Shown here in pieces: positions 1 through 38,355 of a stretch of 38,355 bases of DNA. The notes beneath the pieces are model-generated. The model did not search any database, was not told the origin of the DNA, and saw nothing but the letters and a program-made list of their open reading frames with translations. A program made the position numbers and the translations under genes. Numbering within the stretch: the first letter of the stretch is position 1; every line of letters begins with the position of its first letter. This stretch comes from Desulfobacula sp. (GTDB lineage: Bacteria > Desulfobacterota > Desulfobacteria > Desulfobacterales > Desulfobacteraceae), in the NCBI RefSeq assembly GCF_014237455.1, contig NZ_JABZFL010000087.1:1-38355 (forward strand), read 5' to 3'.

Positions 1-869
1 CCGGTGCGGGAAATGGTTTCCAGATGGGCTGTCAGTTCACTTGAGGCGGTAAGCCCGGCACTGGTGGAACCGTCCAGGGGAACCGGATCAATGCATCCGC
101 CAAGTTCATCCAGAGAGCTTCCGGTTTGACTGATGTAAAGGGTTTTGTTCCAGAAATAGGAGACATTGCCGAAATAGGAGTCCACAAGTCCATATTCAAC
201 CGTTTTTCGACCCGCCTCAATAATGGCTGAATAAACGGTTTCTTCATTTGGGAAAGGAGACGGGATAAATTCGGGCAATTTTTTTTGTATCGGTTTCACA
301 TACGGGATGATGGAGTCAAACAGATCCTGGGCATCAGCAGTGGCAACTCCCAGCTGAAGTGCTTCCAGATAATCTGTGAAAAACTTGATAAAGCCTGCAA
401 AACAGACAGAGCTTATGGTTACAAAGCCCTGTTCCGGACCGACTGTGCCGGAGGCGATAATTGCAGGGCCGCTGAAATGACTATCGGTTCTTCCAGGTGC
501 AATGATCACGCTCTTTCTTTTTTTTAACACCTGAATGATTTGGTCTGTGCAAAATTCGTTAATCACGGGAAGATCATGTAGAAAGGTTCTTGTTTCACAA
601 TCTTTTGGCTGGATCAATCCATTGGATTTAAGGGCATTTTCTGCCAAAAAGCGTATCAGGCTGCCATAGGGTTCTTTGGGCCTTAAAAAAACCAGAGAGT
701 TTATGTTCAGACCTTTAAAAATATTTTCCAGAAGACGGGTTTCATCTGCCTTGCGGTTCCAGACAAGGGTATCGTCCAGCCCGCCAATCAATGGCTGCGA
801 AGGGCCAGAGTTCAGCCCTAGTCCTGCCTGAACCAGTTTGTCTGCATATTTATTTACAAGTTGTTCCAT
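1..869 (-). CDS. Class II aldolase/adducin family protein, 3' end cut by window edge
   Basis: An open frame runs from an ATG at 869 to the window edge without a stop (289 complete codons). Residues about 209-289 look like the start of a class II aldolase/adducin domain: FGNVSYFW (233-240), ISQTGSSLDEL (246-256) and the ASSELTAHLE metal/substrate region (275-284). The first ~200 residues are an extension I do not recognise; it contains IIAPGRTDSHFSGPAIIASG (122-141), which could be a separate folded domain. The start lies 16 bases inside the end of the aldehyde oxidoreductase gene, so the two are probably translationally coupled and act on related carbonyl substrates. That functional link is inference. 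The class II family covers sugar-phosphate aldolases, epimerases and non-enzymatic adducin-like proteins, so the substrate cannot be named. The zinc-binding HxH region would lie beyond the window. Confidence 0.75.
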   Translation of the reverse strand, partial: MEQLVNKYADKLVQAGLGLNSGPSQPLIGGLDDTLVWNRKADETRLLENIFKGLNINSLVFLRPKEPYGSLIRFLAENALKSNGLIQPKDCETRTFLHDLPVINEFCTDQIIQVLKKRKSVIIAPGRTDSHFSGPAIIASGTVGPEQGFVTISSVCFAGFIKFFTDYLEALQLGVATADAQDLFDSIIPYVKPIQKKLPEFIPSPFPNEETVYSAIIEAGRKTVEYGLVDSYFGNVSYFWNKTLYISQTGSSLDELGGCIDPVPLDGSTSAGLTASSELTAHLETISRT

Positions 870-2620
870 AAAAGTCCAAGTGTTTGTGCTTTATTTTTCA
901 GAGGCATACCATTGAAGGTAAGTCCTCGAATATTATAATATTTTTTTCTGGTATCCAGGAAAGCATCCCTGTTAATGGGGGGGATATGGATATGATTTGT
1001 GCTTGAACCAGGGTCTGTGAAAAATCGATCCGGCAGGTCGTCATCGTTAGCGTTAAAGCCGTTCAGCGCATTCATGATTCGTTCGTTATAATAAATGCGT
1101 TCCCCTTTTTTTAAGAGATCCTGGGCACTGGTTTCAATTCCTGTGACAGCTTCAAAGACACTTGCATATTCTTCCAGTCCGGCAGCAAAAAAAGTAAACT
1201 TACAGGCTATAAGTGAGTCCACAACAGCATTCAGATCTTCGGCAATTTTTATAATCCTGGCCTTGCCGCTGAAACTGAATCGATCGGTGGCCACAGGTTT
1301 CCTGAATATTTCATGACTGATGGGATAGGCACGTAAATGACATCCGCCCCGGGTGGACAGGGCATATCCCAGTGCCATGCCGTAAGCCCCTCTGGGATCA
1401 TAGGCCGGAAGTTCCATCCCTTTGACTGCCATAGCAGCTTGAGGGGCTCCCATTTTTTTTGCATACTTTTTTGTTCCCAGGGCAAGGTCTTTTCCTTCAC
1501 CTCTCCCAAGCGCCATATCATCCAAAAGAGATAAGACCTTGTCCGGTGTGTAATCAAGGCCGGTTATTTCACGCCTGCAGGCCAGAGTTGACGCCGCAGA
1601 TATGGTATCCATACCAAAATAATTACATCGTTCATTGGCTTTTACGACAAGTCTGGTATCCATACAGCCGATCAGAGCTGTAAAATGAGACATGGTTTCA
1701 AACTCCGGCATGGCCACGGATTGTCCGTTTCTTATCCCGATTTTTTTGCAAAGGATATGGCAGCCAAGACACCCGTGTTTTTCGGGTCCATAGGTTTTGG
1801 TGTAGGCGGCTGCATTGAGTCTGGATGCGTGCTCAAAACGGGTGCGGCGAAAATTATCCGTAGGCATCATCCTGCGGTTGTCCATGAGATCATATACCGC
1901 CCCTGTACCAAGACAGGTGAAACCGAATTGCCCCATCAGTGCAGGAGAGGCGGCTGTAAGTCTTAAGATGTCTTCTCTTGCCGCTTTAAGCTTTTTAGAG
2001 TTTTTTACCTTACAATGACCAGTACCGTCCACCAGGAGATATTTGATCTTTTTCTGGGCAAGGCAAAGTCCAAGTCCGCTTCTGCCGGCAGCGAAATGGC
2101 GGTCTACTATTATGGAAGCAAACCGCACACCATTTTCAGCCGCAGGTCCGATAGATGCTAAAGATGCATTTCCCGGCCTGATTTGTTTATGGACAGCATT
2201 TGTATCAAGACCCCATAATCCATTAGCTTCTTTAAACTCTACCCGGTTATCCTTTATCGTAATGCCGACAGGCGTTTCGCTTTTGCCTTTGATGACAATG
2301 CCGTCCCAGCCTGCACGCTTGAGCCGGGTGGCAAGTTTTCCACCAACGGAGGAATCTCCCACAAGTCCTGTGAGCGGTGATTTTGAGAGGATATGGGCCC
2401 GTCCTGATGTAGGGGAGATGGTTCCTGTGAGAGGCCCGGTAAAGATACAGATCACCATGTCGGGGTGATCCCAGGGTAGCGTTGCACATTGTCTTAAGTA
2501 TCTGCCGCCTAATCCTTTGCCACCGACATACCGGTTAAAGATGTCAAGACCGGGTTTTTCAATTTCAATGCTTTTTTTTGTCAAATTAATTACCAGTATG
2601 TTTCCGGTCCATCCGTGCAT
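854..2620 (-). CDS. aor: Tungsten-type aldehyde:ferredoxin oxidoreductase
   Basis: A 588-residue protein of the aldehyde:ferredoxin oxidoreductase family. It would oxidise aldehydes to carboxylic acids (or run in reverse) with ferredoxin, using a bis-pyranopterin tungsten cofactor and one 4Fe-4S cluster in the cytoplasm. Visible marks are the N-terminal YVGGKGLGGRYL (31-42), the cluster cysteines C284-x2-C287-x3-C291 with a distant fourth Cys at 473, DPRGAYGMALGYALSTRGG (408-426) and CHLRAYP (427-433). Spacing and total length fit the family. It is the upstream member of a pair with the overlapping class II aldolase-like gene. MoaB, MoaC, MoaE, MobA and TupABC in the same window would supply cofactor and tungstate. 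The physiological aldehyde is not predictable, and other members of this family act on different substrates. A ribosome site is weak (AGGA about 11 bases upstream of the ATG). Confidence 0.9.
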   Translation of the reverse strand: MHGWTGNILVINLTKKSIEIEKPGLDIFNRYVGGKGLGGRYLRQCATLPWDHPDMVICIFTGPLTGTISPTSGRAHILSKSPLTGLVGDSSVGGKLATRLKRAGWDGIVIKGKSETPVGITIKDNRVEFKEANGLWGLDTNAVHKQIRPGNASLASIGPAAENGVRFASIIVDRHFAAGRSGLGLCLAQKKIKYLLVDGTGHCKVKNSKKLKAAREDILRLTAASPALMGQFGFTCLGTGAVYDLMDNRRMMPTDNFRRTRFEHASRLNAAAYTKTYGPEKHGCLGCHILCKKIGIRNGQSVAMPEFETMSHFTALIGCMDTRLVVKANERCNYFGMDTISAASTLACRREITGLDYTPDKVLSLLDDMALGRGEGKDLALGTKKYAKKMGAPQAAMAVKGMELPAYDPRGAYGMALGYALSTRGGCHLRAYPISHEIFRKPVATDRFSFSGKARIIKIAEDLNAVVDSLIACKFTFFAAGLEEYASVFEAVTGIETSAQDLLKKGERIYYNERIMNALNGFNANDDDLPDRFFTDPGSSTNHIHIPPINRDAFLDTRKKYYNIRGLTFNGMPLKNKAQTLGLLWNNL

Positions 2621-2826
2621 ATCAGTTCGAATCCTATTTGTTTCGCCGGTCCATGCTCTTTGGGCGAATTCCCCATATCGCCTTCAGTTGGCCGCCAGTG
2701 GTTATTTTTTTATCAATATCATACGATAATAAGAAATGATACAAAGCACTTCAAAGTTTTACACTATACAAATCAAAGCGAAATATGTCATAGTATCCGG
2801 TAAATCAAACTGGAGAAAGGTGCCTT

Positions 2827-4041
2827 ATGAATTTGTTTGCTATATTGTCAAATATCGGACTGCCGGATATTCTTGATATTTTGTTTATTTCCATTGTTTC
2901 CTATCAGCTCTATATCTGGTTCTGGGGCACCAAAGCCTTTAAAGCCCTGATTGGTATTATTCTTTTAAGCGGGGTTTTCATTGTGGCCAAATCCTGGGGA
3001 CTTTTTTTAACCACCTGGGTGTTTCAAATTTTGTGGCAGGTCTTTGTGATTCTTTTGATTATCCTTTTTCAAAGAGAAATCAGGCAAATGCTTGAGCGGT
3101 TTAACCCCCTGAAAACCATAGGTTTTAAATATAAATCAGCAGCTGATGGCTGGGTTCCGCCGTTTGCAGGCTGGGCGTTTGATGTGGCAAAAAAAAGAAT
3201 CGGTGCGCTCATTGTTTTTGAAAGAATAGATCTTGTATTTGATTTGATCACAAAAGGGATTTCCATGGAATGCGATCCTCAGCCTGAAATATTGGACTCT
3301 ATTTTTTATAAAGAATCTCCTCTGCATGACGGGGCTATCCTTGTTTCCAAAGGGAAAATTTTAAAAACATCCTGCTATCTGCCCTTATCTGCAAGAGAAG
3401 ATCTGCCACAGGAATGGGGAACCAGGCACAGGGCCGCTTTAGGGCTGACAGAACAATGCGATGCCTGGGTGATGATTATTTCAGAGGAAAGAGGGGAAGT
3501 TTCCTTTGCTGTTGATAATGATATTCGAAAAGTAAATGATGAAAAGGAGCTGGCCGCTCTTCTTGAGGACGCGGCCTTTGACTTTAAAGAGACAGATACG
3601 GATATTAAAAAGAAGATAAAATCCTGGTTTACCAGGCGGTATAAAATTAAAACAATAGTTTTGGCCCTGGTTTTTATTATGTGGCTGCTTTTTGCAGGGC
3701 AGCAAAATTTTGAAAAGAAAATCAACCTGCCGCTTAACTTCAGGAATACTCCGGCAGGGCTCATGGTATCTCAGCCGATTGATCCAAAAATTTCTATTAT
3801 CTGTCGCGGACTTAGAAAAGATGTCAGCCTGTTGGACGAAAACAATATCATCACTTCTATTGATTTGTTTTCAGCAAGGCCCGGAACATCCTTTTACAAT
3901 ATTACCACAGGGAATTTAACACTGCCCAATGACAGAGTTCATATTGTACATATCACCCCGGCAAGGATTGAGTTGACACTTGGAAAGAGGCCAAAACCAG
4001 ATCAGGAAGACAAGCCTTCCATAGAAAGTGAGCTTTATTAG
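2827..4041 (+). CDS. cdaA: Diadenylate cyclase CdaA fused to a YbbR (CdaR-like) domain
   Basis: A 404-residue protein that should make c-di-AMP from two ATP at the membrane. Residues 1-80 carry about three hydrophobic helices as in CdaA/YbbP, followed by LLIILFQREIRQMLERF. The DAC domain shows the catalytic motifs DGA (168-170) and RHR (200-202). After an ordinary CdaA-length region (~265 residues) comes a charged linker, a fourth membrane helix (274-291) and about 100 residues resembling one YbbR repeat (297-388), including PLNFRNTPAG and ITPARIELTLGKR. In Firmicutes YbbR repeats sit on the separate regulator CdaR, encoded next to cdaA and glmM. Here the cyclase and one repeat are in one chain and no glmM follows. 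SD GGAGAAAGG lies 8 bases before the ATG. Assignment of the cyclase is firm; the YbbR call rests on pattern and position. Confidence 0.9.
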   Translation: MNLFAILSNIGLPDILDILFISIVSYQLYIWFWGTKAFKALIGIILLSGVFIVAKSWGLFLTTWVFQILWQVFVILLIILFQREIRQMLERFNPLKTIGFKYKSAADGWVPPFAGWAFDVAKKRIGALIVFERIDLVFDLITKGISMECDPQPEILDSIFYKESPLHDGAILVSKGKILKTSCYLPLSAREDLPQEWGTRHRAALGLTEQCDAWVMIISEERGEVSFAVDNDIRKVNDEKELAALLEDAAFDFKETDTDIKKKIKSWFTRRYKIKTIVLALVFIMWLLFAGQQNFEKKINLPLNFRNTPAGLMVSQPIDPKISIICRGLRKDVSLLDENNIITSIDLFSARPGTSFYNITTGNLTLPNDRVHIVHITPARIELTLGKRPKPDQEDKPSIESELY

Positions 4042-4054
4042 GGTCCTTTTGTTT

Positions 4055-4495
4055 TTATCTGTGGAAAATGTTTAGACTGCAGGGCAGGGTCAGTATGTAT
4101 GCTTTGATCTCATCCCTGATTTTTCTGTAGCAATCAAGTTTTTCTTCACGAGTTTCATATTGTTTTGCCATTTCAGGAGGATCATCAAATCCCACATGAA
4201 TGATCTTACTGCCGCCGGGGAATCTGGGACATGTTTCATGGGCATGACCGCATACCGTGATGACATAGTCAAAAGGTTTATTTTTAAATTTATTCAAGTG
4301 TTGGGCTTTTCCGTCTGTTATATCAACGCCTGCCTCAGCCATAACGGTAACCGCATGAGGATCTATCCCTTGGGGGTCAATCCCGGCAGAATAAACATCA
4401 ATAAAATCTTCTTTCAAGTGTCTTGTCCACCCTTCGGCCATCTGGCTTCGGCATGAATTGCCAGTACAAAGAAACAGTATCTTTAATTTGTCCAT
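4055..4495 (-). CDS. arsC: Thioredoxin-dependent arsenate reductase (LMW-PTP fold)
   Basis: A 146-residue protein that reduces arsenate to arsenite with electrons from thioredoxin. The P-loop CTGNSCRS puts the nucleophile at Cys10 and the phosphate-binding Arg at 16. The redox pair Cys82 and Cys89 sits in VCGHAHETC. These are the same positions as in the well-studied Staphylococcus aureus enzyme, and FDDPP (103-107) carries the general acid. It is the last gene of the HMA-hgcA-hgcB-arsC run, 55 bases after the true hgcB stop, with no terminator visible in that gap, so co-transcription is likely. No arsB/acr3 or arsR gene is visible in this window. The gene converges on cdaA with a 13-base gap. 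Confidence 0.93.
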   Translation of the reverse strand: MDKLKILFLCTGNSCRSQMAEGWTRHLKEDFIDVYSAGIDPQGIDPHAVTVMAEAGVDITDGKAQHLNKFKNKPFDYVITVCGHAHETCPRFPGGSKIIHVGFDDPPEMAKQYETREEKLDCYRKIRDEIKAYILTLPCSLNIFHR

Positions 4496-4550
4496 TATTT
4501 TTTAAAATCGTATCATAAAGAGAAAAAGAGCTATCGTTTCATACTGGCGC

Positions 4551-4841
4551 TCAACAACACTCGCCACTGCCACAGGAGGCGTTTTCTTTTCCTTTTATCC
4601 AGACCTGGATAATATAGGCGGCTCAGCCGACACCCGGACTGACGGATATGGCCTCTGAAGGACAATTGTTAACACAGGCACCACATTCCATGCAGGCATT
4701 AAAATCAACAATTTGGGCTTTGTTCTGCTTCATTTCAAAAACCGCTTGAGGACAGACTTCGGTACACAAGCTGCAGCCGATACATTTTTCTTCATCAAGT
4801 ACCAGGCTCGATACATCATCTAAATATTTTAATTTTTCCAT
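4551..4841 (-). CDS. hgcB: HgcB mercury-methylation ferredoxin, predicted selenoprotein (in-frame UGA at codon 73)
   Basis: HgcB is the 2x[4Fe-4S] ferredoxin that works with HgcA in methylmercury formation. The first 72 codons encode two cluster motifs, C20-x2-C23-x2-C26-x3-C30 and C50-x2-C53-x2-C56-x3-C60, the second in the HgcB signature CMECGAC. A UGA at 4623-4625 would end the protein after SPGVG. The same frame continues AAYIIQVWIKGKENAS and then CGSGECC, ending at a UGA at 4551-4553. This gives 96 residues, close to the usual ~95, with the typical C-terminal vicinal cysteines (95-96). Codon 73 is where HgcB carries its strictly conserved Cys after PGVG, so selenocysteine there is a like-for-like replacement. 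A SECIS-like hairpin follows immediately. A standard gene caller would truncate this gene at 4623. An AAGGA ribosome site precedes the ATG, and hgcA ends 22 bases upstream. Confidence 0.88.
4591..4625 (-). promoter_or_regulatory. Bacterial SECIS element directing Sec insertion in hgcB
   Basis: Reading the minus strand, the UGA (4625-4623) is followed after 17 bases by GGTC (4605-4602). This tetraloop caps a perfect 7-bp stem, TTATCCA (4612-4606) with TGGATAA (4601-4595). Beyond a short internal loop, CCT (4618-4616) can pair with AGG (4593-4591). The apical sequence AGGTCT is identical to that of the E. coli fdhF SECIS, where the GGUC begins 18 bases after the UGA and binds SelB. Distance, loop sequence and position inside the coding frame all fit a bacterial SECIS. 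A bulged U like that of fdhF is not obvious, except possibly in the lower internal loop. Confidence 0.85.
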
Positions 4842-4863
4842 ATTTAAATCCTTCGACTTTAGG

Positions 4864-6006
4864 TCAAAATGCAGAATATATCCAGAGCCCGGATGAAATC
4901 ACAAGGCTTGCCAATTGCACAGGGAGGTACCGTTTCATTTCTTTTTCAACCCCTGAGGGCGACGTAAACGGTGTTGCTCCGGTAAAATTCATAGCCAGAT
5001 AAGAACTGATGGTCACACTGAATAAAAAAAGTGCCAGCAATCCTGCAAACCCGCTAACGACAAACGATATTATAGTCATCAGGGGTATGGCAAAAATACT
5101 TCCGGTAATGATTCCCTTGAGAGCAAATTCCCTGGAGGGGATAAAAGGAAGCAGGATCGGGGTAACAAAGGCACCTGAAAATATTCCTGCCGCAAGGGCA
5201 AAAACAGAAATCATCCCTCTTTCCCAGGCCCCTGGAAAAGAAAAAATATCCGGTCCAAAACCGGAAATAATGAACAGAATAAGTGCTGTGATCAGGGCTG
5301 GTTTCAGCACGATTTGAATTTCTACAGGTGTCAGGATGAACCGTTCATACAGCTCAAAGGAGACCTGTCTCATCTTTTTATCCGCTTTTCTGTTATTTTT
5401 TAGAAAAATTGGGATATCCTTGGCCCGTATCGGACCATACACCACCCTGAATCCGGACTGCTTTTTGACATCTCTTGCTGATACGCCTGTCGCTCCCAGT
5501 TGAGGAACAATGACCCGTTTATGATCCACGATTTTTTCAAGGGAGCAGTCTTTAATCTTTTTCACAAGTTCCCGGGTTGAAAAGGTTCCCTTCCCTGCCG
5601 CGCACCAGACATTGATCCCTTTTGTATCCAGTACCAGAATCCATGCATTGATATCACTCAGTTCCTTTCGCAAATGATCAAACGTCAATTTAAAATTTGC
5701 AGTAACAAGAACCTCACAATTTTTGTCTGGTTTTCCGATGGCGTAAAGACCGGGAGCCACTGTATAAGTATGCCGACGGATGCCGCACCTTACATAAAAG
5801 GTTGAGAAAAGGTCTTTTTTTTCAAGCGTTGATTTGATGATGGGAATAACCCCGGCATTGGTTTTAATAAATCTGTCCACATAGGCGCACAGTTTAAACC
5901 CTGGTTTCTCATAATCGACCATGGGGTTGGATCGCTCAGTCGAGCTGTGTAAAGAGACTTCATCCATGGAGGACAGGAGATTAACGCCGGAGGTTGATAT
6001 TTTCAT
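4864..6006 (-). CDS. hgcA: HgcA corrinoid mercury methyltransferase
   Basis: A 380-residue membrane protein whose corrinoid domain donates a methyl group to Hg(II). The diagnostic cap-helix motif NVWCAAGK is at 132-139, with Cys135 as the proposed cobalt ligand. The N-terminal half (about 36-205) resembles the corrinoid-binding domain of the CO dehydrogenase/acetyl-CoA synthase corrinoid protein. The C-terminal half has about five hydrophobic helices (near 229-249, 264-288, 294-316, 318-340, 361-379) and the conserved NFTGATPFTSPSGVEKE (340-356). The N-terminus is some 40 residues longer than in the best-known HgcA proteins; an internal start such as Met30 is possible. The ATG overlaps the stop of the upstream HMA gene by 4 bases (ATGA), and hgcB follows after 22 bases. 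NVWCAAGK is essentially unique to HgcA, so the call is strong. Confidence 0.97.
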   Translation of the reverse strand: MKISTSGVNLLSSMDEVSLHSSTERSNPMVDYEKPGFKLCAYVDRFIKTNAGVIPIIKSTLEKKDLFSTFYVRCGIRRHTYTVAPGLYAIGKPDKNCEVLVTANFKLTFDHLRKELSDINAWILVLDTKGINVWCAAGKGTFSTRELVKKIKDCSLEKIVDHKRVIVPQLGATGVSARDVKKQSGFRVVYGPIRAKDIPIFLKNNRKADKKMRQVSFELYERFILTPVEIQIVLKPALITALILFIISGFGPDIFSFPGAWERGMISVFALAAGIFSGAFVTPILLPFIPSREFALKGIITGSIFAIPLMTIISFVVSGFAGLLALFLFSVTISSYLAMNFTGATPFTSPSGVEKEMKRYLPVQLASLVISSGLWIYSAF

Positions 6007-6209
6007 GCCCTGTATCCGGCCTTATTTATTTCTTTAATCGCTTTATCAACAAGTTCTGAATTATCAGTATCAAAAGATGCCTTTTTTGCATTAAGATCAA
6101 CAGATACATTGGAAATGCCTTCTATCTGTTCAAGGGTCCTTTGGACCGTTCCCGAGCAATGGCTACAGCTCATACCTTCTACATTCAGGGTTGCTTTTCG
6201 TGAAGCCAT
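6003..6209 (-). CDS. HMA-domain small metal-binding protein, coupled to hgcA
   Basis: A 68-residue single HMA domain of the CopZ/MerP fold without a signal peptide, so it is expected in the cytoplasm. The metal site is GMSCSHC (Cys15 and Cys18). The rest follows the beta-alpha-beta-beta-alpha-beta pattern, ending IKEINKAGYRA. Such proteins bind soft metals (Cu(I), Hg(II), Zn(II)) and hand them to partner proteins. It is the first gene of the hgcA operon, its stop overlapping the hgcA start by 4 bases. A role in mercury delivery to HgcA/HgcB or in metal buffering is inference; a copper chaperone is the default alternative. A clear AGGAG ribosome site lies 8 bases before the ATG. Confidence 0.88.
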   Translation of the reverse strand: MASRKATLNVEGMSCSHCSGTVQRTLEQIEGISNVSVDLNAKKASFDTDNSELVDKAIKEINKAGYRA

Positions 6210-6267
6210 GTTTAACTCTCCTTTTAAAAAGTTAAAATCGATTTCAGTTGAATCATACCATATAAGT

Positions 6268-6297
6268 GTATAATAATGATCAAAAAATTTTCGTCAA
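6268..6297 (-). promoter_or_regulatory. Candidate sigma70-type promoter of the HMA-hgcA-hgcB-arsC operon
   Basis: On the minus strand TTGACG (6297-6292) and TTATAC (6273-6268) are separated by 18 bases, about 60 bases before the HMA gene start. An imperfect AT-rich dyad (ATCAT and ATGAT arms, 6252-6280) overlaps the -10 region and could be an operator for an ArsR/SmtB-type repressor. That operator is speculation from symmetry only. Confidence 0.45.
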
Positions 6298-6328
6298 CAT
6301 GTCGGCAATACGTTACCGGCGGTGATAT

Positions 6329-6886
6329 TTGATAAAGGGAAACATATCGGAAATGAAAGGTCATGCCAATATTCCCTGGTGTTCTGCTGAAGAATGGAAC
6401 CAGGTTATTTTATCCATAAAAAGAATTGACAGGTTGTATGAGGGCAAACTTGACAGGGTCTATGATACGGCAATAAAGATCAGACAGAAATTTGAAGAAC
6501 TGTCAGAGCCGATAGAAAAGATTTGTTCACATACCTGTGTGTATTGTGAGGATGTCTGCTGTGTAAGAGCAACCATATGGTATGATTTTAAAGATTTACT
6601 TTATATTTATTTTGGTCTAAATACGTTTCCTGAATCACAAATAATAAAAAAAATAGAGGGAAACCGGCAACGGAGTTGTTGGCATTTTTCTGAAAAAGGG
6701 TGTATGCTTTCAAGGATTGAACGTCCTTTTGTCTGTATCTGGTATTTTTGTTCTGTTCAGAAAAAATATCTGGTGCTTCATCATCATAAAATAAAGGAAA
6801 GTATTGATAAGCTCTTGATAGATATCAAAGACCTTCGTAATAAAATGGAAGAAGAATTTATTCGGGTATCATGCCCAAATCTATAA
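6329..6886 (+). CDS. Cysteine-rich protein, CxxCxxCC/YkgJ-like
   Basis: A 185-residue soluble protein of unknown function, rich in cysteines. C66-x3-C70-x2-C73-x3-C77-C78 forms the main cluster, followed by C117, C125, C136 and C141. The arrangement is like the YkgJ/CxxCxxCC group, which is thought to bind zinc or an Fe-S cluster; family membership is tentative. It is divergent from the hgc operon and shares its ~120-base upstream region, so common control is possible but unproven. The start is ambiguous. A TTG at 6329 has a good GGCGGTGAT ribosome site at proper distance, while an ATG at 6353 lacks a well-spaced one. Confidence 0.65.
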   Translation: MIKGNISEMKGHANIPWCSAEEWNQVILSIKRIDRLYEGKLDRVYDTAIKIRQKFEELSEPIEKICSHTCVYCEDVCCVRATIWYDFKDLLYIYFGLNTFPESQIIKKIEGNRQRSCWHFSEKGCMLSRIERPFVCIWYFCSVQKKYLVLHHHKIKESIDKLLIDIKDLRNKMEEEFIRVSCPNL

Positions 6887-6926
6887 ATTTGATATGATAC
6901 CGATTTTAAAAATGAAAAGTTGAAGG

Positions 6927-7241
6927 ATGGTTGACTTGAAAGAATTAAAAGGATCACAAAAAAAGTATTTACGGGGGCTTGCCCACAATCTGAACCCGTC
7001 TGCTTTTGTCGGTCAGAAAGGGATTACCGACATGCTTATCGGAGAGATTGATCAGGCCCTTGAAGCAGCAGAGCTGATCAAGGTGAAATTTAATGATTAT
7101 AAAGAAAAAGATCAGAAAAATGTTTTGACAAAGGAGATTGCCAAAGCCACCCGATCCCATATAGCCGGCATGATAGGGCACGTGATTATTTTGTACCGTC
7201 CGCATAAAGATGTGGAAAAACAACAGATCAGATTGCCTTAA
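6927..7241 (+). CDS. yhbY: YhbY family RNA-binding protein (ribosome assembly)
   Basis: A CRS1-YhbY (CRM) domain protein of about 100 residues that binds pre-50S particles and assists large-subunit assembly. The typical N-terminal helix GSQKKYLRGLAHNLNP (9-24), the FVGQKGIT loop (27-34, GxxG-like) and the C-terminal GHVIILYRP (84-92) are all present. Length is normal. The ATG at 6927 has its AAGGA almost touching it. A TTG at 6936, 8 bases after AAGGA, is a better-spaced start and gives a 101-residue protein. The end overlaps the converging hydrolase gene by 4 bases. Confidence 0.9.
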   Translation: MVDLKELKGSQKKYLRGLAHNLNPSAFVGQKGITDMLIGEIDQALEAAELIKVKFNDYKEKDQKNVLTKEIAKATRSHIAGMIGHVIILYRPHKDVEKQQIRLP

Positions 7242-8227
7242 CCCTCATGCTCTTTTAAAGCCCGGGAGGGATCATTGCTGTTTAAGAATGTTACAGCCTG
7301 TTTTTCCGACCAGTATAAGTTCTCCTTGTTAAAGGAGACAAATCCCACATGCCCTCCTGATTCCGGCATGCTGAGTGTTACATGTTTGTTGGATCCAGCC
7401 TCTTTGACGGGGAAGCATGCTTCGGGTAAAAACGGATCATTAACCGCATTGATGATAAGTGTCGGAACAGTGATATCGGGAATAAACGGTTTGCAGGAAC
7501 ATTTTTCCCAATAATCATAGGCATTTTTAAACCCATGAACGGGGGCTGTATACCTATTGTCAAATGCCTTAAAGTCTTTGATTTTATGATACCCGTTATC
7601 ATCAATCAGTCCCGGCAGGATTTTCATTTTTGCCTTGATCTTCTGATGCAGCATTACCAGGAATCGTTTCATATAAATTTTGTTTACAGGCTTTGCTAAA
7701 ATTTTTGAGCTGGCTTTTAAATCACAGGGGACAGAGAATACCACCGCTTTTTTGACAATGGGATCAGGCGTTTCCCTTCCCAGGTACAAAAGGGTCAGGT
7801 TCCCGCCAAGGCTGAAGCCGACAAGCGCAATTTCTTTATATGGATATCTGTGTTTGGCATGATGGATCACCCAGGACAAATCATCCGTCACCCCATTGTG
7901 ATAGGATCGAAGCAGGCGATTGGGCTCACCGCTGCAGGATCTGTAATTCCATGCCAGCGCATCCCATCCCCCATTATTGACAGCTTTTACCATGCCTTTG
8001 ACATAGGCTCTGCCACTATTGCCTTCCAGACCATGGGATACAATGGCAAGCCTGTTATTATTATTTGTTGACCAGTCGATATCAAGAAAATCATTATCAA
8101 AGGTTGTGATCCTTTCTCTTTTGTAGCAAACAGAATCAACTTTTCTGAAAACCACAGGAAAGATCGTCTGAATGTGACCGTTTCCAAAAAGAAAGGGCGG
8201 GGTATAAATATTTTCAGGCACAGACAT
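7238..8227 (-). CDS. yheT: YheT-type alpha/beta hydrolase
   Basis: A 329-residue cytoplasmic hydrolase of the YheT/abhydrolase-1 group (COG0429-like). The oxyanion segment SHGLEGNSGRAYVKGM (64-79) and the nucleophile elbow GFSLGG (Ser139) are typical. The likely acid is Asp264 in NAVNDPFLP, and the base is His293 in ESGGHVGFV. N-terminal residues NGHIQTIFP (16-24) are a recognised YheT feature. Its substrate is unknown; esterase activity toward small esters or lipids is usual for the group. It is a single-gene unit, divergent from the YchF-like GTPase and convergent with yhbY. Confidence 0.88.
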   Translation of the reverse strand: MSVPENIYTPPFLFGNGHIQTIFPVVFRKVDSVCYKRERITTFDNDFLDIDWSTNNNNRLAIVSHGLEGNSGRAYVKGMVKAVNNGGWDALAWNYRSCSGEPNRLLRSYHNGVTDDLSWVIHHAKHRYPYKEIALVGFSLGGNLTLLYLGRETPDPIVKKAVVFSVPCDLKASSKILAKPVNKIYMKRFLVMLHQKIKAKMKILPGLIDDNGYHKIKDFKAFDNRYTAPVHGFKNAYDYWEKCSCKPFIPDITVPTLIINAVNDPFLPEACFPVKEAGSNKHVTLSMPESGGHVGFVSFNKENLYWSEKQAVTFLNSNDPSRALKEHEG

Positions 8228-8321
8228 GCTCCTTATTTGTACTGTTTAATTATTTATAAATTTGATATATTATTTTTCCCATGATGTAAAATTTTAATTT
8301 AAATAAGGATACAGCTAAACC

Positions 8322-9392
8322 ATGAAGGTTGGAATTATCGGCCTGCCTCAGACAGGTAAAAAAACATTGTTTCAGATTTTAACAGGAAATGAGATTAAAG
8401 AACCGTCCAAAGCATTTAAACCCGTGCCCGGTGCCGCAGACATTCTTGATTCAAGATTTAATAAACTTGTTGAAATGTATGAACCCAAAAAAAATGTGAG
8501 AGCAAGAATTGATCTTGTTCTACTGCCTAAAATGGAAGCTGAGACCATTTCCAAAGGTGAGATTTTCAGAGATATTGCAGACATGGATGCCATTTGCCAT
8601 GTGGTACGTGCTTTTGAAGATGATGCCATTTATCATTCCCAGGGGTCTGTGGACGCCATAAGGGATTTTGAGATGGTCAATTCCGAGTTGATCATGCACG
8701 ATCAGATATTTGTTGAAAAACGAATCGAACGCCTTGAGGCCATGGTCAAAAAGATAAAAGATGAAGGTCAGCAAAAAGAACTTGTGTCGATGAACAAGCT
8801 GAAAGATACTCTTGAAGTGGAAAAGCCACTAAGATTGATTGAATTAATGGATGATGAAGAAAAGATGATCAGAAGCTATCCTTTTATTACAAGAAAAAAA
8901 TTGGTCATTGCCGTTAACGTGTCTGAAGATGATCTCGGAAATGAGGCCCTTCTGTCATCATTCAAACAAAGCTGTGAAATTCAAGAGATGGAAGTCATGC
9001 TGGTGTCCGCAAAGGTTGAGGCAGAAATTGCCATGCTGGATACCCAGGAAGAAAAAGATGAATTTTTAGAAGACCTTGGTATTAAAGAGACCGCACTTGA
9101 AAGCTTAACAAAGCTCTGCCTTAAATCGTTAAATCTGATTTCTTTTTTTACGGTTGGAAAGGATGAGGTCCGGCAGTGGCTGGTCAGAAAGGGTGCAAAA
9201 ACGCCCCAGGCGGCGGGAGTAATCCATTCCGACCTTGAACGAGGTTTTATCCGGGGCGAAGTATTCAAATATGATGAACTCATGGAAGCAGGCAGTGAAG
9301 CAGAACTTAAAAAGGGCGGCAAAATTTATGTGGAAGGCAAGGACTACCTTGTTGAAGATGGGGATATTTTAAATATCAGGTTTTCTGTTTGA
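8322..9392 (+). CDS. YchF-like GTPase/ATPase with degenerate switch II
   Basis: A 356-residue protein with the domain order of YchF (OLA1): a P-loop domain, a helical coiled-coil insert (about 115-170) and a C-terminal TGS domain (about 270-356, ending GDILNIRFSV). The P-loop GLPQTGKKT (7-15) and the VVRAFEDDA segment (about 96-104) match YchF. The usual DxAGLVxGASxGEGLGN stretch that carries the G3/switch II motif is replaced by DLVLLPKMEAETISKGEIF (about 65-83). NVSEDD near the expected position replaces the YchF N-x-x-E base-specificity motif. Hydrolysis may therefore be lost or altered. It is probably a paralogue rather than the housekeeping YchF, or a lineage-specific variant. Confidence 0.8.
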   Translation: MKVGIIGLPQTGKKTLFQILTGNEIKEPSKAFKPVPGAADILDSRFNKLVEMYEPKKNVRARIDLVLLPKMEAETISKGEIFRDIADMDAICHVVRAFEDDAIYHSQGSVDAIRDFEMVNSELIMHDQIFVEKRIERLEAMVKKIKDEGQQKELVSMNKLKDTLEVEKPLRLIELMDDEEKMIRSYPFITRKKLVIAVNVSEDDLGNEALLSSFKQSCEIQEMEVMLVSAKVEAEIAMLDTQEEKDEFLEDLGIKETALESLTKLCLKSLNLISFFTVGKDEVRQWLVRKGAKTPQAAGVIHSDLERGFIRGEVFKYDELMEAGSEAELKKGGKIYVEGKDYLVEDGDILNIRFSV

Positions 9393-9400
9393 CCGGACAA

Positions 9401-9676
9401 TCAGAAATCAGGGAAAACGTCTTTATAATCCAATAATTTTTCGCGCGTTGACCTTACGGCATTCAGCCCTTTTACAATTTTGTTTTTTGTCACAAGGGTC
9501 GGATCTATCAACATCCTTTCCGTCTGGCTTATCACCTTTGTGCTCACATTCGCATATTTAGAAAGAGCCGTTATGGTGAGTCCCTGACCAACCCGGATTT
9601 CCTTAAGCCTGTTCGGGCCAATTTCCTTAAGCTTATCCAGTCCAATTGGTATAAATCTGTTTTTCCCTTTTTCCAT
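9401..9676 (-). CDS. XRE-family helix-turn-helix regulator
   Basis: A small DNA-binding protein of about 91 residues from the ATG at 9676. The helix-turn-helix is visible as LKEIRVGQGLTITALSKYAN followed by VSTKVISQTERM, close to the Cro/C1-type pattern (RxxxGLTxxxLAxxxxVSxxxISxxE). A GGAAT sits upstream as a weak ribosome site. The frame stays open further upstream to a TTG at 9781, which would add a hydrophobic segment (SIFFGLIIIFA), but no ribosome site supports that start. It lies convergent to the YchF-like gene with an 8-base gap. The target is unknown. Confidence 0.72.
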   Translation of the reverse strand: MEKGKNRFIPIGLDKLKEIGPNRLKEIRVGQGLTITALSKYANVSTKVISQTERMLIDPTLVTKNKIVKGLNAVRSTREKLLDYKDVFPDF

Positions 9677-9823
9677 TTTTTTATTCCATTTTACAGTCCA
9701 CGCCATTCTTGGCTGATATTCCGCAAAAATTATGATCAAACCAAAAAAAATTGAACCGGTAACACATACACCAGCCAACAAAATATTTGAATAATATCAA
9801 GTTGTCAAGAAATTTTCCTATTG

Positions 9824-11185
9824 TCAAGGACTTTTCCTATAAATTCCGGAAATTTCCCGTCCGATACCGTGATATTCAAATCCCTTTTCCATCATTTCTT
9901 CAGGGTCATACTGGTTCCTGCCGTCAAAAATGATTTTATGTTTCAAAAGATCTGACAGGGCTTTGAAATCAGGCTGCCGGAATGCCTTCCATTCCGTTGC
10001 CAACACCATGGCATCGGCTCCTTCAACAGCATGGTACTGATTGTCCGCAAACATAAGCCGACCGTCCTCAAGCCATTTTTCAGGAAATTCTTTTTTTGCC
10101 TGATCCAGAGCCACCGGGTCATAGGCCCTGACACGGGCACCGGCTTTTATCAGCTCCTCAATCAGAACAATGGAAGAGGACTCTCTCATATCATCGGTGC
10201 CGGGCTTGAACGACATTCCCCAGACACCAAATATCTTATCTGCCAAGTCATTGGAGAACCGGGCGTTGATTTTTCCCGTCAGTACCCGCTTCTGCTCCAT
10301 ATTCCGCTTTTCAACCGCATCCAGAAGCCCTGGTTCAAACCCCACTTCCCGGCTGGACCGTATCAAGGCCTTTACATCCTTGGGAAAACAAGACCCCCCA
10401 TACCCGCACCCCGGATAAATAAAGGAATATCCGATCCGGGTATCAGCTCCGATTCCTTTTCTGACATTTTCAACATCCACCCCCAGCCGCTCGCAGATAT
10501 TGGCGATTTCGTTCATAAAGGATATCTTGGTGGCCAGCATGGAATTGGCTGCATATTTGGTCATCTCCGCATCACGGACATTCATGAGAATTACTTTGTC
10601 CCGATTTCTGGAAAAAGGCGCATATAAACGTCTCATGATCTTGGCAGCCCTTGGAGAATCCGTTCCCATCACAATCCTGTCCGGCTTTAGAAAATCTTTA
10701 ACCGCAGCCCCTTCCTTTAGAAATTCAGGATTGCTGACCACATCAAATTTTATATCTTTTCCCCTTTTTTCCAGTTCAGCCTCAAGGATTTTTCTTACTT
10801 TATCAGCAGTGCCGACCGGTACAGTGGACTTGTTTATAATAATTGCATACTCATTTATATTTTGCCCAATTTCTTTTGCCACCCGGAGAACATATTGAAG
10901 GTCTGCAGATCCGTCTTCACCCTGAGGTGTTCCCACAGCAATAAAAAAAACACTGGACGTTTTTGCAACCTCTGCAAGGCTGGTGGAAAAATTTAAAAGC
11001 CCTTCCTTATAATTTTGAAATACCAGGGCTTTAAGACCTGGTTCATAAATCGGCAAAATTCCTTTTTTCAGATTTTTGATTTTTTCTGTATCAACATCCA
11101 CACAGGTTACACGGCTTCCCACTTCTGAAAAACATGCCCCTGTCACAAGCCCTACATATCCTGTACCGATAATGGTAAGTTTCAT
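9824..11185 (-). CDS. ugd: UDP-glucose 6-dehydrogenase
   Basis: A 453-residue enzyme that oxidises UDP-glucose to UDP-glucuronate with two NAD+, supplying uronic acid precursors for envelope polysaccharides. The NAD-binding GTGYVG is at residues 7-12, the VGTPQGEDG loop at 84-92, the NPEFLKEGAAVKDF segment at 152-165, and the catalytic Cys266 lies in GGSCFPKD. The C-terminal domain has FKPGTDDMRESSSI and the FDGRN motif. Length is normal. UDP-N-acetyl-mannosamine or GDP-mannose dehydrogenases are related alternatives, but the catalytic motif and length suit the UDP-glucose enzyme best. No neighbouring polysaccharide genes point to a specific product. Confidence 0.92.
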   Translation of the reverse strand: MKLTIIGTGYVGLVTGACFSEVGSRVTCVDVDTEKIKNLKKGILPIYEPGLKALVFQNYKEGLLNFSTSLAEVAKTSSVFFIAVGTPQGEDGSADLQYVLRVAKEIGQNINEYAIIINKSTVPVGTADKVRKILEAELEKRGKDIKFDVVSNPEFLKEGAAVKDFLKPDRIVMGTDSPRAAKIMRRLYAPFSRNRDKVILMNVRDAEMTKYAANSMLATKISFMNEIANICERLGVDVENVRKGIGADTRIGYSFIYPGCGYGGSCFPKDVKALIRSSREVGFEPGLLDAVEKRNMEQKRVLTGKINARFSNDLADKIFGVWGMSFKPGTDDMRESSSIVLIEELIKAGARVRAYDPVALDQAKKEFPEKWLEDGRLMFADNQYHAVEGADAMVLATEWKAFRQPDFKALSDLLKHKIIFDGRNQYDPEEMMEKGFEYHGIGREISGIYRKSP

Positions 11186-11231
11186 TAATTTAAATCCTTT
11201 TTTTTATGAATAACAAGGTAGTATCAAAAAA

Positions 11232-11636
11232 TTATTCTTTAGCGTTTTCGTGTGCCTGGGAAAGCCTTTGTTTCAAGTATCTAATTTCATCCTTGTTGTA
11301 TTCATACAGGTCAAAGCAGTATCCGTCTTCACCAAGGAGGCCTTCGGGGATGAGGTCGCCGGCTTCTTCAGGATCTGTGATCATCTCACCATAAAAGCAG
11401 ACAGACAGCCATCTGTCGTCGGGATCATCATCTATGACATCCACCATGGCAAACAAAGAGCGGTTTTTCTGGCTGTTGTGCCTCGGGCGTAAAGAATAGC
11501 TCACTTTTGGCCTTGCATGGAATTCCAGGGTGGTATCCTCAAGTGTTTTTAAGTGTTCATAAATTTGGATAAACGCCTGTTTTGTTTTTGAGTCGGTTTC
11601 GTTCCAGTTATCAATAAAGGTTTCAAGTTCTTTCAT
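11232..11636 (-). CDS. Conserved hypothetical protein in the pyrR-moaB cluster
   Basis: A 134-residue acidic, soluble protein that I do not recognise. It begins with a helical stretch (ELETFIDNWNETDSKTKQ), then a predicted beta-rich middle with LEFHARPKVSYSLRPRH, followed by FAMVDVIDDDPDDRWLSVCF and YGEMITDPEEAGDLIPEG. It ends in a charged helix. No signal peptide or membrane segment is seen. It follows moaB by 3 bases and is the last gene of a tight pyrR-moaB-hypothetical unit, so the three are probably co-transcribed. Confidence 0.7.
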   Translation of the reverse strand: MKELETFIDNWNETDSKTKQAFIQIYEHLKTLEDTTLEFHARPKVSYSLRPRHNSQKNRSLFAMVDVIDDDPDDRWLSVCFYGEMITDPEEAGDLIPEGLLGEDGYCFDLYEYNKDEIRYLKQRLSQAHENAKE

Positions 11637-11639
11637 TTT

Positions 11640-12143
11640 TTATTCCTTAATGTGTTTCAAGAGGTGTCCAAGTTCAGGAAATATCAGGGCATTGCAGGCC
11701 AGCTTGCAGGCTTTGATGCTGCCCGGCATGCAAAAGATAATGGTCTGTTTTATGATTCCGGCGGTTGCGCGGGAGAGGATGGCTGCCGAATCAATCTCTT
11801 CAAAGCTTAGCTGGGCAAAAAGAGGGCCAAAGGCGGAAAGTTCTTTTTCAAACAATGGCTTAACCGCTTCAATAGTAACATCTTTGGGACTGATGCCGGT
11901 ACCGCCTGTCATGATAATGGCATCAGGGCAGATCTTTTGGGTGACGTGTTCGGTTAATTCTTTGATGGCAGCACTATCATCGGTTACTATTTGATGAATC
12001 ACCACTTCAAAGCCTTCTTTTCTGGCCTGTTTTTTTATCCATGCACCGGATTTGTCCTCTGACAGATTTCGGGTTGTTGAGACGGATATCACGGCAATTT
12101 TAATATCATCCGGCACGTTTTTTTTGTGTAAAAGTGTGCTCAT
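11640..12143 (-). CDS. moaB: Molybdopterin adenylyltransferase-like protein MoaB
   Basis: A 167-residue MoaB/MogA-fold protein expected to adenylylate molybdopterin before metal insertion. Motifs are IAVISVSTTRNLSEDKSG (16-33), the MPT-binding MTGGTGISPKDVT (78-90) and the MPGSIKACK tail. MoaB proteins are typical of organisms using tungsten or molybdenum enzymes, which fits the aldehyde oxidoreductase and TupABC here. It starts 3 bases after pyrR ends and is followed by a hypothetical gene 3 bases later. The other Mo-cofactor genes in the window are on the opposite strand, starting at 12822. Confidence 0.9.
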   Translation of the reverse strand: MSTLLHKKNVPDDIKIAVISVSTTRNLSEDKSGAWIKKQARKEGFEVVIHQIVTDDSAAIKELTEHVTQKICPDAIIMTGGTGISPKDVTIEAVKPLFEKELSAFGPLFAQLSFEEIDSAAILSRATAGIIKQTIIFCMPGSIKACKLACNALIFPELGHLLKHIKE

Positions 12144-12146
12144 GTT

Positions 12147-12683
12147 TTAATCCTGTTCTATGTAAACTAAATCCTGTTTGTCATGTTCCGCTACCAGAAC
12201 ATTGATCATATCCTGATGTTCGGTATTGATGGATATCCCTTTGTAATCCGCCTGGATGGGAAGTTCCCTGTGCCCCCTGTCCACCAGGATGGCAAGCTCA
12301 ATACGGGAAGGCCTGCCAAAATCCATTAAGGCATCCATGGCGGCTCTGATGGTTCGCCCTGTAAACAGCACATCATCCACAAGGATAATATCCATGTCAT
12401 CCACGGAAAAAGGAATATTGGAAGGTCGTACAATGGGCTGGTGGCTGATTTTTGTCCAGTCATCCCTGTACATGTTGATATCCATGCTGCCGACGGGCAG
12501 CGTCACGTTTTCTATTTTTTGGATCTGATCAGCCAGTCTTTTTGCAAGGAAATCCCCTCGTGTCTGTATCCCGACAAGAGCAAGGTTCTGGGTCCCTTTG
12601 TGTTTTTCAATAATTTCATGGGACATTCTTGTGATGATCCTTTTAAAATCCTGATCGTTCAGGATGGTCTTTTTTCTTTTCAT
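12147..12683 (-). CDS. pyrR: PyrR-type uracil phosphoribosyltransferase/regulator
   Basis: A 178-residue type I phosphoribosyltransferase of the PyrR family. The PRPP-binding loop DIILVDDVLFTGRTIRAA is at 98-115, and GIQTRGDFLAKRL (38-50) and DRGHRELPIQADY match PyrR. In Gram-positives PyrR binds pyr mRNA to attenuate transcription and has weak uracil phosphoribosyltransferase activity. No pyr gene or obvious pyr attenuator is visible in this window, so it acts in trans or mainly as an enzyme here. It leads a three-gene unit with moaB and a hypothetical gene. Confidence 0.9.
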   Translation of the reverse strand: MKRKKTILNDQDFKRIITRMSHEIIEKHKGTQNLALVGIQTRGDFLAKRLADQIQKIENVTLPVGSMDINMYRDDWTKISHQPIVRPSNIPFSVDDMDIILVDDVLFTGRTIRAAMDALMDFGRPSRIELAILVDRGHRELPIQADYKGISINTEHQDMINVLVAEHDKQDLVYIEQD

Positions 12684-12751
12684 GTTACGGTCTTCCCTTG
12701 ATTTATATGTGTTTTAGAATGTGTATCATCTTTTTTTATGGCGGGCAACAC

Positions 12752-12779
12752 CTTGATTTTAACTTTAAGTTGCTATAAT
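12752..12779 (+). promoter_or_regulatory. Candidate promoter for mobA-moaE-moaC-rmuC-mltA
   Basis: CTTGAT (12752-12757) and a consensus TATAAT (12774-12779) are separated by 16 bases, about 42 bases before the mobA start. The -10 is a perfect match and the -35 is weak. I see no Moco riboswitch in this divergent region. Confidence 0.5.
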
Positions 12780-12821
12780 CAGTGTAGGATAAAATTTTAC
12801 TTTTGAGCAGGAATAGTGTGA

Positions 12822-13430
12822 ATGAAATTTAACTGTACAGGTGTGATACTGGCCGGCGGGAAAAACAGCAGGCTGCCGGGAAAGAAGAAGGCCTTTAGAA
12901 AGATCGGGGATTTCATGATTCTTGAAAGTATTTATGGATTGTTCTCGAATCTGTTTAAGGAAGTCATTATCGTGGTAAACGAACCAGAAGAGTTTGCCGG
13001 ATGGGACATGACAATTGTGACAGATATCATTCCTTCAAAGTGCGCGCTCGCAGGTCTTCATGCAGGTCTTTTTTATGCATCTTATCCATATGCGTATGTA
13101 GCGGCCTGTGACACTCCTTTTATCGAGCAGTCGATTGTTGAATATATCGTGGATCAGATTCAGCCGGGGTATGAAGTGATTATTCCCCGCACGGATGATG
13201 GGCTTGAAGCATTGTCTGCCGTGTATTCAAAGGATTGTATTCCCTTGATAGAGGAAAATCTCAAAAAAAATATTTTTATGATTAAAAAATTTTTCAGAAA
13301 AAAAAAGGTCAAGGAGATTCCAGTGGAACAATTAAAAATGCTGGACCCCAAAATGAGGTTTATTTTTAATGTGAATACACCAGAAGATCTTGAGAAAGCC
13401 AAAACAATCGCAAATAAAACAGGGCAGTAA
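12822..13430 (+). CDS. mobA: Molybdenum cofactor guanylyltransferase MobA
   Basis: A 202-residue nucleotidyltransferase that attaches GMP to the pyranopterin cofactor to form the guanine dinucleotide form. The N-terminal GTP-binding motif LAGGKNSRLPGKKKAF is at 10-25, and the metal-binding CDTPF is at 96-100. Length is normal for MobA. A CTP-dependent MocA-like enzyme is a less likely alternative. It is followed by moaE 14 bases downstream and is the first gene of a five-gene plus-strand run. Confidence 0.85.
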   Translation: MKFNCTGVILAGGKNSRLPGKKKAFRKIGDFMILESIYGLFSNLFKEVIIVVNEPEEFAGWDMTIVTDIIPSKCALAGLHAGLFYASYPYAYVAACDTPFIEQSIVEYIVDQIQPGYEVIIPRTDDGLEALSAVYSKDCIPLIEENLKKNIFMIKKFFRKKKVKEIPVEQLKMLDPKMRFIFNVNTPEDLEKAKTIANKTGQ

Positions 13431-13444
13431 ATAAGGGGAGAGAT

Positions 13445-13804
13445 ATGAATATAGCAACAATGGTGGAGCAGATAAAACAACATCCTGATTACCATAAGGC
13501 TGGGATGATTTTATGCCATAACGGTGTGGTCAGGGCCACGTCCCGGGAAGGCGATGAAGTGACCGGACTTGAAGTTGTGGTTGACCATGACAGGCTGGAT
13601 CAGATTCTTGATGAACAGAAAAAAAGGCCGGGAATTATTGATATCCTGATTCATGTCAATGAGGGTGTTAAACTTGATATTGGTGATGATGTGATGTTTC
13701 TGGTGGTTGCAGGGGATATCCGGGAGAATGTACTTGAAGCATTGACGGACACGTTGAATTTAGTAAAGACTGAGGCAACAAGCAAAAAACAATATTTTAA
13801 ATAG
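13445..13804 (+). CDS. moaE: Molybdopterin synthase catalytic subunit MoaE (short form)
   Basis: A 119-residue MoaE-fold protein, shorter than the ~150 residues of E. coli MoaE. GVVRATSREGDEVTGLEV (27-44) matches the core beta-strands. GDD-x-V-x-F-x-V-V-A-G-D-I-R (80-93) is the central motif, with Arg93 as the anion-binding Arg. Lys108 and Lys115 have the same 7-residue spacing as the active-site lysines 119 and 126 of E. coli. The usual Trp before the second Lys and the C-terminal tail are missing. The partner MoaD is not in this window. SD GGGGAG precedes the ATG, and moaC follows 8 bases after the stop. Confidence 0.82.
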   Translation: MNIATMVEQIKQHPDYHKAGMILCHNGVVRATSREGDEVTGLEVVVDHDRLDQILDEQKKRPGIIDILIHVNEGVKLDIGDDVMFLVVAGDIRENVLEALTDTLNLVKTEATSKKQYFK

Positions 13805-13812
13805 GTAAAAAA

Positions 13813-14289
13813 ATGACGGATTTTACGCACCTTGATAAAGACGGCAGGGTCAGAATGGTGGATGTGGGAGATAAGGCCGAAACCAAGCGGGTTGCCGTTG
13901 TTGGCGGGAAGATCTCAATGGAACCAGATACCCTTGCCAGGATTATGGATGAAAAAGTGAAAAAGGGAAATGTTCTTGAAGCAGCGAGGATTGCCGGTGT
14001 CATGGCAGCAAAGAAAACATCGGATTTGATTCCCATGTGTCACCCGTTAAATATCACCCATGCCAGGATCGATTTTTCCTTTGATAAGGCAAACCATGCC
14101 ATTGATATTGAAGCCGAAGTGTCGCTGACAGGAAAAACCGGCGTTGAAATGGAAGCATTGACGGCTGTTTCCGTTGCGGCCTTAACCATATATGACATGT
14201 GCAAATCCTATGACAGGGGCATGAGAATATCCGATATCTATCTGAAATCCAAATCAGGAGGTAAAAGCGGAATATATTCTGCAAAATAG
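13813..14289 (+). CDS. moaC: Cyclic pyranopterin monophosphate synthase MoaC
   Basis: A 158-residue enzyme that converts the MoaA product to cyclic pyranopterin monophosphate. DLIPMCHPL is at 71-79 and GVEMEALTAVSVAALTIYD at 110-128, with the catalytic pair Asp128 and Lys131 at the same numbers as in E. coli MoaC. Length is typical. It sits between moaE and rmuC, the latter starting 1 base after its stop. The partner moaA is not in the window. Confidence 0.97.
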   Translation: MTDFTHLDKDGRVRMVDVGDKAETKRVAVVGGKISMEPDTLARIMDEKVKKGNVLEAARIAGVMAAKKTSDLIPMCHPLNITHARIDFSFDKANHAIDIEAEVSLTGKTGVEMEALTAVSVAALTIYDMCKSYDRGMRISDIYLKSKSGGKSGIYSAK

Positions 14290-14290
14290 T

Positions 14291-15466
14291 GTGATCACTC
14301 TTGAAAATTTGGCATATCTGGGGAGTGGGTTTTGTGTAGGGGTACTTGTCTGTGCCATCCTTGCAAAATCAGGGGGTCTGTTTTTTTCAAAAAAACTGAA
14401 AAATTTATCTAATGAGGTATTGTTTAATAATTCCGCTAAATTCATGGATCTTGCGGATAAATATTTTTCTTCCTATGTAAAAGAAGCCAGAAAAGATTTT
14501 GATATCAAGGGAAATGAAATTTTAAGAACGGTTGATCCTGTGAGACAGACCCTTGATAAATATGAAGCCCATCTCAATATTATGGAAAAAGACAGGGAAA
14601 AGGCCTATGGTTCCATCGCTGAAAAGCTTCTGGAGATGGGGCGGCATCAGAACCTTCTTCATGTTGAAACAGGAAACCTTGTTAAGGCATTAAGGGTTCC
14701 CCATGTCAGGGGGCGATGGGGGGAAATCACCTTAAAGAGAGTGGCGGAACTGGCCGGGATGGCCGAGTATTGTGATTTTGAAGAACAACTTTCATCCGGG
14801 AGCGGCAAGGGGTCTATCAGGCCTGATATGGTGGTCACGCTGCCGGGAAATCGCAAAATTATTATTGATTCCAAGGTTCCTTTGATGGCCTATCTTGATG
14901 CACTTGAAGCATCCGGGGAAGAGGAAAGGAAAGACCGGATGAAAGATCATGGGCGTCAGGTAATGAAGCATATTTCAAATTTATCGTCCAAGAATTATTT
15001 TAAAGAGATTTCGCCAACCCCTGAATTTGTTGTGCTGTTCATCCCGGGAGAAAATTTTTTCAGCGCAGCTTTGACAGTGTGTCCGGATCTGATTGAAAAG
15101 GGAATAGAAAAAGGGGTAATCCTTGCCACGCCTACTACATTGATAGCCCTTTTAAAAGCGGTTTCCTATTCCTGGAAACAAAAAAAAAGTTATGAAAATG
15201 CAGAAGAGATCAGACATCTCGGAATAGAGCTTTTTTCCAGGCTTTGCAATATGACTGATAATATCAACCGTCTTGGAAAAGATATTGAAAAGTGTGCGAC
15301 GACCTATAACAGGACGGTGGGTGCAATGGAAACCAGGGTTATGTCTACGGCTAAAAAACTGGAAAGCCTTGACGTCTCTTCTCAAACCATGGATGATCTA
15401 CAGGAAATAGATCATTCAAAAACGTTTGCCAAAGAATTTAGCAGGCGATATCAAGAGGATGAATAA
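14291..15466 (+). CDS. rmuC: RmuC-family DNA recombination-associated protein
   Basis: A 391-residue protein with an N-terminal membrane helix (about 8-27), a helical/coiled-coil region (about 30-125) and the RmuC nuclease-like domain. The family motifs VRGRWGEITLKRVAELAGM (about 138-156) and IIIDSKVPLMAYLDAL (about 190-205) are clear. E. coli RmuC limits inversions between short repeats; the fold belongs to the PD-(D/E)XK-like group. The start is a GTG one base after the moaC stop, so translation probably depends on moaC. Grouping with Mo-cofactor genes looks incidental. Confidence 0.9.
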   Translation: MITLENLAYLGSGFCVGVLVCAILAKSGGLFFSKKLKNLSNEVLFNNSAKFMDLADKYFSSYVKEARKDFDIKGNEILRTVDPVRQTLDKYEAHLNIMEKDREKAYGSIAEKLLEMGRHQNLLHVETGNLVKALRVPHVRGRWGEITLKRVAELAGMAEYCDFEEQLSSGSGKGSIRPDMVVTLPGNRKIIIDSKVPLMAYLDALEASGEEERKDRMKDHGRQVMKHISNLSSKNYFKEISPTPEFVVLFIPGENFFSAALTVCPDLIEKGIEKGVILATPTTLIALLKAVSYSWKQKKSYENAEEIRHLGIELFSRLCNMTDNINRLGKDIEKCATTYNRTVGAMETRVMSTAKKLESLDVSSQTMDDLQEIDHSKTFAKEFSRRYQEDE

Positions 15467-15467
15467 A

Positions 15468-16682
15468 ATGTCAATAAAACAGATAGGGGTTTTCTTCCTT
15501 GTAATCGGGGTCTGTTTTTTTGCCGGATGCTTTCCCGGTGTTAGAGAAGAGATTACACAGTTTAGTTCCCTGAAAAAACTGAACTATAGGAAACATCCTT
15601 TATTTATTGATAATTTGGATTTTCAAGGGTTGACAGCTTCCATTGATTACAGCCTTGAGTATTTTAAAAAGGTGCCCCTGGAACGAAAATATCACTATGG
15701 AAAAGAGATATACACGGCTGCCCATATGATTGCATCTTTGGAAATCTTTAAGGCATTTTTGGAAAAAGAGCCTTCCATCAAAGCATTGAATGCATTTATA
15801 AAATCTAATTTTATTGTTTATGAAGCAGCAGGGAATGAAGAGGGCGACGTGCTTTTTACCGGGTATTTTGAGCCGACTTATGAAGGGAGCCTTAAAAAGA
15901 GTAATGCTTATCCGTATCCGGTTTATTCCAGGCCGGATGATTTATTGGAAATTGATTTATCAGCGTTTTCAGATCAGTTCAAAGGTCACAAACGCCTGAT
16001 GGCAAGAGTCAACGATTCAAAAAACAGGGTGGTGCCATATTATTCAAGGAAGCAAATTAATTTTCTAGAAGATTTTCACACAAGATCAGTGCCCATCGTA
16101 TGGGTCAAAAGCCGGATAGATCGTTTTTTTCTGGAAATTCAGGGATCGGGAAAAATTGTTCTGGATCAGGGGGATGTGTTAAGGGTTCATTATGCTTCAA
16201 GCAACGGGAATGCATACCGATCCATCGGGCGATACCTGATCAGGAAAAATGAGATTTTAAAAGAAAATATGTCCATGCAGGCCATCAGAACCTGGCTTGA
16301 GCAGCATCCTGAAAGAATGGATGAAGTCCTGCACCATAATGAGAGCTTTGTGTTTTTCCAAAAAGAACAAGGCGGGCCCTATGGCAGTCTTGGCGTTGAA
16401 GTCACAGCTCTTCGTTCCATTGCAACAGACAGCAGATTATTCCCAAAAGGGGCGTTGTGCTTTATGCAGGCCCAATTGCCGGATAAAAAAAACAGCCCCC
16501 CTTTAAAGGTGTGGGAACAGGCCTCTTTTTTTGTATTGAACCAGGATACAGGCGGTGCTCTTAAAGGGCCTGCAAGGGCAGACCTTTTTTGTGGAAACGG
16601 TGATTATGCCGAATTTACCGCAGGTCATATGAATAAATATGGGAAGCTATTTTTTCTTGTCCTGAAGCCGGACCAGGGATAA
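15468..16682 (+). CDS. mltA: Membrane-bound lytic murein transglycosylase A (lipoprotein)
   Basis: A peptidoglycan-cleaving lytic transglycosylase that forms 1,6-anhydromuropeptides in the periplasm. The chosen ATG at 15468 lies 9 bases after AAGAGG and starts MSIKQIGVFFLVIGV, followed by the lipobox FAGC; the mature protein would be a lipid-anchored one. The MltA core includes VLFTGYFEPTYEGSL and DRFFLEIQGSGKI. The C-terminal 3D domain shows NQDTGGALKGPARADLFCG with the catalytic aspartates, and GDYAEFTAGHMNKYG. The start overlaps the end of rmuC. It converges with tupC with a gap of 3 bases. Confidence 0.93.
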   Translation: MSIKQIGVFFLVIGVCFFAGCFPGVREEITQFSSLKKLNYRKHPLFIDNLDFQGLTASIDYSLEYFKKVPLERKYHYGKEIYTAAHMIASLEIFKAFLEKEPSIKALNAFIKSNFIVYEAAGNEEGDVLFTGYFEPTYEGSLKKSNAYPYPVYSRPDDLLEIDLSAFSDQFKGHKRLMARVNDSKNRVVPYYSRKQINFLEDFHTRSVPIVWVKSRIDRFFLEIQGSGKIVLDQGDVLRVHYASSNGNAYRSIGRYLIRKNEILKENMSMQAIRTWLEQHPERMDEVLHHNESFVFFQKEQGGPYGSLGVEVTALRSIATDSRLFPKGALCFMQAQLPDKKNSPPLKVWEQASFFVLNQDTGGALKGPARADLFCGNGDYAEFTAGHMNKYGKLFFLVLKPDQG

Positions 16683-16685
16683 TGT

Positions 16686-17714
16686 TTAAATCCATTCAAC
16701 ATTATTTGAGGAAAACGTTAGAACCACCTTTTTCCCCGGATAGAGATCAAGACAGCTGATCTGATCGGGAGAAAGCCTGAGAATTAAGGAAAGGTCGTGG
16801 ATAGAAATCGTGGCCATGATATATTCAGTTTGCTTTTCCAAAAGCATGGAAACGATATGACCGGACAATTGATTGAGACTGCTGTTGCCAGGCTGTTTTT
16901 CAAGGTCAATGGAAATGTTTTTCTTCCTGATAATGGCAGTACATGTTTTTGGGGCAGGGGTTTTTAGCGTGATGATCTGTCCGTCATCAAGTTTTTTTAT
17001 AAGGGTTTTTTTATCCGTTTTTACAAAGGGCCCTGTGATAATATTTTCCATACCCGTGGAAAATATATTCCCCTTGAATATGGAAAGCTGTTTATCACTG
17101 ATGGAATAGAGCCATTGCAGATCGTGGCTTGCAATGACAAGGGTGGCTCCCCAATTATCCCTGGCTTTTAAGGATGCTTTTCGGATCAGCTCGGCACTTT
17201 CAGTGTCAACACTTGCAATGGGTTCATCAAGGAGCAGAACTTCGGGTTTTAAGATAAGCCTGGCAGCCATGGCAACCCTTTGAGCTTCTCCGCCTGACAA
17301 TTCGTGCCATTTTCTATGGGCAAATTTTTGATAATCAAGCCCGACGGTTGAAAGTACTTTTTTTACCCTCCCTTCGAGGTGTTTTTTGTCTTTTCTGATC
17401 TTCAGACCATAGGCAATATTTTCAAAAATTGTCCGTTTTAAAAGATAGGGTTTCTGGGTCAAAAGCGTCACCTTTGACCGGACGGTTGGTGAAAAAGGAA
17501 GTTCCAGGCGTCCTTTATAAAAGATATGTCCCCGGGTTGGTTTCCGGGCAAAGGCCAATAGTTTTAAAAGCGTGCTTTTTCCACTGCCGTTAGGCCCGAT
17601 AAGACCGGTAATCGATCCCTTTACGATTTTAAGGTCATTAATATCCAGCACTTTTGTGTTTCCATAATAGTGTTGAATATCCTTTAAATGGTATGCGGGA
17701 TTTTTTTTTGTCAT
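16686..17714 (-). CDS. tupC: Tungstate ABC transporter, ATP-binding protein TupC
   Basis: A 342-residue ABC ATPase that energises tungstate import. Walker A GPNGSGKST (39-47), the Q-loop region TLLTQKPYL, the signature LSGGEAQRVAMAARL and Walker B VLLLDEP are intact. The C-terminal ~100 residues, with SLNQLSGHIVSMLLEKQTEY, look like a TOBE-type regulatory domain as in ModC, which may sense oxyanion. Its start overlaps the tupB stop by 4 bases. The substrate assignment comes from the TupA gene at the head of the operon. ModC-type molybdate transport is the alternative. Confidence 0.88.
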   Translation of the reverse strand: MTKKNPAYHLKDIQHYYGNTKVLDINDLKIVKGSITGLIGPNGSGKSTLLKLLAFARKPTRGHIFYKGRLELPFSPTVRSKVTLLTQKPYLLKRTIFENIAYGLKIRKDKKHLEGRVKKVLSTVGLDYQKFAHRKWHELSGGEAQRVAMAARLILKPEVLLLDEPIASVDTESAELIRKASLKARDNWGATLVIASHDLQWLYSISDKQLSIFKGNIFSTGMENIITGPFVKTDKKTLIKKLDDGQIITLKTPAPKTCTAIIRKKNISIDLEKQPGNSSLNQLSGHIVSMLLEKQTEYIMATISIHDLSLILRLSPDQISCLDLYPGKKVVLTFSSNNVEWI

Positions 17715-18397
17715 TGTTTCCTTAAAAAAGACAGGGATAGATTTACAATAAATGCAATCATGATCAGAACAAGCCCCAGGGCAATGCCATTGGCAAACAG
17801 GCCCTTGTTTGTTTCAAGGGCAATAGCTGTGGTAATCGTTCTGGTATGGTATTTTATATTGCCGCCCACCATCATTGATATACCGACTTCGGTTAACACT
17901 CTGCCATAGGCTGTGACCGCCCCTGCCAGGATCCCGTACCTGACCTCCCAGAGACAGGTGGCAATGATATGCCGCTTACCGGCACCCAGGGTGATAAGCG
18001 TCAGCTTGAGATCATGATCGATACTTTCAATGGTAGAGGCAGTGATCGCTGCTACTATCGGGAAGGCAAGGATGGTCTGCCCGATGGCAATTCCTGTCAA
18101 AGTAAACAGCAACCCCATCTCACCCAAGGGCCCCTGGTGTGAAATAAATGCATAAACAGCAAGGCCGATGAAAACAGTTGGAAGGGCAAGCATGGTATCA
18201 AGAATCGTTCTTAAATGCTTTTTCCCTTTGAAATCAAAATATCCAAGAAGAAAGCCACAGGGCAGACCGGTTCCAATGCTCAGGAGCATGGAGCCCGTGG
18301 ATACTTTTATAGTTGCCCAGACAGCAGTCCAGGTTGAGCTGTCGCCGCTTATCAGAAGCTCAATGGCTTTGATAAAGCCTGCAACGATAAAGTCCAT
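17711..18397 (-). CDS. tupB: Tungstate ABC transporter, permease TupB
   Basis: A 228-residue inner-membrane permease with about five hydrophobic helices. The EAA-like coupling loop is visible near ITLGAGKRHIIATCLWEVRYG (about 133-153). The AYGRVLTEVGISMMVGGNI segment (about 160-178) is typical for TupB/WtpB proteins. It is 12 bases after tupA and overlaps tupC by 4 bases, giving the order tupA-tupB-tupC. Confidence 0.9.
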   Translation of the reverse strand: MDFIVAGFIKAIELLISGDSSTWTAVWATIKVSTGSMLLSIGTGLPCGFLLGYFDFKGKKHLRTILDTMLALPTVFIGLAVYAFISHQGPLGEMGLLFTLTGIAIGQTILAFPIVAAITASTIESIDHDLKLTLITLGAGKRHIIATCLWEVRYGILAGAVTAYGRVLTEVGISMMVGGNIKYHTRTITTAIALETNKGLFANGIALGLVLIMIAFIVNLSLSFLRKQ

Positions 18398-18409
18398 AAA
18401 GTCCTTGTG

Positions 18410-19246
18410 CTATTTTGCGTTTGGTGTAAACAGCCTCTTCCCAAGAAGTCTGAAGTCTTTTATCAGGTTCTGGGCATTTTGTGAAGCCATCCAGTCTGAG
18501 AATTTGAGTGCCAGGCCATATTTTGCATTGGGGCAGTTCTTTGGGTCAAGTGTTAATACGCTGTATTGATTCAGCAAAATACTGTCACCCTCCACCAGAA
18601 CTTTTAAGGGAGCGTTACCTCCCTGCTGGGATTGGTATTTGATATATGTGCCCCTGTCCGTCATGGTGTGGCCATTTCTCTCCTGGGCAACATTGATGGT
18701 TGCAAGCATCCCCTGGCCTGTCTGAACATACCATTTTTCTTTGTCGGGTAGCTGGATTCCAGCATTTTTCCATAAGAGATTTTCCTTTTTATGGGTACCC
18801 GAATCATCACCGCGACTCATAAACACGGCCTGTTTGCTTTTGATCGCATTTAAGGCATCAGATATGTTTTTACCTTTTATGACTGCCGGATCATTTTCAG
18901 GTCCGATGATGACAAAATCATTATACATGACTTGTCTTCTGTCTTTTCCATATCCGTTTTTGATATATTTTTTTTCTGCGGGCGGGGCGTGAACCAGCAG
19001 AACGTCAACATCACAGTTCTGGCCAAGCTTCAGGGCCTTACCGGTTCCTGTTGCTGTCCATTTCAGGGAGATGCCGGTTTCTTTTTCAAAATGGGGGATG
19101 AGATAATCCAGAAGACCTGTGTTATCCGTGCTTGTGGTGGTTGCCATCATCAGACTCTTGCTTTTGGCCTGGGCACTGATGGTCAGGGTCATTGTTAAAA
19201 TAATAGTTAAAATACCGATAAAAATTTTCTTTCTACTCATTTTCAA
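18410..19246 (-). CDS. tupA: Tungstate-binding periplasmic protein TupA
   Basis: A 278-residue extracytoplasmic binding protein with a signal peptide (KKIFIGILTIILTMTLTISA, then QAKS). The tungstate-binding motif typical of TupA, TTTSTDNTGLLDYLIPHFE, begins near residue 35. DVDVLLVHAPPAEKK and FMSRGDDSGTHKKE supply further oxyanion-loop residues. TupA proteins bind tungstate far more tightly than molybdate, unlike ModA; the TTTST motif supports tungstate here. This suits the tungsten-type aldehyde oxidoreductase at the left end. No Mo/W riboswitch could be recognised in the ~130-base AT-rich upstream region. Confidence 0.93.
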   Translation of the reverse strand: MKMSRKKIFIGILTIILTMTLTISAQAKSKSLMMATTTSTDNTGLLDYLIPHFEKETGISLKWTATGTGKALKLGQNCDVDVLLVHAPPAEKKYIKNGYGKDRRQVMYNDFVIIGPENDPAVIKGKNISDALNAIKSKQAVFMSRGDDSGTHKKENLLWKNAGIQLPDKEKWYVQTGQGMLATINVAQERNGHTMTDRGTYIKYQSQQGGNAPLKVLVEGDSILLNQYSVLTLDPKNCPNAKYGLALKFSDWMASQNAQNLIKDFRLLGKRLFTPNAK

Positions 19247-19377
19247 GTCTCCAGTAAAATATTAATAATTTGTTTATCGAAATGAGGTTCGAATATGTTA
19301 ATATTAGGAAAAAATCAACAAAAAGTTTTATAATATCAAACAAAAAGAAAACAATTACCAATACAGACCAATAATTA

Positions 19378-19626
19378 CTATCGATCTTTTAAGAAAAGGC
19401 TGTGATATTCCTCTTCAGAAAGATGGCGTTTTAACTTATCGTTAATAAACAGGTATATTTCTTTGAGTTCCTGATCAGGCAGCCTTGGGAGAAGTGTTTT
19501 TAAAAATAAATCTTCAGAGAATTTTTGAAGATAAAACATAATGGTTTCTTCATCTGTTTCCCGGTCAAGGCCAAAAGCCCCCAGACCTTTATATTCCTGA
19601 ACAAAATTGTGCGTATCTTTTTTCAT
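19378..19626 (-). CDS. Small hypothetical protein
   Basis: An 82-residue, charged, mostly helical cytosolic protein with no recognised motif. It has LDRETDEETIMFYLQKFSED in the first half and ends in HLSEEEYHSLFLKDR. The AGGAGACC-like ribosome site before the ATG supports a real gene. It is upstream of tupA on the same strand but separated by about 130 bases, so it may be a separate unit. Confidence 0.6.
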   Translation of the reverse strand: MKKDTHNFVQEYKGLGAFGLDRETDEETIMFYLQKFSEDLFLKTLLPRLPDQELKEIYLFINDKLKRHLSEEEYHSLFLKDR

Positions 19627-19792
19627 ATAGGTCTCCTGTATTTGATTTATAAAGATGCTTCCATTATTTTGTTTGTCAATTTAAAATGAAATGGATTATC
19701 GGTCATTCAGTTTAATCCCTTTCTTACTTTTGTGGGTCGGTGGAAAATGTTTGAATTTGAATTAATTCCAATATGAAATTAATTTTTTAATG

Positions 19793-19821
19793 TTGACTTT
19801 TATTCCTTTTCTAAATATTAA
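19793..19821 (+). promoter_or_regulatory. Promoter of the riboswitch-controlled corrinoid uptake operon
   Basis: TTGACT (19793-19798) and TATTAA (19816-19821) are separated by exactly 17 bases. Predicted transcription begins near 19828, right at the first stem of the cobalamin riboswitch. The AT-rich stretch 19627-19792 upstream holds no other gene that I can see. Confidence 0.7.
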
Positions 19822-19826
19822 GATAA

Positions 19827-19990
19827 TTGTTCAGGTGCTTAAAAGGCTTAAAAGGGAACGCCTGTGAAATTCAGGGACGGGCCCGCCGCTGTAATTGGGG
19901 ACGAAAGCTTTACTACGTCACTGTCGGTTTTAAACAGATGGGAAGGCAAAGCGATTAGAATGATCCAAAGTCAGAAGACCTGCCTGACAA
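19827..19990 (+). ncRNA. Cobalamin riboswitch
   Basis: The conserved core of the B12 riboswitch is readable in order: AAAAGGGAA, then CTGTGAAATTCAGGGACGGG (near 19862), CCCGCCGCTGTAATTG and GGGGACGAA. GTCACTG and GGGAAGGC follow, and finally the B12 box region AAGTCAGAAGACCTGCC (ending at 19984). The first stem pairs TTGTTCAGG at the 5' end with CCTGACAA at 19983-19990. It sits directly upstream of a btuB-like receptor gene and should shut the operon off when adenosylcobalamin is plentiful. A terminator hairpin follows. Confidence 0.95.
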
Positions 19991-20041
19991 ATTGATACGT
20001 TCCCCGTGGACAAGGGAATTAGATCTTGAGGAAAAAGGGAT

Positions 20042-20080
20042 AACCCCGGATCGATGAACTCGGTTCGGGGTTTAGTATTT
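20042..20080 (+). terminator. Riboswitch expression-platform terminator
   Basis: AACCCCG (20042-20048) pairs with CGGGGTT (20066-20072). The inner bases extend the stem through GAT/GTT wobble pairs and CGA/TCG, about 13 bp around a UGAAC loop. TTAGTATTTT follows. It lies between the B12 aptamer and the btuB start, so it probably acts as the ligand-dependent transcription terminator. Confidence 0.65.
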
Positions 20081-20103
20081 TCCGGGCCGGTAAATTTTAA
20101 ATT

Positions 20104-22173
20104 ATGGGGACAAAAAAAGCGATGAAAAATTTTTGTTTAATAATGATGATGCTGGCCAGTTTTTTATTATTCCAGACAATGGCATCTGCTGATGAAAATG
20201 CAAAACAACAAGAGGCAGTGGCAACCATGGACGAGGTTGTGGTAACTGCCACAAAAACTAAAGAGCTGCGCAAAGATGTGCCTAATTCTATAATTTTAAT
20301 CGACGATCTGGATATCAAAGAATCTCCGGCAACCAGTGTTGGTGATTTATTAGGATGTGAATCAGGTCTTGATTGGCGTACCAGAGGAAATTATGGAGGA
20401 GCTGCCGAGGGAATTCATATCCGCGGTATGGGCTCTGACGGGACCCAGATCCTTGTCAACGGTATTACTGTGAATTCTCCTTCATTGGGTTCAGCAGATA
20501 CTGGCAAAATACCCACAAATAACATTGAACGCATAGAAATAGTTAAAGGATCAGGATCAGTTTTATATGGTTCAGGGGCAATGGGCGGTATTGTAAATAT
20601 TATTACAAAGAGCCCGAAACGTGACCAGACTGATTTAAAACTAAGTGCAGGTTATGGATCTGAAAATACGTATCAGACCTCGGCAGAGCACGGAATGTTC
20701 TTCCTTGGAGACCTTGGCTATTATATCACTGCAAGCACTTCAGGCACTGATGGTTTCCGGGATAATGCTGATCATGAGCAAAACGATATGTCATTAAAAT
20801 TTGAACTGGATAAAGGGGAAAAACTAAATATCAGCCTTTATGCTGATTATATTGACAGGCAAAGCGGCAGCCCCGGACCGGAGACACCACCAGGAACCAC
20901 TTTATTCAGTGTAAGAGGGATCCCGGTGTATAATTCTGAATCAGCAAGCCTGCTCAATGAGCAAAATGAAACAGACAAACATCTGGTTCTTAAGATAAAA
21001 AGCAAGCCTTTGGCTTGGCTTGGATTAAATTTTCAAACCGATTATACAGACATGAAAAGTGATTTTTATCTAAGATATTATGACGGATGGACACCGGGTA
21101 ACCTGCCAGGAAGTTCATCAGAAACCATTAATCAGATTTTTGGTGTAGAAGGTAATGCTGAAATAACCCCATTTAAAAATGCTACCTTACTTGCCGGAAT
21201 CCAGTATAAAAAATATGATTGGAAGAATACAAGCCTGACCCTGGATGGCTTTGGAAATGGGACTTCACAACTAAAGGGAGAAAATGACCTTTATACAACA
21301 GGTATTTTTGGTGAAGCTCAATATCGACCCAATAAATATATTAAAGGTATTATAGGCCTTCGCCATGAAGACCATTCAATTTTTGGCAGTAAAGTCCTTC
21401 CCAGATATGGATTAATTATCAATCCTGTTGAGACCACTACTCTTAAAATCAACATAGGAAAACACTTTAAAGCTCCCACACCAAATGATCTGTTCTGGCC
21501 AAAAGAAGACTGGGGATGGGGTTGGGGTGCCGAGGGTAATGCTAATCTGAAACCGGAAACCGGAATGCACAGTGATATCAGTATTGAACAGACTTTATTA
21601 GACAAAAAAATCTTTCTCTCTTTAACTTATTTTAAATGGGATATTGAAGACAAAATTGAATGGGCACTGGATGGTACTATTTACAGACCGGATAATCTTT
21701 CTGAATATGAAGCAGACGGCTGGGAACTTGGTACTAAAATAGGACCTTTTAATAACATGACACTTGCATTGGATTACACATATACAGATGCAAAAGAAAA
21801 AAAAGCAGGAGGTGTAGAACGAAAGGCACGTTACACATCAAATATTTTTTTTAAAGCTGCCCTCACATACTGGTTTGATTTTGGTATGGATTTAACAACT
21901 ATTGTACGCTACACTGGTAAACGGCCTGCTGTTTATGCTCTGGCTACAGACAAAACTCCTGAGACTGTACTTTCAGGTTATTGGATGGTTGACTTAAAAG
22001 CAAATCAGAAAATAGGTGAAAACTGGACATTGTCATGCCAGCTCAACAATCTTTTTAATAAAGGCTATGATACCTATTCTGAAAATTTTCGTGATCAATT
22101 TGGTGCAAGCACCCTGTCATACTATTCTGGTGCAGGACGGTCGGTCTTTTTATCTTTAGATTATCAATTTTAG
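20104..22173 (+). CDS. btuB: TonB-dependent corrinoid receptor (BtuB-like)
   Basis: A 689-residue outer-membrane receptor that would import cobalamin or other corrinoids. A signal peptide ends around QTMASA. A TonB box, MDEVVVTATKT, follows at about 40-50. The plug domain contains IHIRGMGSDGTQILVNG and the typical IERIEIVKGSGSVLYGSGA. The ~22-strand barrel ends in the aromatic YQF C-terminus used for outer-membrane insertion. The B12 riboswitch upstream and the BtuF/BtuC/BtuD genes downstream identify the substrate. The ATG at 20104 lacks a ribosome site; a second ATG at 20122, after GGGGA, is a plausible alternative. The gene belongs to a seven-gene operon with its own ExbB-ExbD-TonB. Confidence 0.92.
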   Translation: MGTKKAMKNFCLIMMMLASFLLFQTMASADENAKQQEAVATMDEVVVTATKTKELRKDVPNSIILIDDLDIKESPATSVGDLLGCESGLDWRTRGNYGGAAEGIHIRGMGSDGTQILVNGITVNSPSLGSADTGKIPTNNIERIEIVKGSGSVLYGSGAMGGIVNIITKSPKRDQTDLKLSAGYGSENTYQTSAEHGMFFLGDLGYYITASTSGTDGFRDNADHEQNDMSLKFELDKGEKLNISLYADYIDRQSGSPGPETPPGTTLFSVRGIPVYNSESASLLNEQNETDKHLVLKIKSKPLAWLGLNFQTDYTDMKSDFYLRYYDGWTPGNLPGSSSETINQIFGVEGNAEITPFKNATLLAGIQYKKYDWKNTSLTLDGFGNGTSQLKGENDLYTTGIFGEAQYRPNKYIKGIIGLRHEDHSIFGSKVLPRYGLIINPVETTTLKINIGKHFKAPTPNDLFWPKEDWGWGWGAEGNANLKPETGMHSDISIEQTLLDKKIFLSLTYFKWDIEDKIEWALDGTIYRPDNLSEYEADGWELGTKIGPFNNMTLALDYTYTDAKEKKAGGVERKARYTSNIFFKAALTYWFDFGMDLTTIVRYTGKRPAVYALATDKTPETVLSGYWMVDLKANQKIGENWTLSCQLNNLFNKGYDTYSENFRDQFGASTLSYYSGAGRSVFLSLDYQF

Positions 22174-22179
22174 AACCAA

Positions 22180-22222
22180 ATCTTTATTCAGAAAGTTTTT
22201 TATGAACTTTCTGAATAAAGAT
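22180..22222 (+). repeat. Perfect 18-bp inverted repeat between btuB and btuF-cbiZ
   Basis: The arm ATCTTTATTCAGAAAGTT (22180-22197) is the exact reverse complement of 22205-22222, with a 7-base loop. No T-run follows on the plus strand, so it is not a canonical terminator. It lies 6 bases after the btuB stop, and the right arm contains the first two bases of the ATG at 22221. It could stabilise the btuB transcript end or reduce translation of the next gene. Confidence 0.9.
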
Positions 22223-25052
22223 GAAAAGAAAGTTACAAATGAAAAAAATTTTTAACATTAACACATGTATTATAGTACTTACCGGGTTACTGGTATTTTG
22301 TGCCACTTCACTTGCCGCATACCCTGTAAGTGTTCAGGACTCAAAAGGGAATACTTTAAAATTTTTTAAACCGCCCCAGAAGGTTGTATCCCTTGTGCCC
22401 TCAGCCACCCAGATTCTATTTGAGATAGGTGCAGAAAAGTTTGTTAAAGCCATTACCTACCATGATACAACCCTTGCCGGTGCCGATGGAAAACAAATCA
22501 TAGGCGGATTTTTCGGGCCATCTCTTGATAAGATTGAAGATGCCGGGCCTGATATGATTATTCTTTCTTCCATCCACAGAGATATAATTGAAAAATATAA
22601 TAAAACAGATACTAAACTATTTATTTTTCAAACTGAAACAATTGAAAATTCTTATCAAAGCATAGCTGTTTTAGGTAAAATATTTGACTGCGAAAAAAAG
22701 GCTGAAAAACTCATTGAAAAAAACAAGGCTGAAATAAATCATTTAAAACAAAAACTGGCCAAAATTGATCATTTAGAAAAGAAACGCGTCATCAGACTCA
22801 TGGGGAAAAATACAATCATGACTCCGGGCAGTGATTCCTTTCAAAATGAGATCATACGTGCTGCCGGAGGTATCCCTCCTGATTTTGGCAGAAAAGGGAA
22901 TATCATAAGTGTTACAAAAAAAGAATGGATGAAATTTAATCCCGAGATTATTTATGGATGTAGTCCTGATAAAGAGGTCGCAGAGAATTTTTTCTCAAAA
23001 CCCGGGTGGAAAGATGTGGATGCAATAAAAAACAAACAGATTTATTATTTCCCCTGTGATTTGACCTGCAGGGCCTCTACCCATACGGGGTATTTCGCAT
23101 CCTGGCTTTCATCTGTCATATATTCAGAACACTTTTCAAAGTCTGAAAATAATATACTTCCCGCAGGCTTAATTCACTCAAAACCGGTTAAAATAGATCT
23201 TGAATACATCAAATCAGCTTCAATTGCCTACAGTAATATTTATGATTTTAAAAACAAAACTCTGATCATTGATTTTAAATCTCCCCAATCAATCGTTTCA
23301 ACCCTTGAAGGCGAAAGAAATAACATAACAAGTATAGGAAATCATTTTACTCCTCCGCCTACCTGGGCTCCGAGTCACAAACGTGGAATTGAGCATATCA
23401 GATCATCCATTTTAAACGCCATGAAAAGGCAGAAACAAACCACTTCTTTTTTGATAACCGGCGCTGATATGGATAATCTTTCCATCCAAACCCAATCCTA
23501 TAAAGACATAAAGGTTTTTGCCCTTGTAACAGCAGGCGTCATGTCCAATGCGGTAAGAATGTCAAAGGACACAGGTGCTTTTTATGAGCCCGGTACCATA
23601 AATATTATTCTTTTAACAAACATGCAGCTTTCTAAAAGAGCCATGACCCGTGCCATTATCTCAGGGACCGAAGGCAAAACAGCAGCTCTTGAGGACATGG
23701 ATATCAGATCCAGCTATACTCCCCTTTTCAATGAAGCCACGGGCACGGGCACGGATAATATCCTCGTGGTACAGGGTTCCGGCCTTAAAATAGAAAATGC
23801 CGGAGGCCATTCAAAAATGGGTGAACTTATTGCAAAAGCAGTGTATGCCGGAGTTAAAGAAGCTGTTTTAAAACAAAACGGGATTCTTGCCAGACGCAAT
23901 ATTTTCCAGCGCCTTAAAGAAAGAAACATCAATATATACCAACTTACAACAGGTGCGGACTGCGGATGCGAGGACAAACGGAATGATTTTGCAGCCCTGA
24001 TGGAACAACTGCTTCTTGAGCCTGAATATGCAGCATTTATTGAATCCTCCCTGGCCATCAGTGATGAATATGAAAAAGGATTAATTAAGAATTTAAATTC
24101 GTTTAATATCTGGTGCAAGAAAATTGCCGACAATATTGCAGGCTATGAAATTGAAGAGATAAAAGACATGATTTCAGATGCAACCATGCCCATAACAATA
24201 AATACAGCTCTTGATGCAATCCTGACAGGTGCACAGGCACGTCTGAACCGGCATCAAAATTCGAACCCGAAAAATATCTTAATCCCTCAAAGAGTGATAT
24301 CATTATCACCCATTATCACTGAAACCATATATCTTTTAAATGCCCAGGATTTGCTGATTGCCAATACCACCTATTGTAATGTGCCTGAAAAAGCAAAGTT
24401 CAAAGAAAAGATCGGCTCGGTGATCCAGATGAATGTTGAAAAAATTATCAGCCTGCGCCCGGATTTGGTTATTGCAAGCCCGCTTTCAAGGGAAAAGCAG
24501 ATAAAAATTTTAGAAAATCATCATATTAAGGTGATGAAAATTGAAAACCCGCAAACTTTTCCCCAAATGTGCGATATTACGATGAAAATCGGTAAGATTC
24601 TCGGGCAGACAGATTTTGCAGAAAAAATCATCAAAGATGCTGTAAGAGAAGTTGAAACGATTAAGCTTAAAACAGCTCATCTTCCTAAAAAAAAGGTGTT
24701 TATCCAGATTGGTATGAAACCCCTGCATTCTGCTAATAAAGAGACCTTTATAAATGAATATATCAACTATGGCGGCGGAATCAATATTGCTGAAAATGCA
24801 CGATCAGGAATATACAGCAGGGAAAAAGTTCTTAAAGAAAATCCAGATATTATTTTAATAGCAACCATGGGAACATCCAAAAAAGCCGGAGAAATCGAAA
24901 AACAGCGATGGATGAAATTTAGTTCCTTGAATGCCACAAGAGAAAACCAGATTTATGTTCTGGACCCCGAACTTATCTTAAGCCCTACGCCTGTTACCTT
25001 TGCGAAAGGGTTAAAACAGGTTTCATCTTTAATCCATCCAGAGGGTGATTGA
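22221..25052 (+). CDS. BtuF-CbiZ-BtuF triple fusion: corrinoid binding and remodelling protein
   Basis: A 943-residue protein with three modules. Residues about 35-305 are a BtuF/TroA-type periplasmic binding domain (VVSLVPSATQILFEIGAEK, GFFGPSLDKIEDAGPDMII). Residues about 325-600 resemble CbiZ adenosylcobinamide amidohydrolase (VTAGVMSNAVR at 436-446, ATGTGTDNILVVQG at 506-519, AGGHSKMGELIAKAVYAGV at 527-545). Residues about 685-938 are a second BtuF-like domain (VISLSPIITETIYLLNAQD). An N-terminal signal (hydrophobic, ending LAA) predicts export, which would place an otherwise cytoplasmic amidohydrolase outside the membrane. CbiZ cleaves the nucleotide loop of pseudocobalamin-type corrinoids to salvage cobinamide. 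The start at 22221 sits in a hairpin; an ATG at 22239 with a proper basic n-region may be the true start. Confidence 0.88.
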   Translation: MKRKLQMKKIFNINTCIIVLTGLLVFCATSLAAYPVSVQDSKGNTLKFFKPPQKVVSLVPSATQILFEIGAEKFVKAITYHDTTLAGADGKQIIGGFFGPSLDKIEDAGPDMIILSSIHRDIIEKYNKTDTKLFIFQTETIENSYQSIAVLGKIFDCEKKAEKLIEKNKAEINHLKQKLAKIDHLEKKRVIRLMGKNTIMTPGSDSFQNEIIRAAGGIPPDFGRKGNIISVTKKEWMKFNPEIIYGCSPDKEVAENFFSKPGWKDVDAIKNKQIYYFPCDLTCRASTHTGYFASWLSSVIYSEHFSKSENNILPAGLIHSKPVKIDLEYIKSASIAYSNIYDFKNKTLIIDFKSPQSIVSTLEGERNNITSIGNHFTPPPTWAPSHKRGIEHIRSSILNAMKRQKQTTSFLITGADMDNLSIQTQSYKDIKVFALVTAGVMSNAVRMSKDTGAFYEPGTINIILLTNMQLSKRAMTRAIISGTEGKTAALEDMDIRSSYTPLFNEATGTGTDNILVVQGSGLKIENAGGHSKMGELIAKAVYAGVKEAVLKQNGILARRNIFQRLKERNINIYQLTTGADCGCEDKRNDFAALMEQLLLEPEYAAFIESSLAISDEYEKGLIKNLNSFNIWCKKIADNIAGYEIEEIKDMISDATMPITINTALDAILTGAQARLNRHQNSNPKNILIPQRVISLSPIITETIYLLNAQDLLIANTTYCNVPEKAKFKEKIGSVIQMNVEKIISLRPDLVIASPLSREKQIKILENHHIKVMKIENPQTFPQMCDITMKIGKILGQTDFAEKIIKDAVREVETIKLKTAHLPKKKVFIQIGMKPLHSANKETFINEYINYGGGINIAENARSGIYSREKVLKENPDIILIATMGTSKKAGEIEKQRWMKFSSLNATRENQIYVLDPELILSPTPVTFAKGLKQVSSLIHPEGD

Positions 25053-25056
25053 AAAA

Positions 25057-26067
25057 ATGAAACAAAACAAGATAAAGTACTGGTCGATTCTTTTAATCCT
25101 CCTTATGGTCATATTAATACTTGTCAGCCTTCTTTCTTTATGCGTCGGCAGTGCAGGCATCCAATTAAAAAATATCCCTGATATTCTTTTGCATGGCAAA
25201 GGCAGTGCTGACCACAGTATTCTTTTAGGCATACGCCTGCCAAGAATCGTATTGGGCCTTTCGATCGGTGGGGCTTTAAGTCTGGCCGGCGCCCTGCTCC
25301 AGGGAATATTCAAAAACCCTCTGGTTGAACCTTATACGCTTGGCATCTCAGGCGGGGCTTCCCTTGGTGTCTGCATCAATATCCTTTTTAAATTTTACGG
25401 CAAAATAGGTATTATTGCCTATCCCCTCTCAGGATTTTTAGGAGCAAGTCTTGTTATTTTTCTTGTTTACAGCTTAAACAACAAGGCAAGAGATATTCAG
25501 TCAAACAGGATGCTTTTAACCGGTGTGATGATCTCCTATGTTGCATCTTCCCTGGTCATGCTGCTCATGGCTATCTCAAAAAGTGATGATCTTCAAAATA
25601 TTGTTCTCTGGATTATGGGTTCTCTTGACGAACCCAATACGATTCTAATCAAAATGGCGCTTTTCGGCTCCCTTGCAGGGCTTGTTGTTTCCTATTTTTT
25701 CTGTTTTGATTTAAACGCCCTGCTTCTGGGTGAAGACGAAGCCGCAAATCTGGGCGTTAATACAACCAGAACTAAAAAATATCTATTTATCCTTGCCTCC
25801 TTTTTAACGGGATTAAGTGTATCTGTTGCCGGAATCATCATGTTTGCAGGCCTTATTGTTCCTCATTTCATGCGTATGATAGCAGGTCCTGACCATCGAA
25901 TACTTCTTATCAGTTCCTTTCTGGCCGGTGCTGCATTCCTGGTTTTATGTGATGTCATTGCAAGAGTCATCATCTCGCCCCTTGAACTTCCGGTAGGTGT
26001 CATAACAGGTATCATCGGCGGTATTATTTTCATCTGGGCACTTTCAAGAAAACAGGTGACTTTATGA
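25057..26067 (+). CDS. btuC: Corrinoid ABC transporter permease BtuC (FecCD family)
   Basis: A 336-residue inner-membrane permease with about ten hydrophobic helices. The FecCD family stretch SLAGALLQGIFKNPLVEP followed by YTLGISGGASLG is clear, as is the FAGLIVPHFMRMIAGPDHR region that contacts the ATPase. The ATG at 25057 has GAGGGTGAT 7 bases upstream and starts 4 bases after the fusion gene stops. A GTG at 25045 is a weaker alternative. The neighbours make corrinoid the expected substrate, although the family also carries iron siderophores. Confidence 0.9.
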   Translation: MKQNKIKYWSILLILLMVILILVSLLSLCVGSAGIQLKNIPDILLHGKGSADHSILLGIRLPRIVLGLSIGGALSLAGALLQGIFKNPLVEPYTLGISGGASLGVCINILFKFYGKIGIIAYPLSGFLGASLVIFLVYSLNNKARDIQSNRMLLTGVMISYVASSLVMLLMAISKSDDLQNIVLWIMGSLDEPNTILIKMALFGSLAGLVVSYFFCFDLNALLLGEDEAANLGVNTTRTKKYLFILASFLTGLSVSVAGIIMFAGLIVPHFMRMIAGPDHRILLISSFLAGAAFLVLCDVIARVIISPLELPVGVITGIIGGIIFIWALSRKQVTL

Positions 26068-26885
26068 ATCATACCCTCACCATAGAAAACCTCAGTTTCA
26101 GATACAATAAGGAAATGATACTGAAAGATATTTCTTTTTCAACAGATCCGGGTGAATTTATTTCAATCATCGGTCCTAACGGGTCCGGGAAAACAACGCT
26201 GATAAAAATCATTTCAAAGATAAACAAACCTGAAAAAGGAAATATTTATATAAAAGGCAATAATATTCAAAAAATGTCGAACCGGCAATTGGCCAGACAT
26301 ATCGCAGTTGTCATGCAGTCTGTTGATCCGGTTGCCATGAGTGTTGAAGAATATGTTCTTTTAGGAAGGTTGCCTTTTTTTAAAAAATATCAATTTTTTG
26401 AAACCGCTAAAGACATTGCACTGGCCCATAAATATATGAAGCTTACAGGTATTTTGAAGCTTAAGGATGCACCCATCAATAAAATAAGCGGCGGAGAAAG
26501 ACAACTTGCAGCTATTGCCAGGGCTTTAACTCAGGAGCCCATGCTTCTAATTCTTGATGAACCCACATCTCATCTTGATATTACACACCAGATTCAAATT
26601 CTAGAATTGATAAGTTCCCTTAAAAAGACGCTCTGCCTCACTGTACTGATCGTTCTTCACGATTTAAACCTGGCAGCGGAATACTCTGACAGGCTTGTTT
26701 TGCTAAACGGAAAAAATGGAGAAATATATCAAACCGGAACCTGCGAACAGGTTCTTTCTGAGGAATCAATACAAGAAGTGTACGATACAAAAGTAAGAAT
26801 CCAAAGAAATCCTGTGTCAAAAAGGCCTTGCATATTTCTTGTCACCCAAAATGCTTTAAATAAAAAGGAAAATCATATCTTATGA
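26064..26885 (+). CDS. btuD: Corrinoid ABC transporter ATPase BtuD
   Basis: A 273-residue ABC ATPase of the FepC/BtuD type. Walker A GPNGSGKTT (about 36-44), the Q-loop VVMQSVDP, the signature ISGGERQLAAIARAL and Walker B LLILDEPTSHLD are all intact, as is the switch His in VLHDLNLAAEY. It overlaps the btuC stop by 4 bases (ATGA) and the exbB start by 4 bases, so the operon is translationally coupled. Confidence 0.93.
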   Translation: MNHTLTIENLSFRYNKEMILKDISFSTDPGEFISIIGPNGSGKTTLIKIISKINKPEKGNIYIKGNNIQKMSNRQLARHIAVVMQSVDPVAMSVEEYVLLGRLPFFKKYQFFETAKDIALAHKYMKLTGILKLKDAPINKISGGERQLAAIARALTQEPMLLILDEPTSHLDITHQIQILELISSLKKTLCLTVLIVLHDLNLAAEYSDRLVLLNGKNGEIYQTGTCEQVLSEESIQEVYDTKVRIQRNPVSKRPCIFLVTQNALNKKENHIL

Positions 26886-27514
26886 TTGAAATATTTCATA
26901 ACGGTGGGCCCATCATGTATCCATTGTTGTTATGCTCAATGATTACTTTGACCATTATCATTGAGCGAAGTTTCTTCTGGATTGGGATTGGTATGGAGAA
27001 AAACCAGAAACTTGTGGATGAAGTTTTGACACTTACAAGGAAAGGTGACTGGAATCTTGTTCGTCAAAAGGCTTCGGGATCACAAAATTATGTCATCCGA
27101 ATGATTATCAGCGGCATTCTTCATCGTGAATATTCTTTGATCAAGGCCATGGAATCATCATCAGCAGATGAAATCAATCGGATGCAAAGATTTATGGGCG
27201 TGCTGGACACCATGATTACCGTTGCCCCGCTTATGGGCATACTGGGTACTGTTCTGGGAATCATCACTTCATTTGACATGCTGGGAGCATCAGGGGTTGA
27301 AAACCCTCAGGCTGTAACCGGAGGTATTGCCCAGGCTTTGATAACCACTGCGACAGGCCTGTCTATTTCCATCATAACGGTTTTCCCCTACAACTATTTC
27401 AATTCAAGAATCAAGCGCGCAGCAGGAATTATGGAAAAATATGCCACCAGCTTTGAAATTGTTTATGAGCAAATCCTGCTGGACAAAACAAACATCCCGG
27501 AAGAAAAAAAATGA
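26882..27514 (+). CDS. exbB: ExbB/TolQ-type proton channel subunit
   Basis: A 210-residue MotA/TolQ/ExbB family inner-membrane protein. It has an N-terminal helix (IMYPLLLCSMITLTIIIE), a cytoplasmic segment, and two C-terminal helices with APLMGILGTVLGIITSFD and the family motif GGIAQALITTATGLSISI. With ExbD it converts proton motive force into TonB movement. Four-base overlaps link it to btuD before and exbD after, making it a dedicated motor for the corrinoid receptor. Confidence 0.93.
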   Translation: MIEIFHNGGPIMYPLLLCSMITLTIIIERSFFWIGIGMEKNQKLVDEVLTLTRKGDWNLVRQKASGSQNYVIRMIISGILHREYSLIKAMESSSADEINRMQRFMGVLDTMITVAPLMGILGTVLGIITSFDMLGASGVENPQAVTGGIAQALITTATGLSISIITVFPYNYFNSRIKRAAGIMEKYATSFEIVYEQILLDKTNIPEEKK

Positions 27515-27927
27515 AAATACGCTTACCTGAAAACAATAAACCCAGGATTGAGATGCTTCCTTTGATTGATGTTGTTTTTCTTCTTCTGGTTGTTTTTATT
27601 TATACCATGCTCTCCATGGTAGTACATAAAGGCATGCCAGTCTCTTTGCCTGAATCCTCTGCTGTTAAACCTGAAAAGAATACAGTTCTATCAGTCACCA
27701 TAAATAAAGATAATTTAATTTTTATTAACAAAGAACCGGTTGATATGGAACACCTAACCCATATTCTTAAGCAAAAGGCAAAAAAAGAGAAGAAGCCGGA
27801 TCCGGATGTTCTTCTTTTTGCAGATAAAAGTATTTCCTATCAATATCTTTTTAAAGTTTTAGACAGGATCAGAATGGCCGGATTGAATCAGATTTCCTTA
27901 CAGGCTGATCCTGAAGATCAAAATTAA
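27511..27927 (+). CDS. exbD: ExbD/TolR-type energy transduction subunit
   Basis: A 138-residue protein with one N-terminal transmembrane helix. The helix carries the essential Asp20 in MLPLIDVVFLLLVVFI, followed by a periplasmic ExbD domain (VTINKDNLIFINKEPV, FADKSISYQYLFKVLDRIR). It overlaps exbB by 4 bases and is followed by tonB after 2 bases. Confidence 0.93.
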   Translation: MKIRLPENNKPRIEMLPLIDVVFLLLVVFIYTMLSMVVHKGMPVSLPESSAVKPEKNTVLSVTINKDNLIFINKEPVDMEHLTHILKQKAKKEKKPDPDVLLFADKSISYQYLFKVLDRIRMAGLNQISLQADPEDQN

Positions 27928-27929
27928 AG

Positions 27930-28646
27930 ATGAACCGTATTTTAATATCTGCTGTAATTGCCATAGGTTTCCATATTGCCCTGATGGTATTAATTCCCTC
28001 CATAAAAAAAAATAATGAATTTTTATCCCCGGAAATCAAACCAGTTATGGTCACTCTCTCCTACCAGCAGCCTGTTATCAAAAAAGATACTCATCCAACA
28101 AACCAGAAAACCATATTTTTTACCCCTAAAAAAGACTCCAATACTATTCTTAAAAAGAAAACCTTAGCTAAGCTCCCCGAAAAGATAAAACAGAGCAAAT
28201 CTGTCATTCACAAAAAAACAGAAGTGATCAAGAAGCCATTGCCCCCTGTTAAGGCAGAGAGGACCGAAACCAGGCAGATCAAAGCAGTACAAAGTTTTAA
28301 AGGTCACCCGGCACCCTTGAAAAGAATACCGCTTCAAAAGAAAGAAAATATCAGGCAGCAAGAGGCTCATATTCAATTCGCAAAACCACTTTACAAGAAA
28401 AATTCTTTGCCGGCTTATCCTGTTATCGCCCGAAAAAGAGGGTACCAGGGAATTGTCGAACTAATGGTATTGGTCTCAGAGAAAGGGAAGGTTTCCTCTT
28501 TAAAGCTTTTCCACTCAAGTGGTTATAAATCGCTTGACCGCCAGGCTGTAAAAACAGTTAGGAACTGGCTCTTTGAACCGGGTAAAAAAAATGGCGCTCC
28601 CCATGAAATGTGGGTCAAGATTCCTGTGAAATTTGAATTAAACTAA
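27930..28646 (+). CDS. tonB: TonB energy-coupling protein
   Basis: A 238-residue protein with an N-terminal membrane anchor (ILISAVIAIGFHIALMVLI, containing the TonB-type Ser and His) and a long basic/proline-containing periplasmic linker (about 50-160). The C-terminal TonB domain has LPAYPVIARKRGYQGIVEL, VSEKGKVSSLKLFHSSG, and SLDRQAVKTVRNWLFEPG. It ends in the beta-strand VKIPVKFELN. It is the last gene of the operon and would couple ExbB-ExbD to the btuB-type receptor, and perhaps to other receptors too. Confidence 0.93.
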   Translation: MNRILISAVIAIGFHIALMVLIPSIKKNNEFLSPEIKPVMVTLSYQQPVIKKDTHPTNQKTIFFTPKKDSNTILKKKTLAKLPEKIKQSKSVIHKKTEVIKKPLPPVKAERTETRQIKAVQSFKGHPAPLKRIPLQKKENIRQQEAHIQFAKPLYKKNSLPAYPVIARKRGYQGIVELMVLVSEKGKVSSLKLFHSSGYKSLDRQAVKTVRNWLFEPGKKNGAPHEMWVKIPVKFELN

Positions 28647-28701
28647 CAAAGTATACTTGAGACAGGAAAGAGTGTTTTTGCGTCAATATTCTCGGTGTAG
28701 A

Positions 28702-29544
28702 CTATTGTCTAAACAATAAGGCAGCATTCTTTCCCAGTATTTGTTCCTTTTGAAGGGGAGTGATGTTTGAATTGTCAATATCCGTGTAATACCTGTCAGG
28801 TGTCAGTAAGGGGAAATCTGTTCCAAAAAGAACCTTGTCTGCTACTCCCGCATCAACCGCAATGTCATAGATTTGTGAATCATATAAAAAAGGGGAGGCT
28901 GCTGTGTCATACCAGATATTTTTTAAGGCGTCTTTTGTCTCTTTTTTCATGATATTGTAAAATAAAATTCCTCCACCCCAGTGGGCCAGAATAATTTTAT
29001 TGTCAGGAAAGGTTTTGGCAAGCGTGTATATCTGCTCCAGGGTAATGGGTGTTTTTCCGGGATATTTGTGTCCTATTGGTTCATTGGTGTGGATCATGCA
29101 GGGCAGGTTGCCGTTGTCCCTTAACACGGCCATGACAGGATCAAGGAATGCCAACGCCTCTTTATCAACCCCGGAAAGGTAGAATGCCAGTTCTCCTGCA
29201 CCGCAAAGACCGGCATCAATACATCTTCGGGTTTCATCAGCCGCGCCATCCCAGGCTGCATCAAAACAGGCAAGTCCCTTAATCCTGTCAGGATGCTTCT
29301 GGACAGCATCAATGACGACATCGTTGTTTTGTTTTGTAAATTCAGGGTTTCGCCAGGGGAATCCGCAAATAACAGAGATATCAACCTGATATGTGTCCAT
29401 TGATTCTATTAAATCATCAACATTACTGATCTTAGCTTTAGGTGAATCATAAAGCAGCTTGAATTCAGGTTCATTATCAAAGTATTCGGAACGGTCCTGT
29501 TTGATCTTTTCCGGGAAAATATGGGTGTGTGAATCAATAATCAT
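28702..29544 (-). CDS. Metal-dependent amidohydrolase (amidohydrolase-2/ACMSD-like)
   Basis: A 280-residue TIM-barrel hydrolase or decarboxylase of the amidohydrolase-2 family. The metal-binding HTH (His6, His8) opens the protein, with MIHTNEPIGH, IILAHWGGG and LFGTDFPLLT following as the later ligand motifs. Relatives include 2-amino-3-carboxymuconate semialdehyde decarboxylase and o-pyrocatechuate-type decarboxylases, but the substrate is not predictable from sequence. It is a single-gene unit convergent with the tonB operon and divergent from sirC. Confidence 0.88.
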   Translation of the reverse strand: MIIDSHTHIFPEKIKQDRSEYFDNEPEFKLLYDSPKAKISNVDDLIESMDTYQVDISVICGFPWRNPEFTKQNNDVVIDAVQKHPDRIKGLACFDAAWDGAADETRRCIDAGLCGAGELAFYLSGVDKEALAFLDPVMAVLRDNGNLPCMIHTNEPIGHKYPGKTPITLEQIYTLAKTFPDNKIILAHWGGGILFYNIMKKETKDALKNIWYDTAASPFLYDSQIYDIAVDAGVADKVLFGTDFPLLTPDRYYTDIDNSNITPLQKEQILGKNAALLFRQ

Positions 29545-29642
29545 GTTAGTTATCCTAAATAACAGGGTTAGATATTGAAAAATATCCTATGGCAATATAT
29601 ATTAAATATTTTATGCAAACAAGGGTTGAATAAAGGAGAGCA

Positions 29643-30311
29643 ATGAAATATTATCCCATATTTCTTGAGTTAAAGGCTAAGGATTGTCTTGTCGTGGGGG
29701 GGGGCAAAGTCGGGGCAAGAAAGGCTGCAACCCTTGAAAAATGTGGTGCAAATGTAAAGGTGATCAGTGATCGGTTTTCGTCCGGGTTTGATGATTTGAA
29801 ACAAACAAATATTTGCCTTGAAAAAAAAGAATATGAGAAAAAAGATGTGAACGGGATGTTTCTTGTTTTTGCGGCGACCGATAATGTTGATTTGAACCAG
29901 CAGATAAAAGACGATGCGTCAATGCTCAATATTCTTTGTAACGTAGCCGATGCACCCCAAAACAGTGATTTTCTGCTTCCTTCCATAGTGGACAGGGGGG
30001 ATCTTATCCTGGCTGTTTCAACCTCGGGATCAAGTCCTGCAATGGCAAAGAAAATCAGGCAGGATCTTGAGAAGCATTTTGGCCCTGAGTATGCACAATT
30101 CCTGACTATGATGGGAAATATTCGAAAAAAACTTTTATCATCTGGGCATGCTCCGGATGATAACAAAGCAATATTTTATACCCTCATTGAGAAGGGGATT
30201 CTTGAGTTGATCCAGGCAAATGATGAAATAAATATAAACGCGGTCTTATGTGATGTTCTTGGAAAGAAATATTTGTATCAAGATCTTGTTTCTTCAAGGA
30301 GTGATGAATGA
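29643..30311 (+). CDS. sirC: Precorrin-2 dehydrogenase / sirohydrochlorin ferrochelatase (SirC/Met8-like)
   Basis: A 222-residue NAD-dependent enzyme that oxidises precorrin-2 to sirohydrochlorin, on the path to siroheme and, in anaerobes, to cobalamin and alternative heme. The start YYPIFLELKAKDCLVVGGG (3-21) contains the family signature and a Rossmann GGGKVGARKA. NVADAPQNSDFLLPS and LILAVSTSGSSPAMAKKIR are conserved. A run of nine G residues (29696-29704) encodes the glycine loop. SD AGGAGA precedes the ATG, and the CcsA-like gene overlaps its stop by 4 bases. Confidence 0.92.
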   Translation: MKYYPIFLELKAKDCLVVGGGKVGARKAATLEKCGANVKVISDRFSSGFDDLKQTNICLEKKEYEKKDVNGMFLVFAATDNVDLNQQIKDDASMLNILCNVADAPQNSDFLLPSIVDRGDLILAVSTSGSSPAMAKKIRQDLEKHFGPEYAQFLTMMGNIRKKLLSSGHAPDDNKAIFYTLIEKGILELIQANDEININAVLCDVLGKKYLYQDLVSSRSDE

Positions 30312-31141
30312 ATCTTCAAGTTGCCGATATGGTGTTACGGATAACAACTGTACTCTATTTTATAAGCATGACAGGATATGTGTTGTTTTTATTTAATCAG
30401 AAATCGATCTATCAAAAAACAGCCTTTCGCCTGATTTTAACAGCCATTGGGTTTCATTTTGTCAGTATAATGATTTACACGATAGCAACAAGCCATGTGC
30501 CCATACAGAATTTATCCCAGAGTTTATCAGCAGCAGCATTTGCCATAGGCTGCATGTTTTTATTTTTTCAATATAAATTTGATCTCAAAATTTTAGGGGT
30601 GTTTGCATCGATCTTGTTATGTGGCATCATGCTGGTGGTATTGCTGATTCCAGATGCACCGGTTGAGAAGAATGCCGTATTAAAGGGATTCTGGTTTTAT
30701 TCTCATATTATTCTAGTGTTTACAGGTGATGCAGCCCTTGGGCTGGCATGCGGGACAGGGATCTTATACCTGTTGCAGGAAAAAGGGATTAAGACTAAAA
30801 GTCCCGGTTTTTTTTTCAAACGGCTGCCGTCATTAGATTTTCTGGATAATGTCGGGTATACTTGTTTGACCACAGGATTTGTCTTGCTCACCATCGGACT
30901 TGTGACAGGGTTTATTTATGCAAAAACCATATGGGGCAGATTCTGGAGTTGGGATCCCAAAGAAGTCTTCTCTGTAGGAACCTGGCTGGTTTATGCTGCT
31001 TTACTGCACCTTCGTCTTTATTCGGGATGGCGTGGCAGGAAATCAGCCATAATGACCATCATTGGTTTTTTTATCATCATTTTTACATTTCTTGGAGTTA
31101 ATATACTGTTAGGCGGGCATCATCAGGCCTTTACAAAATAA
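30308..31141 (+). CDS. CcsA/HemX-like membrane protein (cytochrome c assembly family)
   Basis: A 277-residue protein with about eight hydrophobic helices. The tryptophan-rich signature WGRFWSWDPKEVFSVGTWL (about 211-229), with LLHLRLYSGWRGRKSA after it, identifies the CcmC/CcsA heme-handling family. It sits between sirC and hemA, the usual position of HemX, which influences glutamyl-tRNA reductase levels in Bacillus. True CcsA (system II heme lyase) is the alternative; no CcsB/ResB partner is visible. The start overlaps sirC by 4 bases and hemA follows after 10. Confidence 0.85.
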   Translation: MNLQVADMVLRITTVLYFISMTGYVLFLFNQKSIYQKTAFRLILTAIGFHFVSIMIYTIATSHVPIQNLSQSLSAAAFAIGCMFLFFQYKFDLKILGVFASILLCGIMLVVLLIPDAPVEKNAVLKGFWFYSHIILVFTGDAALGLACGTGILYLLQEKGIKTKSPGFFFKRLPSLDFLDNVGYTCLTTGFVLLTIGLVTGFIYAKTIWGRFWSWDPKEVFSVGTWLVYAALLHLRLYSGWRGRKSAIMTIIGFFIIIFTFLGVNILLGGHHQAFTK

Positions 31142-31151
31142 AGAAAGAACA

Positions 31152-32429
31152 ATGTCAAAAATTATTTTAATCGGCATAAATCATAAAACCGCACCCGTGG
31201 AACTCAGGGAGAAACTGTCTTTTTCCGATGAAGAGACAATAGCCGCGCTTGAATTTTTAAAGCAGGATGAAGACATTAAAGAAAGCCTTATATTTTCCAC
31301 CTGCAATCGGACAGAAGTTTTATATATCCCTGAAACCGGTGAACAGGTCGATAAAATCATTGCGTTTATTTCGCAGCATAAGAAAGTTGACATATCCGAG
31401 TTTAAAAGTTCCTTATATATTCATAAAGAAGATGATGCAATCCGGCATTTGTTCAGGGTTGCTTCAAGTCTGGATTCAATGGTGGTTGGCGAACCCCAGA
31501 TTTTAGGCCAGATCAAGCAGACCTATAGAACTGCCGTGGAAAATAATGCCTCAGGCGTATTGCTGAATCGGCTGATGCACAAGAGCTTCAGTATTGCAAA
31601 AAAAGTCAGGAAAGAAACAGGGATAGGCGATAATGCGGTTTCTATCAGCTATGCTGCCATTGAACTTGCCAATAAAATTTTTTCGGATTTATCCCAAAAG
31701 AGTGTCATGCTGCTGGGAGCCGGTGAAATGGCGGAACTGGCTGTGGAACACCTGATATCCAATAAAGTTAAAGATATTGTAGTGGCAAATCGAACCTTTA
31801 AAAATGCAGTGGATCTTGCCCAAAAATTCAATGGTCAGGCTGTTAAATTTGAAGAAAGGGAAGATGCATTAAAAGATGTTGATATTATTATCAGCTCAAC
31901 CGGTGCAACCGATTATGTGTTGACCGAGACCCAAGTCAAACAGGCTATGAAAAAAAGGCATCATCATACGCTTTTTTTCATTGATATTGCCGTTCCAAGG
32001 GACATTGACCCGAAAATCAACACAATTTCCAACGCCTATGTTTATGATATTGATGATTTGAAAAATATTGTTGAGTCAAATATTGAGCAACGGGGAAAAG
32101 AGACGGTTAAAGCCGAAAGGTTTATCGAAGAAGCTGTGCTAAAATTTCGCAAATGGATGGAAAGCCTTGCCATTGTGCCGACGATTAAAGCTTTGAACGA
32201 TAAAATGTCTGCCATAGTTGAAATTGAATGTAAAAAAACTCTTTCAAATCCGAACCATTTTTCACAAGAAGATATTGAGGCAATCAAACGCATGACCCGG
32301 GCTATTGCAACCAGAACCATTCATGACCCCATCCTTTTTTTGCGCAATACCGGTGATCATAGAGATGATTCCCTTTACCTCAATGTTACCCGACAATTAT
32401 TTAACCTGGATATACCCGAGGAAGAATAG
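31152..32429 (+). CDS. hemA: Glutamyl-tRNA reductase
   Basis: A 425-residue enzyme that reduces glutamyl-tRNA to glutamate-1-semialdehyde, the first committed step of C5 tetrapyrrole synthesis. The catalytic Cys51 is in FSTCNRTEV, the GEPQILGQIKQTYR signature is present, the NADPH domain starts with LLGAGEMAELA, and the C-terminal helical dimerisation domain is complete. It ends the sirC-ccsA-hemA unit and supplies precursor for siroheme, heme and corrinoid, which HgcA needs. Confidence 0.97.
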   Translation: MSKIILIGINHKTAPVELREKLSFSDEETIAALEFLKQDEDIKESLIFSTCNRTEVLYIPETGEQVDKIIAFISQHKKVDISEFKSSLYIHKEDDAIRHLFRVASSLDSMVVGEPQILGQIKQTYRTAVENNASGVLLNRLMHKSFSIAKKVRKETGIGDNAVSISYAAIELANKIFSDLSQKSVMLLGAGEMAELAVEHLISNKVKDIVVANRTFKNAVDLAQKFNGQAVKFEEREDALKDVDIIISSTGATDYVLTETQVKQAMKKRHHHTLFFIDIAVPRDIDPKINTISNAYVYDIDDLKNIVESNIEQRGKETVKAERFIEEAVLKFRKWMESLAIVPTIKALNDKMSAIVEIECKKTLSNPNHFSQEDIEAIKRMTRAIATRTIHDPILFLRNTGDHRDDSLYLNVTRQLFNLDIPEEE

Positions 32430-32482
32430 TCAAAGTTTTTGTTATTTGTTTTGCCAACAATCGGAACCCTTTCATTTAATTC

Positions 32483-32510
32483 TTTACATTTTATTAAATT
32501 CAAGTATAGT
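32483..32510 (+). promoter_or_regulatory. Candidate promoter for dksA-rnc region
   Basis: TTTACA (32483-32488) and TATAGT (32505-32510) are separated by 16 bases, about 45 bases before the dksA start. A direct repeat, GATATTC then GGATATT, follows in the leader. Confidence 0.5.
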
Positions 32511-32555
32511 ATCAAATTCGGATATTCTTGGATATTAAGAAAAAGGGCAAATATA

Positions 32556-32918
32556 ATGAAAAAAGAAGATTTAGATTTTTTTAAGAATCTTTTAGATGAC
32601 AGGCTTCGTAAGCTTCGTTCCAATGCTGACAGCACTGTAACCGGTATGACCAAACCAAAAGAGAATTTTCCCGATCCAACGGACAGGGCTGCCCATGAAG
32701 CTGAGAGAAATTTTGAACTCCGTATAAGAGATCGTGAACACAAATTAATTAAGAAAATCAAAAAAGCACTTGTGCGTATCGGAAACCAGACATTTGGAGT
32801 ATGCGAAGTTTGTGAGGAAGAGATCTCCATTAAACGGCTTAAGGCACGACCTGTCACTACCCTGTGTATTGACTGTAAAACACGTGAAGAGGATATGGAG
32901 AAGGCTCTTGGCGTTTAG
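32556..32918 (+). CDS. dksA: DksA/TraR-family RNA polymerase-binding zinc-finger protein
   Basis: A 120-residue DksA-type protein that enters the RNA polymerase secondary channel, with ppGpp in most cases. The coiled-coil tip motif DPTDRA (40-45) keeps both aspartates and the alanine. The zinc finger is C83-x2-C86-x17-C104-x2-C107. The ATG at 32556 follows AAAGGG and was chosen because coiled-coil homology begins right after it. The next gene starts 3 bases after the stop. Confidence 0.9.
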   Translation: MKKEDLDFFKNLLDDRLRKLRSNADSTVTGMTKPKENFPDPTDRAAHEAERNFELRIRDREHKLIKKIKKALVRIGNQTFGVCEVCEEEISIKRLKARPVTTLCIDCKTREEDMEKALGV

Positions 32919-32921
32919 CAG

Positions 32922-34499
32922 ATGCAAGATAGTTCATTGATTGATCTTCATATACATTCTACAGCTTCGGATGGTTCCTTTTCTCCCCTGGAAATTATGA
33001 GTCTGGCAAAAAAGGCCGGGCTCAGAGGCATTTCTATAACAGATCACGACACAATAGATGGTATCAAGGAAATCTTAAAACATCCCTTAACAACTTGCCC
33101 GGAAATTATTACCGGAGTTGAAATCAGTTGCGAGCCGCCACCTGAATTCAAAGATGTGGGAAGTGTTCATCTGTTGGGATATGGGTTCAGTGTTTATGAT
33201 AAAAATCTCAATATTATTCTTGATGATGCAAAAAAGGCCAGGGCCCAAAGAAATCCGAAAATTATTGAAAAATTAAACAGCCTTGGATTCGATATCAGCA
33301 TTGAACAGGTGGAAAAGCGCTTTGGCGCGGATCAGACCGGTCGCCCTCACATTGCAGAACTCATGAAGGAACTTAGGATTGTAAAAACCTTCAGAGAAGC
33401 GTTTGATAAATATCTTGGCAAAGACGGCCCCGCTTATGTGGATAAATATAAAGTGTCCTGCCGGCAGGCAATTCAAACGATTCTTGAGGCAGGCGGGATT
33501 CCTGTTTTGGCACATCCAGGGTTGCTGACGTTCAATAAAACGCATCAGCTGGAAAATTTTCTTGATACGCTTATCACCCATGGCCTGGAGGGTATGGAGG
33601 TTTATTATACCGATCATGACACTTCAATGACATCATTCTTTCAGCAGCTTGCAAACCAAAAGGGTTTGATGATTACAGGCGGTTCTGATTTCCATGGGGT
33701 ATTTAATGAAGGGGTTCATATCGGTTCGGGTAAAGATAATCTCAAGATCGGATACTCTTTATTTAAAGCATTAAATAATCGGTTGGAAGAAACCAAAGAA
33801 AAATATACAAATTTAAGCATTCTTGAAAAGAATATCGGATATTCATTTAAAGACAAATTATTATTGAATAATGCAATGTGTCACAGGTCTTATTTAAATG
33901 AAAATCAGAATTCATGCTCTTCTGATAATGAGCGGCTTGAGTTTTTGGGGGATGCTGTTTTAGGGTTATGCATCGGGCACGTGTTGATGGAAAAAAGTCC
34001 GTTGAAAAAAGAAGGAGAGCTTTCAAAGCTAAGATCCAATCTAGTCAGTGAACCTGCCCTTGCCGGTATGGCAAGGTTTATAGACCTTGGCAGGTTTATC
34101 CGGCTTGGAAAGGGAGAAGCACTTTCCAGAGGATTTGATAAAAATTCCATACTGTCCGATACCTTTGAAGCTGTGATTGCAGCTGTTTATCTGGATGCGG
34201 GGTTTGATACTGTATACCGGCTGACATGTAATCTTTTCAGTGAAAGCCTTGAAAAAATTCTGTCAAACGAAAAGATTGTTGATTATAAGAGTATGTTGCA
34301 GGAATTTGCCCAGGAGCGTGGTGCAATAATACCTCAATATGTTATCCTCAATGAGACCGGTCCTGATCATGATAAAACGTTTGAGATCAGTTTAAATCTT
34401 TTTGGTATCGAGTCCAAAGGCTTTGGGAAAACAAAAAAAGCAGCAGAGCAGGATGCTGCTAAAAAAGCCTTAAAGATTCTTAAAAAAACAAATCCCTGA
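32922..34499 (+). CDS. rnc: PHP-domain nuclease fused to ribonuclease III
   Basis: A 525-residue fusion. Residues about 5-285 form a PHP phosphoesterase of the YciV/RNase AM type, with metal motifs LHIHST (9-14), TDHDTID (40-46), HPG (198-200) and GGSDFHG (253-259). Residues about 298-450 are an RNase III domain with NERLEFLGDAVL (336-347, Glu340 and Asp344) and DTFEAVIAAVYLDAG (413-427, Asp413 and Glu416). Residues 454-521 are a double-stranded RNA-binding domain (KTKKAAEQDAAKKALKIL). Both halves look catalytically complete. RNase III cuts rRNA precursors and RNase AM trims 5' ends, so one chain may combine two rRNA maturation steps. Joining is seen in the sequence; the joint role is inference. 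Confidence 0.9.
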   Translation: MQDSSLIDLHIHSTASDGSFSPLEIMSLAKKAGLRGISITDHDTIDGIKEILKHPLTTCPEIITGVEISCEPPPEFKDVGSVHLLGYGFSVYDKNLNIILDDAKKARAQRNPKIIEKLNSLGFDISIEQVEKRFGADQTGRPHIAELMKELRIVKTFREAFDKYLGKDGPAYVDKYKVSCRQAIQTILEAGGIPVLAHPGLLTFNKTHQLENFLDTLITHGLEGMEVYYTDHDTSMTSFFQQLANQKGLMITGGSDFHGVFNEGVHIGSGKDNLKIGYSLFKALNNRLEETKEKYTNLSILEKNIGYSFKDKLLLNNAMCHRSYLNENQNSCSSDNERLEFLGDAVLGLCIGHVLMEKSPLKKEGELSKLRSNLVSEPALAGMARFIDLGRFIRLGKGEALSRGFDKNSILSDTFEAVIAAVYLDAGFDTVYRLTCNLFSESLEKILSNEKIVDYKSMLQEFAQERGAIIPQYVILNETGPDHDKTFEISLNLFGIESKGFGKTKKAAEQDAAKKALKILKKTNP

Positions 34500-34522
34500 T
34501 GGCTTGATTAGAGATTTCACTT

Positions 34523-35575
34523 ATGGATCAGACAATCAAACCCCTTGTCATACCGGTATTTATTCCCCATTCAGGGTGTCCCCATCAATGTGCATTCTGT
34601 AATCAAACCATTATTACCAATCAGAAATCAAGAGTGCCGGATAAAATAGCTATTCAGCATATTGTGACACAGTATTTACAGTATAAAGGCAAGAGAGAAC
34701 AGGTGGAGCTGGCCTTTTTCGGGGGGAATTTTTTGGGGTTGCCCCGCGAAGATATCATCCAATTGCTTGATCTGGTACAGCCTTATATCCACACAGAAAA
34801 AATTGATGGCATACGGTTTTCCACCCGACCGGATACCATTACCCAACAGACGCTTGATCTTATCAGGCCATACACTATATCTGCCATTGAACTGGGTGTT
34901 CAGTCCATGAACGATGAGGTTTTGTCAAAATCCAAAAGGGGTCACACCGGCATGGATACGATAAAAGCCATACATTTGCTAAAAGGCTATCCATTCAAGA
35001 TTGGTGTCCAGGTCATGGTGGGATTGCCGGGGGATTATGAGGATTCATTGTTTGAAAGTACAAAAAAAGTGGCGCGGCTTGCCCCTGACTTTGCCAGAAT
35101 TTATCCATTGGTGGTGTTGAAGGGCAGCCTTATGGAACAATGGTATAGCCAGGGCAAATATCACCCGTTAAGCCTGGAAGAGAGTATTCAGCTTGTCAAA
35201 AGAATGTACCGGATATTTAAAGCGACTAAGATCGATATTATTCGTATGGGACTGCAGGCTTCCGATATGATGGAAGATGAATCAATGGTCCTTGCCGGCC
35301 CGTGGCACCCGGCTTTTGGGCATCTTGTCTTCTCCGAGCTCTTTTATGATAGAGTTTGTCATAAGATAGATCAATCGCCTGATCTGCTGAAATCGGAAAG
35401 CCTTGCCTTAATTGTTCATCCAAAATCAGAGTCGCGGTTGAGAGGAGACAAAAACATGAATTTAAAAAGGCTTGGCGAGCGATATCCATGTTTAAAGGTT
35501 TCAATCCACCTGGATGCAACAATGTCAGCTGACCAGGTAGGTACCAGCCAGGGGAATCCTAAATTCCTTCTTTAA
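34523..35575 (+). CDS. Elp3-like radical SAM protein
   Basis: A 350-residue radical SAM enzyme. The 4Fe-4S cysteines follow the CxxxCxxC pattern in GCPHQCAFC (Cys19, 23, 26). AFFGGNFLGL resembles the conserved GG-containing strand, and ELGVQSMNDEVLSKSKRGHT and VQVMVGLPGDYEDS match the Elp3/HemN-like sub-branch. It lacks a visible acetyltransferase domain and carries a C-terminal extension of about 100 residues. Homologues of this type are commonly found next to rnc; the substrate is unknown, with RNA or tetrapyrrole chemistry possible. It follows the RNase III fusion by 23 bases and overlaps the end of the PBP1A gene by 17 bases. Confidence 0.85.
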   Translation: MDQTIKPLVIPVFIPHSGCPHQCAFCNQTIITNQKSRVPDKIAIQHIVTQYLQYKGKREQVELAFFGGNFLGLPREDIIQLLDLVQPYIHTEKIDGIRFSTRPDTITQQTLDLIRPYTISAIELGVQSMNDEVLSKSKRGHTGMDTIKAIHLLKGYPFKIGVQVMVGLPGDYEDSLFESTKKVARLAPDFARIYPLVVLKGSLMEQWYSQGKYHPLSLEESIQLVKRMYRIFKATKIDIIRMGLQASDMMEDESMVLAGPWHPAFGHLVFSELFYDRVCHKIDQSPDLLKSESLALIVHPKSESRLRGDKNMNLKRLGERYPCLKVSIHLDATMSADQVGTSQGNPKFLL

Positions 35576-37964
35576 ACAGATCTTCGGAATCAGAAGCCGT
35601 ATCCGGTTTTGGTGTATATTCGGTCGGCATGGTGCCTTCCTTAAAGCATTCAAAGATTGTCTCTTCAGATTCTTCAATGGGAAGCAGTCCTGTTTTGGCA
35701 TCAATTTTGGCAAAAACGATGCCCTCTGGAACATTAAAGGTCCTGGCAGGTTTTCCTTCCAACGCGTTTTTCATAAATTCAAGCCAGATGGGACTGGCTG
35801 CTCTTGATCCGGTTTCTCCTTTTCCGAGAGGGGCTTCCTGGTCAAGTCCAACCCAGACACCTGTAGTATATTTTGGTGTATAGCCCATGAACCAGGCATC
35901 AAACAGATTGTTTGTTGTTCCTGTTTTTCCTGCAACAGGGCGCTTAAGCTCTTTAATTCTCCAGCCTGTCCCCGACTTTATAACACTTTCCATGATATTG
36001 GTCATGATATAGGCCGTGGTCATATCAATGACTTTTTTGCGTATCAGTTGGGAGGTTTCCAGCAGGTTTCCATCCCGGTCATAAATTTTTGTAATAAATA
36101 CAGGCTCAACCAGATAGCCCAGGTTTGGAAAAACAGAATAGGCATTGACAAGTTCAAGCAACGAAAGCCCGGATGATCCAAGCGCAATGGATAAATCCTG
36201 ACTGATATTTGATGCAATTCCAAGCTTTCGGGCATAATCAGTTATATAATCTATCCCGATATCCTGAAGAATTTTAATGGTGACAACATTCCTTGATTTT
36301 ACAAGGGCGTTACGGAACAGGGTCGGGCCAAAAAATTTTTCTTTGTAATTTCGGGGTTTCCAGATGAAATCACGCTCTGTGTCTTCATAAACAACAGGGG
36401 AATCTATGATGACACTTGCAGCCGTATATCCCTTATCAAGGGCTGCAGCATAAATAACGGGTTTAAATGCACTTCCCGGCTGGCGTCTGGATTGATAGGC
36501 TCGGTTAAACTGACTGTTTCTGTAATCGCGTCCACCAATCATTGTTTTCACATGACCGGTTTCCGCCTCAATGCTCAACAGTGCAGACTGGGCGACGGGC
36601 TCCTGCTCCAGAGTGAACTCAAGCTCATTGTTTTCAACGATGTCATTGAGCATTTTAACCATAATGATATCCCCGGGTTTAAAAACCTGGGAAGGATTTT
36701 TAACTTTGGTTTCATAATAAGCGACTTCATAGTCCGGCTTTCTGGCCCATGTCATGGTTTCAAGCTTAATTATACCGTGAAAATTTCCTACTCTGACCCT
36801 GGTGACATTTTTTTTATCATCAATGCTTAGCACAACCCCCTGATAGGTATTCCCTTTTTCCAGCAGCTGATTGTCGAGTTTTTCTGAAATGTCTGCGCAG
36901 AAACTCTCTATTTGAAGGGCAGGGATGTTTTTCAACGGACCTCGATACCCCGTTCGCCTGTCGAGTTCAATCAGGCCTTTGTTTACAGCATCCCTTCCGA
37001 TTTTTTGGAGTTCAATATTGACGGCTGTGTGTATCTGAAGACCCTGTTTGTATAGCGCATCTTTACCGTAATGTTTTTCCACATATCGTCTGACATGCTC
37101 GGTATAACAGGGGACTCTTTCAATAAACCAGTTTTTTCGGGGTTTGATATCCAGTTTGAGATCAATGGCTTCTGTGACATCAAGATTTGTGATAAGACCA
37201 TCTTCCTTCATCCGGTTCAGTACATAAACCTGTCGCTGTTTAGCACGATCGGGAAATCTGAAAGGAGAATATCTGCTGGGTGCCTGGGGCAGGCCTGCCA
37301 GCATTGAGCATTCTGCTATATCAAGATCTTTTGTGTGTTTCCCAAAATAGTTCTCAGATGCCGCTTCTACGCCGTACGCCCCGTGACCCAGATATATCTG
37401 GTTCAGATAAAGAAAAAGGATTTCATCTTTTGTAAATTTTTTTTCAATTCTGTAGGCAAGAATGGCTTCTTTTAGTTTTCTTTTATAGGTCCGTTCCGGG
37501 GTCAATAAAAAGGATTTGGTGACCTGCTGGGTGATGGTGGATCCCCCCTGGACAATGGTGCCGGCTTTAAAGTTTTTTAAAAATGCTCTGAATATGGAAA
37601 GAATATCAATGCCGGGGTGTTCCCTGAACCGTGAATCCTCTGCTGCCACGAAAGCGTTGATCAAATTCTCCGGCATTTCAGATAAAGGGATGACAATCCG
37701 TCTTTCCTCATAAAATTCTCCGATTTTCCTTCCATCATCTGAAAACACGCTGGTCACAGTGGCAGGGCTGTAATCTTTCAAGGTGTTTATTTTCGGCAGA
37801 TCACGGTTAAGATAATAGTAAAGTCCGGCAATGCCCGCACAACCCAGAAGCCCAAAGATTATAAATAAAATAAAAAACCATTTGAAAAGGGAAAGAATAA
37901 TGCTTTTTTTCTTTTTTTTGCTTCTCTGTTTCAGTATCTCGGATTTACTTTTTCTTTTTGCCAT
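35559..37964 (-). CDS. mrcA: Penicillin-binding protein 1A (bifunctional)
   Basis: An 801-residue class A penicillin-binding protein that polymerises and cross-links peptidoglycan. After a very basic N-terminus and a membrane helix (about 21-52), the GT51 domain shows AAEDSRFREHPGIDILSI and GGSTITQQVTKSF. An OB-like/insert region precedes the transpeptidase, which has SRRQPGSAFKPVIYAAAL (SxxK with the nucleophile Ser), SRNVVT (SxN-like) and KTGTTNNLFDAWF (KTG). Length is typical of PBP1A. The gene converges with the radical SAM gene. Confidence 0.96.
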   Translation of the reverse strand: MAKRKSKSEILKQRSKKKKKSIILSLFKWFFILFIIFGLLGCAGIAGLYYYLNRDLPKINTLKDYSPATVTSVFSDDGRKIGEFYEERRIVIPLSEMPENLINAFVAAEDSRFREHPGIDILSIFRAFLKNFKAGTIVQGGSTITQQVTKSFLLTPERTYKRKLKEAILAYRIEKKFTKDEILFLYLNQIYLGHGAYGVEAASENYFGKHTKDLDIAECSMLAGLPQAPSRYSPFRFPDRAKQRQVYVLNRMKEDGLITNLDVTEAIDLKLDIKPRKNWFIERVPCYTEHVRRYVEKHYGKDALYKQGLQIHTAVNIELQKIGRDAVNKGLIELDRRTGYRGPLKNIPALQIESFCADISEKLDNQLLEKGNTYQGVVLSIDDKKNVTRVRVGNFHGIIKLETMTWARKPDYEVAYYETKVKNPSQVFKPGDIIMVKMLNDIVENNELEFTLEQEPVAQSALLSIEAETGHVKTMIGGRDYRNSQFNRAYQSRRQPGSAFKPVIYAAALDKGYTAASVIIDSPVVYEDTERDFIWKPRNYKEKFFGPTLFRNALVKSRNVVTIKILQDIGIDYITDYARKLGIASNISQDLSIALGSSGLSLLELVNAYSVFPNLGYLVEPVFITKIYDRDGNLLETSQLIRKKVIDMTTAYIMTNIMESVIKSGTGWRIKELKRPVAGKTGTTNNLFDAWFMGYTPKYTTGVWVGLDQEAPLGKGETGSRAASPIWLEFMKNALEGKPARTFNVPEGIVFAKIDAKTGLLPIEESEETIFECFKEGTMPTEYTPKPDTASDSEDLFKEGI

Positions 37965-38191
37965 AACACCCTGAAAAATATTTAAATATTTAAAGTTTTT
38001 TTAGATGGTTATTATCAGATTCCCTGTGTTATGGCAATACTTATGGAACTGCAAAACAGGGTGATTGCAAATAGATTTTAAAAATTTCAGATGTGCCGGC
38101 AGGGGTGAAGATCATTTAGAATATGGTTCTATATATATTTAGTTTAATATGGAAGAATGTATTTGGTTAAGATTGTCAGAAAATAAAATTT

Positions 38192-38247
38192 AGCCACCCA
38201 AATCACCGGCTTGCCCGGTGCATTTGGGTGGTTAATATTTTTTTCAA
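38192..38247 (-). terminator. Bidirectional rho-independent terminator
   Basis: The stem CCACCCAAAT-CACCGG (from 38194) pairs with CCGGTG-C-ATTTGGGTGG (to 38231), about 16 bp with a CTTGC loop and one bulged C. Both sides carry T-runs: TATTTTTTT on the plus strand and ATTTTATTTT on the minus strand. The minus-strand gene ending at 38244 is the likely user. 37965-38191 upstream of mrcA is AT-rich and holds no other feature I can support. Confidence 0.85.
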
Positions 38248-38355
38248 AATTTTGTTGAACCCTCAATCGCTTTAAGAACAGATATGATTTCCTGATCTAA
38301 CTCATGGGGTTTGATTTCATAAAGCAAAGTGCTCACATTAAATGATACGTTTATT
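38244..38355 (-). CDS. 3' end of an unidentified gene (cut by window edge)
   Basis: The minus strand is open from the window edge to a TGA at 38246-38244, giving a 36-residue C-terminal fragment that includes TLLYEIKPHELDQEIISVLK. It is followed directly by a strong terminator, which supports a real gene end. The fragment is too short to name. Confidence 0.55.
   Translation of the reverse strand, partial: INVSFNVSTLLYEIKPHELDQEIISVLKAIEGSTKF

Follow-up and report, generated by a model that had tools for sequence, protein, structure and literature searches.

The hgcB gene of a Desulfobacula-like bacterium, found in a 38,355-nucleotide stretch of DNA that we call the window, is very probably a genuine selenoprotein gene: comparative sequence data suggest that a hairpin acting with SelB inserts selenocysteine (Sec) at UGA codon 73, that UGA codon 97 terminates translation, and that the resulting 96-residue HgcB works with HgcA. 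The original prediction held that no Sec form of HgcB had been described, which was wrong, as two papers (PMC13188914 and PMC11588087) credit one to Haft & Gwadz 2023. In its table, a 2026 review lists "Mercury methylation ferredoxin HgcB" (NF040864, motif GVGU, WP_250697400.1) and gives as its source reference 63, Haft & Gwadz 2023, J Bacteriol 205:e0025922 (PMC13188914); PMC11588087 cites the same work for the statement that there may be selenoproteins among the homologues of hgcA and hgcB. In the portion of PMC10349881 available to us, UGA appears in a reference only. As far as these citing papers go, Sec-HgcB as such was already reported in 2023; here every hgcB gene detected in the family has this form, accompanied by a conserved RNA hairpin.

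The reading frame and the selenocysteine machinery

Under translation table 11, hgcB ends at 72 amino acids. The minus-strand frame consists of 72 codons, UGA-73 and 23 more codons ending in GSGECC before the terminator UGA, confirming the predicted single UGA followed by an HgcB-like tail with vicinal cysteines 95 and 96; the plus-strand frame at 4551-4841 encodes no HgcB. With the first UGA read as Sec, the product is MEKL...SPGVG-U-AAYIIQVWIKGKENASCGSGECC, 96 residues followed by UGA (Table 1). The comparison with HgcB proteins that had been proposed gave a match of 122.7 bits to NF040864 (curated cut-off 99, U read as C), residues 5-96 aligning with positions 1-93 of 93 and thus with the full profile. 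The eight cluster cysteines (20, 23, 26, 30, 50, 53, 56 and 60) are invariant in a 41-row alignment, and the tail carries C90 and the vicinal C95-C96. The gene accordingly shows the marks of HgcB: two CxxCxxCxxxCP motifs, residue 73 after GVG, C-terminal cysteines and an adjacent hgcA. Nine other UGA-interrupted frames occur in the window, one being merely the end of the gene for a heavy-metal-associated (HMA) protein.

Table 1. Features of the hgcAB region, in window coordinates
Feature	Position	Strand	Details
hgcB	4841-4551	minus	predicted 96-residue selenoprotein ferredoxin, Sec73; UGA terminator 4553-4551
Predicted Sec codon UGA, codon 73	4625-4623	minus	context GVG-U
Bacterial SECIS-type hairpin (candidate)	4612-4595	minus	7-bp stem TTATCCA/TGGATAA, loop GGUC
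GAAGGA, likely hgcB ribosome binding site	4849-4854	minus	read from sequence
hgcA	4864-6006	minus	380 aa, NVWCAAGKG motif; NF040863 432.9 bits, cut-off 275
Heavy-metal-associated MerP/CopZ-like protein (CSHC)	6003-6209	minus	68 aa; PF00403 57.7 bits, cut-off 24.8
ArsC-like arsenate reductase (LMWPc)	4055-4495	minus	directly downstream of hgcB

The genome that carries the window (3.48 Mb in 113 contigs, 97.79% complete) was searched for the Sec genes, as the original prediction had suggested, and all four were found over their cut-offs: selA (596.9 bits, cut-off 267.9), selB (346.1, cut-off 242.25), selD (370.6, cut-off 125; containing one in-frame TGA) and selC (76.5, gathering 47), whose tRNA-Sec has the anticodon TCA.

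Distribution of the UGA codon

We searched 86 genomes of the same family, of which 55 contained HgcB over the cut-off and 31 had none over it. All 55 genes, one per species, have UGA at codon 73, the pattern that the original prediction had proposed to look for. Three of them (G037, G038 and G079) contain further stops in the matched stretch, all in the variable tail. HgcB scored over the cut-off in 115 of 395 genomes drawn across the phylum and in 164 of 389 drawn across the order, family members included, and outside the family most of the HgcB matches among those listed had no internal stop. Position 73 was read in 75 loci outside the family, giving 9 U and 66 C; they are no random sample, as they comprise the top-scoring rows and, of the listed rows, those flagged with stops. 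In 80 loci from named genomes, position 73 was U in 37 and C in 43. This set is the best 80 of 558 relatives of the window's own protein; it is therefore rich in near kin, and it partly repeats genes from the unnamed-genome set. Among its members, Desulfocicer vacuolatum DSM 3385 (locus L092), a named strain in a culture collection, carries the Sec form. After removal of duplicates, 163 distinct hgcB genes remained, 64 with UGA (hereafter Sec genes) and 99 with TGC or TGT (Cys genes) at codon 73.

Some tails are unusual. The loci L211 and L074, identical in gene sequence, carry an additional in-frame UGA in the tail (ASC-UGA-DSGCC), at a position that is Gly in relatives, and the tails of L210/L063 and L214 are of odd composition (ASCCIG*, ACCCN*) and end before the usual C-terminal cysteine pair.

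Across all pairs of the 64 Sec genes, pN/pS was 0.28 upstream of the UGA (66 codons) and 0.09 downstream of it (16 codons). The alignment was ungapped, and in its upstream part at least one row, L216, is out of register owing to an insertion. The low value after the UGA indicates selection on the tail at the protein level. The synonymous rate was 0.46 after codon 73 vs. 0.72 before, a reduction that fits constraint by an RNA hairpin.

A conserved hairpin downstream of codon 73

The candidate hairpin starts 10 nt and its loop 17 nt after UGA-73, and a 3-bp lower stem lengthens it to 4618-4591 with a predicted −9.0 kcal/mol. Published criteria for bacterial SECIS elements are a 3-9 nt loop with an early G, a 4-16 bp stem, a distance of 16-37 nt from the UGA and a minimum free energy of at most −7.5 kcal/mol (PMC13188914, section 5); the window hairpin lies inside every range, with its 4-nt loop GGUC, 7 bp, 17 nt and −9.0 kcal/mol. 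On 45 nt, 56 of the 64 Sec genes reach the energy threshold and 8 miss it. In the window itself, the folding minimum is −9.0 kcal/mol after UGA-73 vs. −1.6 after UGA-97. An Rfam scan of positions 3500-7000 gave no SECIS match, its six sub-threshold matches being of no relevance.

All seven stem pairs can form in 64/64 Sec genes vs. 2/99 Cys genes; as the Sec genes are related, these are not 64 independent events. Six of the seven positions are pairable in 29 of the 99 Cys genes and also after the window's UGA-97, and counting pairs below seven is thus a weak criterion for the hairpin. The loop starts with GG in 63/64 Sec genes, and the AGGUCU loop presumably resembles that of E. coli fdhF. The underlying codons, ATT-ATC-CAG-GTN-TGG-ATA, are almost fixed: ATT (Ile77), ATC (Ile78), TGG and ATA (Ile82) are each present in 64/64 Sec genes, CAG in 63/64 and GTN in 62/64. 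In the same genes the codons of Ala74 and Ala88 vary, and Ile codons upstream of codon 73 are spread over 80 ATT, 64 ATC and 56 ATA. Residue 80 is Val in 62/64 and Gly in 2/64 Sec genes, and Val in 7/99 Cys genes; Val80 appears to be dictated by the loop sequence of the hairpin, a possibly new observation.

With 300 synonymous recodings per gene, the mean z was −1.87 for Sec genes vs. −0.29 for Cys genes, and the test was at or under 0.05 in 36/64 vs. 10/99. Taken singly, the hairpin of the window is not significant, because the peptide itself favors it: 12% of its 300 recodings fold equally well, 3,233 of 20,000 recodings keep all seven pairs, and 20 of 200 dinucleotide shuffles are as stable (z −1.17).

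Alternative readings of the UGA

Since the standard-code reading ends at codon 72, UGA-73 could be a genuine stop codon, leaving either a 72-residue ferredoxin or a pseudogene. We consider this very unlikely, given the strong purifying selection on the tail and the UGA in every family HgcB gene. It is also opposed by mutagenesis of HgcB in strain ND132, where Cys73Ala abolished methylation, in line with the original prediction, which called this cysteine important, and loss of both tail cysteines cut methylation by 95% (PMC7305189). The Sec reading is favored because a product made without Sec would lack both position 73 and the tail pair.

That the frame runs on past the UGA would equally be seen if the codon were read as Trp, Gly or Cys through a variant code or unspecific read-through, which we regard as extremely improbable. 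The window's hgcA terminates with UGA, and in 45/64 Sec genes the first stop that follows codon 73 is a UGA (in one of them, L211, the early UGA in the tail), so that the codon serves as a stop elsewhere; moreover, the Sec machinery is complete, and in the 109 of 211 HgcB matches without the UGA the aligned residue is always Cys. The window comes from an assembly in 113 contigs, and a sequencing error or strain mutation of TGC/TGT might be suspected, but the probability of this is negligible, as it is refuted by the same codon in the 55 family genomes and in 9 of the 75 loci of other families. Sec at the Cys73 position, as originally predicted, is strongly supported by the profile match, the sel genes, the UGA throughout the family and the hairpin.

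If UGA-73 is read as Sec, SelB and Sec-tRNA would be recruited by the hairpin just after it, whereas UGA-97, which has no stable hairpin behind it, would terminate translation, and the 96-residue HgcB would partner HgcA in mercury methylation. For the Cys form, the tail pair of HgcB was proposed to deliver Hg(II) to the corrinoid and to hand methylmercury on to Cys73 (PMC7305189). Sec73 may take over this role of Cys73, accepting or relaying Hg(II) or methylmercury on its way between the C-terminal cysteines and the corrinoid, and, on chemical grounds, a selenol(ate) at this position would be expected to bind and exchange Hg(II)/methylmercury faster.

Origin of the Sec form

When the state of the neighboring HgcB (U or C) is mapped on a tree of 156 HgcA proteins, two changes are needed: 60 of the 61 U rows group in a single clade (SH-aLRT 99), within which no Cys row was found, and the remaining one, L228, lies elsewhere. 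A single clade for all 61 Sec rows was not rejected by the AU test (p-AU 0.43), and a single origin therefore stands. As judged from this sample, Sec-HgcB seems to have essentially one origin with no reversal, which is possibly new. L228 has an HgcA and an HgcB body like those of the Cys group and a Sec-type tail with UGA and hairpin. Its identity to the Desulfocicer gene L092 is 94% in the 48 nt downstream of the UGA, 80% in the 30-nt bin that closes with codon 73 and 43-63% in bins further upstream. Its origin by a short gene-conversion transfer of UGA and hairpin is unproven, the AU result allowing one clade.

The N-terminal cysteine pair of HgcA

The N-terminal extension of the window's HgcA has no cysteine before FKLC. 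This terminus was readable in 60 of 62 distinct pairs with Sec-HgcB and in 94 of 98 with Cys-HgcB, the remainder being truncated. A vicinal Cys-Cys or Cys-Sec occurred in 15/60 HgcA proteins beside Sec-HgcB vs. 86/94 beside Cys-HgcB, and Cys-Sec in 0/60 vs. 22/94, 18 of the 22 in the motif CUGP and 4 less sure. Sec-HgcA was thus never seen beside Sec-HgcB in our sample, a possibly new observation (Fisher p 7.6e-6, kinship ignored). In the Sec clade of the tree (60 rows, 14 with the pair), 12 changes of the pair fall on 15.75 length units, compared with 6 on 62.01 in the rest (94 rows, 86 with the pair; binomial p 2.6e-5); start sites were read by the analyst, the regular-expression classification is crude and the parsimony changes include gains. 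Sec-HgcB having essentially one origin, a test for coevolution of HgcB-Sec with the HgcA pair by independent pairs found only two such pairs and had no power. The N-terminal pair appears to be often missing in the Sec-HgcB clade, which is possibly new. A tentative, rather doubtful explanation is that HgcAB keeps its strongest mercury ligand at one of two sites, the Cys-Cys/Cys-Sec of the HgcA tail or Sec73 of HgcB; Sec73, having arisen in the clade ancestor, would have made the HgcA pair dispensable and repeatedly lost, with Sec never at both sites.

Neighboring genes

By its coordinates, the end of the HMA gene overlaps the start of hgcA, and its product is possibly a mercury chaperone. A relative lies <400 nt upstream of hgcA in 6/62 distinct Sec-hgcB loci and 0/98 Cys-hgcB loci, only 31 and 40 of which, respectively, have >500 nt upstream of hgcA. 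Relatives of the ArsC-like gene were found within 700 nt in 5/62 Sec and 3/98 Cys loci (54 and 88 with >700 nt downstream).

Implications and comparison with known systems

HgcAB is required for methylmercury production, and in one bacterial family every HgcB detected appears, from its sequence, to use selenium at residue 73. If so, standard-code reading truncates these proteins at 72 residues, and methylation may depend on selenium supply; a selenium-dependent methylation would connect environmental selenium with microbial mercury methylation in a way that can be tested.

Compared via the citing papers, the window gene and the Sec-HgcB of Haft & Gwadz 2023 are alike in NF040864, GVGU and a single Sec, and no difference was found. 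The accessible parts of PMC13188914 and PMC11588087 make no mention of Sec exclusion between HgcA and HgcB or of a fixed hairpin, a statement that does not extend to Haft & Gwadz 2023 itself. With the Cys-HgcB of ND132 (PMC7305189), the window HgcB shares the dicluster ferredoxin, residue 73, two C-terminal cysteines and the HgcA partner, but differs in its predicted Sec for Cys at 73 and in the SECIS-type hairpin. Position 80 is Val in the window, whereas Thr, Ser or Gly predominate in the Cys forms (79/99). Sec-HgcA, listed in the same review table (motif CU, WP_250697417.1; PMC13188914), resembles the window HgcB in placing selenocysteine in the HgcAB system, but carries it in a Cys-Sec motif at the N terminus (CUGP in most cases) that in our sample occurred only next to Cys-HgcB.
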